64,000 nucleotides of DNA from Domibacillus indicus (lineage in GTDB: Bacteria; Bacillota; Bacilli; Bacillales; Domibacillaceae), in contig NZ_JAMBOO010000006.1 in the NCBI RefSeq assembly GCF_023715895.1, forward strand, positions 1 through 64,000, in the 5' to 3' direction. The stretch's first letter is position 1. Each line of letters begins with the position of its first letter. This document shows, piece by piece, positions 1-64,000 of this stretch. The translations under genes and the position numbers were made by a program. A model generated the notes under the pieces. The model did not search any database, was not told the origin of the DNA, and saw nothing but the letters and a program-made list of their open reading frames with translations.

Positions 1-326
<326 letters not shown>

Positions 327-344
327 GTTTGACTTGCTCATTTG

Positions 345-378
345 CTTCCATTAAAACACGGGGTGTTTTTAATGGAAG
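345..378 (-). other. Hairpin in the rRNA leader just upstream of 16S
   Basis: Arms CTTCCATTAAAACAC (345-359) and GTGTTTTTAATGGAAG (363-378) pair with a single bulged T. The structure lies about 20 nt upstream of mature 16S in the leader RNA. It may help leader folding or processing. The normal RNase III stem pairs sequences on both sides of 16S, so the role of this local hairpin is inferred only. Confidence 0.6.
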
Positions 379-480
379 ATAAAAATTTAAAACGTTGACG
401 TTTTTATTGATTTTGTTCAGTTTTCAATGTTCAATTTAACTTAGCGTCGATGTATTAAAACTTCGAACAGCGACCTTTAA

Positions 481-509
481 ATAATACCATGACAAACATC
501 TTTCGTCAA
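481..509 (-). promoter_or_regulatory. rrn promoter P2 (sigma-A)
   Basis: On the reverse strand the -35 box TTGACG (504-509) is separated by 17 bp from the -10 box TATTAT (481-486). It lies closest to 16S and, with a second promoter about 80 bp upstream, gives the tandem arrangement usual for Bacillus rrn operons. Confidence 0.8.
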
Positions 510-564
510 TCATTATTTTTTATTTTTTCAGCTGTTTTTTGTTTACCTATCAGCGACGCTAATT

Positions 565-594
565 AATATAACATTGGTTCAACCCAAGAGTCAA
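565..594 (-). promoter_or_regulatory. rrn promoter P1 (sigma-A)
   Basis: On the reverse strand the -35 box TTGACT (589-594) is followed after 18 bp by TATATT (565-570). A 16-bp spaced alternative, TTATAT, overlaps it. It is the upstream member of a tandem promoter pair for the 16S gene. Confidence 0.7.
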
Positions 595-616
595 TTACTT
601 TTTTTAAAAAGCTCAA

Positions 617-1486
617 TTATTTTTTCGTTTGATAATAACGATGAAATACACCCTGTCCTTTTGTTTGAACAGAAACGACTTGAACAAGCTGCCGGTCGAT
701 TAAATATTCTATTAATGTAACGAGATCAACTGCATAATGCATTACTTCTTCATGAGTCAGTAACTCGCTGATTGTCCACCATTCTTTTTCTTTCATTAAG
801 GACAATAAATGCTCCGCTCCCCGCTCAGTCCGAGAGTGAATCAAAAATTCACTCGCTAAAAACAGCAGCTCTAGTCTTTTTTGAAGATTTTCATCGCTTG
901 TTAAAAGCTCTTCATATAGTTTGTAAATCTCCGGTTCAATATGCCGCACTTGATTCCAGACAGTGAGTTCTGGATAAAAGCCATTTTCAATAACAGAAAG
1001 CCGCGCCAGGTGATGCAGAGAATGAAGTACGTGATTGTAGGCATCTAAAAAATGACCATCATTGAAAAATGCTTTTCCATCTGTATATCGCTTGATCAAT
1101 TTAGCAAATTCAATAGTCATTTTAATTTTACGGCCGTAAAATGGAAAATCGCGCATTTCTGTTTTTAATTCCTGCACATATTCATTACGGTCAAATAAAA
1201 TCCGGCCATGATACAACCATTCAATGACTTTTCGATTTGAGCCTAGAAGAAGCCATTCTTTTAGTTGCGCTTCTGTTATGATATACATGGAGGCTGTTTC
1301 TTCATTTCGATCTACATAATGTTTAATAAAAACGGGCTCATCCGCTTCTTTCACGATAATCAGCAGGATAGAATCAAAGTTTTCGGTAAACGCCCGATTT
1401 TGTTCGTTTTTTTGCACGGCCAGCACCCCGAGCGTGTTTTGCTGACTTGTCCGCTCTTGATATAAAGGACGCAAAAGATCTTCCAC
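617..1486 (-). CDS. ygxA: YgxA family nucleotidyltransferase-like protein
   Basis: This is a 289-residue protein matching the YgxA family, which sits between ygzB and an rrn operon in Bacillus. The family is described as nucleotidyltransferase-like, and its biochemical role is not established. I see no signal peptide or membrane segment. The reading frame opens further upstream at an ATG (1504), but that start has no ribosome binding site. A GTG at 1486 has GGAGG seven bases before it and gives the N-terminus MEDLLRPLYQ, so I chose GTG. No strong terminator follows, so transcription may run into the rRNA promoter region. Confidence 0.8.
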   Translation of the reverse strand: MEDLLRPLYQERTSQQNTLGVLAVQKNEQNRAFTENFDSILLIIVKEADEPVFIKHYVDRNEETASMYIITEAQLKEWLLLGSNRKVIEWLYHGRILFDRNEYVQELKTEMRDFPFYGRKIKMTIEFAKLIKRYTDGKAFFNDGHFLDAYNHVLHSLHHLARLSVIENGFYPELTVWNQVRHIEPEIYKLYEELLTSDENLQKRLELLFLASEFLIHSRTERGAEHLLSLMKEKEWWTISELLTHEEVMHYAVDLVTLIEYLIDRQLVQVVSVQTKGQGVFHRYYQTKK

Positions 1487-1525
1487 TTCTTTTCCTCCAG
1501 ACATTTGAATTTCGTTTTGATTAGT

Positions 1526-1544
1526 TTCGACATAAAATGTCGAA
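1526..1544. promoter_or_regulatory. Perfect dyad between ygxA and ygzB, possible operator
   Basis: TTCGACAT and ATGTCGAA form a perfect 8-bp inverted repeat around a 3-nt centre. It lies in the short region between the divergent starts of ygxA and ygzB. No known regulator site is recognised, so function is inferred from position only. Confidence 0.35.
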
Positions 1545-1572
1545 TTCCTCCCTCAAGCAAACAGAGATTATA

Positions 1573-1581
1573 TGGTATAGT
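1573..1581 (+). promoter_or_regulatory. Extended -10 promoter for ygzB
   Basis: TGGTATAGT is an extended -10 element (TGn plus TATAGT at 1576-1581), about 20 bp before the ygzB start codon. No good -35 box is present at the expected distance. Confidence 0.5.
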
Positions 1582-1601
1582 GTTCTATAGGGGGATGAGA
1601 A

Positions 1602-1958
1602 ATGGCTAAAAAATATTCCAGCAAAATTAATAAGATTCGCACTTTTGCTTTGAGCCTGATCTTTATCGGATTCGTTGTCATGTACGGCGGGATTTTCTTT
1701 CGGGAAAATGCGCTTGTTATGACGCTTTTTATGCTGCTTGGCCTTCTATGTATTGTTGCCAGCACGGTTGTTTATTTTTGGATCGGCATGCTGTCGACCC
1801 GAGCAGTCCAAGTCGTCTGCCCAACCTGCCAGAAGCCGACGAAAATGCTTGGGCGCGTTGATATGTGCATGCACTGCCGTGAACCTCTGACGCTAGACGC
1901 TTCTTTAGAAGGAAAGGAATTTGATGAAAAGTATAACCAAAGGAAACGCTTTGATTAA
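1602..1958 (+). CDS. ygzB: YgzB, UPF0295 family membrane protein
   Basis: This 118-residue protein has two predicted transmembrane segments (about residues 15-35 and 42-65). A cysteine-rich tail follows with two CxxC knuckles (CPTCQ and CMHC), resembling a small zinc ribbon on the cytoplasmic side. It matches the UPF0295 family, whose function is unknown. Its place between ygxA and perR is the same as in B. subtilis. An extended -10 promoter lies upstream, and a bidirectional terminator separates it from the convergent perR gene. Confidence 0.88.
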
Positions 1959-1968
1959 TCAGCATACA

Positions 1969-2003
1969 TAAAAACCTCCATCCCAAAAGGGTGTGGAGGT
2001 TTT
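1969..2003. terminator. Bidirectional terminator between ygzB and perR
   Basis: AAAACCTCCA and TGGAGGTTTT form a hairpin flanked by A and T runs. It sits between the convergent ygzB and perR genes and can serve both. Confidence 0.85.
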
Positions 2004-2462
2004 TTAATGCAGATCTTTCTGGCTGCATTCTGCACACGTTCCGTACACTTCCATACGGTGGTGACTAATCTTAAAGCCTGTTACATGCGCTGCCAGCTGC
2101 TCAACTTCATCTAATCCTGGATAGTGAAAATCAACAATTTTGCCGCATTCTTCGCAAATCACATGATAATGCTCTGTCGTAACAAAATCAAAACGACTAG
2201 ACGTATCACCGTATGTCAGCTCTTTTACAAGACCTACTTCACGAAATACCCGCAAATTGTTATATACAGTAGCCACGCTCATATTTGGGAATTTTCCTTC
2301 AAGTGCTTTATAAATATCATCAGCCGTTGGATGTGTCATCGACTCAACGAGAAACTCAAGAATTGCGTGACGCTGAGGCGTAATGCGGACCCCTGTTTGC
2401 TTCAAGGTATCAAGCGCTGCCTTTAGCTGATCCTGAGATTCATGTACATGTGTATGTGACAA
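2004..2462 (-). CDS. perR: Peroxide-responsive repressor PerR (Fur family)
   Basis: PerR senses hydrogen peroxide by metal-catalysed histidine oxidation and represses peroxide-stress and metal-homeostasis genes. The 152-residue protein has the winged-helix DNA-binding half (about 15-90) and the dimerisation half. Structural zinc cysteines are C103, C106, C143 and C146. All five regulatory metal ligands of B. subtilis PerR have counterparts here (H44, D92, H98, H100, D111), so the sensor site looks intact. The start is a TTG with GAGGTG about eight bases upstream; no ATG fits. A near-perfect PerR box follows its own -10 box, indicating autoregulation. The metal exporter at 20.5 kb is a likely target. 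Confidence 0.96.
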
Positions 2463-2501
2463 GGACAGACACCTCTTTTCTTTCTAAAAAGGATTATTAC
2501 T

Positions 2502-2516
2502 TTATAATCTTTATAA
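2502..2516. promoter_or_regulatory. PerR box at the perR promoter
   Basis: TTATAATCTTTATAA matches the PerR consensus TTATAATNATTATAA at every defined position but one. It lies directly downstream of the perR -10 box, where binding would block transcription. This is the expected arrangement for autorepression. Confidence 0.8.
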
Positions 2517-2518
2517 AC

Positions 2519-2548
2519 AGTGTACAGCCAAATGAGTCCCATTGTCAA
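2519..2548 (-). promoter_or_regulatory. perR promoter
   Basis: On the reverse strand TTGACA (2543-2548) is followed after 18 bp by TACACT (2519-2524). The PerR box follows immediately. Confidence 0.6.
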
Positions 2549-2556
2549 TGGTAAAC

Positions 2557-2579
2557 AAAAACCGGCTTATCGCCGGTTT
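2557..2579 (-). terminator. Terminator of the 2-hydroxyacid dehydrogenase gene
   Basis: ACCGGC and GCCGGT form a short GC-rich hairpin, followed on the reverse strand by TTTTGTTT. It overlaps the stop codon of the dehydrogenase gene. Confidence 0.7.
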
Positions 2580-3522
2580 AATAACCTTTTGTAACATCGA
2601 TAACGTTTGCATACTCGCCGCCATCCATAAAACAGTATAGATTATGCTCAAAGATCTCTATCGCCCGGGGAACGTATCTCTCCGTTACACTGGAAATATG
2701 TGGTGTAACTGTAATGCCTGGATGCCGCCAGAATGGATGGCCTTCTGGAAGCGGTTCTTTCACAAACACATCAAGATAAGCATGGGCGATTTCCTCATCA
2801 TTAATGGCTGAAAGTAAAACCGTCTCTGAAACAAGGTCGCCGCGTCCAATATTGATAAACGCAGCTGTGTTTTTCATTGCTTCAAAATGCTCTGTCCCCA
2901 AAGCGTTCACCGTATCCGGCGTACTTGGCAGCACAGAGACAATAAAATCTGCTTCACGGACAGCTGATATCAATTTATCAATAGAGAAAACGCGGTCAAA
3001 TCCCTCCGCTGCATGGCCGCTTTTATTAACCCCTGTTGTTGTCATGCCGAATGCTTTTGCAAGACGGGCGATTTCCTGGCCGATTGCGCCTGTCCCAAGA
3101 ACAGTCACTTCTTTTCCGTAAAGTTCTCCAAGCGGAAGCTGCTTGTTCCACGTTTCCGTTTGTTCAAGCTTTCTCAGCTCGGCAAACCGCTTTACATGAT
3201 TCAGCATAAACCCAATTGTAAATTCCGCCATTGGCGTTTTATGTATACCTCGCGCATTTGTGACTAAAATGTCTCGTTCTTTGATCGCCTGCAGCGGCAT
3301 TTCCTCGATACCGGCTGATGCGACCATAATCCATTTTAATGACTTACATTCGTCAATATGTTCTTTCGTCAAGTCACTGCCAAAGGTAACGAGAATTTCC
3401 GCTTCATGAAGCGGGCGTGCTTCGTCGATGTGTTTATAAAATGAAAAGGTTTCATTCGGAAATTTTGTTTGAAGGTCCGCTTGAATCATTCTAGGCGGAC
3501 GGAATGTAAAAACGATGTTCAA
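2578..3522 (-). CDS. D-2-hydroxyacid dehydrogenase family protein
   Basis: This 314-residue enzyme belongs to the NAD(P)-dependent D-2-hydroxyacid dehydrogenase family, which interconverts 2-oxoacids and D-2-hydroxyacids in the cytosol. The Rossmann nucleotide-binding motif GTGAIGQ is near residue 142. The family arginine/glutamate region is present, and the catalytic histidine lies in TPHISSVT near residue 275. The substrate cannot be told from sequence. The start is TTG with AGGAGG eight bases before it; the nearby ATG runs into a stop after two codons. It shares a strand with bcp, 13 bp downstream of that gene, suggesting co-transcription. Confidence 0.87.
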   Translation of the reverse strand: MNIVFTFRPPRMIQADLQTKFPNETFSFYKHIDEARPLHEAEILVTFGSDLTKEHIDECKSLKWIMVASAGIEEMPLQAIKERDILVTNARGIHKTPMAEFTIGFMLNHVKRFAELRKLEQTETWNKQLPLGELYGKEVTVLGTGAIGQEIARLAKAFGMTTTGVNKSGHAAEGFDRVFSIDKLISAVREADFIVSVLPSTPDTVNALGTEHFEAMKNTAAFINIGRGDLVSETVLLSAINDEEIAHAYLDVFVKEPLPEGHPFWRHPGITVTPHISSVTERYVPRAIEIFEHNLYCFMDGGEYANVIDVTKGY

Positions 3523-3535
3523 CGCATATCCCTCC

Positions 3536-4003
3536 TTAGCTCAACTCTTTCACAGCCGCCAGTACTTCTTCTACATGCCCTTTTACACGCACTTTCCGCC
3601 ATTCTTTTACAACTATGCCTTCTTTATTAATCAAGAAGGTAGAGCGTTCGATACCCATATATTCCTTGCCGAAATTTTTTTTAAGCGTCCAGACACCATA
3701 TTTCTCTGCTGCTTCTTGTTTTTCATCTGCAAGCAGTGTAAAAGGCAGCTGGTGCTTCTCGATAAATTTTTGATGCCGCGCAGCCGGATCCGGACTCACA
3801 CCGATCACGACCGTATCGTACTGGGCAAATAAACTGTTTTGATCCCGAAAATCACATGCTTCGGTTGTACACCCGGGTGTCATATCTTTCGGATAAAAAT
3901 AAAGCACTACATTCTTCCCTGCTAAGCCGGCAAGGTCTACCATCTTGCCATCCTGGTCCGGCAGCACAAAAGCTGGAGCGGGCTTTCCTATTAAATTGGA
4001 CAT
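3536..4003 (-). CDS. bcp: Thioredoxin-dependent peroxiredoxin, Bcp/PrxQ type
   Basis: This 155-residue thiol peroxidase reduces hydrogen peroxide and organic hydroperoxides using thioredoxin. The motif TPGCTTEACDFRD holds the peroxidatic cysteine C45 and a resolving cysteine C50, the atypical two-cysteine PrxQ pattern. It has full family length and is cytosolic. It corresponds to B. subtilis ygaF, which also lies between perR and gsaB. AGGGGG lies upstream of the ATG. Its grouping with perR suits peroxide defence, but I see no PerR box at its own promoter. Confidence 0.93.
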   Translation of the reverse strand: MSNLIGKPAPAFVLPDQDGKMVDLAGLAGKNVVLYFYPKDMTPGCTTEACDFRDQNSLFAQYDTVVIGVSPDPAARHQKFIEKHQLPFTLLADEKQEAAEKYGVWTLKKNFGKEYMGIERSTFLINKEGIVVKEWRKVRVKGHVEEVLAAVKELS

Positions 4004-4070
4004 CCTGTTTCCCCCTTTTTTCTTTTAGCGTAGCGAATCAAATCGAAATTAGCAACCCGAAAGCGATGCA

Positions 4071-4099
4071 TTGATTCCTTTCTTCAAGAGGTCTACAAT
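4071..4099 (+). promoter_or_regulatory. hemL promoter (sigma-A)
   Basis: TTGATT (4071-4076), a 17-bp spacer and TACAAT (4094-4099) lie about 34 bp before the hemL start codon. Confidence 0.65.
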
Positions 4100-4132
4100 A
4101 AAACAGGAAACCAAACCAGGAGGCTTGTCATA

Positions 4133-5422
4133 ATGAATTTTTCAAAATCAGAAGCGCTTCATGAAGAAGCACTCAAACATATTGTCGGCGGCGTAAATAG
4201 TCCGTCCCGCTCTTACAAAGCGGTAGGCGGAGGATCGCCTGTTGCCATGAAACGCGGTGCCGGCGCCCGCTTTTGGGATGTAGATGGAAATGAATACATT
4301 GACTATTTAGCGGCCTATGGACCCATTATTACCGGACATGCCCACCCGCATATTACCGAAGCCATTACGAAAGCGGCACAAAATGGTGTTCTCTTTGGTA
4401 CCCCGACCGAGCATGAAGTAATGTTTGCTAAGAAGCTGAAGAAGGCAATGCCGGCACTGGATAAGGTACGGTTTGTAAACAGCGGCACGGAAGCGGTTAT
4501 GACAACGATTCGTGTGGCGCGTGCTTATACGAAACGTGATAAAATCATCAAATTTGCCGGGTGCTATCACGGCCACTCCGACCTTGTTCTTGTTGCAGCC
4601 GGCAGCGGACCGTCTACACTGGGCACGCCTGATTCTGCCGGTGTACCAAAAAGTATTGCTCAGGAAGTCATTACCGTCCCATTTAATGAAACCGAACCAT
4701 TAAAGGAAGCACTTGAAAAATGGGGCGACAATGTAGCAGCCGTTATGATCGAGCCGATCGTCGGCAATTTCGGCATCGTTGAACCGAAACCAGGCTTTTT
4801 AGAAGAAGTTAAACGGCTCACCCACGAGGCCGGCTCATTGCTTATTTTTGACGAAGTCATCTCTGCTTTCCGCTTTATGTATGGCGGCGCGCAGGATTTA
4901 CTCGGCGTTACACCGGATTTAACAGCGCTTGGGAAAATTATCGGCGGCGGCCTGCCAATCGGTGCTTACGGTGGACGAGCTGATATTATGGAAGAAGTAG
5001 CTCCGCTTGGACCGGCTTATCAGGCAGGAACGATGGCTGGAAATCCAGCTTCCATGCTGTCTGGTATTGCGTGTCTGGAAGTGATTGAGCAGGAAGGCGT
5101 TTACGAGCAGCTGGACCGGCTTGGTGCGATACTTGAAGCAGGACTTCTTCAGGCAGCAGCAAAGTCTAATGTCCCTATCACCATTAACCGTTTAAGAGGT
5201 GCTTTGACTGTTTACTTTACCGATCAGAAAGTCGTAAATTACGAGCAGGCAGAAGCAACAGACGGCGGGCAGTTCGCTAAGTTTTTCAAGGAAATGCTGC
5301 ACCGCGGCATTAATCTTGCTCCGTCTAAATATGAAGCCTGGTTCCTGACGACAGCCCACACAGAAGAAGATATTCAAACAACGATAAAAGCGGCGGAAGA
5401 AGCCTTCGCGGCACTGTCTTAA
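4133..5422 (+). CDS. hemL: Glutamate-1-semialdehyde 2,1-aminomutase
   Basis: This PLP enzyme converts glutamate-1-semialdehyde to 5-aminolevulinate, the first committed precursor of heme and other tetrapyrroles. The 429 residues match the class III aminotransferase fold at full length. The PLP-binding lysine is K268 in [12 protein letters not shown], preceded by the FDEVISAFR aspartate region. AGGAGG stands nine bases before the ATG. In B. subtilis a second copy of this function (gsaB) lies in exactly this neighbourhood while hemL sits in the hemAXCDBL operon, so this copy is probably the gsaB orthologue and may not be the only one in the genome. Confidence 0.94.
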
Positions 5423-5429
5423 GCATAAG

Positions 5430-5460
5430 GAAACGCCTTCAATTTGAAGGCGTTTCTTTT
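5430..5460 (+). terminator. Terminator after hemL
   Basis: GAAACGCCTTCA and TGAAGGCGTTTC pair around a tiny loop and are followed by TTTTTC, directly downstream of the hemL stop codon. Confidence 0.9.
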
Positions 5461-5475
5461 TCATTTTTCTTTCAC

Positions 5476-5504
5476 TTGCAATGCCTTCTTTTCCGTTGTA
5501 TAGT
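5476..5504 (+). promoter_or_regulatory. ygaE promoter (sigma-A)
   Basis: TTGCAA (5476-5481), 17 bp and TATAGT (5499-5504). It overlaps the longest possible reading frame of ygaE, which argues that the true start codon lies downstream at 5581. Confidence 0.7.
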
Positions 5505-5580
5505 ACAGTTTGTTTCACTCGCAAAAATTTGCGGTAAATACGTATTTATACAATTCTTTAGGAAAGGAATTACTGACCCA

Positions 5581-6657
5581 ATGAAGCTTGGTGCCCGCAT
5601 ATTCAAAACGGGAATTGCTATTGTACTGGCTCTTTACCTTGCACAGTGGCTTAACCTGCCGTCGCCGGTCTTAGCAGGAATTGCTGCGATATTTGCTATC
5701 CAGCCGAATATTTACAGGTCTTATTTAACCGTCATTGAACAAATTCAAGCAAATATTATCGGAGCTGTTTTGGCCATCCTTTTTGTGCTTGTTTTTGGCA
5801 ACCATATTATTATTATCGGCATGGCTGTTATTATCTGCATTATTTTGTTACTTAAATTTAAGCTTGAGAAATCTATTCCAATCGCCCTTGTAACCATCGT
5901 CGCTATTATGGAAGTGCAAAACGACCAGTTCGTCCAGTTCTCTATGATTCGCATGTTTAATATTTCGATTGGTGTTTTATCTTCTTTTTTAGTGAACCTG
6001 ATTTTTCTGCCGCCGCAATACGAAACAAAGCTGTTTTCATTAATTAATCAACTGAATGAAGACGTCTTGAAATGGATTCGTATTACGTCACGCAACGCAT
6101 CTGAGTCATATTTGTTAAAAAAAGACATTGTTAGACAGCGCGAAAAATTAATTAAAATTGATAATATGTTCTTACTTTATAAAGAAGACCGGACACCACT
6201 GAAGAAAAATCTTCGGGCAAAGCAGCGGAAAATCGTTCTGTACCGGAAATTAATTCTAACAACAAGACGGAGTATGGATATTCTACAGCGGCTCAACCAG
6301 TACGAAAATGAACTTCACCACTTAAACCCTCAACTGCTGCGTACGATGCAGGATCATCTTGACTGTCTTGTCAGCTATCACGAGCACCTGCTTCTCCGGT
6401 TTGTCGGCAAAGCAAAAACTACGGAAACGTCAGAGGAACTGTTTGAACCATGTATGAACCGTGATGAATTTATGCACATGTTTACGGATCAAATTTACAA
6501 AGATAATCAGCATGAAATCACCTCTTCTATTCACCTTCTCCATATTGTCTCTTCCATTTTGGAATATGGCGAAAAGCTTGAGAATCTGGATCATCTGATG
6601 ACAAGCTTTTATAAATACCATACAGATGATGAGGCACCGGAGTACGAAGAAGAATAA
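5581..6657 (+). CDS. ygaE: YgaE, aromatic acid exporter family membrane protein
   Basis: This 358-residue protein has a hydrophobic N-terminal half with about five to six membrane segments (residues 8-145). A long basic, helical cytoplasmic half follows. It matches the aromatic acid exporter/FUSC-like family; its substrate is unknown. A strong promoter at 5476-5504 overlaps the longer open frame, so I chose the ATG at 5581, which has AGGAAAGGA upstream. The gene order hemL-ygaE-ygaD-ntdP is the same as in B. subtilis. It converges on the ABC transporter gene and shares a bidirectional terminator with it. Confidence 0.82.
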   Translation: MKLGARIFKTGIAIVLALYLAQWLNLPSPVLAGIAAIFAIQPNIYRSYLTVIEQIQANIIGAVLAILFVLVFGNHIIIIGMAVIICIILLLKFKLEKSIPIALVTIVAIMEVQNDQFVQFSMIRMFNISIGVLSSFLVNLIFLPPQYETKLFSLINQLNEDVLKWIRITSRNASESYLLKKDIVRQREKLIKIDNMFLLYKEDRTPLKKNLRAKQRKIVLYRKLILTTRRSMDILQRLNQYENELHHLNPQLLRTMQDHLDCLVSYHEHLLLRFVGKAKTTETSEELFEPCMNRDEFMHMFTDQIYKDNQHEITSSIHLLHIVSSILEYGEKLENLDHLMTSFYKYHTDDEAPEYEEE

Positions 6658-6688
6658 AAAGCAATGCCCGGACGGGGCATTGCTTTTT
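6656..6688. terminator. Bidirectional terminator between ygaE and the ABC transporter gene
   Basis: AAAAAGCAATGCCC and GGGCATTGCTTTTT form a strong hairpin with A and T runs on both sides. It lies between two convergent genes. Confidence 0.9.
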
Positions 6689-8434
6689 TTATTGGTTTAA
6701 TTGCTGAACTTGGAACAGCTTCCAGTAACCGCCTTGTTTTTTCATCAGCTCATCGTGCGAGCCGTCTTCGACCACTTCACCGTGTTCAATTAAAATAATG
6801 CGGTCTGCATGAGTAATCGTCGACAATCTATGCGCTACAATAAAGGTGGTCCTTGTTTTTGCCAGCGCTTCAATCGCTTCCTGAATTAAATGCTCGCTTT
6901 CTAAATCAAGAGCGGATGTTGCTTCATCTAAAATAAGCAGTGGCGGATTTTTTAAAAATACACGGGCGATTGCAACACGCTGCTTTTGGCCTCCAGACAG
7001 TTTCACACCACGTTCACCGACTTTTGTTTCGTAGCCGTTTGGCAGTGCCATAATAAAATCATGCGCATTGGCTGCTTTAGCCGCTTCTACGACCTCTTCC
7101 TCCGTCGCATCGGGGCGTCCAAGCAAAATATTTTCCCGGACTGAGTCGCTGAACAAAATATTATCCTGCAGCACCATGCCGATTTTATCGCGAAGAGAGC
7201 GCACTTTAAAATCTCGAATATCTGTACCGTCGAGTAATATACGGCCGCCTGTTACATCGTAAAAACGGGGAATCAGGCTGACAAGAGATGACTTGCCGCC
7301 GCCGCTCATGCCAACAAGGGCAATCGTTTCTCCTGCTTTTACATGGAGATCTATATCCCTTAAAACGAGCTCTTCTTTATCATCGTATCGAAAGTTCACA
7401 TGTTCAAATAGAATATCGCCTTTCACATTTCGGCATTCCACCGCGCCTTCTTTATCGGTAATATCATACTTTTCATCAAGAAGCTCGAATACACGGTCCA
7501 TTGATGCAATGGATTGTGTGAGCGTAGTGGATGAATTCACAAGACGGCGCAGCGGGTTGTATAAACGATCAATATAAGCAATAAAAGCCGCCATTGTTCC
7601 GACGGTTAAGTTTCCATCAATCACCTGCAGACCGGCATATCCAATGACTAAAAGCGGCGCGATATCAGTCAAGGTATTCACAACGGCAAACGCTTTGGCA
7701 TTCCAGGCTGTTTGATCAAGCGCTTTTTGCAAAAAGTTTTGATTGTGCTTTTGAAAACGCTCCTGTTCCACCGGCTCTATAGCAAAGCTTTTAATAACCG
7801 GCATTCCCTGCACACGCTCATGCAAATGACTTTGCACCTCGGCGAGCGCCTGTGAGCGGGCACGTGTAAGACGGCGCAGATTGCCAAAGAAATACTTTAC
7901 GCTTAGTCCGTAAAACGGGAACACAACAAGCGCCACCAGCGTTAACTTTACATCCATTGTCATCATAATAATGGCAGCGATCACGATGGTCGCTGCATCC
8001 AGCCAGACGTTCATCAAGCCGGTAATTACGAAGTTTTTTGTCTGCTCCACATCATTGATCACACGTGAAATCACTTCGCCTGCGCGTGTGTTGGCATAGT
8101 ATTTAAAGCTGAGCTTTTGAATATGCGCAAACAGCTGGTCACGGATATCGTATAATATTTTGCTTCCTGTCCACTGAGCAAAGTACTGCCGGTAATATTC
8201 CACCGGATAACGAACAATGATAAACAAAACGAGCATAAGTCCAATCACCAGGTAAAGCTGGTCCTTTTTATCGGCGGCACTCATCGAGCCGCCAATAATA
8301 TTATCAATTACGTATTTAATGAGGATAGGCAGCAATAGCGGTATCCCAAATTTTAAAATCCCGATGATCAGTGTACCAGCAATCTGCCATTTGTATGGTT
8401 TGACAAACTGCATATACCGTTTTATTACATCCAT
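6689..8434 (-). CDS. ygaD: ABC transporter, fused membrane and ATPase domains (YgaD)
   Basis: This 581-residue half-transporter of the multidrug/lipid exporter type works as a dimer in the cytoplasmic membrane. Six transmembrane helices occupy about residues 15-310. The ATPase domain carries Walker A (GMSGGGKSS), the signature LSGGQKQR, Walker B ([12 protein letters not shown]) and the switch histidine (IVAHRLST), so it should be active. The frame extends 43 codons further upstream, but the ATG at 8434 has GGGAGG seven bases before it and gives the typical N-terminus. The substrate is unknown. Position and order match B. subtilis ygaD. Confidence 0.9.
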
Positions 8435-8462
8435 ACTTAACCTCCCATCCACCACGAAAAAA

Positions 8463-8483
8463 CCTGTTGAATACTTCAACAGG
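8463..8483 (-). terminator. Terminator after ntdP
   Basis: CCTGTTGAA and TTCAACAGG pair around a 3-nt loop. On the reverse strand a TTTTTT run follows. It lies four bases beyond the ntdP stop codon. Confidence 0.88.
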
Positions 8484-8486
8484 CAT

Positions 8487-9017
8487 TTAACGGCACAGCT
8501 GAGAATACCTCCCGTACCAGCGTTCAATAAATCCGGGAGAAAAAGGGCCTTTTTTCTGCTCAATCAAATAAAGCAGATGGTCCATATTCCGCCGCAGGAT
8601 TTTATCGATCACTTCCGGGTAATTCATCTCACGGCTATGCTGTCGGTACTCATCTTCATCCAGCAGAATGTACGTCATATCGGGAAAAACCTTTACGTCA
8701 AGATCATAGTCAATATACTTGAGCGCTCCCTGGTCAAATACGAATGGTGAACTGATGTTGCAATAGAAGTGAATACCATCTGCACGCAGCATCCCAATCA
8801 CATTAAACCATTTTCGTGTGTGAAAGTAACAAATCGCCGGCTCGCGGGTAACCCACGTGCGTCCGTCTGATTCTGTTACAATCGTCCGATCATTTCCGCC
8901 GATTACAATATTTTCAGTTGCTTTTACGACAACTGTTTCTTCCCACACCCGATGAATGTGGCCATTGTGTTTGTAGCTGTGAATCTGAACCGATTCACCT
9001 TCTGCAGGAATCTCCAT
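8487..9017 (-). CDS. ntdP: Nucleoside tri- and diphosphatase NtdP (DUF402)
   Basis: This 176-residue DUF402 protein is very close to B. subtilis YgaC. The family hydrolyses nucleoside tri- and diphosphates in Gram-positive bacteria. Conserved stretches seen are [12 protein letters not shown] at the N-terminus, [13 protein letters not shown] and the acidic [11 protein letters not shown], which carries the metal-binding aspartates. It is the expected full length. Its own promoter (9092-9120) and terminator make it a single-gene unit. Confidence 0.9.
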
Positions 9018-9091
9018 CGTTGTCCCCTACTTTCCAGCGTCACCTGCTTTTTTATTCCCTTTTTGTTCAAACGATAAAACGTTTCTTTTAT

Positions 9092-9120
9092 ATTATACCG
9101 ATTAACAAGCCAAATGAAAA
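9092..9120 (-). promoter_or_regulatory. ntdP promoter
   Basis: On the reverse strand TTTTCA (9115-9120), 17 bp and a perfect TATAAT (9092-9097). The -35 is weak, the -10 is consensus. Confidence 0.55.
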
Positions 9121-9127
9121 CAAATGA

Positions 9128-9151
9128 AGCCCCGGCATCATTGCCGGGGCT
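9128..9151 (-). terminator. Terminator after sspE
   Basis: AGCCCCGGCA and TGCCGGGGCT form a 10-bp hairpin with a 4-nt loop, 16 bp beyond the sspE stop codon. The T tract on the reverse strand is interrupted (TTCATTTGTTTT). Confidence 0.75.
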
Positions 9152-9167
9152 CCATTTGTTTGGCTTT

Positions 9168-9359
9168 TTAGCCGTTTGTTGTGGAGTTTTTCTTGCGTGC
9201 TGCAGATTTCGCGTTTTGTTGTTGTACTTCCTGCACATTTGTTTCAGAAGCAAACTCTTCTCCATACTGCTGACCTTGACCTTGAGCAGATGCAGCGTTT
9301 TGCTTTTTCACTACGTTTACGTCTGTGCCGGCTACTGTTTTATTACGCTTGTTTGGCAT
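9168..9359 (-). CDS. sspE: Gamma-type small acid-soluble spore protein
   Basis: This 63-residue protein is rich in Gln, Asn, Ala and Lys. It carries the family hallmark EEFASETN followed by VQEVQQQNAKSA, and an upstream GQGQQYG. Gamma SASPs are an amino acid reserve in the spore core, degraded at germination. B. subtilis SspE has two copies of the FASET repeat; only one is visible here, so this is a short form. The ATG at 9359 has GGGGTG seven bases upstream, while the longer frame has no such site. A sigma-G-like promoter precedes it. Confidence 0.9.
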   Translation of the reverse strand: MPNKRNKTVAGTDVNVVKKQNAASAQGQGQQYGEEFASETNVQEVQQQNAKSAARKKNSTTNG

Positions 9360-9409
9360 GTTCTTCACCCCTGCAGTTTTTTTGTGGCTTTGACCTTCTC
9401 CACGTTGAT

Positions 9410-9439
9410 TATATTGACCAAAAAGGGGGAGAGTTATGC
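9410..9439 (-). promoter_or_regulatory. Candidate sigma-G promoter of sspE
   Basis: On the reverse strand GCATA (9435-9439) is followed after 18 bp by CAATATA (9410-9416). This resembles the forespore sigma-G pattern (GHATR and CATNNTA), with one mismatch in the -10. It lies directly behind the fabL stop codon and suits a spore protein gene. Confidence 0.5.
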
Positions 9440-9447
9440 ACAAAAAA

Positions 9448-11279
<1,832 letters not shown>

Positions 11280-11371
11280 ATTAACTGTCCCTCCGCTTTC
11301 TCCATGTTACAATAGACTAGAATTCGGGAATACCACTTACATGAGACTTTTTTTAAAGGAGGCTGTCCTTA

Positions 11372-12361
11372 TTGGATACTGGCACCCACATTGTCATGGG
11401 CTTTGCGCTCGGCGGTCTTGCCACGCTTGATCCGGTCGTTGCGGCAGATCCCGCTACAAAATATGCCGTTATGACAGCCGCTGTCATCGGTTCGCAGGCC
11501 CCTGATATTGATACCGTTTTGAAACTCCGCAACAATGCGGTTTATATCCGAAATCACCGGGGAGCTACTCATTCTATTCCAGCTGTTGTAATGTGGCCCC
11601 TTCTTATTACAGGTGCGTTGTTTCTGCTTTTTAGAGACGCTGACGTCTTTCATCTTTGGCTTTGGGCACAAATTGCGGTTTTTCTCCACGTATTCGTTGA
11701 TATCTTTAACGCATACGGTACACAGGCGCTCCGTCCGTTTTCTTCAAGATGGGTAGCCCTTGGGGTCATCAACACGTTTGATTCCTTTATTTTCACGATG
11801 CATGTGATCGGGCTCCTGCTCTGGTGGCTGGCCGGCTTTGATCCTGCCCCTACATTTATCATCGTGTATGCGGTTCTGTTTATTTACTACATTCTCCGCT
11901 TTCAAATGCAGGGAGCCGTACGCGAGTCCGTCCGCCGCTTGATCCCGGACGCAGAAGAAATTATTATCGCACCAACCATGCGTTTTAATCAATGGCGGAT
12001 TGCGGTTAAATCCCCTGAACACTTTTATGTAGCAAGAGGATACCGGCGTTCTGTCACGATTCTTGATAAATACAAACGTGTTCCTGTGCCGGATACCCCC
12101 TTGTTCCAAGCGGCCAAAAAAGATAAAAACCTGGATGCTTTTCTTCACTTTTCACCTGTTTACCGGTGGGAAATGGCTGAATATGATGACTGCTACGAAG
12201 TAAAGTTTATTGACCTCCGCTACCGCAGCAAAGAGTACTATCCATTTGTGGCGGTTGTGAAGCTCGATATGGATTACAACATTATCGGCTCTTATACAGG
12301 CTGGATTTTCAGCGAAGAAAAGCTGCGAAAAAAACTTACCTTTGTCCCTGGCGATCAATGA
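11372..12361 (+). CDS. yfhP: YfhP, membrane-bound metal-dependent hydrolase (DUF457)
   Basis: This 329-residue protein begins with the DUF457 metal-dependent hydrolase domain. Conserved polar residues lie in MDTGTHIVMG, SQAPDIDT and HRGATHS, and about four membrane segments follow up to residue 180. The C-terminal part is soluble and has no recognised fold. The family is related to YdjM-type inner-membrane hydrolases and its substrate is unknown. The start is TTG at 11372 with AAAGGAGG nine bases before it. Its stop codon overlaps the convergent yfhJ stop region by seven bases, so no terminator fits between them. Confidence 0.85.
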   Translation: MDTGTHIVMGFALGGLATLDPVVAADPATKYAVMTAAVIGSQAPDIDTVLKLRNNAVYIRNHRGATHSIPAVVMWPLLITGALFLLFRDADVFHLWLWAQIAVFLHVFVDIFNAYGTQALRPFSSRWVALGVINTFDSFIFTMHVIGLLLWWLAGFDPAPTFIIVYAVLFIYYILRFQMQGAVRESVRRLIPDAEEIIIAPTMRFNQWRIAVKSPEHFYVARGYRRSVTILDKYKRVPVPDTPLFQAAKKDKNLDAFLHFSPVYRWEMAEYDDCYEVKFIDLRYRSKEYYPFVAVVKLDMDYNIIGSYTGWIFSEEKLRKKLTFVPGDQ

Positions 12362-12624
12362 GTCAGATCATCAGAGTCATCTAATAGGTGCTTGTATTTC
12401 GGATTGCGGGCAGCAAATTCATGCAGGTTCGCCCCATAGCTGTCAATGAGCTGGGTGACCATTTTCTCTGTCCGCTCTTTTCCCTGATACTCATAGCCTG
12501 CTTTGGCGTATGTAGCTTCAAAGTCTTCCCATAAAAGCTCTACCCATGTTCTCGCGCGGGCAACAGACAAGCGGCTGTTTTTTTGAAGCAGCCGCTTTGT
12601 TAATGCTTGAAATGTTTCTTCCAT
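12355..12624 (-). CDS. yfhJ: YfhJ family protein (WVELL motif)
   Basis: This 89-residue, mostly helical soluble protein has the family signature RTWVELLWEDFEATYAKAGY. Function is unknown. It follows yfhH by five bases on the same strand, giving a recX-yfhH-yfhJ operon. Its 3' end overlaps the 3' end of the convergent yfhP gene by seven bases. Confidence 0.87.
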   Translation of the reverse strand: MEETFQALTKRLLQKNSRLSVARARTWVELLWEDFEATYAKAGYEYQGKERTEKMVTQLIDSYGANLHEFAARNPKYKHLLDDSDDLTH

Positions 12625-12629
12625 GCTGA

Positions 12630-12959
12630 TTACACTCCTTTATTTAATAGTGAGATCGGGATACCTTCTTCTTTCCCATCCCCGTTTAATCGATATCCCC
12701 AGGCAAAAACACCATTCATATACTCTACTTTAAAGTATTGACCTGGATCAGTCGTTAATTCATACATCTTGCCCGGCTTAAAATCATCCGGATTCATCAA
12801 ATAAGCCTGCGCCATCGTCACTTTCCGGTCATATACCGCAAACTCATTTACAATACCGAGCTGCTCGGCTTTTCGCGCTTTTTCCCGAAGCCGGGCAATT
12901 TCCTGCTTTAATTCTATTTCACTCATGTCACTGTATCGCTTTTCCTGCTCCATGTTCAT
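12630..12959 (-). CDS. yfhH: YfhH family protein
   Basis: This 109-residue protein has a helical N-terminal part (IELKQEIARLREKARKAEQL) and a beta-rich C-terminal part (FKPGKMYELTTDPGQYFKVE). It matches the YfhH family found next to recX in Bacillus; function is unknown. The ATG overlaps the recX stop by four bases, with GAGGAG five bases upstream, so translation is likely coupled. A second in-frame ATG two codons later is a possible alternative start. Confidence 0.87.
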   Translation of the reverse strand: MNMEQEKRYSDMSEIELKQEIARLREKARKAEQLGIVNEFAVYDRKVTMAQAYLMNPDDFKPGKMYELTTDPGQYFKVEYMNGVFAWGYRLNGDGKEEGIPISLLNKGV

Positions 12960-13762
12960 TCGTCTCCTCTTTGTTCTTCTAACAGGCGGTCAATCACCCG
13001 GTCAATATCTGATAAATCAAACCCTTTTCGATAAAGAGCCGCTTTCATTTTCTGCCGGTACTCCCGTTCCTCAAAGGACCGATAGCGCCAATGCGCTCTC
13101 TCCGCCTGATGCATAAGAGCTTCCAATTCCGCTTCCTTATCCGGTTCAGCGGCATTGGCTGCTTTTTTTACAATATCAGCAGAATAGCCTTTTGTCATAA
13201 TGTACTGCTCGGCTTTTTTTTGCTGCAAAAATGCGGAATCGCGTTTGAATTTTTTAAGCTGCTTTTCAAATAGCGCGGCTGCTTTTTCAACCTGGTCTTC
13301 TTCAGTGAACTGCTCGATCAAGAGAGAAGCCGTATGATCATCAATTCCTTTTTCTTTTAGCTCGCGCAAAATCAGCTTCGGCCCTTTTTCTGTTGTCTGA
13401 ATTTGTGTTTTTATATATGCGTCTGCAAACTGTTCATCATTCAAATAACCCATCGTTTCCAGCCGCTCCATAATTTCATCCCATGCGCCTGGTTCGATTT
13501 CCTTCTTTTTTAAATAATCGAGCACTTCTTTTTTGGAACGCATGCGAAGCGATAAAAACTGAATAGCTGTGTTGACACCGCGATAAACACCGTCCCGCAC
13601 AGTAATCGCTTCAATGTCCGCTTCAGCGAGCACACGCCCTTTTTTTAATTCAAATTCTATTAAAACCGCTTCGTCGGCACTGAACGCATAGCTGCCATCC
13701 ACCTCTATATTATAGCGGTCTATTCGCTTTTGCTGTACCGATATTTTCGTAATAACGCCCAT
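12956..13762 (-). CDS. recX: Recombination regulator RecX
   Basis: RecX binds RecA filaments and modulates recombination and the SOS response. The 268-residue protein consists of repeated three-helix units, with the conserved LRMRSKKEVLDYLKKKEI and MGYLNDEQFADAYI sequences, and has the longer form usual in Bacillaceae. It is the first gene of a recX-yfhH-yfhJ operon and is transcribed away from yfhF. It corresponds to B. subtilis yfhG. Confidence 0.92.
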   Translation of the reverse strand: MGVITKISVQQKRIDRYNIEVDGSYAFSADEAVLIEFELKKGRVLAEADIEAITVRDGVYRGVNTAIQFLSLRMRSKKEVLDYLKKKEIEPGAWDEIMERLETMGYLNDEQFADAYIKTQIQTTEKGPKLILRELKEKGIDDHTASLLIEQFTEEDQVEKAAALFEKQLKKFKRDSAFLQQKKAEQYIMTKGYSADIVKKAANAAEPDKEAELEALMHQAERAHWRYRSFEEREYRQKMKAALYRKGFDLSDIDRVIDRLLEEQRGDE

Positions 13763-13850
13763 CTACACCCCTCCTTGGCACATTCGTCTAGTTTGTTTTT
13801 CGAATGAAACAGGTAAAATACTATATAGTAAAAAGCGGGAGGTCTTAATA

Positions 13851-14759
13851 ATGAAAGCAGTGATCGCAGGCGGAACCGGATTTGTCGGCAAAGAATTAAC
13901 AAATGAACTGATCCGTCATGGATACGATGTTACTATTTTAACGCGAAATTCCGAAAATAAGAAAGAAGAAGACCGCCTTCATTACGTAAAGTGGCTCGCA
14001 GATGGAACAGAACCGGAAGCAGCGTTAGAAGGAACAGACGTTTTCATTAACCTGGCTGGCGAATCCATTAACAGTGGACGATGGACAGAAGAAAGAAAAC
14101 AAAGAATTTTAAACAGCCGTATCACCGCTACCCGGGAAATGGTCCGCATCATGAAGGCACTCAAGCAAAAGCCAAAAGTGTTTATTAATGCAAGTGCTGT
14201 CGGGATTTACCCCTCGTCCGACATGGATACGTTTACCGAATCATCTAACGCAGCTGGCAGTGGTTTTTTAAGCCAGGTCGTCAATATTTGGGAACGTGAA
14301 GCGATTGAGGCGGACAAGGCGGGAATCCGGACCGTTCTTGCCCGGTTTGGTGTCGTGCTGGGTACAGAAGAAGGTGCACTTCCGCGAATGGCTCTTCCCT
14401 ATAAAATCGGCGCAGGCGGCAAAATCGGCTCTGGCCGGCAGTGGGTATCGTGGATTCATGTATGGGACGTCGCCCGCGCTATTCGGTTTGCGGCTGAACA
14501 TGAAGCGATAGAAGGACCTATGAATATTACAGCCCCAAACCCAGTCAGAATGAATGACCTTGGGAAAACACTTGCCAAAGTGCTTGGCCGACCGCACTGG
14601 CTGTTTGTTCCCGAGCCGGCGTTAAAATTGACACTGGGTGAAATGAGCACCGTTGTTCTTGACGGCCAGCGCGTACTCCCGGCCAAACTCACCCAGGCCG
14701 GATTTATTTTTCAATTTCCTCTTCTCCGTGGAGCGCTGAACGACTTATATTCAAGTTAA
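13851..14759 (+). CDS. yfhF: YfhF, TIGR01777-type epimerase/SDR39U1 homologue
   Basis: This 302-residue extended short-chain dehydrogenase-like protein starts with the nucleotide-binding motif GGTGFVGKEL. Family sequences INLAGESINSGRW, INASAVGIYP and ARFGVVLG follow, and a C-terminal DUF1731-like tail is present. Members are annotated as nucleoside-diphosphate sugar epimerases, but no substrate is established. AAGCGGGAGG lies shortly before the ATG. A palindromic terminator follows at 14762. Confidence 0.87.
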   Translation: MKAVIAGGTGFVGKELTNELIRHGYDVTILTRNSENKKEEDRLHYVKWLADGTEPEAALEGTDVFINLAGESINSGRWTEERKQRILNSRITATREMVRIMKALKQKPKVFINASAVGIYPSSDMDTFTESSNAAGSGFLSQVVNIWEREAIEADKAGIRTVLARFGVVLGTEEGALPRMALPYKIGAGGKIGSGRQWVSWIHVWDVARAIRFAAEHEAIEGPMNITAPNPVRMNDLGKTLAKVLGRPHWLFVPEPALKLTLGEMSTVVLDGQRVLPAKLTQAGFIFQFPLLRGALNDLYSS

Positions 14760-14761
14760 AG

Positions 14762-14795
14762 AAAAAGCACGAAACAATATTGTTTCGTGCTTTTT
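14762..14795. terminator. Palindromic terminator after yfhF
   Basis: AAAAAGCACGAAACAAT and its exact complement ATTGTTTCGTGCTTTTT form a full 34-bp palindrome with A and T runs, immediately downstream of yfhF. Confidence 0.88.
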
Positions 14796-14863
14796 GCTCT
14801 TCTTTAAACTGTCCATTACAATTCATTTTCAGGCTAACTCGAAAAATGAATCATTTTACCATA

Positions 14864-16240
14864 TCATGATTTCGATTTTACTGTAAGCTTTACGACCGTC
14901 TCTACTTGCGCTGTCTGCGGAAACATGTCAACTGGCTGAATGCTGTCGATTTTGTATACAGGGGCCAGTGCCACTAGGTCTTTTGCCAGCGTAGATGGAT
15001 TGCAGGATACGTAAACAAATACAGATGGTTGAATCTGCTTAATCGTTTGAATCAGTTTCGGGTCCAGTCCGGTACGCGGCGGATCGGTCACGAGCACATC
15101 CGGTACCCATCCTTTTTCCTTCCAGATCGGCAGCCACTTTTCGGCAGGGCCGACTTCGTATGTTGCTTTCACACCGTACTTTTCCGCATTGGCACGGGCA
15201 TCTTTGATGGATGCCGTAATCGTGTCCATTCCACGCACTTCCGCTGCATTCTTTCCAATCCAAAGACCAATGGTTCCGGAACCGCAGTAAGCATCAGCCA
15301 CTTTATCGGATGGCTGCACGTTTGCGGCTTTTTTAACTTCATCATACAGTTTTTTCGTCTGTACCGGATTTAATTGAAAAAATGCGCGGGCAGACAATTC
15401 GTATTCAAACTCGCCCAGCTCTTCGGAAATCGTATCGCTGCCAGCGATGGTTTTTGAAACATCACCCATTACGAGGTGTGTTTTGCCTGGATTTATATTA
15501 TGAACAACTGACTTCACACGCGGCTTTAACTCCATCAACTGCTTGGCAAACTCTTCTGCTCTCGGAAACGTTTTATCTCCAGTTACGGCCACAACTTGTA
15601 CGTCTCCCGTCTCAAACCCGTACCGGACAACGATCGTTTTAACGCCTTGTTTATTTTTAGCACTGTACACCGGAATGGACAACTTATTCATTAATTTCTT
15701 GGCGACGCGTATTGTTTCATCAACCGCCTTATGCTGAACAATACATTCTTCAATATTCACAAGCTGGTTTGAATTGGTACTGTATAAGCCCATGATCATT
15801 TTACCTTTGTACACACCTGTTTGGAACTGTGCCTTGTTTCGGTAACGCCAAGGATCATCCATTCCAATGGTGTCGTGGATCGGCAGTTTGTCAATATTAA
15901 AAGAAGTATAACGATCAAGCGCCTGGACAACCAGTTCTTTTTTTTCTCTTAGCTGTCCTTCATAGCTAAGGTGCTGAAGCTGGCAGCCGCCGCATTTTTC
16001 GTAAATGTCGCATGGCGGCGTTACCCGTTCTGGCGAAGGCTTGCGCAGCTTTTTTACTACCGCTTCTGTAAACTTCGGCATGACCTTTACCGCTTCTGCG
16101 GTAATTTCTTCTCCTGGCAGGGCACCCGGTACAAAAACAGCTTTTCGTTTAAAATAGCCAACGCCTTCCCCATTAATTCCTAATCGTTTTATCGTAAGCG
16201 GGAACGTTTGTCCCGGTTTCATATCAATCCCGTTTTTCAT
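14864..16240 (-). CDS. rlmD: 23S rRNA (uracil-C5)-methyltransferase, RlmCD/RlmD family
   Basis: This S-adenosylmethionine enzyme makes 5-methyluridine in 23S rRNA. In B. subtilis one protein (RlmCD, YefA) modifies both U747 and U1939, and the same may hold here. The 458 residues show an N-terminal TRAM domain (about 10-66), a [4Fe-4S] motif (CDIYEKCGGCQ), the SAM site ADAYCGSGTIGLW and the catalytic cysteine in VSCNPSTLAKDL. GAGGTGAAGAA precedes the ATG. Confidence 0.93.
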   Translation of the reverse strand: MKNGIDMKPGQTFPLTIKRLGINGEGVGYFKRKAVFVPGALPGEEITAEAVKVMPKFTEAVVKKLRKPSPERVTPPCDIYEKCGGCQLQHLSYEGQLREKKELVVQALDRYTSFNIDKLPIHDTIGMDDPWRYRNKAQFQTGVYKGKMIMGLYSTNSNQLVNIEECIVQHKAVDETIRVAKKLMNKLSIPVYSAKNKQGVKTIVVRYGFETGDVQVVAVTGDKTFPRAEEFAKQLMELKPRVKSVVHNINPGKTHLVMGDVSKTIAGSDTISEELGEFEYELSARAFFQLNPVQTKKLYDEVKKAANVQPSDKVADAYCGSGTIGLWIGKNAAEVRGMDTITASIKDARANAEKYGVKATYEVGPAEKWLPIWKEKGWVPDVLVTDPPRTGLDPKLIQTIKQIQPSVFVYVSCNPSTLAKDLVALAPVYKIDSIQPVDMFPQTAQVETVVKLTVKSKS

Positions 16241-16298
16241 TTCTTCACCTCATATTTAACTGTATCACAGAACCATGCCAATCAAAAGAAGCCGGGCA

Positions 16299-17051
16299 TT
16301 AAGCGCCGGCAAGATGATCAAGAGATTTAAACGTATAACCTTTCTTTTTTAAATCACGAATGACATCCGGCAGCGCCTCGGCATTATCTTTTGATACGCT
16401 GTGCAGCATGATGACGGCACCCGGATGGATCTGCTTCATAATTTCATCATAAGCATATTGTTTTCCCTTCGGCTGATCAGCATACCAATCCACATAAGCC
16501 AATGACCACATCATATGTGTATAGCCGGCTTTTTGAGCGGTTTTCAACACGTTTTCAGAAAAAATCCCGCGCGGTGGGCGGACATATTTTGTTTTTTTCT
16601 GTCCGGTTACTTTAGCTACTTCTTTTTCAACCGATTTAAACTCTTCGATGACTGTGCTGCTTGGTACTGTTGTTAAATCATAATGATGCCAGGAATGGTT
16701 GCCGATAATATGTCCGTCTTTTACCATCCGTTTCAGCAAATCAGGCGCACTATCCACATAATGACCCGTTACAAAAAAAGCGGCAGGCACTTTTTCTTTT
16801 TTTAACGTATTTAAAATGCTTTTCGTGTAGCCATTTTCATATCCATTGTCGAAGGTTAAATAGACGACTTTTTTCTTTGTATCCCCTTTATAAAAGGAGT
16901 CATATTTCGCAAGCATTTCGTCAAGCTGGGCGCCTGCTTCAGCAGGGCGTCCGTCTGACGCTTTTTTAAATCCCCAATGAACGGCTTCTGACGACACGGC
17001 AATAACCGGCAGCATAAAAAGAAAAACGACAAACATAATAAATTGTCTCAT
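16299..17051 (-). CDS. pdaA: Delta-lactam-biosynthetic de-N-acetylase PdaA
   Basis: PdaA removes the acetyl group from muramic acid during spore cortex formation, allowing muramic-delta-lactam to form, which germination enzymes need. The 250-residue protein has a signal peptide or membrane anchor (about 1-20) and a NodB polysaccharide deacetylase domain. Motifs seen are TFDNGYENGYT (metal and catalytic Asp), HIIGNHSWHH (zinc His), RPPRG and MLHSVS. Similarity to B. subtilis PdaA runs along the whole length. A candidate sigma-G promoter precedes it, matching forespore expression. Confidence 0.92.
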   Translation of the reverse strand: MRQFIMFVVFLFMLPVIAVSSEAVHWGFKKASDGRPAEAGAQLDEMLAKYDSFYKGDTKKKVVYLTFDNGYENGYTKSILNTLKKEKVPAAFFVTGHYVDSAPDLLKRMVKDGHIIGNHSWHHYDLTTVPSSTVIEEFKSVEKEVAKVTGQKKTKYVRPPRGIFSENVLKTAQKAGYTHMMWSLAYVDWYADQPKGKQYAYDEIMKQIHPGAVIMLHSVSKDNAEALPDVIRDLKKKGYTFKSLDHLAGA

Positions 17052-17073
17052 CTCAGCACCATCCTTTTATGAA

Positions 17074-17103
17074 TAAGATGTGCTGTATAAGAATTCTTCA
17101 TCC
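17074..17103 (-). promoter_or_regulatory. Candidate sigma-G promoter of pdaA
   Basis: On the reverse strand GGATG (17099-17103), 18 bp and CATCTTA (17074-17080). The -10 fits CATNNTA exactly and the -35 has one mismatch to GHATR. pdaA is a known forespore gene, which supports the call. Confidence 0.5.
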
Positions 17104-17126
17104 GTGGAAAGATATTTCAAACAAAA

Positions 17127-17147
17127 AAACCGGCACAAGGCCGGCTT
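17127..17147 (-). terminator. Terminator after the fumarase gene
   Basis: AAGCCGGC and GCCGGTTT pair (one G-U) on the reverse strand and are followed by TTTTTT, a few bases past the fumarase stop codon. Confidence 0.82.
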
Positions 17148-17150
17148 TTC

Positions 17151-18695
17151 TTAAGCAAATACAGGTTCTTTAAATTTCGCTAATTTTTCGAGTGATGTTT
17201 TATCCACTTCTTCATGCAGGCTGTTCCCATGTGAATCCATCGTTACAACAGCGGTAAATCCTTCTACGCGCAAATGCCACATCGCTTCTGGAATACCAAA
17301 CTGCATAAGGTCAACACCTTCTACTCCTTTGATGCAATCTGCATAATACTGTGCGGCACCGCCAATTGCATTCAAATACACGCCGCCATGCTCACGCAGC
17401 GCCTGCAGCGTTTTTGGACCCATACCGCCTTTTCCGATTACAGCCCGAATGCCGAAACGCTTCATAATATCACCCTGGTACGGCTCTTCACGAATAGATG
17501 TTGTCGGACCAGCTGCTTTTACATGCCACTGTCCATCTTCATCTTTAAGCATTACCGGACCGCAATGATAAATCACCTGTCCGTTCAAATCAACCGGCGC
17601 ACTATCGGCAGTGCTTAAATGTTTATGGATCGCATCACGGCCTGTATACATCATGCCGTTAATTTGAACCACATCGCCGACTTTCAGCTCACGAATTTGT
17701 TCTTCTGTAATTGGCGCTTCCAGCGTTACAACACGGCTTTCTGATTTTACTTCCTGTTCCTCAGGCTGGGCTGACTCAAATGATACCTCGTCTCCATCCT
17801 GGTAAAACCATTCGTTAATTCCGCCTGTTTCTGCATTTACCGCTACTCCTAAACGGCGATACGCCCAGCAGTTGTAAGCAACAGAAACGAAGAAGCTCGC
17901 CGGCAGCCGGTTCATCACGCCGATTTTACAGCCAAGCAGTGTCGTTTCGCCGCCAAAGCCCATTGTACCGATGCCAAGCTCGTTTGCATGCTCAAGTACA
18001 TATTCTTCAAGCTTGCGCAGCTCTTCATTTTCATTTACATCATCTACGCCGCGGAAAAGCTGTGCTTTCGCTAAATCATACCCGGATGAACGGTCGCCGC
18101 CAATACCGACACCGATAAAGCCGGCTGAACAGCCCTGACCCTGCGCCTGATAAACAGAATGCATAATGCATTTACGAATGCCGTCCAAGTCACGGCCGGC
18201 TTTTCCAATCCCTTCAAGCTCGCACGGAAGGCTGTACTGAATATTTTTATTTTCACAGCCGCCTCCCTTTAAAATAAGGCGGGCATCGATATAATCTTCT
18301 TCCCACTGTTCAAATTTAATCACCGGTGTTCCTGGACCAAGATTGTTTCCGCTGTTTGACCCATCGAGCGAATCAACAGAGTTTGGACGAAGCTTTCCGT
18401 CCTTTGTCGCCTGCTCAATAGCAGCATATATCGCTTTTTGAATATGTATTTGGTTGACACCAACAGGCGTTTTGATTTTAAACGTTGGCATTCCCGTATC
18501 CTGGCAGATCGGTGAAATATTATCGTCTGCCATTTTAATGTTCGTTGTGATCGTATCTAAGCTCATTGCTGCCCGTGTGCCGGCGTTTTCACGCTCTTTT
18601 GCCCGTTTCACAGCACGACGCACATCTTTCGGAAGATTCGTTGATGTTTCGACAATTAACGTATACATGCTTTGCTGAAATGTTTCCAAATTCAT
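17151..18695 (-). CDS. fumA: Class I fumarate hydratase (iron-sulfur)
   Basis: This enzyme reversibly hydrates fumarate to malate in the citric acid cycle. The 514-residue chain joins the alpha and beta parts found as separate subunits in some organisms. Three conserved cysteines for an oxygen-sensitive [4Fe-4S] cluster lie in PICQDTGMP, KGGGCENKN and GCSAGFIGVGIGG. The C-terminal half carries YHCGPVML and IGKGGMG. The frame is open 16 codons upstream, but the ATG at 18695 has GAGGGGG about ten bases before it. B. subtilis uses the iron-free class II FumC, so this may be an alternative or additional fumarase. Confidence 0.93.
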   Translation of the reverse strand: MNLETFQQSMYTLIVETSTNLPKDVRRAVKRAKERENAGTRAAMSLDTITTNIKMADDNISPICQDTGMPTFKIKTPVGVNQIHIQKAIYAAIEQATKDGKLRPNSVDSLDGSNSGNNLGPGTPVIKFEQWEEDYIDARLILKGGGCENKNIQYSLPCELEGIGKAGRDLDGIRKCIMHSVYQAQGQGCSAGFIGVGIGGDRSSGYDLAKAQLFRGVDDVNENEELRKLEEYVLEHANELGIGTMGFGGETTLLGCKIGVMNRLPASFFVSVAYNCWAYRRLGVAVNAETGGINEWFYQDGDEVSFESAQPEEQEVKSESRVVTLEAPITEEQIRELKVGDVVQINGMMYTGRDAIHKHLSTADSAPVDLNGQVIYHCGPVMLKDEDGQWHVKAAGPTTSIREEPYQGDIMKRFGIRAVIGKGGMGPKTLQALREHGGVYLNAIGGAAQYYADCIKGVEGVDLMQFGIPEAMWHLRVEGFTAVVTMDSHGNSLHEEVDKTSLEKLAKFKEPVFA

Positions 18696-18901
18696 TGTGC
18701 AGTTCCCCCTCAGGATTTTACTTATGTACAAAACAGCTGCCATCTTCCTTATTATACGCCTGTGGCAAAATGTTTAAAAGAAAAATTCGCAAACGGTTTC
18801 AGTATTATGTTTTGTTCGCTTTTGAAAAATACAATTCTATTATAAATGAAGCACAATGAATGACTTGTTGTTTCGGGTGCAGTTCAACGGATGTTCCTCG
18901 C

Positions 18902-18936
18902 AAAAAAAGACGATCCAATCAGGATCGTCTTTTTTT
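18902..18936. terminator. Terminator after the SE1561-family gene
   Basis: GACGATCC and GGATCGTC form an 8-bp hairpin between seven A and seven T residues. It overlaps the stop codon of the small gene on the reverse strand. Confidence 0.88.
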
Positions 18937-19114
18937 ATCCGCGGCTGCGAAACTGTTCACATTTTAATTCAATATCATCGATCATTTCAATTAAACGATC
19001 AATATCCTCTACTTCTGTTTCTTCCGGATCAATGGAATCCAGCACTTCCATAAAGATATTGAGCCGTTCTTTTAAGTAGACGACCTGCTTTTCTTTTTCA
19101 TGAATTGGTTTCAA
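18935..19114 (-). CDS. SE1561 family small protein
   Basis: This 59-residue acidic helical protein starts with TTG, with AAGGAAG at the proper distance. It reads MKPIHEKEKQVVYLKERLN and ends near ELKCEQFRSRG. The pattern of a short helix pair with VLDSIDPEETEVEDIDRLIE matches what I recall of the SE1561 family of Firmicutes, whose function is unknown. It lies 20 bp downstream of the cation exchanger gene on the same strand and ends in a strong terminator, so the two are probably co-transcribed. Confidence 0.7.
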   Translation of the reverse strand: MKPIHEKEKQVVYLKERLNIFMEVLDSIDPEETEVEDIDRLIEMIDDIELKCEQFRSRG

Positions 19115-19134
19115 GTCTTTTCTTCCTTTCTTCC

Positions 19135-20187
19135 TTACAGCAAGTAAAAGCCAATGCCCATGATGAAGTATGCGGCCAGAAGTGTCAACCCTTCAAACCA
19201 GTTCGTTTCACCATCATTGGAAATACTAATCGCCAAAAATACGGCAGTAATCATTGAAACAAGCTCCGGTATGGTGAATACAAGCGGCATTGGTGTTGGA
19301 AAAAGAAGCGATACGAGCACAAGCACCGGTGCCACGAACATGGCAACCTGGAGTGTCGAACCAATCGCAATTTCAACCGCAATGTCCATTTTGTTTTTCA
19401 TTGCCATTAAAATTGCGGACGCATGCTCAGCGGCATTTCCGACAATCGCTACAATGATAACCCCAATAAAAAGTTCAGACCATCCAAATTGTTCACCAAC
19501 CGCTTCAAATGTATGAACCAGACTTTCAGCCACATAGGCAACTGCTGCCGTTGCGGCAAGTAAAATAATAATTGCTTTTTTCTTGCCCCATTCCGGTACT
19601 TCTTCATGGTGAGCTGCCCCTTCTTCAGTGGCATACACACCACGATGAGTCACAAGCTTAAAAAACAGCCCCGCTAAATAAATGGCGATCATGACAATCG
19701 AAATGCCAATACTTAAGTTCAATGTTTTTGCTTCATTCATGTTAAGAGAAAAAATTTCCGGAATCACAAATGCTACTACAACCGCAAAGATAAGCAATGC
19801 TGAATTGTGACGCGCATCATGGACGCTAAACGTCTGGCGCTTATATTTTAGTCCACCCATGAAAAAGGAAAGACCCGCTACCAGGAGCAGATTTCCGAGT
19901 ACCGAACCTGTCAAAGAAGCAAGAACGACACCGATCAGTCCTGCTTTTAAAGCAAAGATCGAAATAATAAGTTCAACGGCGTTTCCAAAAGTCGCATTCA
20001 GCAGTCCGCCTATACGCGGCCCGACGACGATCGCCAAGCTCTCAGTAGCCCTTCCCATGTAACTTGACAGGGCAATCACGGTTGCACTGCAAATAACGAA
20101 CATGACCACACTCGGCCAGTGTAAAAGTGAACCTGCAACCGCCAATGGCAGACCTGCTGCAATGATAATTGCAAACACTTTTCCCAT
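19135..20187 (-). CDS. cax: Calcium/proton exchanger (CAX, CaCA superfamily)
   Basis: This 350-residue integral membrane antiporter is expected to export calcium in exchange for protons. It has about eleven hydrophobic segments and two inverted alpha-repeats. Each repeat carries the ion-binding signature: GNAVELI near residue 70 and GNAAEHASAI near residue 250. The acidic residues that bind the ion are present. The frame allows a start five codons upstream, but the ATG at 20187 has GGAG nine bases before it. It corresponds to the ChaA/YfkE type of Bacillus. Confidence 0.88.
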   Translation of the reverse strand: MGKVFAIIIAAGLPLAVAGSLLHWPSVVMFVICSATVIALSSYMGRATESLAIVVGPRIGGLLNATFGNAVELIISIFALKAGLIGVVLASLTGSVLGNLLLVAGLSFFMGGLKYKRQTFSVHDARHNSALLIFAVVVAFVIPEIFSLNMNEAKTLNLSIGISIVMIAIYLAGLFFKLVTHRGVYATEEGAAHHEEVPEWGKKKAIIILLAATAAVAYVAESLVHTFEAVGEQFGWSELFIGVIIVAIVGNAAEHASAILMAMKNKMDIAVEIAIGSTLQVAMFVAPVLVLVSLLFPTPMPLVFTIPELVSMITAVFLAISISNDGETNWFEGLTLLAAYFIMGIGFYLL

Positions 20188-20364
20188 AATCCCACACTCC
20201 AATGCGTCAAAGTAAACAGCTTAATACTTAGTCATCATACCCGCTCTTTACCCGATTTAACACCATCGCCTGAATTATTTTTCCTTTTTTCCGATTAAAC
20301 ATTCGCTTTCCTTTTCTCTTTCTCCGAACTCTCCTTTCCCTATTCACAGCCTGTAATATACCCC

Positions 20365-20392
20365 TTGCATCTTTTTTTAATTATGTTATGAT
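20365..20392 (+). promoter_or_regulatory. Promoter of the metal efflux ATPase gene
   Basis: TTGCAT (20365-20370), 16 bp and TATGAT (20387-20392). The predicted start of transcription falls just before the PerR box. Confidence 0.6.
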
Positions 20393-20402
20393 ACTTAATA
20401 CA

Positions 20403-20417
20403 TTATAATTATTATAA
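20403..20417. promoter_or_regulatory. Perfect PerR box
   Basis: TTATAATTATTATAA is identical to the PerR consensus TTATAATNATTATAA. It starts 11 bp after the -10 box, covering the start of transcription, where binding represses. The perR gene lies 18 kb away in this window. Confidence 0.88.
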
Positions 20418-20466
20418 AATAAAAATTAATTTATTCTAATTGAAATCCCTTATCAATAAAGGTTTT

Positions 20467-20485
20467 GGTAATGATAATCATCATC
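20467..20485. promoter_or_regulatory. Fur box
   Basis: GGTAATGATAATCATCATC matches the 19-bp Fur consensus GATAATGATAATCATTATC at 17 positions. It lies about 45 bp upstream of the start codon and about 70 bp downstream of the predicted transcription start. It also covers the -10 (GATAAT, 20473-20478) of a possible second promoter with TTATCA at 20450-20455. Confidence 0.75.
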
Positions 20486-20529
20486 AATAAGGCGATCTTC
20501 ATTCTCAATTAGAAAAGGAGGATACATAA

Positions 20530-22437
20530 ATGATTACACATATTGAGAATCAACCAGCAGCGAAAAAATGGTTTGATGAAATCACTTCGCATATCGAATT
20601 GATTGCCGCTTTGTTCAGTGGCCTGCTTATTGTGGCTGGCTGGCTGCTGGATCGGAATGGCAGTGATACGGCATCGGTTATTTTGTATTTATCTGCTTTT
20701 TTAATTGGCGGATACGCAAAAGCCAAAGAAGGCATTGAAGCAACAATTGAAGAAAAAGAACTGAATGTAGAAATGCTGATGATTTTAGCTGCAGCCGGAT
20801 CAGCAGCGATTGGCTATTGGACAGAAGGAGCCATATTAATTTTTATTTTTGCAGTGAGCGGTGCTCTTGAGACATATACGATGAATAAAAGCCAGCGGGA
20901 AATTTCTGCTCTTATGGAGATTCAGCCTGATACAGCACTTGTGGTTCGTAATGGAACGGAAGAGTCTGTTCATGTTTCCGAATTAAAGCGCGGCGATGTG
21001 ATTGTCGTAAAGCCTGGTGAGCGTGTACCGGCGGATGGCCGGATTTCAAAAGGCTATACAACGATTGATGAGGCCGCTATTACCGGTGAATCCATCCCTG
21101 TTTCTAAAGAAGCCGGAGCGGATGTTTTTGCCGGAACAGTCAATATGACCGGATCGGTTTATATTGATGTCACAAAAAGAGCGGATGAAACTCTTTTTCA
21201 AAAAATCATCAATCTCGTACAGTCGGCACAAAGTGAGAAATCACCATCACAACAATTTATTGAACGGTTTGAAGGAATCTATGTAAAAGCGGTACTGGCC
21301 GTTGTAGCGCTCATGATGTTTCTGCCGCACTACCTTCTCGGCTGGAGCTGGACTGAAACGTTTTACCGCGCTATGGTCCTGCTTGTTGTTGCATCACCGT
21401 GTGCACTGGTTGCTTCTATTATGCCGGCTACACTGTCGGCTATCTCTACCGGCGCTCGTAACGGCATTCTGTTTAAAGGCGGCGCCCACCTGGAAAATTT
21501 AAGTCATGTAAAAGCCATTGCTTTTGATAAAACCGGTACGTTAACACGCGGTAAACCAGAAGTAACCGATGTGATCATCCGCGATGATGTGGCTCGTATG
21601 GAATTGCTTGGGGCAGCTGCTTCCATTGAAAGCCGGTCCAATCATCCGCTTGCTCATGCCATCGTCCGTTATGTAAATGAACAGGGTATCGCCTTCTCTC
21701 CTCCGGAGCACGTTGAAGATGCAGCCGGCTGGGGCGTAAAAGGAACCATGGGCACGAAGACCTGGAAAATTGGTAAAGCTGATTTTGTAGGAAACGAGCG
21801 AGCAGCCGCTTTTGCAGATGGAGCTGCCCTTCAATTTGCCCAGGCAGGCAAAACAACGGTTTATGTGGCCGATGAAAACGGCATTGCCGCGATTATTGCT
21901 CTGCAGGATATCATCCGCGAAGAAACAAAGCAGGCACTTAAAACGTTGCAGGATGAAGGCATTTTCACCATTATGCTGACAGGTGACAGTGAAACAACGG
22001 CCCGCGCTATTGCTTCAGAAGCATCGCTTGATTCTTATATTGCCGACTGCCTGCCCGAGCATAAGGTAGATCAAGTAAAAAAACTGCTCGAAACGTATGG
22101 AACGGTCGCAATGGTGGGCGACGGTATTAACGATGCACCTGCTCTTGCTTCTGCTTCGGTCGGCATCGCAATGGGCGAAGGCTCGGATGTAGCACTTGAA
22201 ACAGCAGATATCGTTTTAATGAAAAATGACCTTCCGAAAATTGCCGATGCTATTAAAATGTCCCGCAGAATGCAGAAAATTGTGAAACAAAACATCGTCT
22301 TTTCCATTTCCGTAATTGTTCTTTTGATTATCTCTAACTTTTTTCAAATGCTGGATTTGCCGTTTGGCGTTATTGGCCATGAAGGAAGTACAATTCTCGT
22401 TATCTTAAATGGCCTTCGGTTATTGAAACACACTTAA
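20530..22437 (+). CDS. pfeT: P1B-4 type metal efflux ATPase (PfeT/ZosA-like)
   Basis: This 635-residue P-type ATPase probably exports ferrous iron, as B. subtilis PfeT (formerly ZosA) does. There is no N-terminal CxxC metal-binding domain. Motifs in order are the actuator TGES (near 194), the SPC metal site in membrane helix (VVASPCALV), the phosphorylation motif DKTGTLT, a hinge MVGDGINDAPA, and HEGS in the last helices. SPC with HEGS defines the P1B-4 class, and not copper (CPC) pumps. A perfect PerR box and a Fur box lie upstream, the same two regulators known for pfeT. AAAAGGAGG precedes the ATG. Confidence 0.9.
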   Translation: MITHIENQPAAKKWFDEITSHIELIAALFSGLLIVAGWLLDRNGSDTASVILYLSAFLIGGYAKAKEGIEATIEEKELNVEMLMILAAAGSAAIGYWTEGAILIFIFAVSGALETYTMNKSQREISALMEIQPDTALVVRNGTEESVHVSELKRGDVIVVKPGERVPADGRISKGYTTIDEAAITGESIPVSKEAGADVFAGTVNMTGSVYIDVTKRADETLFQKIINLVQSAQSEKSPSQQFIERFEGIYVKAVLAVVALMMFLPHYLLGWSWTETFYRAMVLLVVASPCALVASIMPATLSAISTGARNGILFKGGAHLENLSHVKAIAFDKTGTLTRGKPEVTDVIIRDDVARMELLGAAASIESRSNHPLAHAIVRYVNEQGIAFSPPEHVEDAAGWGVKGTMGTKTWKIGKADFVGNERAAAFADGAALQFAQAGKTTVYVADENGIAAIIALQDIIREETKQALKTLQDEGIFTIMLTGDSETTARAIASEASLDSYIADCLPEHKVDQVKKLLETYGTVAMVGDGINDAPALASASVGIAMGEGSDVALETADIVLMKNDLPKIADAIKMSRRMQKIVKQNIVFSISVIVLLIISNFFQMLDLPFGVIGHEGSTILVILNGLRLLKHT

Positions 22438-22475
22438 AAAAAGCCCCGCTTGAGAGAGTCTCAAGCGGGGCTTTT
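22437..22475. terminator. Bidirectional terminator after the ATPase gene
   Basis: AGCCCCGCTTGAGA and TCTCAAGCGGGGCT pair around GAG with A and T runs. It lies between the convergent ATPase and YihY-family genes. Confidence 0.92.
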
Positions 22476-22476
22476 C

Positions 22477-23322
22477 CTATGCTGCTCCACGTTTTTGGTC
22501 ATTGCGCAGGGCATTGATTTCACCGCCAACGAGAATAATCATCGCCGACAGGTAAAGCCAGATCATTAAAATGATCACTCCCCCGATACTTCCGTATGTG
22601 GCCGAATAATTGCCGAAATTATTTACATAAAATGAAAAACCGAGTGAAGTAATAATCCATCCAATTGTAGCAAAAATGGCGCCGGGCATAACGGTTATAT
22701 ATTTTACTTTTAAGTTTGGTGCCAGGTAGTACAGCCCGGCAAACACTAAAAATAAAACAACCGGCGGCAGCAGGAATCGAATCCATGTCCACAGGGCTAA
22801 GAATTCATCACCCATGCCTAAAAATTCAAACGCCAATTCGCCGATTTGCTGGCCAAATACTTGGAGAATCAGCATGACCGCAATTACAAAGATAAAAGCA
22901 AAGGTCAGCAAAATCGACATTCCGCGCGCTTTATAAAAAGGTCTGGTTTCTTTTACGTCATACGCATAGTTGAGCCCTTTAATAACCGCGTTCATGGCAT
23001 TGGATGCCGACCAGATGGTCCCCAAAATCCCGACGGACAACAAGCCTCCATTTTGATTGGATGTTACTTCCTGGAGTGTATCCTGTACAAGACTTAAAGA
23101 ATCGGAAGGCGCAAAGTCCTTGATTATATTAAATACTTCAGTCGGATCAATCGGCAAATACCCGAGCAGCGTGACCGTAAAGATCAGCAGCGGAAACAGC
23201 GCTAACAGGAAAAAGTAAGCCATTTGCGCCGCAACACCTGGTACATCGGACGACTTTACGCGCCTGAGCAGGTGCTTAATAAAAATGCGAAGCGCCGATT
23301 TTTTATCTGTTTGATCTGCCAA
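22477..23322 (-). CDS. yfkH: YihY/BrkB family membrane protein (YfkH-like)
   Basis: This 281-residue protein has six predicted membrane helices. It carries the family sequences AAQMAYFFLLALFPLL, IWSASNAMNAVIKGLN and YGSIGGVIILMIWLYLSAMIILVGGEINA. The family was once called ribonuclease BN/virulence factor BrkB; its real function is unknown and a nuclease role is not supported. It follows the small YtxH-like gene by 15 bp on the same strand, so the two form an operon. Confidence 0.87.
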   Translation of the reverse strand: MADQTDKKSALRIFIKHLLRRVKSSDVPGVAAQMAYFFLLALFPLLIFTVTLLGYLPIDPTEVFNIIKDFAPSDSLSLVQDTLQEVTSNQNGGLLSVGILGTIWSASNAMNAVIKGLNYAYDVKETRPFYKARGMSILLTFAFIFVIAVMLILQVFGQQIGELAFEFLGMGDEFLALWTWIRFLLPPVVLFLVFAGLYYLAPNLKVKYITVMPGAIFATIGWIITSLGFSFYVNNFGNYSATYGSIGGVIILMIWLYLSAMIILVGGEINALRNDQKRGAA

Positions 23323-23337
23323 TAGAACTCTCCTCCG

Positions 23338-23691
23338 TTATAACGTCGGGTTAGTTGCACTTGGTGACGAAGCAGCTGGTCCCTGCTCTTGGGGCACAAA
23401 GGTAGATTTTGTTTCTTCGACAAGATCCTTCACCTCTGGTGTCAGCTCTTTTAAGTCATCCACCTTGCCTTTAATGAAAGAAACGTCTTCATTAATCTTT
23501 TGTGCTGTTTCTGTTGCGCGGTCAATCAGCTCACGTGATGATGTTGTCAGCTGTTCTGGATCTTTTGCGAGTGCAATAACATAACTTGTCCAAGAAGCCA
23601 TTTCCTGGCGTGTTCTGCTGTCTAATAATGCGATCGCGCCTCCAATTGCAGCTCCTGCTGCTACACTAATGAAAAATTTACCTTTACCCAT
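23338..23691 (-). CDS. YtxH-like small membrane-anchored protein
   Basis: This 117-residue protein starts with a glycine- and alanine-rich hydrophobic segment (FFISVAAGAAIGGAIALL, residues 6-23). A long amphipathic helical region follows (ELIDRATETAQKINEDVSFIKGKVDDLKEL), then a proline/serine-rich tail. This pattern is that of YtxH-domain proteins, often annotated as general stress proteins in Bacillus. Function is unknown. It is the first gene of an operon with the YihY-family gene. Confidence 0.72.
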   Translation of the reverse strand: MGKGKFFISVAAGAAIGGAIALLDSRTRQEMASWTSYVIALAKDPEQLTTSSRELIDRATETAQKINEDVSFIKGKVDDLKELTPEVKDLVEETKSTFVPQEQGPAASSPSATNPTL

Positions 23692-23883
23692 TGAATGATC
23701 ATCCTTTCTTTTCTTTGTCTCAGCATTTTAAAGTATTCGGCTTGCCAAGCCAGTTTTCCTTTTCGATGTTCAAGCTTTTCCCTTAATAAAAAAGATTAAA
23801 ACGCATATTCATAAAAAATAAATCCATTAGCCGGCCAGCTGATTTCCAAATGGGTCTCAAAAAAAAAGAAATGGAGGTCTGAA

Positions 23884-25233
23884 ATGGGACAAGACAGCCT
23901 TTTAGAGATACTTAGCCGCATCAGCTCATTTATCTGGGGCCTGCCTCTGTTAATTTTAATCACCCTTACCGGTATTTACCTCACTTTGCGTATCGGCTTT
24001 TTGCAAATACGGCTGCTTCCTTATTCCCTTAAGCTGGCATTCAGTAAAAGCCAGGATTCTGACTCAGAGGGAGACATCTCTCATTTCGAGGCTTTAATGA
24101 CAGCGCTGGCCGCTACAATCGGCACCGGAAATATTGTAGGTGTAGCCAGCGCTATATTAATAGGCGGGCCAGGCGCTCTTTTTTGGATGTGGATCAGCGC
24201 TTTTTTCGGAATGGCTACAAAGTATGCAGAAGCCGTTCTCGCGGTTAAATACCGGGTGCAGGACGAAAACGGTGAAATGTCCGGCGGCCCGATGTACTAT
24301 CTTGAACACGGGCTTGGCCAAAGATGGCTCGGTGTTTTGTTTGCTGCTTTTGGCGCCATTGCCGCTTTCGGTATCGGCAACCTTGTTCAGGCCAATTCCG
24401 TCTCCGGAGTCGTCCGGTCTGTTTTTCATATACCGAATTGGGGAACCGGTCTCGCACTGATGCTTTTCACAGGCCTGGTCCTCCTTGGCGGCATTCAAAG
24501 CATTGGACGGGTTACTTCCTTTTTTATTCCTTTTATGGCTGTTTTTTATGTACTTGCCGGCTTGATCGTTTTATTGATAAACGCAGAACAAATTCCAGCA
24601 GCGCTTTCCTTGATTCTGGCGGATGCTTTTACAGGAGACGCAGCTGCGGGCGGTGCTCTTGGCACCGTGATACGCTATGGTGTGGCCCGGGGTGTTTTCT
24701 CTAATGAAGCGGGTCTTGGTTCTGCTTCGATTGCGGCGGCTGCAGCCAAAACCGATTTTCCAGCACGCCAGGCGCTTGTTTCCATGACGCAGGTATTTAT
24801 TGATACAATTGTTATTTGTTCGATTACTGGACTGACGATTGTGTTAGCGGGCCAGTATGACAGCGGCCTGCATGGAAGTGAATTGACTACCGCTTCCTTT
24901 AATACTTTTCTTGGCTCTGCCGGTTCTTATGTGGTCGCCGTCGGCTTGCTGTTTTTCGCTTCCGCCACGATTATCGGCTGGTCTTATTACGGCGAGAAAT
25001 GCTGCACCTATTTATTCAGCAAAAAAATCATTCCTTATTATCGGACTGCTTTTGTGTTCGCTGCCTTTGTTGGAGCGGTAGCGAGCCTTGATCTTGTTTG
25101 GACGTTTTCGGACATTATGAATGGCTTAATGGCATTGCCAAATTTAATCGGCGTTCTGGCTCTTTCCGGGGTTGTCGTTTCAGAAACACGAATTATTTTA
25201 AAGAAAATACGCGAAGAGAAGGATATTGTTTAA
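23884..25233 (+). CDS. Sodium:alanine/glycine symporter (AGCS family)
   Basis: This 449-residue integral membrane protein has about eleven helices. It shows the AGCS family signatures MTALAATIGTGNIVGVASAI, GGPMYYLEHGLG and ARGVFSNEAGLGSASIAAAAA. It is expected to import alanine or glycine with sodium, like AlsT of Bacillus. Length is normal for the family. The ATG is preceded by AAATGGAGG. Paralogues share the same motifs, so the exact substrate is not settled. Confidence 0.92.
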   Translation: MGQDSLLEILSRISSFIWGLPLLILITLTGIYLTLRIGFLQIRLLPYSLKLAFSKSQDSDSEGDISHFEALMTALAATIGTGNIVGVASAILIGGPGALFWMWISAFFGMATKYAEAVLAVKYRVQDENGEMSGGPMYYLEHGLGQRWLGVLFAAFGAIAAFGIGNLVQANSVSGVVRSVFHIPNWGTGLALMLFTGLVLLGGIQSIGRVTSFFIPFMAVFYVLAGLIVLLINAEQIPAALSLILADAFTGDAAAGGALGTVIRYGVARGVFSNEAGLGSASIAAAAAKTDFPARQALVSMTQVFIDTIVICSITGLTIVLAGQYDSGLHGSELTTASFNTFLGSAGSYVVAVGLLFFASATIIGWSYYGEKCCTYLFSKKIIPYYRTAFVFAAFVGAVASLDLVWTFSDIMNGLMALPNLIGVLALSGVVVSETRIILKKIREEKDIV

Positions 25234-25250
25234 GCTTTTCTTTTCCTTTA

Positions 25251-25279
25251 TTGACAACCTTCCTAAAACGTGGAATGAT
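25251..25279 (+). promoter_or_regulatory. yfkK promoter (sigma-A)
   Basis: A perfect TTGACA (25251-25256), 17 bp and AATGAT (25274-25279). An in-frame ATG at 25278 lies inside the -10 box, so it cannot be the start of the following gene. Confidence 0.65.
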
Positions 25280-25307
25280 GGTTAAAAATGAAAAAGGTGA
25301 CGACGTC

Positions 25308-25529
25308 TTGGATTTAAGCAAAAAATCAGCAGAAAATATTCAGTATATGGTTGATGAAATCACAACGAAATTGCGAATGGTAAACACGGGTGCAATCAGC
25401 CCTGAGCATTTCAGCACTTCTTCCTATGACGATTTAAAGGATATCTATGAATTAGTGGTCCGCAAGCAGTCTTTTAGCCCGAGTGAAATGCAGGCAATTG
25501 CCGAAGAACTTGGAAACTTGCGTAAATAA
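25308..25529 (+). CDS. yfkK: UPF0435 family protein YfkK (DUF1128)
   Basis: This 73-residue helical protein matches the UPF0435/DUF1128 family, seen in DLSKKSAENIQYMVDEI and the C-terminal SPSEMQAIAEELGNL. Function is unknown. I chose the TTG at 25308 for two reasons. AAAGGTGA lies about eight bases upstream, and the alternative ATG at 25278 falls within the promoter -10 box. The family N-terminus also begins with this DLS sequence. Confidence 0.85.
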   Translation: MDLSKKSAENIQYMVDEITTKLRMVNTGAISPEHFSTSSYDDLKDIYELVVRKQSFSPSEMQAIAEELGNLRK

Positions 25530-25530
25530 T

Positions 25531-25563
25531 AAAAACACCCGCTTCCTTAGAGCGGGTGTTTTT
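25531..25563. terminator. Bidirectional terminator between yfkK and the chemoreceptor gene
   Basis: AAAAACACCCGCT and AGCGGGTGTTTTT pair around a 7-nt loop between two convergent genes. Confidence 0.92.
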
Positions 25564-25568
25564 ATTAT

Positions 25569-26963
25569 TTACTGGTCCCTGTTCTCGTCGGTTTGAAATT
25601 GCTTCATTGAATCACCAAGCTCATTGGCGTGTTTATCGAGCTGCGCAGCAATAGAAGAAATGGCTTCTACCGACTGGTTTGTCTGCTGAACACTGGCTGC
25701 TGCTTCTTCAATGCCTGCTGCTGACTCTTGAGAAACAGCGGCAATACTCGAAATGGATTGATTCACTTTTGCAGTGTGATCCATAATCACATAAAGCGAA
25801 TCTGAGATTGAAGCCACATTGGTGCTTAACTGACTAATGCGTTCTTTCATTGCAGTAAATTTATCGCCGGTGCCCGTAATCTGGTTCGTTCCTTCCGCGA
25901 CAAGCTCGTAGCCGCCTTCAAGCGTTACCACCACTTCGGCAGACTCCTGCTGAACACTGGCAATAATCGAGTTGATACCGGTAATCGATTGGGCTACCTG
26001 TTCAGCCAGTTTTCTTACTTCATCCGCTACAATTGCAAACCCACGGCCATGCTCCCCTGCCCGTGCAGCTTCGATCGCTGCATTTAAGGCAAGCAGATTG
26101 GTTTGTTCTGCTACCTGACGGATAATGCTGACAAGCTCTGTAATATCTTTCATCCGGGTATCAAGCCCTTTTACTTTTCGAAGGGCGTCTGTCATGTTTT
26201 GGTATATGGTATTCATATGCTCAACTGACTGCTTCATTTCCTGCTCGCCTTCATCCGTTAAAGAAACCATTTCGGCTGCTCCCTGTCTGACATCCTCACC
26301 GCTCATTGCCGCGATGGAAATATCCTCTACAAACTTACCAAACATTTCTGTTAAGGCAGTAGCAGAGCGCGCCTGCTCTTCTGCTCCAGCGGACATTTGC
26401 TCCATCATTGCCGCAATCTGGCTTGTTTCCTGCTGGACGCGGCCTGATTGTTCATGCAGCACGGTGCTTTCTTCTTCTACTTTACCAGACACGTTTTTAA
26501 TCCGTGAAAAAATCGAGCCGATCTGTTCATTCATTTCATTAATGGCCAGTACAAGCTGGCCGACTTCATCGTCTGCATCGGAGTGAAGCGGCTCACGATG
26601 AATACGGCCGGCTGCCATGTCATTCATTCGCTGGGCCGCCTCTTTGAGGGGACGAATAATCGAACGTACACTTCCCCAAGCCAGAATAATGCCAATAAGT
26701 AAGGCAGCAGCACCTAAAATCAAACTGATAGCCATAGAACGCTGCCCAAAATCGATAACGCTTTCACTTTCTTCTGCTATTTGCTTGATACTTTGTGATG
26801 AAACATCTCCGCCTTCAAGCAGCGGCGGCAGCGTCTCGGAAAGAAGATTTTCTGTATTCTGATTTAAGCTTGAGATGGCTATAAAGTTTACAGCTGAGAT
26901 GATTAATGCCAAGGCGATTAATAAACCAAAACTGACAAAAAGCTTTCCACGTAAGCTTTTCAT
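25569..26963 (-). CDS. Methyl-accepting chemotaxis protein with a very short sensor region
   Basis: This 464-residue chemoreceptor signals to CheA/CheW. Helix TM1 lies at about 7-29 and TM2 at about 76-98, so only some 47 residues face outward, too few for a dCache or four-helix ligand domain. A HAMP domain follows (about 99-152, with [19 protein letters not shown]). The cytoplasmic signalling hairpin is normal, with the tip [20 protein letters not shown]. The short loop suggests an internal, membrane or partner-derived signal. It is a single gene between terminators. Confidence 0.92.
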
Positions 26964-27058
26964 TTTTTCTCACTCCCTTAAAAATAAGTAAAATATAATA
27001 GTTCTTATAACCTATTATACATTTTACTTTTAAAAAAACGACCATTTTTCCCGAAAAA

Positions 27059-27080
27059 AAAAGCCGCTTAAGCGGCTTTT
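27059..27080 (-). terminator. Terminator after yfkM
   Basis: AAAAGCCGC and GCGGCTTTT form a palindromic hairpin, followed on the reverse strand by further T residues. It lies just past the yfkM stop codon. Confidence 0.85.
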
Positions 27081-27084
27081 CTTT

Positions 27085-27603
27085 TTACGAGGACAATAAT
27101 TTTAAAGATTCACGGTTAAATGCCGGAATATCGTCTGGCTGGCGGCTTGTGACAAGCTGGTTTTGACAGACCACCACTTCCTTGTCCTGAACCTTTGCCC
27201 CGGCGTATTCCATATCAACTTGAATGGATTTGTACCCTGTCACATCGCGTCCTTCAAGTGATTTCGCTGTGATCAGCAGCTGTGGTCCATGGCAAATCGC
27301 AAAAACAGGTTTTTTTGCGTCCATAAACTCTTTTGTAAATTGTACAAAGCGGTCATCTGCACGCAGCTGATCCGGGGAAAAGCCGCCTGGCAGCAACAGG
27401 GCATCGAAGTCGGAGGAAGTGACTTCATCGATCCCTTTATCAATCGAAATGGATGCTTCGCCCTGTTTTCCTTTAACTGTTTTCCCTGCTTCTTTTTCAA
27501 TTGTTATCAGTTCATGGCCGGCTTCCTGGAATGCTTTAGCAGGTTCTGTGTATTCTACATCCTCAAACATGTCTGTAATAAGTACGGCAATTTTTTTACT
27601 CAT
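27085..27603 (-). CDS. yfkM: DJ-1/PfpI family protein (YfkM, general stress protein 18-like)
   Basis: This 172-residue flavodoxin-like protein of the DJ-1/PfpI family carries the nucleophile-elbow cysteine in FAICHGPQLL and the LLLPGGFSPDQLR motif. Family members act as proteases, deglycases or stress chaperones; the exact reaction here is not known. It resembles YfkM of B. subtilis. The ATG has AAGGAGCACGTT upstream. A terminator follows, and an unusual repeat element lies between its 5' end and motB. Confidence 0.85.
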   Translation of the reverse strand: MSKKIAVLITDMFEDVEYTEPAKAFQEAGHELITIEKEAGKTVKGKQGEASISIDKGIDEVTSSDFDALLLPGGFSPDQLRADDRFVQFTKEFMDAKKPVFAICHGPQLLITAKSLEGRDVTGYKSIQVDMEYAGAKVQDKEVVVCQNQLVTSRQPDDIPAFNRESLKLLSS

Positions 27604-27683
27604 AACGTGCTCCTTTCCGATTACACTGGTTCAAATGATTTACGCTTTAGGTTTACCCTGCCCGATTTTCTTTAAACAAAAAA

Positions 27684-27882
27684 CAGAAAGAGCGAGGCTC
27701 TTTCTGTGAGAGTGTAGACAAAGTAAGAAAGCAGGCTGATTGAAAACGTCTGACTTTCCCCGAACGCCGCCGGCTGGGAAGCGGAGTGACCTTTTTCGGG
27801 TCATGAGCATTCACAGACGGCAAGTGACGCCGAAAGCGAGCGTTTGCAGGCAGCCTGAGAGAAAGAGCGAGGCTCTTTCTGT
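27684..27882. repeat. Palindromic element bracketed by a duplicated terminator hairpin
   Basis: A 23-bp sequence, the hairpin arm AGAAAGAGC, GAG and GCTCTTTCTGT, occurs twice and is identical at 27685-27707 and 27860-27882. The right copy abuts the motB stop codon and has no T tract. The left copy has the run that would make it a working terminator for motB on the reverse strand. Between them lie 152 bp of GC-rich sequence beginning AGTGTAGACAAAG. It contains nested inverted repeats such as CAGGCTG/CAGCCTG and CGTCTG/CAGACG. There is no coding frame of merit. It looks like an insertion that duplicated the hairpin. Confidence 0.6.
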
Positions 27883-28643
27883 TATTCTGCCGAAGAACTT
27901 ATGGATTGCTCCGTTTCACCCTGCGGCAAAATTAAAATTTCGACGCGGCGGTTTTGAGCCCGTCCTTCAGCCGTATCGTTCGACGCGATCGGCTGGTATT
28001 CACCATAGCCTTTCGCACTGAAAAGCCGCGGATCAAGCTGGTTATTTTTTAAGATTTCCTTCATAAAGTTCACAGCCCGCATCGCACTCAGCTCCCAGTT
28101 CGAATCAAACTGAGCGGTTTTGATCGGCATATTGTCTGTGTGACCGCTGATAATAATGCTGCGCGGCGTATCCATGACAAGCAATTTTGAAATATCGCGG
28201 GCGCTCGCAAGTTGATCCGGCTGGATTTCTGCGTCACCGGAACTAAATAAAACATTATCCCGAATACGAAGCAGAAGCCCTTCGCCATTAAGTGCTGTTT
28301 CTACTTTGTCCTCAAGGTTATTTTCTTTTATATAATCGGTCATTTTTTTCTGCATTTCCTTGAGCTCTTCTTTATCAGCTGCCTTTAGGTTTTCCTCTTG
28401 TTCTTCCGTTTCTGTCATCGATGGATCAGAAACGGGGCTTGGAAAATCAAGAACACCGCTGCCTCCTTCAAGCTCATTATTAAAAGCGGAGGCAATGGCT
28501 TGAAATTTTTGCACGTCCATGGAGCTGCTTGCAAACAAAACGATAAAAAGAGCGAGGAGGAGTGTCAGCAAGTCCGCATACGGGATGAGCCACGATTCAT
28601 CTACATGATCTTCATGCTTTTTATGACGTTTACGCTTGGCCAT
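27882..28643 (-). CDS. motB: Flagellar motor protein MotB
   Basis: MotB is the stator subunit that anchors the proton channel to peptidoglycan. The 253-residue protein has one membrane helix (about 18-40) with the proton-carrying aspartate D24 in PYADLLTLLL. A plug/linker region and a C-terminal OmpA-like peptidoglycan-binding domain (ISGHTDNMPI and GRAQNRRVEI) follow. Its start overlaps the end of motA by 14 bp, giving translational coupling. The stop codon touches a hairpin that is duplicated 175 bp further on. Confidence 0.95.
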   Translation of the reverse strand: MAKRKRHKKHEDHVDESWLIPYADLLTLLLALFIVLFASSSMDVQKFQAIASAFNNELEGGSGVLDFPSPVSDPSMTETEEQEENLKAADKEELKEMQKKMTDYIKENNLEDKVETALNGEGLLLRIRDNVLFSSGDAEIQPDQLASARDISKLLVMDTPRSIIISGHTDNMPIKTAQFDSNWELSAMRAVNFMKEILKNNQLDPRLFSAKGYGEYQPIASNDTAEGRAQNRRVEILILPQGETEQSISSSAE

Positions 28644-29433
28644 CTCCTAATCCCCCTCCATCGGCATTTAATAGTTTTTTCTTTTCATCCGCAGGCAGGT
28701 AGGAAGCAAGCTTTTGTTCCAGAACGCGCGGCGCTTCTCCCTCTAGAATCGAGAGAATGCCTTCAATCATCATTTCTTTTGTTTTCGCTTCAAGTGATGA
28801 TTTTCGCTTTAGCTTATTTGCAAATGGATGCCATAACACGTACCCTGTAAAAATACCAAGCAGCGTTGCCACGAATGCAGCAGAAATGGCATGGCCGAGC
28901 GCATCTGTGTCGCTCATGTTGCCAAGCGCGGCAATCAAGCCGACTACTGCCCCCAGCACTCCAAGTGTCGGTGCGTACGTGCCCGCCTGTGTAAAAATAG
29001 CGGCACCCGCTGTATGGCGGTCTTCCATCGCGGCGATTTCTTCACTTAATACATCGCGGATATAATCTGCGCTCTGTCCATCTACTGCAAGGTTCATGCC
29101 ATTTTTCAAAAAATCATCTTCAATATCGTTCATTTTTGTTTCAAGAGATAACAATCCTTCTTTACGGGCAAGCTCCGCCCAGCTTGTGAACAAGCCGATC
29201 ACTTCCTGCGGAGTCATTCTTTTTTGGTCCTTAAATAAAATACCGAACAGCTTTGGCACTTTTTTCAATTCTGAACCGGGAAAAGCAATTGTCACAGCTG
29301 CCACTGTTCCAAGAACAATAATTAAAAATGCGGCCGGGTTTATTAAAACAGCGGGGCTGACTCCTTTGGCGACCATGCCGACTCCGACGGCAATAAAAGC
29401 TAGAATAATACCAACAAGAGATGTTTTATCCAC
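28630..29433 (-). CDS. motA: Flagellar motor protein MotA
   Basis: MotA forms the proton-conducting stator with MotB. The 267-residue protein has four membrane helices. A cytoplasmic loop with charged residues contacts FliG, and conserved prolines lie in the third and fourth helices (AGTYAPTLGVLGAVVGLI). The start is GTG with AAGGAG ten bases upstream; the nearby ATG runs into a stop. A near-perfect sigma-D promoter precedes it. No MotP/MotS-type sodium features were noted, so a proton motor is likely. Confidence 0.95.
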   Translation of the reverse strand: MDKTSLVGIILAFIAVGVGMVAKGVSPAVLINPAAFLIIVLGTVAAVTIAFPGSELKKVPKLFGILFKDQKRMTPQEVIGLFTSWAELARKEGLLSLETKMNDIEDDFLKNGMNLAVDGQSADYIRDVLSEEIAAMEDRHTAGAAIFTQAGTYAPTLGVLGAVVGLIAALGNMSDTDALGHAISAAFVATLLGIFTGYVLWHPFANKLKRKSSLEAKTKEMMIEGILSILEGEAPRVLEQKLASYLPADEKKKLLNADGGGLGDGQA

Positions 29434-29471
29434 AATACATTAGCTCCTTACTTCCATATACTTTTATCTTT

Positions 29472-29497
29472 ATATCGGCAGGTTCAGCCATAGTTTA
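29472..29497 (-). promoter_or_regulatory. Sigma-D promoter of motAB
   Basis: On the reverse strand TAAA (29494-29497), 14 bp and GCCGATAT (29472-29479), which match the flagellar sigma-D consensus exactly. It is about 40 bp upstream of motA. Confidence 0.9.
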
Positions 29498-29638
29498 CAC
29501 GTTTCGACAAAGAAAAAGAATGACAGAAGTGTTACACTGGCATTCTTTTTAGGCTAAACTTAATAAAACTTTAGCACCAGCTTTACATCCTTTTGCTAAA
29601 CTAATCTCAATCAACTTATTTATATGAGGTTTTCACTT

Positions 29639-31009
29639 ATGAATCTATCATTCTTTCTTTTCTTTGCGTTTGTCGTTATTTTACTCATTTTGTTTAGATT
29701 CCAGCGTAAAAAATATGCTTTTCACCGAAAGCGGACAGACTTATTAACAAACCTTCCAAACCGCCGCAGCCTCGAACAGTTTATCGAAGCCCGGACTACA
29801 CCGCTCAATCTCCCAATTGCCGTTGTGGTCATTGATCTTGATAATTTCAATTGGATCAATGAAAAATACGGCTATGAAAGCGGCGACAATGTTTTGGTTG
29901 AGTTTTCAGAGCGACTTGCGTTTTCCGCTCCTGCCCATAGCCTCGCTGCCCGTATTGAAGGAAATAAATTCGCGCTCGCTATACCCGGCACATACAGCCG
30001 CGAGGAAATTCAGACGATGCTTGCTGACCAGTTTCTTTCCCTGCAAAGTCCATTTTATATTTCCGGCGCTCCGGTTCATCTTACTTTTTCAGCAGGTGTC
30101 GCCCTGGCTCCCGAGGATGGAAGGAACGGCCACACGCTTTTGCTTCATGCTGAGCGGGCTCTGCGCCATGTAAAGCACCATGGAAAAAACAATCTTGTGC
30201 TGTATAATACCTCTTTTCAACGGCAGGACCTTGAACTTCAGCTGGCTATGAGCTTCCGAAGCGCTCTTCAAAACGGCGAATTTTTCTTGTGTTATCAGCC
30301 TAAATTGAGCATTCACAGTGGAAAGGCCGATTCTGTTGAAGCACTTATTCGCTGGAACAGCCCGGTTCACGGTACAGTATCACCCGCTTTATTTATTCCG
30401 GTTGCTGAAAAAAACGGATTTATCTTCGATTTAACAAAATGGATCTTACAGGAAGCCTGCCGTCAGATGAAAAAATGGTCAGAAACGAATCATACGTTTC
30501 AACGAGTGGCTGTTAATATTTCTGCACCGCTGTTTTTATCAGACCGGCTGCCCGAAATGATTCGTGATATTCTTCATGACTGTAAGCTGGATGCCCGGTT
30601 TCTTGAACTGGAAATAACGGAAACAGCAGTGATGGAAGACTTTCAAAATGCCTGCCGTATTATCACTCTGCTGAAAAAAGAAGGTATCACGATTTCACTG
30701 GACGATTTTGGAACAGGTGTTTCATCACTGACGCATTTGAAAAACCTTCCAATTGATACACTTAAAATCGACAAGTCTTTTATTAACGAAGTTCATACTT
30801 CGTTTGAAGACAAAGCACTTGTTGAAATGATTATTCAGCTGGCAAACTTATTCGGGTTGTCCGTTACGGCAGAAGGCGTGGAAAAACAAGAGCAGCTCAA
30901 CGTGCTGCAAAGGCTTGGCTGCGACTCCATTCAAGGTTATTTGATCAGCCGGCCTGAGCTTCCTGATGTTTTGGATGCTTATTTTACGGAAAAAAAATAT
31001 GGTTCCTAA
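29639..31009 (+). CDS. GGDEF-EAL protein, likely c-di-GMP phosphodiesterase
   Basis: This 456-residue protein has one N-terminal membrane helix (about 2-20), then a GGDEF-like and an EAL domain. The GGDEF signature is degenerate: the segment reads ARIEGNKFA, so cyclase activity is unlikely. The EAL domain keeps EALIRW, the asparagine in NIS, the glutamate in LEITE, DDFGTG and IDKSF, all needed for phosphodiesterase action. It probably lowers cyclic di-GMP and favours motility. I chose the ATG at 29639 because TGAGG lies nine bases upstream; an ATG at 29624 has no such site. It is divergent from motAB. Confidence 0.9.
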   Translation: MNLSFFLFFAFVVILLILFRFQRKKYAFHRKRTDLLTNLPNRRSLEQFIEARTTPLNLPIAVVVIDLDNFNWINEKYGYESGDNVLVEFSERLAFSAPAHSLAARIEGNKFALAIPGTYSREEIQTMLADQFLSLQSPFYISGAPVHLTFSAGVALAPEDGRNGHTLLLHAERALRHVKHHGKNNLVLYNTSFQRQDLELQLAMSFRSALQNGEFFLCYQPKLSIHSGKADSVEALIRWNSPVHGTVSPALFIPVAEKNGFIFDLTKWILQEACRQMKKWSETNHTFQRVAVNISAPLFLSDRLPEMIRDILHDCKLDARFLELEITETAVMEDFQNACRIITLLKKEGITISLDDFGTGVSSLTHLKNLPIDTLKIDKSFINEVHTSFEDKALVEMIIQLANLFGLSVTAEGVEKQEQLNVLQRLGCDSIQGYLISRPELPDVLDAYFTEKKYGS

Positions 31010-31010
31010 A

Positions 31011-31049
31011 AAAAAGCCGCAGCTTCCACGTTGGAAGCTGCGGCTTTTT
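31011..31049. terminator. Bidirectional terminator between the EAL gene and hmp
   Basis: AAAAAGCCGCAGCTTCCA and TGGAAGCTGCGGCTTTTT form a near-perfect hairpin between two convergent genes. Confidence 0.93.
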
Positions 31050-31051
31050 CA

Positions 31052-32251
31052 TTATGCCTGCAAGGCCATTGCCGGCCCGAAAAATTCATATTTGATATTT
31101 TGCTCGTTAAAGCCAAGCTCGGTTAAATGGCGAATGACAGCTTGCATAAACGGCACCGGACCGCATACGTAGCAGATGCTTTTCGGATCAAGAACATCTT
31201 GTAAAAAGCTTTTACTAATATAGCCGGTTACATCACATACATCCGACTCATTTTTTTTCTCTTCATAAGCCACGTACATCTTTCCATTGGAAAGACGATT
31301 TATTTGTTCCGCCGCTTCTTCTTCAAATGCACGCGCCTCTTTGTTTCGTGCCGCTTGAATCAGAACCGTTTTCCGGTCTGGTTCATTTTGTGCAATCGAG
31401 CCAAGCATTGCCATCATCGGTGTGATCCCTACTCCGCCCGCAATAAGCGCCACAGGCTGTGTGCCTTGTTCTAAATAAAAATCACCGGCTGGCGCACTGA
31501 CTTCCAATGTATCGCCTTCTTGCAGCTGGTCATGAAGGTAAACAGATACTTTCCCTTCCGGATTGTAATCGGCCTCCCGTTTGACAGAAATACGGAAAGA
31601 ATGGGACCCAGGTGCTTGTGACAAGCTGTATTGGCGGTTCACTAAAAACTCTTCTCCAGGGATGGATGTCCGAATCGTAATATACTGTCCTGGCAGATAA
31701 GCCGGCACAGGCTCGCCGTCTTTTGCTTTTAAATAGAAGGAAGTAATCAATGAGCTTTCTTTTACTTTTCTTTGAATCACAAACTCTTTAAAATCCTTCC
31801 AGCCATGCTCCTGCAGTTCTGCTTGGTCATACATTTCTTTTTCTACATCGATAAATATTTGAGCAATAACCCCGTATGCTTCTGCCCATGCGTTAATGAT
31901 GTCGTCTGTCGCCGCTTCACCAAGCACGCCTTTGATCGCCTTCAGTAAATATTCCCCTACAATCGGATAATGTTCGGCCTTGATGGCAAGACTGCGATGC
32001 TTGTGGGCAATTTGTTTAACAGCCGGAAGCAGTACTTCAAGCTGATCAATGTACTTGGCTGCTGCATAAACCGTATTGGCCAAAGCCGTTTGCTGACGTC
32101 CTTTTGACTGGTTGGCATGATTAAAAATATTGAGCAGCTCGGGGTGAGCTTCAAACATCGTTCTATAGAAATAAGTTGTGATTTCAACACCGTGTGTTTC
32201 TAAAATAGGAGCAGTTGATTTAACGATATCGATTGTTTTTTGTGATAGCAC
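31052..32251 (-). CDS. hmp: Flavohemoprotein Hmp, nitric oxide dioxygenase
   Basis: Hmp oxidises nitric oxide to nitrate with oxygen and NAD(P)H. The 399 residues comprise an N-terminal globin with the heme-binding H85 (KHRSLAIKAEHYPIVGEYLL). An FAD domain (RQYSLS motif) and an NAD domain (AGGVGITPMMAML and CGPVPFMQAV) follow. It has full family length. The start is GTG with AGGGGG seven bases upstream. It is divergent from nsrR, and an NsrR-type operator covers its start of transcription. A nitric oxide synthase gene at 45.4 kb may be an internal source of its substrate. Confidence 0.96.
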   Translation of the reverse strand: MLSQKTIDIVKSTAPILETHGVEITTYFYRTMFEAHPELLNIFNHANQSKGRQQTALANTVYAAAKYIDQLEVLLPAVKQIAHKHRSLAIKAEHYPIVGEYLLKAIKGVLGEAATDDIINAWAEAYGVIAQIFIDVEKEMYDQAELQEHGWKDFKEFVIQRKVKESSLITSFYLKAKDGEPVPAYLPGQYITIRTSIPGEEFLVNRQYSLSQAPGSHSFRISVKREADYNPEGKVSVYLHDQLQEGDTLEVSAPAGDFYLEQGTQPVALIAGGVGITPMMAMLGSIAQNEPDRKTVLIQAARNKEARAFEEEAAEQINRLSNGKMYVAYEEKKNESDVCDVTGYISKSFLQDVLDPKSICYVCGPVPFMQAVIRHLTELGFNEQNIKYEFFGPAMALQA

Positions 32252-32276
32252 AATAATTCCCCCTGGGTCTTTTTAA

Positions 32277-32299
32277 AAGATACATTTATAATACATCTT
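32277..32299. promoter_or_regulatory. NsrR-type operator at the hmp promoter
   Basis: Arms AAGATACAT and ATACATCTT flank a 5-bp AT-rich centre. This closely follows the known NsrR pattern of AAGATGCAT and ATGCATCTT arms. It begins two bases after the hmp -10 box on the transcribed side, so bound NsrR would block hmp. Confidence 0.78.
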
Positions 32300-32300
32300 A

Positions 32301-32329
32301 TTTATACGCCACCTGCCTCTGAAAAACAA
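32301..32329 (-). promoter_or_regulatory. hmp promoter
   Basis: On the reverse strand TTGTTT (32324-32329), 17 bp and TATAAA (32301-32306). The NsrR-type operator follows directly. Confidence 0.65.
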
Positions 32330-32363
32330 TATTTAAAAAGTATGTTTAAAAAAACGTTCACAA

Positions 32364-32393
32364 TTGCACAAATTTCTTCTTACATGACATAAT
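32364..32393 (+). promoter_or_regulatory. nsrR promoter
   Basis: TTGCAC (32364-32369), 18 bp and CATAAT (32388-32393), about 24 bp before the nsrR start codon. Confidence 0.55.
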
Positions 32394-32417
32394 AGACCTA
32401 TAGGACAGGTGAGAACG

Positions 32418-32864
32418 ATGAAACTAACTCTTTATACAGACTACTCGCTTCGCATGCTTGTTTTTCTGGGAGCAAAAGAAGAAGGAGAACTATCTAATAT
32501 AAAAGAAATTGCCGATGCGTATAATATTTCAAAAAACCATTTAATGAAAGTGACGCATGAATTAGGCAAGCTTGGCTATATCGAAACAATTCGGGGGCGA
32601 AATGGCGGTATCCGCCTGGCAAAAAAACCTTCTGATATTAATATTGGTGAAGTTGTCCGGAAAACCGAGGATGATTTTCACATTGTTGAATGCTTTGTTG
32701 ATCCCGGCCGCTGCTCGATCACTCCAATTTGCGGATTGCGCCACGTATTTGCAGAAGCATTGCAGGCCTTTCTTGCCGTACTGGATCGTTATACCCTAAA
32801 TGACTTTTTAGCAGACAAGGATATGCTCCGTATCTTTTTGGAATCCGACGCTTCTATTATGTGA
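32418..32864 (+). CDS. nsrR: Nitric oxide-sensing repressor NsrR (Rrf2 family)
   Basis: NsrR binds DNA with an [4Fe-4S] cluster and is released by nitric oxide. The 148-residue protein has an N-terminal winged helix (SNIKEIADAYNISKNHLMKV). Three cluster cysteines C92, C99 and C105 lie in CFVDPGRCSITPIC, and D8, a ligand seen in NsrR structures, is kept. A GTG three codons upstream is possible, but the ATG at 32418 is a better fit to AGGTGAGAACG. It lies divergent from hmp with an operator between them. Confidence 0.93.
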   Translation: MKLTLYTDYSLRMLVFLGAKEEGELSNIKEIADAYNISKNHLMKVTHELGKLGYIETIRGRNGGIRLAKKPSDINIGEVVRKTEDDFHIVECFVDPGRCSITPICGLRHVFAEALQAFLAVLDRYTLNDFLADKDMLRIFLESDASIM

Positions 32865-32918
32865 AAAATCACCTTTTTTGGTAAACTGGCTATATTACAT
32901 AAACAAAGGAGAATATCG

Positions 32919-34148
32919 ATGAAAAATTTCGAGGAACAGCTCCAAAATTACGCGCAGCTTGCAGTTACAACCGGCGTAAATATTCAGCCAGGACAAACAC
33001 TCGTTGTGCGTGCGGCTATTGATTCAGCACAGCTTGTCCGCTTAATCGTAGAAAAAGCTTACCAGGCAAGCGCCAAGCACGTATATGTGGACTGGAGCGA
33101 TGACACAGTATCCAGATTAAAATACACGCTTGCACCGGAAGAGGCTTTTCATGAGTTTCCAGCATGGAACAAACAAATGATGGAATCACTTGCGGAAGAA
33201 GGCGCTGCTTTTATGTCGATCGTCTCGTCCGGACCGGACTTGTTAAAAGGCGTCGATGGAAAACGGATTGCGGCTTATCAGAAAGCGGCCGGCACAGCGA
33301 TGAAAAAGTACCGCGAATACATTCAGTCAGACAAAGTAAGCTGGACGGTCATCGCAGCTCCTTCACAGGATTGGGCTGATAAAGTATTTGAGGATCTTCC
33401 AAAGGAAGAACGGGTTCCAGCCCTATGGGACGCCATTTTCAAAGCGGTACGTGCGGATCATGAGGATGCTGTTCAATCCTGGAAAGATCATGATGACCGC
33501 CTTGTAGAAAAAGTCACAGAGTTAAACAAGCAGCATTTTAAAACGCTTCATTATACTGCGCCCGGCACAGACTTAACGATTGATCTGCCAGATACGCACC
33601 TATGGGTCGGTGCCGGCAGTATAAATGAGCAGGGCCATAGCTTCATGGCGAATATGCCGACCGAAGAAGTTTTCACAGTCCCGGTTAAAACCGGTGTGAA
33701 CGGATACGTAAAAGCAACAAAGCCGCTCAGCTATGCGGGTAATATTATTGATGGCTTTACAGTTACGTTTAAGGATGGACGAATCGTGGATGTATCGGCC
33801 GAGCAGGGTGAAGAAGTATTAAAGCAGCTGATCGATACAGATGAAGGTTCACATTATCTTGGAGAGGTGGCACTTGTCCCTCATGACTCCCCTATTTCCA
33901 ATGCAGGCATCCTGTTTTTCAACACGCTTTTCGATGAAAATGCATCCAACCACCTGGCTATCGGCAGTGCATATGCATTTTGTATTGAAGGCGGCAAGGA
34001 AATGTCGCAGGAGGAGCTCGAGAAAAACGGTTTAAACACAAGTATCACTCACGTTGATTTTATGATCGGTTCTGCTGAAATGAATATTGATGGTATTAAA
34101 GCAGACGGCACACGTGAAGCGGTTTTCCGCAACGGCAACTGGGCATAA
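32919..34148 (+). CDS. M29 family metallo-aminopeptidase (AmpS/PepS type)
   Basis: This 409-residue cytosolic aminopeptidase of the thermophilic M29 family removes N-terminal residues from peptides using two metal ions. Conserved stretches include FMANMPTEEVFTVPVK, LGEVALVPHDSPISN and NHLAIGSAYAF, which carry metal-binding Glu, His and Asp residues. THVDFMIGSAEMNIDG follows near the C-terminus. It has full family length. AAAGGAG precedes the ATG and a strong terminator follows, so it is a single-gene unit. Confidence 0.93.
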   Translation: MKNFEEQLQNYAQLAVTTGVNIQPGQTLVVRAAIDSAQLVRLIVEKAYQASAKHVYVDWSDDTVSRLKYTLAPEEAFHEFPAWNKQMMESLAEEGAAFMSIVSSGPDLLKGVDGKRIAAYQKAAGTAMKKYREYIQSDKVSWTVIAAPSQDWADKVFEDLPKEERVPALWDAIFKAVRADHEDAVQSWKDHDDRLVEKVTELNKQHFKTLHYTAPGTDLTIDLPDTHLWVGAGSINEQGHSFMANMPTEEVFTVPVKTGVNGYVKATKPLSYAGNIIDGFTVTFKDGRIVDVSAEQGEEVLKQLIDTDEGSHYLGEVALVPHDSPISNAGILFFNTLFDENASNHLAIGSAYAFCIEGGKEMSQEELEKNGLNTSITHVDFMIGSAEMNIDGIKADGTREAVFRNGNWA

Positions 34149-34153
34149 CGGCT

Positions 34154-34186
34154 AAAAAAAGATCCCGAGGTTCTCGGGATCTTTTT
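34154..34186. terminator. Bidirectional terminator between the aminopeptidase gene and gltC
   Basis: AAAAAGATCCCGAG and CTCGGGATCTTTTT pair around a 3-nt loop between convergent genes. Confidence 0.92.
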
Positions 34187-35097
34187 CAAAAGCTAAATTC
34201 GTTTAACCGGTTATAGTATTTAATCAAAAATTCATAAAACAGCTTTTCAGACGGCGGCAGCATCCTTGATTTTGTCATAATGACTCCTACAGTCCGGGTC
34301 ACACGCGGCACGCTGACCGGAATACTGACAGTCCCTACCGGTGTTTGGTCAATCAGCAGTGTTTCCGGCAGAAGACTCACACCAAGCCCTGCTTCCACTA
34401 ACCCTTTAATCGTGTAAATATCCTCACTTTCAAAAGCCACAGACGGTTCAAAATTTACTTTTCTGCATGCATCAAGCACAAGTGCCCGCATATCATATCC
34501 TGTACGAAACAAGACAAACTGATCGTCCATCAAGTCACGAAGATTAATCGATGACTGCTTAGCTAAGCGATGGTGAGTCGGAATAAGGGCTCTCATGTGC
34601 TCAGAGAAAAAAACATGTGTGTTGATTTCAGCCGTCGGCTCCGGAACAGGTGATACAAAGGCAAGGTCGATTTCCCCCTTTTCCACGCGTTCACGCAGTT
34701 CCCGGTTGGAGCCTTGTTTAAAATCAAAGCCAACATCCGAGTATTGATTTCGAAAAGCAGAAATGACACGGGGCAATGTTTTTGTGGCTAAGGAATTCGG
34801 AAAACCAAGGCGGATTTTGCCGGCTTCCGGGTTTAAATAATCTTCAATTGCTTTTACTGCTTTATCCATCGCTTCCATCGCTACAAGAGCATGGTCGTAA
34901 AAAATACGCCCTGCATGGGTCAGGCGGACGCTGCGTCCTTCGCGCAAAAAAAGCTCAACGCCAAGTTCATCTTCAAGCTTGGCAATTTGGCGGCTGACAG
35001 CAGACTGCGCAACATGCAGATGAAAAGCGGCTTCAGTCATATGTTCCTGGCGCGCCACTTCCATGAAGTATTTCACTTGTCTCATTTCCATTTTCAT
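34186..35097 (-). CDS. gltC: LysR-type regulator GltC
   Basis: GltC activates the glutamate synthase operon in response to nitrogen and carbon state. The 303-residue protein has the LysR helix-turn-helix (TEAAFHLHVAQSAVSRQIAKLEDELG is the core region, residues 20-45) and a periplasmic-binding-like effector domain. It is divergent from gltB, as in B. subtilis, with a dyad in between. Two ATGs fit one ribosome binding site AGGAG: 35097 (5-bp spacing) and 35091 (11-bp spacing, matching the MELRQ start of B. subtilis GltC). I chose 35097, with little certainty. Confidence 0.9.
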   Translation of the reverse strand: MKMEMRQVKYFMEVARQEHMTEAAFHLHVAQSAVSRQIAKLEDELGVELFLREGRSVRLTHAGRIFYDHALVAMEAMDKAVKAIEDYLNPEAGKIRLGFPNSLATKTLPRVISAFRNQYSDVGFDFKQGSNRELRERVEKGEIDLAFVSPVPEPTAEINTHVFFSEHMRALIPTHHRLAKQSSINLRDLMDDQFVLFRTGYDMRALVLDACRKVNFEPSVAFESEDIYTIKGLVEAGLGVSLLPETLLIDQTPVGTVSIPVSVPRVTRTVGVIMTKSRMLPPSEKLFYEFLIKYYNRLNEFSF

Positions 35098-35107
35098 CCA
35101 CACTCCT

Positions 35108-35127
35108 GACTCATATCATTTTGAGAT
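35108..35127. promoter_or_regulatory. Candidate GltC-binding dyad
   Basis: CTCA and TGAG form an inverted repeat around 8 bp, extended to GACTCA and TGAGAT. Its shape resembles the T-N11-A type of LysR sites and B. subtilis GltC boxes. It overlaps the -35 of the gltB promoter, so it could mediate both activation and autorepression. Confidence 0.45.
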
Positions 35128-35150
35128 CAATAACTTATTAATAATATATT
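35121..35150 (+). promoter_or_regulatory. Candidate gltB promoter
   Basis: TTGAGA (35121-35126), 18 bp and TATATT (35145-35150). It overlaps the candidate GltC dyad and lies about 70 bp before the gltB start codon. Confidence 0.45.
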
Positions 35151-35220
35151 GATTGTATCATTTCTGAACCCTACAATAAATATAACAGAGAAAGATGATT
35201 TGAACGCGGAGGTGCACAAC

Positions 35221-38200
35221 ATGAATCTATACGGTTACCCAGAAAAACAGGGCTTATATGATCCAAAAAATGAACATGATGCCTGCGGTATCGGTTTTAT
35301 TGCAAATATAAAAGGTCGTCCATCCCACAAAATTGTGCAGGATGGTATTCATATGCTTTGCCGTTTGGAACACCGCGGCGGAAACTTAAACGGAACAACT
35401 GGCGATGGTGCAGGAATTATGCTGCAAATCTGCGATGATTTCTTCCGTAAAGAGTGCGAAAATTTAAACATTACGTTACCTGCTCCATATGATTATGCAG
35501 TCGGTATGTTCTTTTTGCCACAAAACGAAAAAGAACGTGAGCAAATTCAAGTAGAAACAGAATTAATTCTTCACGAAGAAGGCTTAAAATTGCTTGGCTG
35601 GCGTGACGTTCCGGTTAACCCGGAAGCAGCTGGACCAGAAGCGCTTGTGATCGCTCCCTATGTGATGCAGCTATTTGTCGAAAAAAGCAAAAAGCACGAA
35701 ACAGAAAAAGATTTTGAACGTGCGCTTTATGTAATGAGAAAACGTATTGAAAATGAGATCGGAAATAACCCGGATGTAAAAGGCTCATTCTACATCCCAA
35801 GCTTTTCAACACGGACCATTATTTATAAAGGAATGCTGACGCCTGAACAAATCGATCAGTATTATGTTGATCTGGCAAAAGAAGACTATCAATCTGCTTT
35901 TTCCCTTGTTCACTCGCGTTTTAGTACAAACACATTCCCAAGCTGGGAACGTGCGCATCCGTACCGCTATTTAATTCATAACGGTGAAATTAATACAAAC
36001 CGCGGAAATGTAAGCTGGATGCAGTCGCGTGAGAAAGCCGGCTATTCTAAACTGTTTGGCGATCAATACAAAGACCTTCTGCCAATTATCGATACAAACG
36101 GCAGTGACTCGGCAATGCTTGATAACGCCATCGAATTTTTAACACTTTCAGGCCGCTCCCTTCCGCATGCAGCGATGATGCTGATTCCGGAACCGTGGGA
36201 CCGTGATCAGCATATGGCAGATCCGAAGCTTGCTTTTTATGAATATCACAGCTGCTTAATGGAGCCATGGGACGGACCAACCTCTATTTCTTTCACAGAT
36301 GGACGCAAAATCGGTACAATCCTTGACCGTAATGGCTTGCGCCCGGCTCGTTACTATGTAACAGATGACGATCATATCATCTACTCATCTGAAGTAGGTA
36401 CGATTGAAGTAGATGAAAAGCGCATCGTGAAAAAAGAAACAGTCAGCGCTGGTGAAATGCTGCTTGTTGATTTAGAGGAAGGACGCATTGTTTCTGACGA
36501 AGAAATCAAGCAGGAAATCACAACAGCAGAGCCTTACCGTGAATGGCTTGATCAAAACCTAGTGCACATTACAGACCTTGAAGATGCGTCTGTTGCAAAG
36601 GAAGAAGCTTTTACTGAAAAAGAAATGCTGAACCTTCATAAAGCATTCGGCTACACGTTCGATGAGCTGACAAAACAAATTGCACCAATGGCGACAGAAA
36701 AAACCGATCCAATCGGTTCAATGGGCTATGACGCACCGCTTGCTGTTTTGTCTGAGCGTCCACAGCTTTTATACAACTATTTTAAACAGCTGTTCGCACA
36801 AGTAACGAACCCGCCAATCGATGCGATTCGCGAAGATAACGTTGTATCCATGATGACGCTTCTTGGCAACGAAGGAAACATTTTGGCTCCTTCAGCCGAA
36901 AACAGCCGTCGTATTCGCTTAGAAACACCGATTCTTGGCGAAAAAGAATGGAATAAAATCGTGCACAATCAAAATCCTGCATTCCAAACAGCTACTCTTT
37001 CTCTTCTATTTAATACGAAAGAAAAAGTAGATTTGGCCGATACAATGACAGCTTTGTATAAACAGGCAGATGCAGCAATTGAAAGTGGCGCATCTATTCT
37101 GATCTTGTCAGACCGAGGCGTAACAAGCAAACAAGCAGCGGTCCCTGCCCTTCTTGCTGTGAGCGGTATTCATCAGCATTTAATCAAAAATGGGCGCCGC
37201 ACAAATGTCAGCCTTGTGCTTGATACAGCAGAAGCACGTGACGTACACCAATTCTGCTGCTTGATCGGCTACGGCGCAGATGCGATTTACCCATATCTTG
37301 CGATTGCTTCCCTCCGCTCAATGGTAGCAGACGGAACAATTCCAGGCATGACAACAGAAGAAGCTGAGAAAAACTACAACTATGCAGCAACAAGCGGCAT
37401 CATTAAAGTAATGGCGAAAATGGGAATTTCTACTGTTCAAAGTTACCGCGGTGCACAAATTTTTGAAGCAGTCGGTATTGGACACGAAGTAATTGAAACA
37501 TACTTTACAGGCACGACATCAGCGCTAAGCGGTATTACGCTTGATGTGGTACTTCAAGAAACGCTTGCCCGCCACCACGACGCGTTCGGTAAAGGTGAAT
37601 TCACAGATCCGACTCTTGATTCAAGCGGTGAATTCCAATGGAGACGCACAGGTGAAAAGCACGCCTTCAATCCAAAAACGATCCACATGCTCCAGCATGC
37701 GGCACGAACAAATAACTACGAGCTTTATAAAGAATACTCAGAGCTTGTAAACGAAGAAAATATTATGTTCCTTCGTGGATTGCTGGATTTAGATTTCACT
37801 GCCCGTCCATCGGTTCCGCTCGATGAAGTTGAACCACTTGAAAGCATCTTTAAACGGTTTAAGTCCGGTGCCATGTCTTATGGTTCTATTAGTAAAGAAG
37901 CCCATGAATCACTGGCTATTGCCTTGAACCGCCTGGGCGGAAAAAGCAACAGCGGTGAAGGCGGCGAGGATTCAGACCGCTATACACCAGATGCAAACGG
38001 TGATATCCGTTCAAGTGCGATTAAGCAGGTTGCTTCCGGCCGTTTCGGTGTAACAAGCGAGTATTTAAATACAGCATCTGAGATTCAAATTAAAATGGCC
38101 CAAGGCGCGAAGCCGGGTGAAGGCGGCCATCTGCCTGGTAAAAAGGTATATCCATGGATCGCGGAAACACGCGGTTCTACACCAGGTGTCGGCTTGATTT

Positions 38201-39813
38201 CTCCTCCTCCTCACCATGATATTTATTCAATCGAGGACTTGGCGCAGCTTATTTATGACTTGAAAAATGCGAACCATAAAGCGCGTATCAACGTGAAGCT
38301 GGTAGCCAAAACAGGTGTCGGTACAATTGCAGCCGGTGTTGCAAAAGGCTTGGCAGATGTTATTCTTGTCAGCGGCTACGAAGGCGGTACAGGTGCTTCG
38401 CCGAAAACAAGTATTAAGCACACCGGCCTTCCGTGGGAAATCGGCTTGGCTGAAACACACCAGACTCTTCTTATGAACGGTTTGCGTGAAAAAGTAACAC
38501 TTGAAACAGACGGAAAGCTTATGAACGGCCGTGATGTAGTGATTGCTGCCCTTCTTGGTGCCGAGGAATTCGGTTTTGCAACAGCTCCACTTGTTGTTCT
38601 TGGCTGTGTGATGATGCGCGTATGCCATATGGATACATGCCCAGTTGGGGTTGCGACACAAAACCCGGCACTGCGTGAAAAATTCATGGGTGATGCCGAC
38701 CACGTAGTGAACTACTTGACGTTCGTGGGACGCGAAATCCGCGAATTGATGGCTGAGCTTGGCTTCCGTACAATTGATGAAATGATTGGCCAAAAACAGG
38801 TATTAAAGCCGCATGCAAGAAAAGATCAGCATCCGAAAGCGAAATACTTGGATCTGTTCCCTCTTCTTTACATGACGCCGCTTAAGCCGGGCCAAAAACA
38901 ATATAAAACAACAGATCAAGATTACAAGCTGGACCGTACGATTGATCGCCGTCTTCTATTAGACGCTGTTCGCCCAGCGCTCGAAAACAAAGAAGCCGTT
39001 GCGGCTGAATTTGATATTATCAATACCGATCGTGCGGCTGGTACGATTACCGGTTCCGCTGTAACACTCGCACACGGTGCGGAAGGTCTTCCAGACAATA
39101 CCGTTCAATTCACATTCAACGGCTCGGCTGGACAAAGCTTTGGCGCTTTCCTTCCAAAAGGTTTGACGTTTACAGTAAATGGAGACGCGAACGATTACTT
39201 CGGTAAAGGTCTTTCAGGCGGACGCCTTGTTGTTCGTCCACACAGCGATGCAAACCTTGTGCCGCATGAACATGCTATTTGCGGAAACGTAAACTTATAC
39301 GGTGCAACAAGCGGTGAAGCCTTTATTAACGGCCGTGCCGGAACACGTTTTGCTGTTCGTAACAGCGGTGCCGATATTGTCGTGGAAGGCGTAACGGATC
39401 ACGGCTGTGAGTACATGACAGGCGGACGTGTTGTGATTCTTGGTCCAACTGGCCGCAACTTTGCAGCTGGTATGTCCGGCGGTATTGCTTACCTGTACGC
39501 TCCAGAACGTGATCGTGCTGAAAGCCGCGTCAACCGTGAAATGGTTCTGACAGAATCATTGGACAGCTTACAAGAAGAAAACGAATTAAAAACATTGATT
39601 ACACGTCATCTACAATGGACAGGCAGTCCGATTGCCGCTTCTATTCTTGAAAATTGGGAAACGGAGAAACACCACTTTATCCGGGTTATCCCTTACGAAT
39701 ACAAAGAAATGATGAAATCTATTTCTTACTATGAACAGCAAGGAATGAAAACGGCTGATGCGAAGTACGCAGCATTTACAGAGAAAAAAATGCCAGTCGT
39801 TGAGAACGCGTAA
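35221..39813 (+). CDS. gltB: Glutamate synthase large subunit
   Basis: This subunit (called GltA in B. subtilis) transfers the glutamine amide to 2-oxoglutarate to make two glutamates. The 1530-residue protein has a class II glutamine amidotransferase domain. Its catalytic Cys is in NEHDACGIGF near residue 22, so the N-terminal residues before it would be cleaved. The central domain, the FMN-binding synthase domain (GGEDSDRY, and the [3Fe-4S] motif CVMMRVCHMDTCPVGVATQ) and the C-terminal beta-helix with repeated GxxxG-type turns follow. The ATG at 35221 has GGAGGTG eight bases upstream; the longer frame does not. gltD follows 17 bp later. Confidence 0.97.
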   Translation: MNLYGYPEKQGLYDPKNEHDACGIGFIANIKGRPSHKIVQDGIHMLCRLEHRGGNLNGTTGDGAGIMLQICDDFFRKECENLNITLPAPYDYAVGMFFLPQNEKEREQIQVETELILHEEGLKLLGWRDVPVNPEAAGPEALVIAPYVMQLFVEKSKKHETEKDFERALYVMRKRIENEIGNNPDVKGSFYIPSFSTRTIIYKGMLTPEQIDQYYVDLAKEDYQSAFSLVHSRFSTNTFPSWERAHPYRYLIHNGEINTNRGNVSWMQSREKAGYSKLFGDQYKDLLPIIDTNGSDSAMLDNAIEFLTLSGRSLPHAAMMLIPEPWDRDQHMADPKLAFYEYHSCLMEPWDGPTSISFTDGRKIGTILDRNGLRPARYYVTDDDHIIYSSEVGTIEVDEKRIVKKETVSAGEMLLVDLEEGRIVSDEEIKQEITTAEPYREWLDQNLVHITDLEDASVAKEEAFTEKEMLNLHKAFGYTFDELTKQIAPMATEKTDPIGSMGYDAPLAVLSERPQLLYNYFKQLFAQVTNPPIDAIREDNVVSMMTLLGNEGNILAPSAENSRRIRLETPILGEKEWNKIVHNQNPAFQTATLSLLFNTKEKVDLADTMTALYKQADAAIESGASILILSDRGVTSKQAAVPALLAVSGIHQHLIKNGRRTNVSLVLDTAEARDVHQFCCLIGYGADAIYPYLAIASLRSMVADGTIPGMTTEEAEKNYNYAATSGIIKVMAKMGISTVQSYRGAQIFEAVGIGHEVIETYFTGTTSALSGITLDVVLQETLARHHDAFGKGEFTDPTLDSSGEFQWRRTGEKHAFNPKTIHMLQHAARTNNYELYKEYSELVNEENIMFLRGLLDLDFTARPSVPLDEVEPLESIFKRFKSGAMSYGSISKEAHESLAIALNRLGGKSNSGEGGEDSDRYTPDANGDIRSSAIKQVASGRFGVTSEYLNTASEIQIKMAQGAKPGEGGHLPGKKVYPWIAETRGSTPGVGLISPPPHHDIYSIEDLAQLIYDLKNANHKARINVKLVAKTGVGTIAAGVAKGLADVILVSGYEGGTGASPKTSIKHTGLPWEIGLAETHQTLLMNGLREKVTLETDGKLMNGRDVVIAALLGAEEFGFATAPLVVLGCVMMRVCHMDTCPVGVATQNPALREKFMGDADHVVNYLTFVGREIRELMAELGFRTIDEMIGQKQVLKPHARKDQHPKAKYLDLFPLLYMTPLKPGQKQYKTTDQDYKLDRTIDRRLLLDAVRPALENKEAVAAEFDIINTDRAAGTITGSAVTLAHGAEGLPDNTVQFTFNGSAGQSFGAFLPKGLTFTVNGDANDYFGKGLSGGRLVVRPHSDANLVPHEHAICGNVNLYGATSGEAFINGRAGTRFAVRNSGADIVVEGVTDHGCEYMTGGRVVILGPTGRNFAAGMSGGIAYLYAPERDRAESRVNREMVLTESLDSLQEENELKTLITRHLQWTGSPIAASILENWETEKHHFIRVIPYEYKEMMKSISYYEQQGMKTADAKYAAFTEKKMPVVENA

Positions 39814-39830
39814 GAAAGGAGAATGAATTG

Positions 39831-41309
39831 ATGGGGAAAGCTACCGGTTTTATCGAATATGAACGCAAAACAGCTCCAGGGCGCAACCCGGCTGAACGGA
39901 TAAAAGACTGGAGAGAATATACGACAAAGCTTCCGGAAAAAGAACTGCAAATTCAAGGAGCCCGCTGCATGGACTGCGGGACTCCTTTCTGCCACACTGG
40001 CCAGATGATCGGAGGTACACCGTCCGGATGTCCGCTTTACAATTTGATTCCAGAGTGGAATGATCTTGTATACCGCGGCCGCTGGAAAGAAGCGCTGGAT
40101 CGTTTGCTGAAAACAAATAACTTCCCAGAGTTCACGGGCCGTGTCTGCCCTGCTCCGTGTGAAGGATCTTGTACAGTCGCGATTACAGATCCTGCCGTTG
40201 CGATTAAATCGATTGAAAAAGCGATTATCGACAAAGGATTTGAAGAAGGCTGGATTACACCAAATCCACCTAAACGCCGTACTGGCAAACGTGTAGCTGT
40301 TGTTGGTTCTGGTCCTGCCGGCCTTGCCGCAGCAGACCAGCTGAACAAAGCCGGCCATCTTGTAACGGTATTTGAGCGCGACGATCGTATCGGCGGCTTG
40401 CTTATGTATGGTATTCCTTCTATGAAACTTGAAAAAGAAACGGTTGAACGCCGCGTTAACCTGCTCAAAAATGAAGGCATTGAATTTGTTGTGAACACAA
40501 CAATCGGTAAAGATATTACAAAAGAACAGCTGAAAGAAGAATACGATGCAGTGATTCTTTGTGCGGGCGCGCAAACACACCGTGACATCGTGATCGAAGG
40601 CCGTGACTCAGAAGGTATTTACCTTGCGATGGATTATTTAACAAGAAGCATTAAAGGCTTGTTAAATGAGTCTGAGGAAGGGGTAATCTCTGCAGAAGGC
40701 AAAAACGTCATCGTAATTGGCGGTGGTGATACAGGTGCTGACTGTGTGGCAACAGCGATTCGCCAAGGCGCTAAAAGCGTTGTTCAATTCGGCAAGCACG
40801 AAGCTCAGCCTGTGAGACGCACTAAAAACAACCCGTGGCCACAGTATCCAAATGTATTTGAATTGGATTACGCGTATGCAGAAGCAGCTGCTGTTTACGG
40901 TGAAGACCCCCGTGAATATTTGATTGCGACAACAAAGTTTGTAGCGGATGAACATGGCAAATTAAAAGAACTTCATACGGTTCGTATGGAAAAAACGTAT
41001 CTTGAAGATGGCAGCTATACAATGGAAGAAATTCCTGGCAGTGAGCAAGTGTGGCCTGTTGAGCTTGTGCTTGTAGCAATTGGCTTCAGCGGAACAGACA
41101 TGCCGCTTGCTTCCCACTTCGGTGTAGATACAACAGCACGCAATACTGTACTTGCGAAATACGGCAAATACACAACAAACGAAGAAGGCATTTTTGCGGC
41201 CGGCGATATGCGCCGTGGACAAAGCCTTGTTGTTTGGGCGATTCATGAAGGGCGCGAAGCTGCACGTGAAGCAGATCGCTTCCTTATGGGTGAAACAAAG
41301 CTTCCTTAA
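39831..41309 (+). CDS. gltD: Glutamate synthase small subunit
   Basis: This subunit (GltB in B. subtilis) takes electrons from NADPH and passes them through FAD and iron-sulfur clusters to the large subunit. The 492-residue protein has N-terminal cysteine motifs for two [4Fe-4S] clusters (CMDCGTPFC and CPAPCEGSC). The FAD-binding GSGPAGLAAA near 152 and the NADPH-binding GGGDTGADC near 298 follow. It follows gltB by 17 bp in one operon. A TTG one codon upstream is an alternative start; the ATG with AAGGAG nine bases before it is preferred. Confidence 0.96.
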   Translation: MGKATGFIEYERKTAPGRNPAERIKDWREYTTKLPEKELQIQGARCMDCGTPFCHTGQMIGGTPSGCPLYNLIPEWNDLVYRGRWKEALDRLLKTNNFPEFTGRVCPAPCEGSCTVAITDPAVAIKSIEKAIIDKGFEEGWITPNPPKRRTGKRVAVVGSGPAGLAAADQLNKAGHLVTVFERDDRIGGLLMYGIPSMKLEKETVERRVNLLKNEGIEFVVNTTIGKDITKEQLKEEYDAVILCAGAQTHRDIVIEGRDSEGIYLAMDYLTRSIKGLLNESEEGVISAEGKNVIVIGGGDTGADCVATAIRQGAKSVVQFGKHEAQPVRRTKNNPWPQYPNVFELDYAYAEAAAVYGEDPREYLIATTKFVADEHGKLKELHTVRMEKTYLEDGSYTMEEIPGSEQVWPVELVLVAIGFSGTDMPLASHFGVDTTARNTVLAKYGKYTTNEEGIFAAGDMRRGQSLVVWAIHEGREAAREADRFLMGETKLP

Positions 41310-41319
41310 TCAGCTCTCC

Positions 41320-41349
41320 AAGCTGCCTCTTACGAGAGGCAGCTTTTTC
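41320..41349 (+). terminator. Terminator after gltBD
   Basis: AAGCTGCCTCT and AGAGGCAGCTT pair around TACG and are followed by TTTCA, ten bases after the gltD stop codon. Confidence 0.9.
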
Positions 41350-41434
41350 ATTTACAGAATAGGAGAGCCCTTCTTTACGCTGTCACAGCGATTATATGAG
41401 CCGTACATGTGCATAAAAAAAGAACCAGCTCCCG

Positions 41435-42295
41435 CTAGTCCCGTCTTAAATAGTGTAAAAAGGTTTCTGCTGTTTTCGTCATAAAAGGGGCATCTGGAAT
41501 GATCGCATAAAAATTCCGCTCATAATACAAATTCCCGCCGCCTACAATCTTCAGCTTCTCAAGCTCCAGCTCATTTCGAATCGTCCATTCCGACAAAAGA
41601 GCCACTCCCAGTCCTGCTTCAACTGCTTCTTTAATAATCTGCGTGCTGCCAAATTCTAAAATCTTAGCCGGCCGAATGCCGTTTTTAGCGGCAAACCAGT
41701 CAAATGCTTCTCTTGTGCCAGACCCCTGCTCTCTGACAATCCATGTTTCTTCATTTAAATGAACACGTTTTTCACTGTTTTCTTTTTTCCCCTTGATCAC
41801 GTACATTTTATCGGAGGCAATTTTTTCAGCAATCAGCTTGTCTGAAGCCACTGTTCCTTCCACAACGCCAAGGTCAATTTCATTATGGATGACCTTTTCG
41901 GCAATTTCCTGCGTGTTCCCAATCGTAATATAGGGATCAACAGACGGAAACTTATTGAGGAAATCCGCTACAATGTGCGGCAAAATGTATTCCCCAAACG
42001 AATAGCTTGCGCCAACGGCGAGCTTCCCCTTTACTTCACCGGCTAAATCCTCTACTGCCTGCTTCATCTTATCATTTAGCGTAGAAATTTCCCCGCCATA
42101 ATAAGCAACAAGGCTGCCTGCTTTCGTCAAACGGATTTTTTTGTTCGTTCGGTCAATTAATTTAATGCCAAGCTCATCCTCAAACGACTTAATATACTGG
42201 CTTACAGCCGGCTGGGTGATAAACAGCTCTTCTGCTGCTCTTGAAAAGTTCATATGCTTTACTACAGTTAAAAAAACCTTTAATTTTTGTTCCAT
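41435..42295 (-). CDS. LysR-type transcriptional regulator (CysL/YwfK-like)
   Basis: This 286-residue LysR regulator has the N-terminal helix-turn-helix (FSRAAEELFITQPAVSQYIK) and a substrate-binding domain with EIDLGVVEG and EAVEAGLGVALLSEW. It resembles CysL and selenium-associated LysR proteins, but the effector and targets are unknown. It lies alone between the gltBD terminator and the argF 3' region. No divergent target gene is adjacent, unusual for the family. Confidence 0.82.
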   Translation of the reverse strand: MEQKLKVFLTVVKHMNFSRAAEELFITQPAVSQYIKSFEDELGIKLIDRTNKKIRLTKAGSLVAYYGGEISTLNDKMKQAVEDLAGEVKGKLAVGASYSFGEYILPHIVADFLNKFPSVDPYITIGNTQEIAEKVIHNEIDLGVVEGTVASDKLIAEKIASDKMYVIKGKKENSEKRVHLNEETWIVREQGSGTREAFDWFAAKNGIRPAKILEFGSTQIIKEAVEAGLGVALLSEWTIRNELELEKLKIVGGGNLYYERNFYAIIPDAPFMTKTAETFLHYLRRD

Positions 42296-42393
42296 ATCCG
42301 CCCACCATCATACGTGATTGCTTTTCACTTTTTATTAGCTGTTTCTATTTTAGCATGATTGAGAAGGAAAAAGGGAATTGAAGGCAAACAAAA

Positions 42394-42526
42394 AGCATTC
42401 AGATGTCCTCCAATGACATCTGAATGCTTTGTTTTGTTTTAAAGGGATCAGCTATTCTCCAATAACAGCTGAAAGTAAGTATCTCGTTGCGTCCAGCCGT
42501 TCTCCGATAACCGCTGAACAAGAGAT
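42394..42526 (-). ncRNA. Array of three hairpins with a shared 7-nt loop, 3' of argF
   Basis: Read on the argF strand, three stem-loops follow the stop codon. At 42494-42516 CAGCGGTT and AACGGCTG (one mismatch) enclose ATCGGAG. At 42448-42472 CAGCTGTT and AATAGCTG (one G-U) enclose ATTGGAG. At 42394-42428 a perfect 14-bp stem encloses ATTGGAG and is followed by TTTTTGTTT, an intrinsic terminator. The stems differ while the loops are nearly the same, which suggests selection on the loops. This could be a structured 3' UTR or a small RNA processed from the argF transcript. Opposite-strand reading (loop CTCCAAT) is possible. Function is unknown. Confidence 0.55.
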
Positions 42527-42530
42527 GTGT

Positions 42531-43484
42531 TTATTTTTTCATTAAGCTGTACAAAACTGCTTTTTGAGCATGCATGCGGTTTTCAGCTTGCTGGAACACG
42601 ACAGACGCTTCTCCGTCCATCACGCCGGCAGACACTTCTTCCCCGCGATGCGCTGGCAGGCAATGCATAAACTTGCATTCTGGGTTCGCCTGGGCGAGCA
42701 GTGCTTCGTTCACCTGATACGGCGCAAAAGCTTCCAATCGAAGAGCAGACTCTTCTTCCTGCCCCATACTGGTCCAGACATCCGTGTAAATAAAATCGGC
42801 TCCCTGCACAGCTTCAGCCGGATCTTCTGTAAAGGTAACGACTGCGCCTGTTTGAGCGGCAATTTCCTTTGTTTTTTGAATGACTGTACTGTCTGCTTCG
42901 TACCCTTTCGGTGCTGCTAAAGCAAAGTCCATGCCCATCATTACAGCGCCAATCATTAGAGAGTGAGCAACGTTATTGCCGTCGCCGATATACACCATTT
43001 TGCTGCCTTTAAAGCTTCCTTTAAGCTCATATACCGTCAATAAATCAGCCAGCGCCTGGCATGGGTGGTATAAATCCGTCAGCCCGTTAATAACCGGAAC
43101 CGATGCTGCTTCTGCCAGCTTTTCGATTCGGTCATGGCCGTGCGTACGGATCATAATCCCATCCAGGTATCCTGATAACACTTTACCCGTGTCTTCAATG
43201 GTTTCACCGCGGCCAATTTGCAGCTGGTCTGAGCTTAAAAACATGCCGTTGCCGCCAAGCTGAAGAATGGCTGCTTCAAATGAGACACGTGTTCTAGTGG
43301 AATTTTTCTCGAAAATCATACCGAGAATCTGTCCTTTTAAAGCATCAAAATAAGCTTCTTTTCGTTTTTTCATATCGTCAGCCAGAACGATCAATGCTTC
43401 TACTTCTTCTGCGCTGAAATCGAGAAGTTTCAAGAAATCTTTTCCTTTTAAATCGAGTTCTTTTACTTTTTCTATCGTGATCAT
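42531..43484 (-). CDS. argF: Ornithine carbamoyltransferase
   Basis: ArgF joins ornithine and carbamoyl phosphate to citrulline in arginine synthesis. The 317-residue protein has the carbamoyl-phosphate loop STRTR (62-66), HPCQ (near 140) and the ornithine-site HCLPAHRGEEV (near 272). It has full family length. The ATG at 43484 has GGGGTG six bases upstream; an in-frame GTG three codons earlier lies inside that site. The gene stands alone, without other arg genes. An ARG-box-like sequence overlaps its promoter, and a hairpin array follows its stop codon. Confidence 0.95.
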   Translation of the reverse strand: MITIEKVKELDLKGKDFLKLLDFSAEEVEALIVLADDMKKRKEAYFDALKGQILGMIFEKNSTRTRVSFEAAILQLGGNGMFLSSDQLQIGRGETIEDTGKVLSGYLDGIMIRTHGHDRIEKLAEAASVPVINGLTDLYHPCQALADLLTVYELKGSFKGSKMVYIGDGNNVAHSLMIGAVMMGMDFALAAPKGYEADSTVIQKTKEIAAQTGAVVTFTEDPAEAVQGADFIYTDVWTSMGQEEESALRLEAFAPYQVNEALLAQANPECKFMHCLPAHRGEEVSAGVMDGEASVVFQQAENRMHAQKAVLYSLMKK

Positions 43485-43525
43485 AAAGGTCACCCCGACG
43501 TGCCGTCACCGTTGTTATATTTATA

Positions 43526-43554
43526 TTTATACACTATACAGAATTAAAATACAA
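43526..43554 (-). promoter_or_regulatory. argF promoter
   Basis: On the reverse strand TTGTAT (43549-43554), 17 bp and TATAAA (43526-43531). A candidate ARG box overlaps the -35 and spacer. Confidence 0.6.
43540..43553. promoter_or_regulatory. Candidate ARG box (AhrC/ArgR site)
   Basis: On the reverse strand TGTATTTTAATTCT matches the half-symmetric ARG box TGAATWWWWATTCA at 12 of 14 positions. Its overlap with the -35 would allow repression by arginine-bound AhrC. Confidence 0.55.
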
Positions 43555-43637
43555 CCTATTTGCCAATTTTTTTTGCTTTTCTTTCTAAAAACTTTCTCTT
43601 CATGTATACTCTTTACGGAAGGAAAAGGTGATAAAGG

Positions 43638-44141
43638 ATGAGAAAAAAAACACGAATGCAAGATACGATCACGGTAAAATCCGCTCAAGTATTCCCGCCG
43701 GATACGAACTATTACGGTACACTATTCGGCGGAAAATTAATGGCTCATATTGATGACGTGGCTTCTATTTCCGCAACACGCTTTGCACGCAATCCGACTG
43801 TCACTGCTTCTACGGACTCTGTTGACTTTATACGGCCGATTAAAGTAGGCGATACAGTTACACTGATGGCCATGGTTACGTATACAGGCCGTTCGAGTAT
43901 GGAAGTTTTCGTCCGGGTAACCTCTGAAAATCTCATTACAGGTGACAAAGAAGTGGCGGCTCTTTCTTTTTTGACATTTGTCGCGATTGATCAAAACGGC
44001 AAGCCCGTGGAAGTCGGCGAGGTTATACCGGAGACGGAAGAAGAAAAATGGCTGTTTGAAACAGCACCTGCCCGGGCCGCTCATCGGAAATCCAGAAAAG
44101 ATCATAGTAAAGAACTAGCTGCCTTTTTTAAAAAGGTATGA
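43638..44141 (+). CDS. ykhA: Acyl-CoA thioesterase, YkhA-like (hotdog fold)
   Basis: This 167-residue protein hydrolyses acyl-CoA thioesters, probably medium- or long-chain. It has the hotdog fold with YGTLFGGKLMAHIDDVASISA, whose aspartate is the catalytic residue in the acyl-CoA hydrolase (BFIT/YciA-like) family, and ends in a basic helical tail. AAGGAAAAGGTG precedes the ATG. A terminator follows, separating it from mreBH. In B. subtilis ykhA is the closest family member. Confidence 0.88.
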   Translation: MRKKTRMQDTITVKSAQVFPPDTNYYGTLFGGKLMAHIDDVASISATRFARNPTVTASTDSVDFIRPIKVGDTVTLMAMVTYTGRSSMEVFVRVTSENLITGDKEVAALSFLTFVAIDQNGKPVEVGEVIPETEEEKWLFETAPARAAHRKSRKDHSKELAAFFKKV

Positions 44142-44189
44142 CCTTTGTACCCTCTTTTTCGTAACAAAATTTAAGTTTTCGTAACAAGA

Positions 44190-44222
44190 CCGCTCTTTCC
44201 CCCTGTAAGAGCGGCTTTTTTT
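44190..44222 (+). terminator. Terminator after the thioesterase gene
   Basis: CCGCTCTT and AAGAGCGG pair around a 9-nt loop and are followed by CTTTTTTT. Confidence 0.9.
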
Positions 44223-44335
44223 ATTGTCATGACTGTAATATACAAAGATTCATCTTTTTGTCCCATGTACGGGTGTTTCCCTTCTTTCTTATAATGGGCG
44301 CAGGCGAAAAAATGCCGTTTGGAGGAATGGATACT

Positions 44336-45343
44336 ATGTTGGGACAAGCTGAAATCGGTATTGATTTGGGCACAGCAAATTTGCTCGTTTACAGCAAAGA
44401 CAAAGGCATCATTTTAAATGAACCTTCCGTTGTAGCCCTTGATATGGATACGAAAAAAGTACTTGCGGTTGGCGCGGACGCCAAAGAAATGATCGGAAAA
44501 ACCCCTGGGCGGATTGCCGCAGTGCGCCCGATGAAAGATGGAGTAATTGCTGACTTTGATGTAACTTCTGAAATGTTAAAAGAATTGATGAAAAAAGCAG
44601 GAAAAGCGGCTGGATTCACGATCCGCAAGCCAACGGTTGTGGTTTGTACACCATCTGGCGCAACAGGTGTAGAACGCCGGGCGATTCAAGATGCCATTAA
44701 ATCAAGCGGTGCCAAAACGGTGCACTTGATTGAAGAACCGGTCGCAGCCGCAATCGGTGCGGACCTTCCGGTAGAAGAGCCCATTGCGAATTTGATTGTT
44801 GATATCGGCGGCGGGACAACAGAAGTAGCGATTATTTCGTACGGCGGTGTTGTTTCATGCAATTCAATCCGCCTTGCTGGTGATAAACTGGACGAAGACA
44901 TCATTCAATATATTCGCAAGGAATATAATTTGTTAATTGGTGAACGAACAGCGGAAAAAGTAAAAATAGAAATCGGCTATGCGCCGGTTGAGCACAATGA
45001 ACTTCATATGGATGTGCGCGGCCGTGATCTTGTAACCGGCCTTCCAAAAACAGTACGTGTCAGCTCTTATGAGATTCAAAAAGCACTGCGCGAATCGCTT
45101 CTGGCTATCCTGGAAACGATCCGTGTTACACTTGAATCTTCCCCTCCAGAGCTGAGCGGCGACATTGTCGACCGCGGCGTTGTGATCAGCGGCGGCGGCT
45201 CGCTTTTAAATGGCCTTCAGGAATGGCTGGCAGAAGAAATTATCGTGCCGGTTCATTTAGCGCCAAATCCGCTTGAATCCGTAGCAATTGGAACAGGACG
45301 CTCGCTTCATGTCCTCAAAAAATTACAAAAAGTAACGTCATAA
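44336..45343 (+). CDS. mreBH: Actin-like cell-shape protein MreBH
   Basis: MreBH is a bacterial actin that guides lateral cell-wall synthesis and lytic enzymes under the membrane. The 335-residue protein has the ATP-binding motifs [19 protein letters not shown] and [12 protein letters not shown] and the adenosine-site sequence [13 protein letters not shown]. The [17 protein letters not shown] stretch is closer to MreBH than to MreB or Mbl. The ATG at 44336 has GGAGGA nine bases upstream; an ATG three codons earlier overlaps that site. B. subtilis mreBH uses sigma-I, but I could not see a clear sigma-I promoter here. Confidence 0.9.
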
Positions 45344-45346
45344 TCA

Positions 45347-45378
45347 AAAACAGGCTGCCGTATTCGGCAGCCTGTTTT
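45347..45378 (+). terminator. Terminator after mreBH
   Basis: AAAACAGGCTGCCG and CGGCAGCCTGTTTT pair around TATT, directly after the mreBH stop codon. It could also stop transcripts from the convergent nos gene. Confidence 0.92.
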
Positions 45379-45430
45379 GTTTAAACGTGTTGTTTCGCGT
45401 TCGGCCTATTCGGTACAAGCTGTCCATCCT

Positions 45431-46501
45431 TTATTGGTAAGGAGCGGCCTGATAAAAAAAGTTTGGTGACAGAATCGTATTATCATAGGTGCGATGGAAA
45501 ATATGAGTGGCAGCAGGAGATACGGGCGGAATGAGCCATGTCCAGTCTCCAGTTGCCCTTCTGCCGGCTGCTTCTTCGTTTTGTTCAAAGATGCGGTGCT
45601 GTCTCGCTGCCGTATGATGATCGACAATGGTAACCCCGGCTTGTTTAAACGAGTGAAGAACGGCAACATTCAGCTCTACAAGAGCCCGGTCTTTCCATAA
45701 AGAAGAAGCATACTGCGTGTCCAGGCCGATCACGTCTGCTACAGCTGGCAGCCGGTTGTACCGGTTTTCATCAGCCAAATTACGCGCACCGATTTCTGTA
45801 CCCATATACCAGCCATTAAACGGCGCAGCTTGGTAGTCGATACCGCCAATCTCAAGCCGCATATCTGAAATGACTGGAACCGCGTACCATTTAAGCTCCA
45901 ATTCTTTAAAAGACAGAATGTCCGGATGGACAAGGTTCACTTCCACCCGGCATTTTTTAGGAACATCCTGCCAGACGGGAGGATTGCTGCCGATTTGGAC
46001 GACCCAGGGCAGCAGATCAAAGTCACTTCCTTTTCCCCGCCAGCCGAGCGACTCACACTTTTCGGTCAGCGTGCGGGAATGTGGATCCCCGGCATGTTCA
46101 TACCCCGCATAGCGAAGCAGCTGATGATTCCAAATTCGAATTTTTTGTTCCTGCTGATCCGGCCGAAAAATCGTAATAGCCGGCCGGATTTTACCGTCAT
46201 TGTGAGCAAAAACAACATGCCGCTCAAGTGCACGAAACACATCCAGCGCTGTTTCGGCAGTTCGTTCATCAAACACATGGAGCGTCTGCCAAAACAGCCG
46301 GCCGATACAGCGGTTGCTGTTCCGCCATGCAAGTTTCGCCCCATACTCCAATTCTTCAAAGGTATGTGTATATGTACCCGACTCTTCTATTTCACGGTAA
46401 ACCTGCTCGAGCCTCGCTTTCGCTTCCTCACCCGGCCGACTTGTTTCCTGATAAAAGTCGATAATAAATTGCTTTGCTTTCTGCCATCGTGTTTTGTTCA
46501 T
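45431..46501 (-). CDS. nos: Nitric oxide synthase oxygenase (bacterial NOS)
   Basis: This heme enzyme oxidises arginine to citrulline and nitric oxide. The 356-residue protein is the oxygenase domain only, as usual in Bacillaceae, and needs an outside flavodoxin-type reductase. The heme ligand is C65 in NRCIGRLFW. The arginine-binding glutamate lies in [14 protein letters not shown], and WTWLIPP near the C-terminus is typical. AGAGGGA precedes the ATG. An extended -10 (TGGTATAAT, reverse strand, 46525-46533) lies upstream. With Hmp and NsrR in the same window the cell both makes and removes nitric oxide. Confidence 0.96.
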
Positions 46502-46552
46502 GCTCGATCCCTCTCTTCATCAAAATTATACCAGTATTTGGGCTTTATGACC

Positions 46553-46581
46553 TTGAACATTTAGTGTCAGCCGGTTATAAT
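46553..46581 (+). promoter_or_regulatory. sdpRI promoter (sigma-A)
   Basis: TTGAAC (46553-46558), 17 bp and a perfect TATAAT (46576-46581). A perfect dyad follows at once. Confidence 0.82.
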
Positions 46582-46607
46582 TTAGATAGTTAGACAATAA
46601 TCTAAAT
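46580..46607. promoter_or_regulatory. Perfect dyad, likely SdpR operator
   Basis: ATTTAGAT and ATCTAAAT form a perfect 8-bp inverted repeat around 12 bp. It overlaps the end of the -10 box, 13 bp before the sdpR start codon, the position expected for autorepression by an ArsR-family protein. Confidence 0.7.
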
Positions 46608-46620
46608 AAGGAGGCTGTTC

Positions 46621-46896
46621 ATGTCTGCCACTCTTGTATTTAAGGCTCTCTCTGATCCCACCCGGCGCTCTATTATCGAGCTGCTGAAAAAACAGGATAT
46701 GACAGCCGGTGACATTGCAGAGCATTTTCAAATGACCAAACCGAGTATTTCCCACCACCTCCACACGCTGCAAAATGCCGGACTTGTTTTGTCTGAACGT
46801 AAGGGCCAGCACATTATTTATTCACTCAATACAACCGTTTTTCAGGATATTGTTTCCTGGATGCTGACGGTATCTGGAAAGGAGAAAGAAAAATGA
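46621..46896 (+). CDS. sdpR: SdpR-like ArsR-family repressor
   Basis: This 91-residue winged-helix repressor matches SdpR: FKALSDPTRRSIIELLKKQDMTAGDIA, then the recognition helix MTKPSISHHLHTLQNAGLV. It has no metal-binding cysteine pair, as expected for SdpR and unlike ArsR or CadC. In B. subtilis SdpR represses sdpRI until SdpI senses the SdpC toxin and holds SdpR at the membrane. The stop overlaps the sdpI start by four bases, so the two are coupled. Confidence 0.9.
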   Translation: MSATLVFKALSDPTRRSIIELLKKQDMTAGDIAEHFQMTKPSISHHLHTLQNAGLVLSERKGQHIIYSLNTTVFQDIVSWMLTVSGKEKEK

Positions 46897-47525
46897 AAAA
46901 TCGTTTCTTTTGGATGATCGTGTTACTTGCTTCTTTTGCCAGTATTGCTGCACTTCCCTACCTGCCGGATCAAGTCGCAACACATTGGGGTCCCTCCGGA
47001 GAAGCCGATGGCTATTCTTCAAAATGGTTTGGCGCTCTTTTCGGTCCCGCGATGATTCTTTTGATTGGCAGTCTTTTTAAGCTTCTTCCCAAAATAGATC
47101 CGCGCCGGCAAAATTACGATAAGTTTCAAAGCAGTTATTCGATTATCGCCAATGCCTCACTGACTCTTATTTTCGTCATTCATCTCCTGCTGCTCACAAA
47201 TGGGCTTGGCTATGAAGTGCATATGGATACCGCTGTTTCTCTTTTGATCGGGGCTCTTTTTATGATTATTGGAAATTACATGCCCCGTATGCGTCCCAGC
47301 TATTTTGTCGGCATCCGGACACCTTGGACGCTTGCAGACGACCGTATTTGGACCAAAACACACCGCACCGGCGGATGGCTGTTTGCTGCAGGCGGGCTTG
47401 TGCTGATGGCATCGGCTCTTTTGCCGGCTGCTGTAAAAATACCGACACTGATTGGTGTGGTCATTTTAATTATCTCTATCCCCTATTTTCAGTCTTACCT
47501 TTTATTTAAGAAAAGCCATCATTAA
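46893..47525 (+). CDS. sdpI: SdpI family immunity/signal protein
   Basis: This 210-residue membrane protein has about six helices. The N-terminal DUF1648 part (LPDQVATHWGPSGEADGY) and the C-terminal SdpI part (NYMPRMRPSYFVGIRTPWTLAD) give the SdpI domain order. SdpI protects against the cannibalism toxin SdpC and relays its presence to SdpR. No sdpC toxin or sdpAB processing genes lie nearby, so here it may give immunity to toxins of other cells or have another envelope role. Confidence 0.9.
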   Translation: MKNRFFWMIVLLASFASIAALPYLPDQVATHWGPSGEADGYSSKWFGALFGPAMILLIGSLFKLLPKIDPRRQNYDKFQSSYSIIANASLTLIFVIHLLLLTNGLGYEVHMDTAVSLLIGALFMIIGNYMPRMRPSYFVGIRTPWTLADDRIWTKTHRTGGWLFAAGGLVLMASALLPAAVKIPTLIGVVILIISIPYFQSYLLFKKSHH

Positions 47526-47551
47526 CCAGTCCCTTTTAGCGAAAATTGCTA

Positions 47552-47580
47552 TTGACTCGATCGTATAGAGACGTTATGAT
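47552..47580 (+). promoter_or_regulatory. Promoter of the SAM riboswitch-yitJ-metH unit
   Basis: TTGACT (47552-47557), 17 bp and TATGAT (47575-47580), about 35 bp upstream of the riboswitch aptamer. Confidence 0.75.
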
Positions 47581-47614
47581 ATTTTTAATTATTCTTGCAA
47601 TTTTATAAACTCAT

Positions 47615-47780
47615 TCTTATCAAGAGAAGCCGAGGGTACTGGCCCGATGACGCTTCAGCAACCAGCCGTACGGTCAGGTGCTAAATCCAGCAGACTGAAA
47701 CGGTCTGGAAGATGAGAAGGAACGGACAACACATACATGTTGAAAAGCCTTCTTGCCATTAAGAAGGCTTTTTTTATTTT
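47615..47780 (+). ncRNA. SAM-I (S-box) riboswitch with terminator
   Basis: The aptamer (47615-47722) shows the S-box signature AGAGAAGCCGAGGGT, then CTGGCCCGATGACGCTTCAG and CAACCAGCC. It closes with GATGAGAAGG, which pairs with the 5' TTCTTATC as helix P1. A terminator hairpin AAAAGCCTTCTT/AAGAAGGCTTTT with seven T residues follows (47743-47776). When S-adenosylmethionine is high the aptamer folds and transcription stops; when low, yitJ and metH are expressed. Confidence 0.97.
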
Positions 47781-47810
47781 ATTATTCAGTATAAGAGAGG
47801 ATGCTGCGCC

Positions 47811-49670
47811 ATGACACTGCTCGACAAGTTAAAAACAAGCGTGCTGACTGCCGATGGAGCGATGGGTACATTATTGTATTCTTATGGAATCGATTTTTGC
47901 TATGAAGAACTGAACATGGAAAAGCCGGAAGTCATTGAAAAAATCCACAGCGACTACATTCAAGCCGGAGCGGATGTTATTCAAACGAATACGTATGGCG
48001 CGAATGCTTTAAAGCTTTCCCGGTATGGAATGGAAAGCCGTGTACGTGAATTGAACGAAGCGGCGCTGCGTATCGCGAAACGGGCGGCGGCTCCGGGCGG
48101 CCAGTTTGTACTTGGCACAATCGGCGGCATTCGCGGCATCCGTAAAAGTACAGCGACCAACGATGAAATTCTCGCTTCTGTACGCGAGCAGGCCGAAAGC
48201 TTATTAGCCGGAGATCCAGACGGACTGCTGCTTGAAACATATTATGATTTTGAAGAATTGACCGATACTGTAAAGCTTCTTCGTCAAATGAGCAATGTGC
48301 CGATCATTGCCCAAGTATCCATGCATGAGCCAGGTGTTCTGCAAAATGGACTGACTTTAAATAATGCTCTTTCTCAGCTTGAAGGCATCGGAGCGGACGT
48401 GGTCGGTGTCAACTGCCGTCTCGGTCCTTATCATACGATTCAGGCGTTTGAAGAAGTGACACTGCCAAGCAAAGCATTTCTTTCCGCTTATCCGAATGCG
48501 AGCCTGCTGGATGTAGAAGATGGCCGGATTGTTTATGAATCAGAAGCCGACTATTTCGGACGGGCGGCCGTTCTTCTTCGCAACGAAGGTGTCCGCTTAA
48601 TTGGCGGCTGCTGCGGCACAACACCGAAGCATATTGAGGCGGCGAAAAAACACCTTGCCGGCCTTCCTCCTTTGACGGAGAAAAAAGTACAAACGAAAAA
48701 ACCCATTATTATTCAAGAAGCGGCACCGGCGACAGATGTCTCCATTTGTGAAAAAGCGAAAACAGAGCGCACCATTATCGTTGAGCTTGATACACCTAAA
48801 ACACTTGTAGCGGACAAGTTCATCGAAGGTGCGAACGCACTTTATAAAACAGGCATTGATGCCGTGACGATGGCGGATAACTCTCTTGCTTCCCCACGCG
48901 TCAGCAACATGGCGATGGGTGCTACGCTAAAAATGAAGCATGATGTTCGTTCTCTCGTTCACATTACGTGCCGCGACCGCAATTTAATCGGCTTGCAATC
49001 CCACTTGATGGGTCTCGATGCGCTCGGCCTTCATGATGTTCTCGCGATCACAGGCGATCCGACAAAGGTCGGCGACTTCCCTGGCGCGACCAGTGTGTAT
49101 GATGTTTCAAGCCTAGAGCTTATTCAGCTCATTAAACAATTAAACGAAGGGATTTCTTTTTCTGGTAAACCGCTGAAAAAGAAAGCCAACTTCTCCGTTG
49201 CTGCGGCTTTTAACCCGAATGTCCGCGTACTGGACCGTGCTGTTAAGCGGATGGAGAAAAAAATCGAATGTGGTGCAGACTACTTTATTACACAGCCGGT
49301 GTTTACAAAAGAAAAAATTGTTGAAGTATATGAGGCAACGAAGCATTTATCAACACCGGTGTTTATCGGTATTATGCCACTGACCAATATGCGGAATGCT
49401 GAATTTTTACATCACGAAGTACCGGGAATCAAGCTGTCGGATGAAACGCTTGAGCGTATGCGTGCCTGCGGCGAAGACCGCGAAGCGTCTGCAAAAGAAG
49501 GCGTTCAAATTGCCAAGGAATTGATTGAGACAGCAGCCGGCTTGTTTAACGGCTTGTACTTGATTACACCATTTTTACGCTATGACATGTCAATTGAACT
49601 GATTCACTTCATAAAAGAACTTGATGCACAGAAAGAAAGCGGGGCTGTTTATGACCACACATCTTATTGA
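47811..49670 (+). CDS. yitJ: Bifunctional homocysteine S-methyltransferase/methylenetetrahydrofolate reductase
   Basis: This 619-residue protein joins two enzymes of the methionine cycle. The N-terminal half (about 1-290) is a homocysteine methyltransferase domain with the zinc-binding VNCRLGPY and GGCCGTTPKH cysteines. The C-terminal half is an FAD-dependent methylenetetrahydrofolate reductase with ITCRDRN and FITQPVFTKE. It supplies methyl-tetrahydrofolate and may methylate homocysteine itself. A SAM riboswitch precedes it and metH overlaps its last 20 bases. It matches B. subtilis YitJ. Confidence 0.93.
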   Translation: MTLLDKLKTSVLTADGAMGTLLYSYGIDFCYEELNMEKPEVIEKIHSDYIQAGADVIQTNTYGANALKLSRYGMESRVRELNEAALRIAKRAAAPGGQFVLGTIGGIRGIRKSTATNDEILASVREQAESLLAGDPDGLLLETYYDFEELTDTVKLLRQMSNVPIIAQVSMHEPGVLQNGLTLNNALSQLEGIGADVVGVNCRLGPYHTIQAFEEVTLPSKAFLSAYPNASLLDVEDGRIVYESEADYFGRAAVLLRNEGVRLIGGCCGTTPKHIEAAKKHLAGLPPLTEKKVQTKKPIIIQEAAPATDVSICEKAKTERTIIVELDTPKTLVADKFIEGANALYKTGIDAVTMADNSLASPRVSNMAMGATLKMKHDVRSLVHITCRDRNLIGLQSHLMGLDALGLHDVLAITGDPTKVGDFPGATSVYDVSSLELIQLIKQLNEGISFSGKPLKKKANFSVAAAFNPNVRVLDRAVKRMEKKIECGADYFITQPVFTKEKIVEVYEATKHLSTPVFIGIMPLTNMRNAEFLHHEVPGIKLSDETLERMRACGEDREASAKEGVQIAKELIETAAGLFNGLYLITPFLRYDMSIELIHFIKELDAQKESGAVYDHTSY

Positions 49671-52600
49671 ACAAGAGCTGAAAAAACGCATCCTCCTCAT
49701 TGATGGCGCAATGGGGACGATGCTCCAAAATGCGGATTTAACACCAGAGGACTTCGGCGGCGAAGAGTATGACGGCTGCAACGAAAATCTTGTCCTCACA
49801 AGACCGGACGTGATCGAACGTATCCACCGCGAATATTTAGAAGCGGGCGCGGACATTATTGCGACGAATACATTCGGAGGCACTCCGGTTGTATTAGATG
49901 AGTACGACCTCGGTGATCAAGCATACGAAATCAACCTGCGCGCCGTACAAATTGCCCGAAAAGCCGTAGACGAATTTTCAACGCCGGACTGGCCCCGCTT
50001 TGTCGCCGGCGCAATGGGACCGACAACGAAAACATTGTCTGTCACCGGTGGTATTACCTTTGACGCGCTCGTTGATGACTTTGAGCTGCAGGCAAAAGCG
50101 CTGATTGAAGGCGGCGCGGATTTGATCTTAATGGAAACGAGCCAGGATATGCTGAATGTAAAAGCCGGCACACTTGGCATCCGCCGCGCTTTTGATGCAG
50201 CGGGCGTGGAGCTTCCGGTGATGATTTCAGGCACCATTGAGCCAATGGGCACGACGCTTGCCGGACAGAATATTGAAGCCTTTTACATTTCAATTGAGCA
50301 TATTAAGCCGCTCTCTGTCGGCTTAAACTGCGCCACTGGCCCTGAGTTTATGACCGATCATATTCGTTCTCTGTCTGACCTTGCGACAAGCTATGTAAGC
50401 TGTTATCCAAATGCCGGTCTTCCCGATGAGGAAGGTCGTTATCATGAATCACCAGACTCACTGGCGCAAAAATTGTCGGCTTTCGCCGATAAAGGCTGGC
50501 TGAATATCGTCGGCGGCTGCTGCGGTACAACTCCTGAACATATCCGGGTTATGCGGGAAGCGGTCAAGGATAAACAGCCGCGCGTATCGCCTGAACATCC
50601 ACACGGACATGCTGTTTCGGGTATTGAGCCGCTTTTATATGACGATTCTATGCGTCCCCTTTTCATTGGAGAGCGGACAAATGTAATCGGCTCACGTAAG
50701 TTCAAGCGGCTCATCGTCGAAGGAAAATTCGAGGAAGCTTCTGAAATTGCCCGGGCACAGGTGAAAGGCGGCGCCCATGTCATTGACATCTGTCTGGCTA
50801 ACCCAGACCGTGAAGAGCTGGACGACATGAAAGCATTTATGGCAGAAGTCGTTAAAAAAGTAAAAGTCCCTCTTGTGATCGACTCTACCGATGAAAAAGT
50901 CATTGAAGAAGCGTTGAAATTTTCACAAGGTAAGTCCATTATTAACTCGATTAACTTAGAAGACGGTGAAGAACGCTTTGACGCGGTGATGCCGCTTGTG
51001 AAAAAGTATGGTGCGTCAGTAGTGGTTGGGACAATTGATGAAGAAGGAATGGCCGTTACACGCGAGCGCAAGCTGGAAATCGCCATTCGCTCACATGATT
51101 TGCTTGTAGAAAAATGGGGGCTTGCACCAGAAGATATTATTTTTGACCCGCTTGTCTTCCCTGTCGGCACAGGTGACGAGCAGTATATCGGCTCTGCTGT
51201 TGAAACCATCGAAGGGATCCGCCTGATTAAAGAACGGCTTCCGAAATGCTTAACAGTTCTCGGCGTAAGTAACGTGTCATTCGGCCTTCCTCCTGTCGGC
51301 CGTGAAGTGCTGAACGCCGTGTACCTCTACCATTGTACGCAGGCAGGTCTTGATTACGCGATTGTTAACACGGAAAAGCTCGAACGGTATGCCTCGATTC
51401 CAGAAGAAGAAATCAAGCTTGCCGATAATTTGCTGTTTACAACAACCGACGAAACGCTTGCGGTGTTCACTGACTTTTACCGTGACAGAAAAAAAGAGAA
51501 AAAAGAAGCAGACATGCCGAAAACCGTGCCGGAGCGGTTAAGCTATTACGTAGTTGAAGGTACAAAAGAAGGCCTTCTGCCTGATCTTGAAGCAGCACGC
51601 GGTATGTACGATGATCCGCTTGATATCATTAACGGGCCGCTCATGAAAGGAATGGCCGAAGTTGGCCGGCTGTTTAACGACAACCAGCTGATTGTTGCCG
51701 AGGTTCTGCAAAGTGCAGAAGTCATGAAAGCATCCGTTGCTTACCTCGAGCAGTTTATGGAGAAAAAAGAAGACGATACAGGAAAAGGCAAAGTTATTTT
51801 GGCTACCGTCAAAGGTGATGTTCATGACATCGGTAAAAACCTCGTCGATATCATTTTAAGCAACAACGGCTTTAAAGTAATTGACGTCGGCATCAAAGTA
51901 ACACCACAGGCATTGATTGACGTGATTCGTAAAGAAAAGCCGGATATGGTCGGCCTGTCAGGACTACTTGTTAAGTCCGCCCAGCAGATGGTGATTACTG
52001 CCCAGGATTTTAAATCAGCAGATATTGATGTCCCTATTTTAGTTGGCGGCGCCGCTCTGTCACGCCGGTTTACCGAAACAAAAATTTCCCCGGAATACAG
52101 CGGGCCGGTTTTGTATGCCAAAGATGCGATGGATGGGCTTGATATTGCCAACCGCCTGCAAAATGCTGAACAAAAAGTGACGCTTTTGCAGGAGCTTGAA
52201 GAGAAAAAAGAAAAACGAAAAGCGGTTGAAGCGTACCGCGACGAACGAAAAGAGCAGGCTGTTGCCGTCGCGCCGAAACCGGTAAAAACAGTCCGTGAAG
52301 ACGTTCCTGTTTTTGTTCCTCGTGATACACGCCGCCGCGTGCTGAAGGATTATGCAATTTCACACTTGAAGCCGTATGTGAACATGCAGACATTAATCGG
52401 CCATCACCTCGGCATGAAAGGCAATGTGAAAAAGCTGCTCGAAGAAAAAAATGAAAAAGCGATTCAACTTCATGAAACCGTGACAGGCTTTTTGAACCAG
52501 GGCACCTTAAAAACAGCAGCTGTGTATCAATTTTTCCCGGCACAGTCTCAAGGTGATGATGTAGTTGTTTATGACCCGGCGGATGCGAAAACGGAAATCG

Positions 52601-53094
52601 AACGATTCACTTTCCCGCGCCAGGAAAAAGAGCCGTTCCTTTGCCTGGCTGACTACGTAAAATCAGTCGAAAGCGGCGAAATGGATTACGTTGGCTTTTT
52701 CGTGGTAACAGCCGGCTTCGGTGTACGGAATGCGGCCGTTAAGCTGCGTGAGGAAGGCAAGTTTTTAGACAGCCACGCCCTTCAGTCCACCGCGCTTGAG
52801 CTCGCAGAAGGCTTTGCCGAGCGTATTCACCAGGAAATGCGCGACCAATGGGGCTTCCCGGATCCTGTTGACTTTACGATGCGTGAACGATTCGCGGCCA
52901 AATACCAGGGCCAGCGTTTTTCATTCGGGTATCCAGCTTGTCCGAACCTTGAAGACCAGGAAAAACTGTTTGGCCTGATCCAGCCGGAAGAAATCGGTGT
53001 TCATTTAACGGAAGGCTTTATGATGGAGCCGGAAGCATCCGTTTCCGCCATTGTCTTTGCTCATCCGGATGCCCGTTATTTTAACGTTCATTAA
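49651..53094 (+). CDS. metH: Cobalamin-dependent methionine synthase
   Basis: MetH transfers the methyl group of methyl-tetrahydrofolate to homocysteine through cobalamin. The 1147 residues contain, in order, a homocysteine domain with zinc cysteines (GLNCATGPEF and GGCCGTTPEH), the pterin-binding domain (GERTNVIGSRKF), and the cobalamin domain with the axial histidine in DVHDIGKN. A SAM-binding activation domain ends the chain. The ATG at 49651 lies within the end of yitJ and gives the typical N-terminus. The cell therefore depends on cobalamin for this route; B. subtilis uses cobalamin-independent MetE instead. Confidence 0.95.
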   Translation: MTTHLIEQELKKRILLIDGAMGTMLQNADLTPEDFGGEEYDGCNENLVLTRPDVIERIHREYLEAGADIIATNTFGGTPVVLDEYDLGDQAYEINLRAVQIARKAVDEFSTPDWPRFVAGAMGPTTKTLSVTGGITFDALVDDFELQAKALIEGGADLILMETSQDMLNVKAGTLGIRRAFDAAGVELPVMISGTIEPMGTTLAGQNIEAFYISIEHIKPLSVGLNCATGPEFMTDHIRSLSDLATSYVSCYPNAGLPDEEGRYHESPDSLAQKLSAFADKGWLNIVGGCCGTTPEHIRVMREAVKDKQPRVSPEHPHGHAVSGIEPLLYDDSMRPLFIGERTNVIGSRKFKRLIVEGKFEEASEIARAQVKGGAHVIDICLANPDREELDDMKAFMAEVVKKVKVPLVIDSTDEKVIEEALKFSQGKSIINSINLEDGEERFDAVMPLVKKYGASVVVGTIDEEGMAVTRERKLEIAIRSHDLLVEKWGLAPEDIIFDPLVFPVGTGDEQYIGSAVETIEGIRLIKERLPKCLTVLGVSNVSFGLPPVGREVLNAVYLYHCTQAGLDYAIVNTEKLERYASIPEEEIKLADNLLFTTTDETLAVFTDFYRDRKKEKKEADMPKTVPERLSYYVVEGTKEGLLPDLEAARGMYDDPLDIINGPLMKGMAEVGRLFNDNQLIVAEVLQSAEVMKASVAYLEQFMEKKEDDTGKGKVILATVKGDVHDIGKNLVDIILSNNGFKVIDVGIKVTPQALIDVIRKEKPDMVGLSGLLVKSAQQMVITAQDFKSADIDVPILVGGAALSRRFTETKISPEYSGPVLYAKDAMDGLDIANRLQNAEQKVTLLQELEEKKEKRKAVEAYRDERKEQAVAVAPKPVKTVREDVPVFVPRDTRRRVLKDYAISHLKPYVNMQTLIGHHLGMKGNVKKLLEEKNEKAIQLHETVTGFLNQGTLKTAAVYQFFPAQSQGDDVVVYDPADAKTEIERFTFPRQEKEPFLCLADYVKSVESGEMDYVGFFVVTAGFGVRNAAVKLREEGKFLDSHALQSTALELAEGFAERIHQEMRDQWGFPDPVDFTMRERFAAKYQGQRFSFGYPACPNLEDQEKLFGLIQPEEIGVHLTEGFMMEPEASVSAIVFAHPDARYFNVH

Positions 53095-53118
53095 AACTTT
53101 AACCCGTGAAGCATGGGC

Positions 53119-53148
53119 TAACAGTCGATATATGCTTTTCGACTGTTA
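53119..53148. other. Hairpin downstream of metH
   Basis: TAACAGTCGA and TCGACTGTTA form a perfect 10-bp stem with a 10-nt loop, 24 bp after the metH stop codon. No T run follows, so it is not a classical terminator. It might protect the 3' end of the mRNA. Confidence 0.45.
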
Positions 53149-53169
53149 ACATCTCTCGCTCAACACTTA

Positions 53170-53472
53170 AAAAGCCGTCCCTTATGGACGGCTTTTCAGT
53201 GTATAGACAAATTCTTTCGCTTTAAAAAAGAACCGATAAGTGATGTTGAAGATCAATAAGCTGTGACCTTATTAGCTCCATACAATCTTGTCGCAAGCCA
53301 CTTGGCGGCATCCAGGCAGCGCAGACTCCTATGGGACGAGCGGGCTCAGCGCCTGCCCCATGGAAAACGGAGCTGCCTGGATGCCGCCGATCCTACCCTG
53401 CCCTATTCATGTGCACGGTTATCCATATCATTTGTCTACAGTCTGAAAAGCCGCCCATTATGGACGGCTTTT
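53170..53472. repeat. MITE-like palindromic element bracketed by a duplicated terminator hairpin
   Basis: Two terminator hairpins, each AAAAGCC to GGCTTTT and 27 bp long with 25 identities, lie at 53170-53196 and 53446-53472. Between them are 249 bp with no gene. Just inside the hairpins, CAGTGTATAGACAAAT (53197-53212) and ATTTGTCTACAGTCTG (53430-53445) form terminal inverted repeats matching at 13 of 16 positions. In the middle GGCGGCATCCAGGCAG (53304-53319) and CTGCCTGGATGCCGCC (53373-53388) are a perfect 16-bp inverted repeat enclosing further palindromes. The left hairpin keeps the outer A run and the right one keeps the outer T run, as if one terminator had been split and duplicated. Confidence 0.65.
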
Positions 53473-55539
53473 TTCTTTCTCAAAAAATAAAATCAATGCC
53501 GGCAGCAAAAGCCCCCTTACAAAAAAGGTATCAATGAGAATGCCGACTGCAACAATGAATCCAAATACAAACAGCACTTCAATGGGCTGTGTCATCAAAA
53601 CGGCAAAGGTAGCAGCCAATATAATACCGGCGGATGAAATCACCCCTCCTGTTTTGGCTACAGCCCGTTCAACTGCTGCTTTGAGCGAATGCTTTTTTCG
53701 TTCTTCCATGTAACGTGAAACGAGAATAATATTATAATCGATGCCGAGCGCAACGAGGAACACGAACGAATACAGCGGCACTCTTGTACTGATGGCGTCG
53801 ATGCCAAACAGCACATTGGTTAAAAACAGCCCCAGGCCAAGCGCAGATAAAAACGACAGGACGATCGTCCCGACCATGTAAAGCGGCATTTTCCACGAGC
53901 GCGTCAGGATGATGAGCAGGACAAAAAGCAGGATAATTTCAAGCGCTACAATAAGCAGTAAATCCCGATCGTTCAACTCCCGGTCATCCAGTTTCTCGGC
54001 TGTTTCCCCGGCAAAGAACAGCTTGCCTTCTATTCCCGCATCGTCAAGGAGCGCCTCCTCCCGCTCTCTTAAACCGGACAACGTATTAAGCGCTTTTTCA
54101 CTATAAGGGCTCGCTTCGAAAGCGAGGGTCAGCTCATGTGCATTTCCTGATGCTTCAGATGTCTGCGGGATGGCAGATAAAATACCTTCCTGTTTGTTAA
54201 GCTCTGCAGCTAAAGCAGCCGGATCCCCATTCCCTTCATAAATTACGGTTGTCGGCGATACATCTCCCGCCGAAAATTTATCCTCAATGATACGATATCC
54301 GACAAGAGACGGCATATCATCCGGGAAGGATTTTAATGTATCAAATTCATATTTAATATTGACTACGTTAAAAGCCGAGACAAGAAGAAATACAAGTACA
54401 ATACCGCCGGAGAGTACAGGTTTAGTTGTCACAAAACGCGCCACGCGTCCCCAAAGGCCGCTCTCTTTTTTCTCCCCTTCTCCCGCCTTAGGCACCTTCG
54501 GCCAAAATGACCGCCGTCCAAACAACTGAAACAAAGCCGGCACAAGTGTGACAGAAGCAAGCATAATCACTGCCATGACGGTGGCAAAAAGCGGCGCAAA
54601 GTTTTGATAATCGCGAATATGCGCAAAAAACAACACAAGCATCGCTGCAAGCACGGTACCGCCAGAGAAAAAAACTGGCTCTCCTGTTTCCCTCATAGCC
54701 CATTTCATTGCATCCAATTTGCTTTCATGGCGGCGCAGCTCTTCACGAAAACGCGCCAGCACAAACAGCGAGTAGTCAGTGACTGCCGCAAACAACAAAA
54801 TCGTCATAATAGACAGAGCCTGACTGCTCATCTCAAGCCCCGCGGCTCCATAAATACCTAATATCCGATCTGTCACTGCATACACGAGACCGGATGCCAA
54901 AAGTGGGATAAACGCAAGCAGCGGTGAACTATAAATCACAATAAGCAAAACTAAAATAAGAACAACCGTTGATAACAGCAGTACAATATCTGCTCGTGAA
55001 AAAAGGGCAGTCGTATCGGCCGCAATACCGGCTGGCCCGGTTACATACACTTTACTGCTGGATTGTTCTCCAGCAATTTTTGTGATCTGGTTAATACGCG
55101 GCTCAAACTCTTTGCTGGTGAAGCCTTCCTGAAACACAACAGGGATAGCTGCGGCAGAGGCATCCGCTGATAAAAACTCGGCTCGCGCCTGAGGCGGCAG
55201 CTGAGCAAACGGTGCTATGCCCGTGATCCCGTCTACTTCTTTCTCAATAGAGGCGAGCGTCCTGGCAATCTCCGTTTCCTCTACTTTTCCATTTTCCTCG
55301 TTAAAAACGAGAATAGCCGGCGTGCCGCCTTCGTCCGGGAAATACTCTTCCACTTTTTTTGCCGCCTCAATCGATGCTGCATCCTCTGGCAGCGATTCAA
55401 AAGCATCCGCGGTGTAATCACGTACTGCCGGTGCCCATACGCTTAACATCACAATTCCCAGCAGCCAGGCTACGAGCACGGTCCACATTCCTTTTTTCGT
55501 CGCCACCCAATCCGTCAGCGGCTGGAGTGCTTTTTTCAT
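53458..55539 (-). CDS. MMPL family membrane exporter (YdfJ-like)
   Basis: This 693-residue exporter belongs to the RND superfamily MMPL group, thought to export lipids or hydrophobic compounds. It has about twelve helices in two similar halves, each with a large outer loop after the first helix. ALGIDYNIILVSRYMEERKKH in the second half and FAAVTDYSLFVLARFREELRRHE in the first carry the proton-relay aspartates. It starts at ATG 55539 with AGGAGG. Its stop codon lies inside the duplicated hairpin at 53446-53472. A TetR-family gene lies upstream and a dyad overlaps its promoter. Confidence 0.9.
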   Translation of the reverse strand: MKKALQPLTDWVATKKGMWTVLVAWLLGIVMLSVWAPAVRDYTADAFESLPEDAASIEAAKKVEEYFPDEGGTPAILVFNEENGKVEETEIARTLASIEKEVDGITGIAPFAQLPPQARAEFLSADASAAAIPVVFQEGFTSKEFEPRINQITKIAGEQSSSKVYVTGPAGIAADTTALFSRADIVLLLSTVVLILVLLIVIYSSPLLAFIPLLASGLVYAVTDRILGIYGAAGLEMSSQALSIMTILLFAAVTDYSLFVLARFREELRRHESKLDAMKWAMRETGEPVFFSGGTVLAAMLVLFFAHIRDYQNFAPLFATVMAVIMLASVTLVPALFQLFGRRSFWPKVPKAGEGEKKESGLWGRVARFVTTKPVLSGGIVLVFLLVSAFNVVNIKYEFDTLKSFPDDMPSLVGYRIIEDKFSAGDVSPTTVIYEGNGDPAALAAELNKQEGILSAIPQTSEASGNAHELTLAFEASPYSEKALNTLSGLREREEALLDDAGIEGKLFFAGETAEKLDDRELNDRDLLLIVALEIILLFVLLIILTRSWKMPLYMVGTIVLSFLSALGLGLFLTNVLFGIDAISTRVPLYSFVFLVALGIDYNIILVSRYMEERKKHSLKAAVERAVAKTGGVISSAGIILAATFAVLMTQPIEVLFVFGFIVAVGILIDTFFVRGLLLPALILFFEKEKSRP

Positions 55540-55572
55540 ATCTGTTCCTCCTTAAGCAGCTAGAATATCTTT

Positions 55573-55602
55573 ATTAAATTCTATTTCTGACACAACTGTC
55601 AA
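55573..55602 (-). promoter_or_regulatory. Promoter of the MMPL exporter with a dyad operator
   Basis: On the reverse strand TTGACA (55597-55602), 18 bp and TTTAAT (55573-55578). The perfect dyad TGACA-N4-TGTCA (55588-55601) overlaps the -35 and spacer. It is a likely operator for the TetR-family protein encoded next door. Confidence 0.65.
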
Positions 55603-55619
55603 ATTTAAAATGTAAAAAA

Positions 55620-55639
55620 CGGAGCGTCAATGCGCTCCG
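55620..55639 (-). terminator. Terminator after the TetR-family gene
   Basis: CGGAGCG and CGCTCCG form a 7-bp hairpin with a 6-nt loop, followed by TTTTTT on the reverse strand. It overlaps the stop codon of the regulator gene, so the exporter gene downstream depends mainly on its own promoter. Confidence 0.82.
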
Positions 55640-56196
55640 CTTCCTTCATACCATAATGTAAACAAGTAATCCGCCCATTCATGCGGCGGCAGCTGCAGGG
55701 AATTTGGTGTATTAATCAGCTGAAAAAACAAACCGGCCAGAACCTTAATAGGGATGTCTGAACGAATCGTGCCCTGTTTTTGCGCGGTGTCAAAAATCCG
55801 ATCCAGCTGTCCGCGCAAATGCTTAAGCATAACTAGTACGTCTTTCACCTGCTGTGCCGCTTTTTCAGATTGCGTGACATCCACTTTGCGGGCGTCTCCT
55901 AAAAAATAATGAAGATCTGCTTCTTCCATGTATACACGCAAGAGCTGCTGCAGCGCTTGAATCGGGTCCGTTTCATCGACTCTTCCGGCTTTTACAAGAG
56001 CCCGTACCATTGCCCGCTTCATGACAGCTGCTGCTACCTCTTCTTTGTTTGCATAATATTGATAAATCGTGCTGCGCGCTCCTGGCAGATGGCTGGCCAG
56101 CAGCTTTAAATGAAAGCTGCTGTAACCGTGCTGCACAATAAGCGCCTCCGCCGTATCCAAAAGCTCATCTTCTGTAAATGCCCGTTTTCGCCCCAC
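55627..56196 (-). CDS. TetR family transcriptional regulator
   Basis: This 189-residue protein has an N-terminal TetR helix-turn-helix (about 8-54, LLASHLPGARSTIYQYYANKEEVAAAVMK) and a helical ligand-binding domain without recognised specificity. It lies just upstream of the MMPL exporter on the same strand and ends in a terminator. It probably represses that exporter through the TGACA-N4-TGTCA dyad in between, and a ligand or membrane stress would release it. This link is inferred from position. Confidence 0.87.
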   Translation of the reverse strand: MGRKRAFTEDELLDTAEALIVQHGYSSFHLKLLASHLPGARSTIYQYYANKEEVAAAVMKRAMVRALVKAGRVDETDPIQALQQLLRVYMEEADLHYFLGDARKVDVTQSEKAAQQVKDVLVMLKHLRGQLDRIFDTAQKQGTIRSDIPIKVLAGLFFQLINTPNSLQLPPHEWADYLFTLWYEGSGAH

Positions 56197-56277
56197 GGCG
56201 ACCGCCCCTTTAATCCAATTCTTTCCCTCAGTTTATCATGGGGCACCGGTTTGTTCCACACAAGGCTGTTTCCATAT

Positions 56278-56312
56278 CAAAAGAGCCTGCTTGAAACAAG
56301 CAGGCTCTTTTG
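56278..56312 (-). terminator. Terminator after the FAD-binding protein gene
   Basis: CAAAAGAGCCTGCTT and AAGCAGGCTCTTTTG form a perfect 15-bp stem with a 5-nt loop, just past the stop codon at 56316 on the reverse strand. Confidence 0.88.
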
Positions 56313-56315
56313 ATT

Positions 56316-56921
56316 TTACATTGCTTCCGATACAGAGCCCATGCTCTCCGTCATCCAGAGAAGGCTCTTATCTGCCAATGCTGCTTTTTCGATTTGTTGA
56401 TGCGGTTCTCCGTCTGTTCCTACCGTGATTTTTGAATGGATAAAGTAGGTTTGCTCGTCTGTTTCGGCGTATACGCCGGCAAGCACATCTTCATCGAACA
56501 AAATTCCTTTGACGGAAGCGCCTTTGAACAGCTTTAAATTCGAAAAGGATTCAGCCTGCCGATACAGCGCGAGCAGCACCATTCGGTTCATATGTCCATT
56601 ATGCTTATATAAAGGCTTCATGAGCAGCTGCTGTACTTTTTCTTCTTCCAGAAAAACGTAGAGCTCCTGCATCGCCGGTTTAATATGCCGGTCAACGCTA
56701 TCAAGCAGCTGAAGCTCATACATAAGCTGTGTAAACGACGTTTCATTTTGCTGTTGTGGCTGATGGAAATCCGGGTTCCTCTCCAGCACGATCACATTCA
56801 TGCCCTGCTTTGCTAAAAAAAGCCCCATAATCATCCCGGCCGGCCCGTCTCCTGCAATACAGATATCCGTTTCCAATGTCACAGCACCGGCTTGTTGGCT
56901 TGTGATTGCAGTGGTGTCCAT
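56316..56921 (-). CDS. Short FAD-binding monooxygenase-like protein (possibly truncated)
   Basis: This 201-residue protein begins with an FAD-binding Rossmann motif (CIAGDGPAGMIMGLFLAKQGMNVIVLER), as in aromatic-ring monooxygenases and UbiH-like enzymes. These are normally about 400 residues with a second motif (GD near residue 290), and that half is missing here. The gene ends in a proper stop and strong terminator, so it is either a stable short form or a decayed gene. The ATG at 56921 has AAAGGAAG six bases upstream; one two codons earlier touches that site. No partner gene adjoins it. Confidence 0.62.
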   Translation of the reverse strand: MDTTAITSQQAGAVTLETDICIAGDGPAGMIMGLFLAKQGMNVIVLERNPDFHQPQQQNETSFTQLMYELQLLDSVDRHIKPAMQELYVFLEEEKVQQLLMKPLYKHNGHMNRMVLLALYRQAESFSNLKLFKGASVKGILFDEDVLAGVYAETDEQTYFIHSKITVGTDGEPHQQIEKAALADKSLLWMTESMGSVSEAM

Positions 56922-56997
56922 TTCCATCTTCCTTTCTTGAAAGTGTTAATTCTGTCTTGCTAATTTCACTATATAAAGAATCAAGATGGTTGTCTCG

Positions 56998-57024
56998 AAG
57001 TTTGTCAGAAAGATTGACAAACTT
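56998..57024. promoter_or_regulatory. Perfect 10-bp dyad upstream of the FAD protein and csp genes
   Basis: AAGTTTGTCA and TGACAAACTT form a perfect inverted repeat around 7 bp, followed on the plus strand by TTTTTG. It lies between the divergent FAD-protein and cold-shock genes. It may be a repressor operator for the FAD-protein gene. As a plus-strand terminator it would have no gene to end. Confidence 0.45.
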
Positions 57025-57057
57025 TTTTGATGATTCATTCTTTTTTAAGAAAGAAAT

Positions 57058-57086
57058 TTGCTTTATTTCCGTTTTCCTGTTATTAT
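57058..57086 (+). promoter_or_regulatory. csp promoter (sigma-A)
   Basis: TTGCTT (57058-57063), 17 bp and TATTAT (57081-57086). It leaves a 5' untranslated leader of about 107 nt, a length typical for cold-shock genes. Confidence 0.65.
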
Positions 57087-57200
57087 GAAAAAGAATTATT
57101 TTTGTTCGGAAAAAGCTGTTAAGTGATAAACTTTCCATCTGAACGTAGTGAGCAAGGATAGTAACACAATGTGTGCACAGCACACGAGGAGGAAACACAC

Positions 57201-57401
57201 ATGGAACAAGGTAAAGTAAAATGGTTTAACGCAGAAAAAGGTTTTGGTTTCATCGAGCGCGAATCTGGAGATGACGTATTCGTTCATTTCTCAGCTATTC
57301 AAGGTGAAGGTTACAAATCTTTAGACGAAGGCCAAGCTGTAACATTTGATGTTGAAGCAGGTCAACGCGGACCACAAGCAACAAACGTACAAAAAGCTTA
57401 A
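57201..57401 (+). CDS. cspD: Cold shock protein (CspB/CspD type)
   Basis: This 66-residue single-domain RNA chaperone binds single-stranded nucleic acids and melts mRNA structure in the cold. RNP1 (KGFGFIE) and RNP2 (VFVHF) are present, with the [18 protein letters not shown] start. The ATG at 57201 has GAGGAGG nine bases upstream. Bacillaceae carry several such paralogues, so the letter of the name is provisional. A long leader suggests temperature-dependent control. Confidence 0.95.
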
Positions 57402-57420
57402 TTTCACTTCGTTATACGCA

Positions 57421-57451
57421 GCAGACTTTCTTTTGAAAGTCTGCTTTTTTT
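57421..57451 (+). terminator. Terminator after the cold shock gene
   Basis: GCAGACTTTC and GAAAGTCTGC pair around TTTT and are followed by TTTTTTT. Confidence 0.93.
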
Positions 57452-57465
57452 ATTTAAAAACGGAA

Positions 57466-57494
57466 AGCCCTCTGTTTGAAATAAACAGAGGGCT
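57466..57494 (-). terminator. Terminator on the reverse strand, for the small gene at 57.6 kb
   Basis: AGCCCTCTGTTT and AAACAGAGGGCT form a perfect 12-bp stem with a 5-nt loop. The reverse strand continues TTCCGTTTTT. It lies about 87 bp beyond the stop codon of the small reverse-strand gene. Confidence 0.7.
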
Positions 57495-57521
57495 GCATCA
57501 ACATCAACATGGATTGTTAAA

Positions 57522-57540
57522 TGGTATATTGAGTATACCA
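57522..57540. other. Short perfect dyad in a 3' region
   Basis: TGGTATA and TATACCA form a perfect inverted repeat around TTGAG. It lies between the reverse-strand small gene and its terminator. No known site is recognised. Confidence 0.3.
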
Positions 57541-57580
57541 CAAGATCTTTTTCCTGATGCTTTTATTTTCAAGATGTGTA

Positions 57581-57751
57581 TTACACACCCATTTTCCGGC
57601 GAGAGTTGCTTACTTTTTTCGTTTGCTGGCTTTGCATTTTTTTCGTTGATGTATTAAAGCTTCCTTTTGCATTGCCGCCTGCATTTTGTGCTTTCTTTTC
57701 TTCCAGCTTTTTCATCATTGCTTCTTGCAGCGTCATTTTCTTTTCAGCCAT
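57581..57751 (-). CDS. Small basic protein of unknown function (56 residues)
   Basis: This reading frame has a strong ribosome binding site (GGAGG, seven bases before ATG) and reads MAEKKMTLQEAMMKKLEEKK, ending in RRKMGV. It is rich in Lys, Gln, Ser and Asn, helical at the N-terminus and probably disordered later. The composition recalls small spore or nucleic-acid-binding proteins, but I do not recognise the family. It stands alone between the cold shock gene and a DUF378 gene. Confidence 0.65.
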   Translation of the reverse strand: MAEKKMTLQEAMMKKLEEKKAQNAGGNAKGSFNTSTKKMQSQQTKKVSNSRRKMGV

Positions 57752-57850
57752 CCTTATTCCTCCATGCTTGTTTTTTTCAGTGTATCATGTTTTTGCTTCA
57801 TTTGCTTTTTATTTATAGAAACTTGCAGCCGGCTTTTTTGCCTTTTACGC

Positions 57851-57901
57851 AAAAAAGCTGTTTTAAACATCCAGTAAGCGCGATGCTTAAAACAGCTTTT
57901 T
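57851..57901 (-). terminator. Terminator after the DUF378 gene
   Basis: AAAAAGCTGTTTTAA and TTAAAACAGCTTTTT form a perfect 15-bp stem with a 20-nt loop, 20 bp past the stop codon at 57921. Confidence 0.82.
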
Positions 57902-57920
57902 ATCCATACTCAAAGTAGTG

Positions 57921-58142
57921 TTAGTGAGTAGTGTGACGTGCATTGTCCCGGTTGATAAGCGACAGAAATTTTAGTGAATATAATGCAGATAATCCAACAA
58001 GAATGTAAACGATTCTTGCCAGAAGAGCATCTTGTCCACCGAAAATGGAAGCCACTAAGTCAAATTGCAGCAAACCGACAAGAAGCCAGTTAATACCACC
58101 TACAATCAACAAAATGAGTGCAACAGAATCAAGAGCCTTCAT
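57921..58142 (-). CDS. yuzA: DUF378 family membrane protein (YuzA-like)
   Basis: This 73-residue protein has two membrane helices (about 5-27 and 41-62). The DUF378 signature is SVALILLIVGGINWLLVGL followed by ARIVYILVGLSALYSL. Function is unknown. AAAGGAGGTGCAGAAAC precedes the ATG. It has its own terminator and is a single-gene unit. Confidence 0.88.
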   Translation of the reverse strand: MKALDSVALILLIVGGINWLLVGLLQFDLVASIFGGQDALLARIVYILVGLSALYSLKFLSLINRDNARHTTH

Positions 58143-58317
58143 GTTTCTGCACCTCCTTTCACTTCGTTACAATTAGTATTACCTTTATCCTCCATTTTGA
58201 AACATACAGCCAAAATAAGTTTTAAAAAAGCAGGATTGGGTTATAAATAAAACGTTTTACAACCGCAATGAAGTTCGTGATTATGGCTATACTAAAAAAA
58301 ACGTGAGGAGTGAAAAA

Positions 58318-59580
58318 ATGCTCAAAACAGAACAGTACGTGGACCGCATTAAACAGCACGCTGTCCGTTTTTCGCATGCTGAAGATCTGTCTCCTGTTGT
58401 TCAAGCGGCCAAAAATGCAAAATATGTCCTGCTTGGCGAGGCATCACATGGAACGTCCGAATTTTACACTACACGTGCCGCCATTACGAAACGACTGGTT
58501 GCGGAGCATGGCTTTTCCTTTATTGCAGTGGAAGGAGACTGGCCAGCCTGCTTTGAAGTGAACCGCTATATAAAAGGACAGGCGCCGGAGTATGCCAATG
58601 CGGAGGAAGTGCTTCGTTCTTTTCGCCGCTGGCCATCCTGGATGTGGGCAAACGATGAAATAGAAGACCTGGTAAATTGGCTATACGATTTTAATCAAAC
58701 AAATGAAAAACAGGTTGGGTTTTATGGGATGGATGTGTACAGCCTGTGGGAATCCATGGAAGCCATTGTTGATTACTTGGAAGAGATTGGATCGCCTGAT
58801 GTGGAGAAAGCGAAGCGGGCATTTGAATGCTTTGAACCCTTTCACCGCCAGGCCGAGCAATATGGCATTTCTGCTGCTTTTTACGGTGAAAGCTGCATGG
58901 AAGAAGTCATGGATTTACTCAAGACCATCCAGCAAAACCGAAAAACATATACGCATGATCCGGAAGCAGCCCTTAGTATGCAGGTAAATGCCCTTGCAGC
59001 GAAAAACGCAGAATCGTATTATCACGCAATGGTAACCAACGGAAATGAATCATGGAATATCCGTGACCGTCATATGGTAGAGGCTCTTGGATTTATTACG
59101 GCTCATTACGGAGCCGGCTCAAAAGGAGTCATATGGGAGCATAATACACATATTGGCGATGCGCGTGCCACAGATATGGCAGAAGAAAATATGATAAACG
59201 TCGGGCAGCTGACCCGGGAAATATACGGGCACAATCAAGTATTTGCAATCGGATTTGGTACTCACCGTGGTACTGTGATCGCTGCTGACAGATGGGGAGA
59301 AGAAATGGAAGTGATGCCGGTGCCGGAAGCAATGCCTGGAAGCTGGGAAGATATGCTTCATAAGGCCGGCGCCTTTAATCAATACATTTTATTTGGTCCT
59401 GAAAACCAGGATCTGTTTCGGGAAACAGTCGGACATCGGGCTATCGGTGTTGTTTATCACCCTGGAAGAGAACGATTTGGCAATTATGTTCCGTCGCGCT
59501 TATCCGAACGCTATAACGCTTTTATCCATATCGACAAAACGCACGCTTTGTCGCCGCACTTTTTTCATGGACTGCTTTAA
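58318..59580 (+). CDS. Erythromycin esterase family protein
   Basis: This 420-residue protein matches the erythromycin esterase family, whose best-known members open macrolide rings. Conserved metal-independent active-site regions are LLGEASHGTSEFY, FIAVEGDWPACFEVNRY and WEHNTHIGDARATDM. Many Bacillus members are housekeeping homologues without shown resistance activity, so a resistance role should not be assumed. The ATG at 58318 has GAGGAG about eight bases upstream. Confidence 0.85.
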   Translation: MLKTEQYVDRIKQHAVRFSHAEDLSPVVQAAKNAKYVLLGEASHGTSEFYTTRAAITKRLVAEHGFSFIAVEGDWPACFEVNRYIKGQAPEYANAEEVLRSFRRWPSWMWANDEIEDLVNWLYDFNQTNEKQVGFYGMDVYSLWESMEAIVDYLEEIGSPDVEKAKRAFECFEPFHRQAEQYGISAAFYGESCMEEVMDLLKTIQQNRKTYTHDPEAALSMQVNALAAKNAESYYHAMVTNGNESWNIRDRHMVEALGFITAHYGAGSKGVIWEHNTHIGDARATDMAEENMINVGQLTREIYGHNQVFAIGFGTHRGTVIAADRWGEEMEVMPVPEAMPGSWEDMLHKAGAFNQYILFGPENQDLFRETVGHRAIGVVYHPGRERFGNYVPSRLSERYNAFIHIDKTHALSPHFFHGLL

Positions 59581-59595
59581 CAAAATAAAATTTTC

Positions 59596-60252
59596 CTACC
59601 CGGCAAGCAGCTTGCCGGGTAAATAAATGCCGAAATACAAAGCCTGAATCAAAAAAAGCAGTCCCCAAACGCGGCTTGAAATCCCGGTAGAGCGCTTTAA
59701 AGCAGAAGCATCTCCCGCTTTTTGAGGAGAAATAAGGCTTAAGTAAAAAATGACCCAGCTGCTGCGGACAGATTCCACCAGCAAAACCGCTGTAATCACA
59801 TACATATATGCCTGCTGAACAGCCCCGGATGCGTACATATAAATGGCCGCGGTTCCTGCAAAAAACGCTACAAGCCAAAGAAAGCCGAACCAGTTGCGCA
59901 CCCATAACACTAAACTGACCGCTAAAATCATAAACAAGCCGTAATACAGCCAGCCGGTATAACCATTCAGTGATGCCCAGGCAACAAAAAACGCAGAAGC
60001 AGATGCGAACGGATAGCCGGCAAGCGATGTAACAATCGCAGCGAGCCTGTTGGCATGCGTTGTATAGGCCACGCCGCTCGTATCCCAAAACAGCTGAACG
60101 TGGTGGATGCCGCCGCCCGACAAGAGACTTGCGAGTACGTGGCCAATCTCATGCAAAAGCGTATTTAACACACGAAAGTATTTCCCCGCTATCGGAATAC
60201 ACGTTAAAAGGATTGCTGCTCCAACGAACAACATCGCCTGGCTGATTGTCAT
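59596..60252 (-). CDS. M50 family metallopeptidase-like membrane protein
   Basis: This 218-residue protein has about six membrane helices and the zinc protease motif HEIGH (near residue 34) in NTLLHEIGHVLASLLSGG. That places it in the M50B-like group (site-2 protease relatives). The third zinc ligand expected in a later helix is not obvious. A perfect hairpin (TACCCGGCAAG with its complement, 59597-59621) overlaps its last codons and may act as a terminator. Neighbours give no clue to the substrate. Confidence 0.82.
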   Translation of the reverse strand: MTISQAMLFVGAAILLTCIPIAGKYFRVLNTLLHEIGHVLASLLSGGGIHHVQLFWDTSGVAYTTHANRLAAIVTSLAGYPFASASAFFVAWASLNGYTGWLYYGLFMILAVSLVLWVRNWFGFLWLVAFFAGTAAIYMYASGAVQQAYMYVITAVLLVESVRSSWVIFYLSLISPQKAGDASALKRSTGISSRVWGLLFLIQALYFGIYLPGKLLAG

Positions 60253-60365
60253 CGCATCCCCTTCTTTATCCGCTTATTTCACACGTATAAGAACTGATTA
60301 TATGCTTCAATTTATTTATTTTATCATGCACGAATAAAGTCCACCAACTTTCGGATGACTGGTGA

Positions 60366-60392
60366 AAAAAGCGATGCAGAGCACCGCTTTTT
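60366..60392 (-). terminator. Terminator on the reverse strand
   Basis: AAAAAGCG and CGCTTTTT form the outer stem, with TGC/GCA inside, and a T6 run follows on the reverse strand. It lies about 70 bp past the small membrane peptide gene. Confidence 0.6.
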
Positions 60393-60464
60393 ATTCAAGC
60401 CCGGCTCTTACATGAGTGGACTGTAAGATCATTTATCTCCATGCTGCCGCTTTTCTAGTCCTTA

Positions 60465-60551
60465 TTAAAAGAACAGCATGTTTAATACGATCGTTAAAAC
60501 AATCGATAAAACAATGGAAATGAGAATGCTTCCCATACAGGACATACGCAT
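60465..60551 (-). CDS. Putative 28-residue membrane peptide
   Basis: A short frame starts MRMSCMGS and continues as one strongly hydrophobic helix rich in Ile, Leu and Val, ending in LNMLFF. AAGGCGGG lies about nine bases before the ATG, and a terminator follows downstream. The look is that of a single-pass small membrane protein. I do not know its function. Its reality rests on the ribosome binding site and composition only. Confidence 0.45.
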   Translation of the reverse strand: MRMSCMGSILISIVLSIVLTIVLNMLFF

Positions 60552-60892
60552 AGTTTATAACCCGCCTTTTGTAGTAGTGCCTTTCTTTTACCCCCTTCTG
60601 TTAACGCTTTAAACAAGCTTTATCCGTCCAGCCAGAAAAGCCTCTGCCTCCACTCTTTACTATGGGCATTTTCCGAAAAAAAACCCAATAAAATCCTCTC
60701 TCTTCTGTCGTAATGAAGTTCCATGAGAAAGAAGAGACCATTTTTCTTTTCTTCATTTATCCTTTTTACAGAGCGGCTCGCAGCAGTCCAAACAAAAGAA
60801 GGTGTCTTCATGAGACACCTTCTTTTGTTTGGACTTTATATTCATCTGGCTATATACGCAGCAGATATACCACGGCCCTGAATGAATCTTTC
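60552..60892. other. Gene-free stretch with one long perfect hairpin
   Basis: About 340 bp lie between the small membrane peptide and the helical-protein genes. Open frames here lack ribosome binding sites. The only strong structure is the 51-nt hairpin at 60785-60835. Confidence 0.5.
60785..60835. repeat. Perfect 23-bp inverted repeat with 5-nt loop
   Basis: The left arm starts AGTCCAAACAAAAGAAGG (60785-60807), and the right arm (60813-60835) is its exact complement over 23 bp. The loop is TCATG. It lies 58 bp past the end of the reverse-strand gene at 60893. No U-tract follows on the reverse strand, so it is an atypical terminator if it is one. It could be a remnant of a small mobile palindrome. 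Confidence 0.65.
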
Positions 60893-61225
60893 CTACCATC
60901 CGCGGTGCTGGTTATTTGTTTGGATATGGTCTGTTTCAGAATCAATCGTGCGTGCCATTTCTTTTATTTTAGCTAAACCATCATCAATCTGGCGCTTACT
61001 TGTACCGATACGGCTAGCTAACTGGGATAGTTGTGACGATTGTGGCGGATACGGTGCATTCGCCAATGCATTCAACTCTTGCTGGGCGGACTCTAAACTG
61101 ATGGCAGCGTTATTTACCATATCTACGGCAAATTGAATTTTATCGGCAATATGGTCTACTTTATTCGCCACATCATTTGTATGCTGGTTTCCCCAGCCGT
61201 TTGAGTTGGAGTTAATATAGCTCAT
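60893..61225 (-). CDS. Helical protein of unknown function (110 residues)
   Basis: This soluble protein has an asparagine-rich N-terminus (MSYINSNSNGWGNQ) and two long amphipathic helices (about 18-55 and 65-95) split by a proline-containing APYPPQSS linker. It ends HIQTNNQHRGW. I do not recognise a family. Length and helix pair resemble small partner or chaperone-like proteins, but no WXG motif turn is evident. AAGGGAG precedes the ATG. It follows the next helical-protein gene by 17 bp, so both form an operon. Confidence 0.72.
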   Translation of the reverse strand: MSYINSNSNGWGNQHTNDVANKVDHIADKIQFAVDMVNNAAISLESAQQELNALANAPYPPQSSQLSQLASRIGTSKRQIDDGLAKIKEMARTIDSETDHIQTNNQHRGW

Positions 61226-61242
61226 GACAGTACTCCCTTCTT

Positions 61243-61659
61243 TTAGCCTTGAACTTTATCTGTAATATCGTCAATTTCTTTAACCTTATTGTTGATCCGG
61301 TCTGTTAATGTATCAATTTCATCTGTAAGCTTATCGACGTCTTTCACATTTTTCTGTACTTCAGCTAAGTTGTTTAATGTGTTTCTCACTTTGCCGGTAA
61401 TCCCGTCTGAAATGGTTCCGACCAATACCTTGATATGATCTGGTGCATCCTTGCCAACTTGAGCCACAAGTGAATCGATAAGCGGCTGAATTTCACCTAA
61501 TGTTGTTTGCGCATTGATCAGCTCACGCGAGCAAGAATTTAACTCGTTGTCAATTTTATCAGAAGAACGGTCAATATCCGATTGAATATCTTTAATCTCT
61601 AACAAAACCTTATCAATATTGTTTCCAATTTCCCTTACTGAACTTTTGCTTTTAAACAT
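61243..61659 (-). CDS. Coiled-coil protein of unknown function (138 residues)
   Basis: This protein is almost wholly helical with heptad-like spacing (IGNNIDKVLLEIKDIQSDID and VKDVDKLTDEIDTLTDRI) and two long coiled coils. A single cysteine lies in LNSCSREL. There is no signal peptide or membrane helix. The ATG at 61659 has GGGAGG seven bases upstream; the longer frame has no site. It is the first gene of a two-gene operon with the 110-residue helical protein. Structure suggests a complex-forming or scaffold role, which is inference. Confidence 0.72.
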   Translation of the reverse strand: MFKSKSSVREIGNNIDKVLLEIKDIQSDIDRSSDKIDNELNSCSRELINAQTTLGEIQPLIDSLVAQVGKDAPDHIKVLVGTISDGITGKVRNTLNNLAEVQKNVKDVDKLTDEIDTLTDRINNKVKEIDDITDKVQG

Positions 61660-61693
61660 GGTCAGTTCCTCCCTTAACAAAAATAAATATATA

Positions 61694-61723
61694 ATTATGA
61701 GGCATAATTATAGACGATCACAA
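61694..61723 (-). promoter_or_regulatory. Candidate promoter of the two helical-protein genes
   Basis: On the reverse strand TTGTGA (61718-61723), 18 bp and CATAAT (61694-61699), about 35 bp upstream of the first gene. Confidence 0.45.
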
Positions 61724-62030
61724 ACACTATAATGCCTGCCCTTTGAGTGGGCGGAGGCCTCTTTTTGTGTGCATACAAAAGGTTCCAATTTCCTTATTTA
61801 CCAGTATGCGTGATACATACTAGGTAGATAAAGTGAAAAATGACCTATCTCGGTGAAAACGACATTTTTATGAAATGCGATAAAAAGGTTCCTGTTTTGC
61901 TATTTCAAAACAAGCCTTCCACTTTTCTCTCATATATACGGATAAATATATAAATGGTTTCGTTCCTTTTTCTCATTCAGATATTTATTTAGACTCCATC
62001 GTTTTCCATGAAAAATCAGCGGCTGAAAAC
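61724..62030. other. Gene-free stretch with a dyad
   Basis: No gene is visible. TACCAGTATG (61799-61808) and CATACTAGGTA (61816-61826) form an inverted repeat with one bulge and a 7-nt centre. It might be an operator for the helical-protein operon downstream on the reverse strand. The rest is AT-rich without clear structure. Confidence 0.35.
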
Positions 62031-62065
62031 AAAAAAGAGATGCCTTATTAAGGCATCTCTTTTTT
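62031..62065. terminator. Terminator downstream of the queF fragment
   Basis: AAAAAAGAGATGCCTT and AAGGCATCTCTTTTTT pair around 3 nt, with A and T runs on both sides. It is the likely original queF terminator. Confidence 0.9.
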
Positions 62066-62123
62066 GTACATGTTATGATGGCGAATCGCTTGAATTCCAT
62101 TTTAAACGAATACCCTGCGCCTC

Positions 62124-62342
62124 TTACCGGTTATCCACCGTTTCTGGATACAGGTCATGGTTCATCATGCGGTACTCAGCCATTTTCTCGTATTTCGTGC
62201 CAGGCTTCCCGTAGTTCGTGTACGGGTCAATGGAAATCCCGCCACGAGGCGTGAATTTGCCCCATACTTCAATGTAGCGTGGGTCCATCAGTTCAATCAG
62301 GTCATTCATGATAATGTTCATGCAGTCCTCATGAAAATCACC
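62124..62342 (-). pseudogene. queF: queF 3' fragment (7-cyano-7-deazaguanine reductase), truncated
   Basis: QueF reduces preQ0 to preQ1 in queuosine synthesis. The reverse strand encodes a sequence close to the last 72 residues of B. subtilis QueF, from [20 protein letters not shown] to PETVDNR and a normal stop. Upstream of about 62342 the similarity stops at once and the frame runs to a stop within 20 codons. The missing part (about residues 1-93) includes the active-site cysteine of the SLCPKTGQPDF region. The break lies 45 bp from an integrase gene, so an inserted element explains the loss. The 5' part may lie beyond the window. Confidence 0.88.
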
Positions 62343-62386
62343 GTCTGTAAACCCAGTTATATCAAGGGCTGAGCGGCTTCATTCAA

Positions 62387-63547
62387 TCATTGGTCACCAC
62401 TATGGTCACTCGACTTGAACAATTCATCAAACGTGCCAGCCGCTTCAAGCTGCATCGATGGTAAAACATGACTGTATGTGTTCAACGTCACCGTTACATT
62501 TTTGTGACCAAGCCGCTCCTGAATGATTTTCGGATTCACCTTATTAGCCAGCAAGAACGTGGCATGTGTATGTCTTAGATCATGAAGACGGATTTTGGGA
62601 AGTCCTAACTGCTGGACGGTCACCTTAAACGCTCGTCTAAAGTTATTTGGATGCACCCAGTTTCCGTTTTTCGTACAAACAACTAAATCATATTGAAGGT
62701 ACTCATCTGCCAGCACCTCTCGCTCACGAAGGATACCCTCACGATGTGCTTTCAGGCTACTCAGCAGAGCGTCAGGGACATAGACAACTCTTAGAGCGGC
62801 ATTGGTCTTCCCTTCATCGATAAAGCCGTACACGCTATCCTCATCGATCTTACTAAGTGTTTGGCGAATGAAGATTCGTTTACCTTCAAAGTCAATGTCA
62901 CTCCAACGTAATCCAAGGACCTCACCCATCCGCATACCTGTCTGAGCGGAAATATTGAAGCCGATAAAATGTCTTGTTAAGTTCAACACTCGCTGAGGAG
63001 CGTCTAAAAACAACATTATTTCATCCGCTGTCCATACCCGAAGCTTTTTTGGCATTCTTGGCAATGAAATATCGTCTAACATTGACTTGTTTAAGATGCC
63101 TTTCTGAGAAGCCTTATAAAGCACTTCTGCCACGATACCGTAAGCAGCTCGGATTGTCGCTGGAGACAGTTTACGCTCTTTGTGGAGTGTCTGAATATAG
63201 GTCTGTATGATTAATTCATTGAACTCATTCATTCGTACATCCCCAATATACGGCACAATGTTGTAGCGGATTTGCTGCTCATAATTTTGAATTGTACTCG
63301 GCTTTAGCTTAATCTTTTTTGCATTGAACCACTGTTCCAGATACTTGTGAAAATGAAGCTTAGATATGCTGACTTCTTTTTCTTCACTGATTTGTACTTG
63401 AAGTTTTGCCAGTGCTATCTTAGCTTCTTTTTTTGTTTCAAATCCCCTTCTGCGATATTGATTTCTCTTTCCGCTAAAAGGGTCTTTCCCTGCATCTAAA
63501 ACAAAATAATATTTTCCCGTATTTAAATCTTTTTTTATTGAAGTCAT
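62387..63547 (-). CDS. int: Tyrosine site-specific integrase
   Basis: This 386-residue phage/ICE-type recombinase integrates and excises DNA at attachment sites. The N-terminal AP2-like arm-binding domain (YYFVLDAGKDPFSGKRNQYR) is followed by a SAM-like core-binding domain (about 60-150). The catalytic domain has the first arginine in QTGMRMGEVLGLRW, HDLRHTHATF, the LGHKN histidine and the nucleophile tyrosine in LNTYSHVL, so the active set is complete. It lies at the junction with the broken queF, as expected for an element-encoded integrase beside its attachment site. An in-frame GTG three codons upstream is an alternative start. Confidence 0.95.
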   Translation of the reverse strand: MTSIKKDLNTGKYYFVLDAGKDPFSGKRNQYRRRGFETKKEAKIALAKLQVQISEEKEVSISKLHFHKYLEQWFNAKKIKLKPSTIQNYEQQIRYNIVPYIGDVRMNEFNELIIQTYIQTLHKERKLSPATIRAAYGIVAEVLYKASQKGILNKSMLDDISLPRMPKKLRVWTADEIMLFLDAPQRVLNLTRHFIGFNISAQTGMRMGEVLGLRWSDIDFEGKRIFIRQTLSKIDEDSVYGFIDEGKTNAALRVVYVPDALLSSLKAHREGILREREVLADEYLQYDLVVCTKNGNWVHPNNFRRAFKVTVQQLGLPKIRLHDLRHTHATFLLANKVNPKIIQERLGHKNVTVTLNTYSHVLPSMQLEAAGTFDELFKSSDHSGDQ

Positions 63548-63640
63548 TGTCACCACTCATCTCTCTAGGTGATGTGACTTACATTATACGCAAATTCATT
63601 TTAGCACATTTTTTAATCAGAAATAAGAAAATGCAAAAAC

Positions 63641-63680
63641 AAAAGGAGCTAAACCTTTTCATAGTAAGGTTTAACTCCTT
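63641..63680 (-). terminator. Terminator of the gene at the right edge
   Basis: AAGGAGCTAAACCTT and AAGGTTTAACTCCTT pair with one mismatch around an 8-nt loop. The reverse strand continues TTTTGTTTTTG. It lies about 28 bp past the stop codon of the partial gene. Confidence 0.82.
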
Positions 63681-63707
63681 CTTTGTTATATATCCTCTAT
63701 CTCATTG

Positions 63708-64000
63708 TTAATCTGTCCCATCAATAAATGCTCTAACCTCTTTCTCCCTGCTAGAATTCCATTTACTAATTTCCTCACTAATATCCCAAAAATCATCGAT
63801 GTCTAAATCCGAAACTTTAGGCTCTAAATCTTCATCAATAATATAACTGCATGGCAACACCCTACTGTTCTCTATAACGCTATCTTTCTCGCCATCCCAA
63901 TCTATTTTGAAATAGATAAAGAAAATTACAATGCCCCATTTTGCTTGATAAATAAAAAAGCCTAATCCAAAGGAACACTTAGTTATTTTGTTTGCTTTAT
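63708..64000 (-). CDS. Partial gene at window edge, unknown protein of the mobile element
   Basis: A reverse-strand frame is open from the window edge to a TAA at 63708, covering 96 codons. It shows a hydrophobic stretch (GFFIYQAKWGIVIFFIYF) near its visible start. An acidic C-terminal part follows (IIDEDLEPKVSDLDIDDFWD) and ends AFIDGTD. It has no start codon in view, so it is the 3' end of a longer gene. No family is recognised. AT content is higher than in the chromosomal genes to the left, in keeping with horizontally acquired DNA. Confidence 0.55.
   Translation of the reverse strand, partial: KANKITKCSFGLGFFIYQAKWGIVIFFIYFKIDWDGEKDSVIENSRVLPCSYIIDEDLEPKVSDLDIDDFWDISEEISKWNSSREKEVRAFIDGTD

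Follow-up and report, generated by a model that had tools for sequence, protein, structure and literature searches.

The 64,000-nucleotide stretch of Domibacillus DNA analyzed in this study (the window) raises the question of why a single gene should be followed by three hairpins, one after another, that display practically the same seven-base loop. The gene is one that we take to be argF, a name that derives from knowledge of the family and from the first-pass annotation rather than from a family search, and its product is 99% identical to its nearest relative, from Domibacillus sp. PGB-M46. The gene and the hairpins behind it are arranged as follows:

42531..43493, minus strand: argF, ornithine carbamoyltransferase, an open reading frame of 320 amino acids as listed, whose start codon may be an ATG a few codons further in.
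42490..42520, minus strand: hairpin A, with the loop ATCGGAG at 42502-42508 and a stem of 12 positions.
42473..42489, minus strand: linker A-B, with TACTT (42477-42481) kept unchanged in all 13 Domibacillus genomes.
42448..42472, minus strand: hairpin B, with the loop ATTGGAG at 42457-42463 and a stem of 9 pairs.
42431..42447, minus strand: linker B-C, A-rich, opening with GATCC in 12 of 13 genomes and little conserved past it.
42392..42430, minus strand: hairpin C, with the loop ATTGGAG at 42408-42414 and a stem of 16 pairs, then a T-run; the intrinsic terminator of argF.

Read 5′ to 3′ in the argF mRNA, the loops are AUCGGAG, AUUGGAG and AUUGGAG, all of seven nucleotides. Folding and the coordinates bore out the initial observation of three successive, like-looped hairpins 3′ of argF on the minus strand. 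The fold of that strand was better than those of all 200 shuffled sequences (z = -5.68), and the plus-strand fold was weaker (z = -3.97, 1 of 200 shuffles as good). In a search for triples of hairpins with 7-nt loops and at least seven pairs, loops at most one base from the first and a span of at most 160 nt, the argF triple was the only one in the window on both strands, and no triple arose in 60 one-strand shuffles. Pairs of like-looped hairpins numbered five on the minus strand, three of them from the triple itself, and one on the plus strand, compared to a mean of 0.17 and a maximum of 2 in shuffles. The 7-mer ATYGGAG by itself occurs in the window at chance level (14 observed versus 14.65 expected), demonstrating that the hairpin context is what matters.

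The last hairpin had also been proposed to double as a terminator, and the properties of hairpin C agree with this: it has a terminator-like score, its G-C-containing stem is followed directly by a T-run downstream of a gene, and the five T's after the stem are invariant in all 13 genomes of the genus alignment. No promoter-like site was found on the minus strand between the end of argF and hairpin A. One part of the original description had to be revised, as the stems, which had been called unlike, all share the pattern TTCAG..GT(loop)..A...CTG. An alignment of the three hairpins has 17 of 35 columns invariant and a mean column identity of 77%, and their sequences suggest that a single unit was repeated and has since diverged.

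The first-pass annotation had made its proposal hinge in part on conservation of the loops next to argF in related genomes. No loss of conservation was seen: a nucleotide search across the genus recovered the hairpins after the argF stop codon in all 13 Domibacillus genomes, the genome of the window included. The distance from the stop codon to the first conserved loop is 18-25 nt in 11 of them, 50 nt in a twelfth (L102) and 131 nt in the last (L101), and the spacing from loop to loop varies among the species (44-46 and 46-50 nt). Loop bases 1, 4, 6 and 7 are invariant across all 39 hairpins of the 13 genomes, and 38 of the 39 have U at base 2. At base 5, 35 loops have G and four have A, whereas base 3 varies (U in 26, A in nine, C in four and G in none).

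The extent of this constraint is evident from mean pairwise differences between the genomes. The value for the loops is 0.084 overall (0.103, 0.022 and 0.128 for the loops of hairpins A, B and C, respectively) and that for stems A and B is 0.103, whereas four-fold sites of argF differ by 0.542. Stem C reaches 0.206, a value inflated by alignment without gaps in its 3′ arm. The linkers differ by 0.290 (A-B) and 0.453 (B-C), and the flanks by 0.509 upstream of hairpin A and 0.652 downstream of the terminator. Hairpins and loops alike are held far below neutral change, with loop B being the most constant part of the element. As a class, however, the loops are barely more conserved than stems A and B, and the loops of hairpins A and C are not more so. 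The next gene, a LysR gene, starts 120-210 nt past the loop of hairpin C in 10 of the 13 genomes and more than 1 kb past it in two, and was absent from the stretch examined in the other. This variable distance indicates that the element goes with argF, not with the gene that follows.

Two species (L101 and L102) have a fourth hairpin between argF and hairpin A. The L101 copy, part of a lengthened 3′ UTR, has the heptaloop AATGGAG and lies about 60 nt 5′ of the hairpin A loop, and the L102 copy has the hexaloop ATGGAG and lies about 30 nt 5′ of that loop. Both loops have A at the start and GGAG at the end, and we read the fourth hairpin, from its sequence, as probable growth of the array by duplication with the loop retained.

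Further evidence on the structure was obtained by placing a written-out structure of 25 pairs on the alignment of the 13 species (A3) and comparing it with 500 shuffles. In total, 96.9% of cells were paired, whereas structures slid along the alignment paired only 27-56%. The covariation score of 0.168 was attained by none of the 500 shuffles. The other measures were less discriminating: two-sided changes were present in four of the 25 pairs (13 cells), two of these pairs being in hairpin B, but 41 of 500 shuffles had at least as many two-sided pairs and 496 at least as many further pair types, and 16 pairs had no variation at all. The consensus computed by RNAalifold itself had only the inner four pairs of hairpin C and a small covariation term (-1.93). 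All nine pairs of stem B are intact in the 13 species, and one of the 12 positions of stem A is unpaired in 10 of them. In 12 of the 13 species the computed best fold keeps the three hairpins apart, the exception being L097, in which the similar arms of A and B join into one long hairpin. The pair that closes the loop is U-A in hairpins A and B and C-G in hairpin C, and this change of closing pair under a loop that stays the same suggests that the loop is read.

The structure also carries information about the strand. Four positions in the stems have a G-U pair on the argF-sense strand in 6 to 13 of the 13 sequences (UG in 13 of 13 at columns 16-46 and in 12 of 13 at columns 19-43; GU in 6 of 13 at columns 25-37 and in 10 of 13 at columns 71-83). 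On the opposite strand each of them would be a mismatch of A with C, which suggests that the argF-sense RNA is the functional one. The G-U pairs disfavor, together with the poorer plus-strand fold, the option put forward in the initial reading that loops exposing CTCC on the other strand pair with, and mask, ribosome binding sites.

As far as searched, the element is confined to one genus and its strong matches to argF. A covariance model (R1) built from the copies of hairpins A and B gave 26 matches at E ≤ 1.1e-8, two per genome in 13 genomes and all at argF, these strong matches being the model's own source sequences. It detected hairpin C weakly, in four genomes. Its best match away from argF in the 13 Domibacillus genomes was weak (E = 0.0098), and without copies elsewhere in the genomes there is no regulon in support of a dedicated protein. 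The weak matches away from argF include G009:C12:53246 and those above E 0.05; the two that were folded are L140, with a somewhat similar stem from which the GGAG loop is absent, and L141, in which such a loop is absent as well. Under stricter filters, a search of 397 genomes of the order found strong matches only in nine Domibacillus genomes. Five genomes from outside Domibacillus had one weak match each (L142 to L146; E = 0.002-0.009), which we do not find convincing, three of them (L143, L144 and L146) being within long open frames. The same search included seven genomes from other genera of the family to which Domibacillus belongs, and these had no matches. Ordinary intrinsic terminators of Bacillales, such as those after argF in B. 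badius (L016) and B. thermotolerans (L019), share with the element a hairpin and T-run that end the transcript. Read by eye, however, each of these two is a single hairpin with an unrelated loop.

Other identities for the element fared poorly. A dispersed repeat or mobile element was rejected based on the DNA query finding one place per genome, as the second match in 4 of 13 genomes was the opposite-strand self match of hairpin C at the same place. The search pattern occurs at nine places in the window's own genome, three of which are the argF hairpins, and the other six do not form this hairpin; no exact match to the pattern was found in viral contigs. A small open reading frame is disfavored, as argued from spacing that shifts by single bases and from loop base 3 being part of a stop codon in one frame in L100 rather than from a coding score. 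None of the Rfam 15 covariance models matched the element at its gathering score, the only two matches in the window being elsewhere. The near-matches (Ref1C, mir-3926 and 25 more) were all below their gathering scores and were taken as chance, the best on the argF-sense strand being Ref1C at 27.9 bits against a cut-off of 90. By title, nothing on this element appeared among the listed matches of a search for Domibacillus RNA literature or in one for UTR-derived small RNAs at ornithine carbamoyltransferase, and no literature was found on Domibacillus together with argF.

The explanation we favor, to which we give close to an even chance, is that the array in the argF 3′ UTR offers an RNA-binding protein several docking sites at once, with a lesser share of that estimate falling to the candidate CsrA. 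Three hairpins, or four in two species, display the near-identical loop A-N-N-G-R-A-G in an array that closes in an intrinsic terminator, and such repeated loops would let a single trans-acting factor, most probably an RNA-binding protein, dock at each of them. This protein would recognize the purine-rich GRAG in the 3′ half of the loop, with one mRNA binding several subunits, and once bound it may determine how long the argF mRNA, or a stable fragment from its 3′ end, survives. Alternatively, the array might draw the protein off other RNAs when argF is highly expressed. That the argF mRNA also acts as a protein sponge in this way, as a CsrB-like 3′ UTR array inside a metabolic mRNA of a Firmicute, we consider doubtful; if it did, arginine synthesis would be tied to CsrA with a relaxed loop preference or to a still unknown protein that reads GRAG loops. 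To our knowledge, conserved 3′ UTR elements with repeated loops have rarely been described in Bacillales. If the loops bind CsrA, they would represent a link between arginine synthesis and motility control, and if their partner is a different protein, the array could serve as ready bait for finding it. The element is also compact, making a clean deletion or loop mutation feasible.

CsrA is the leading named candidate for the factor, yet it fails the consensus test. As a special case of the docking array, the GGA loops would bind CsrA dimers, and the argF mRNA would either titrate CsrA, as a Firmicute analogue of CsrB/RsmZ, or be stabilized or degraded by it. We rate this as unlikely. The protein is available, since csrA is encoded in 12 of the 13 genomes, including that of the window, and went undetected in the one that is 77% complete. 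The first-pass annotation stated that each loop exposes GGA, the core recognized by CsrA, and this holds for 35 of the 39 loops and for at least two in every genome, whereas the remaining four have GAA in its place. It had also noted that the bases before GGA depart from the best CsrA consensus, a reservation that extends to the whole genus: all 39 loops are heptaloops (ANNGRAG) with two bases, not one, between the first A and the GGA or GAA. By comparison, the high-affinity target of RsmE described in PMC4005645 is an ANGGAX hexaloop directly on the stem. The only loop of that form at argF is the AUGGAG hexaloop of the fourth hairpin in L102. The same paper reports binding of RsmE to loops of RsmZ that range from 5 to 8 nt, with lower affinity for the deviating ones, and describes RsmZ hairpins with C-G and then U-A at the top of the stem, an order also present in hairpin C. 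Hairpins A and B, however, close with U-A, and CsrA leaves unexplained the invariant last G and the near-invariant U at base 2 of the loops. In its favor, CsrA of B. subtilis helps SR1 to pair with the ahrC mRNA, which encodes an arginine regulator (PMC8501984).

The flagellin leaders of the genus show what its CsrA sites probably look like. Of 49 flagellin-domain matches listed, 16 loci were examined, and five of these (L147, L150, L158, L160 and L161) have a textbook hairpin of CsrA type, CTGTTCAC-ACGGAT-GTGAACAG or a variant of it, immediately upstream of the ribosome binding site, with the hexaloops ACGGAT (three), ACGGAC (one) and AAGGAT (one), all closed by C-G. The stem pattern of that hairpin was absent from the other 11 loci examined. 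The hag leader site has GGA in a hairpin loop in the same genus, with the same protein available, but its hexaloop is closed by C-G and adjoins a ribosome binding site, whereas the argF loops are one base longer, have U-A closure in hairpins A and B, and are located after the gene. One genome (G008) has, besides its usual csrA, two extra adjacent csrA genes near a flagellin gene (contig C31:51551-53216), a second CsrA/flagellin set.

Decoys of the CsrB/RsmZ type generally have multiple GGA hairpins and a 3′ terminator. The argF array resembles CsrB/CsrC and RsmX/Y/Z in this respect, with several hairpins per RNA, a repeated GGA loop (for the RsmZ loops, see PMC4005645) and a terminator at the 3′ end. 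It differs from them in being in the 3′ UTR of an mRNA instead of a free-standing small RNA, in its ANNGRAG heptaloop versus A(N)GGAX, and in having three or four candidate sites only. The initial reading had remarked that, to its knowledge, no such decoy is known in Bacillus; we likewise know of no CsrA RNA sponge in Bacillus, where that role is played by the protein FliW.

A simpler alternative is that the array is plain 3′-end structure, in which a terminator and its duplicated copies shield the argF mRNA from 3′ exonucleases and the loop is kept for good folding. The terminator-like hairpin C, the relatedness of the three hairpins, their predominance as separate hairpins in the computed folds and the near-equal conservation of stems A and B with the loops are all as this alternative would have it. 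Shielding, however, requires stems and not a loop with four bases that never change, and homogenization of the copies within each genome would not keep the loops alike across species whose argF genes have diverged to the extent seen at four-fold sites. We consider this explanation unlikely.

The protein docking array that we prefer must also be weighed against an RNA partner, in which case the array would act as a sponge for a small RNA with C-rich stretches, such as RoxS/RsaE, or be targeted by it, with the GGAG loops pairing with CUCC. RoxS (RF01820) was found in all 13 genomes, whereas FsrA was sought in the same genomes and found in none. RsaE lowers arginine degradation in Staphylococcus. 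Judged by eye, the UUCUCC-C-AU stretch of RoxS complements AU-N-GGAG-AA at every base but the variable one of the loop. B. subtilis has RosA, a G-rich RNA that acts as a RoxS sponge (PMC8216469). RosA and RsaI of S. aureus, sponges of C-rich small RNAs, share G-rich stretches with the array and the presence of RoxS in the organism, but they are stand-alone small RNAs as opposed to an mRNA 3′ UTR, and the argF loops are without GGGG runs and are predicted to pair only weakly with RoxS.

That weakness was apparent in the computed pairings, a short list per species with no shuffled control, in which just four of the 13 species had an entry for a loop pairing with CUCC (or CUUC), with energies of -0.8 to -1.1 kcal/mol after opening costs. 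Loops paired with other stretches of RoxS at -1.0 to -3.6 kcal/mol in several species, and stretches of the loop and stem of hairpin C reached -4.0 in G009 and -2.9 in G007, but in 11 of the 13 species a stretch other than a loop scored best for pairing with RoxS. Moreover, the base that would complete the pairing, a G at loop base 3, never occurs. The RoxS stretch concerned is uniform in 11 genomes (TTTCTCCCATCCCC) and altered in G001 and G008 (TTTCTTCCATCCCC; L174 and L175). In these two genomes RoxS has CUUCC and the loop of hairpin C is AUAGAAG, which could be taken for a matching change. However, GAAG loops are also present with unchanged RoxS in G003 (hairpin C, AUAGAAG) and G004 (hairpin B, AUUGAAG), and there is therefore no clear covariation between loop and RoxS. 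A RoxS sponge, attractive by eye, lacks strong computed pairing at the loops, and we judge it quite improbable.

Less probable still is that the hairpins form a tertiary unit through loop-loop contacts or ligand binding and control termination at hairpin C, since like loops repeated beside a terminator and an invariant TACTT in linker A-B would suit such a unit, as in the paired hairpins of guanidine-II riboswitches, but self-complementarity of the loops is low by eye, the gene past the terminator differs among species and the loop-to-loop spacing is not constant.

Elsewhere in the window, a SAM riboswitch was identified at 47614-47718 on the plus strand (Rfam RF00162, 89.6 bits), and an open reading frame at 45431-46501 on the minus strand resembles, as judged by eye, a bacterial nitric oxide synthase oxygenase.
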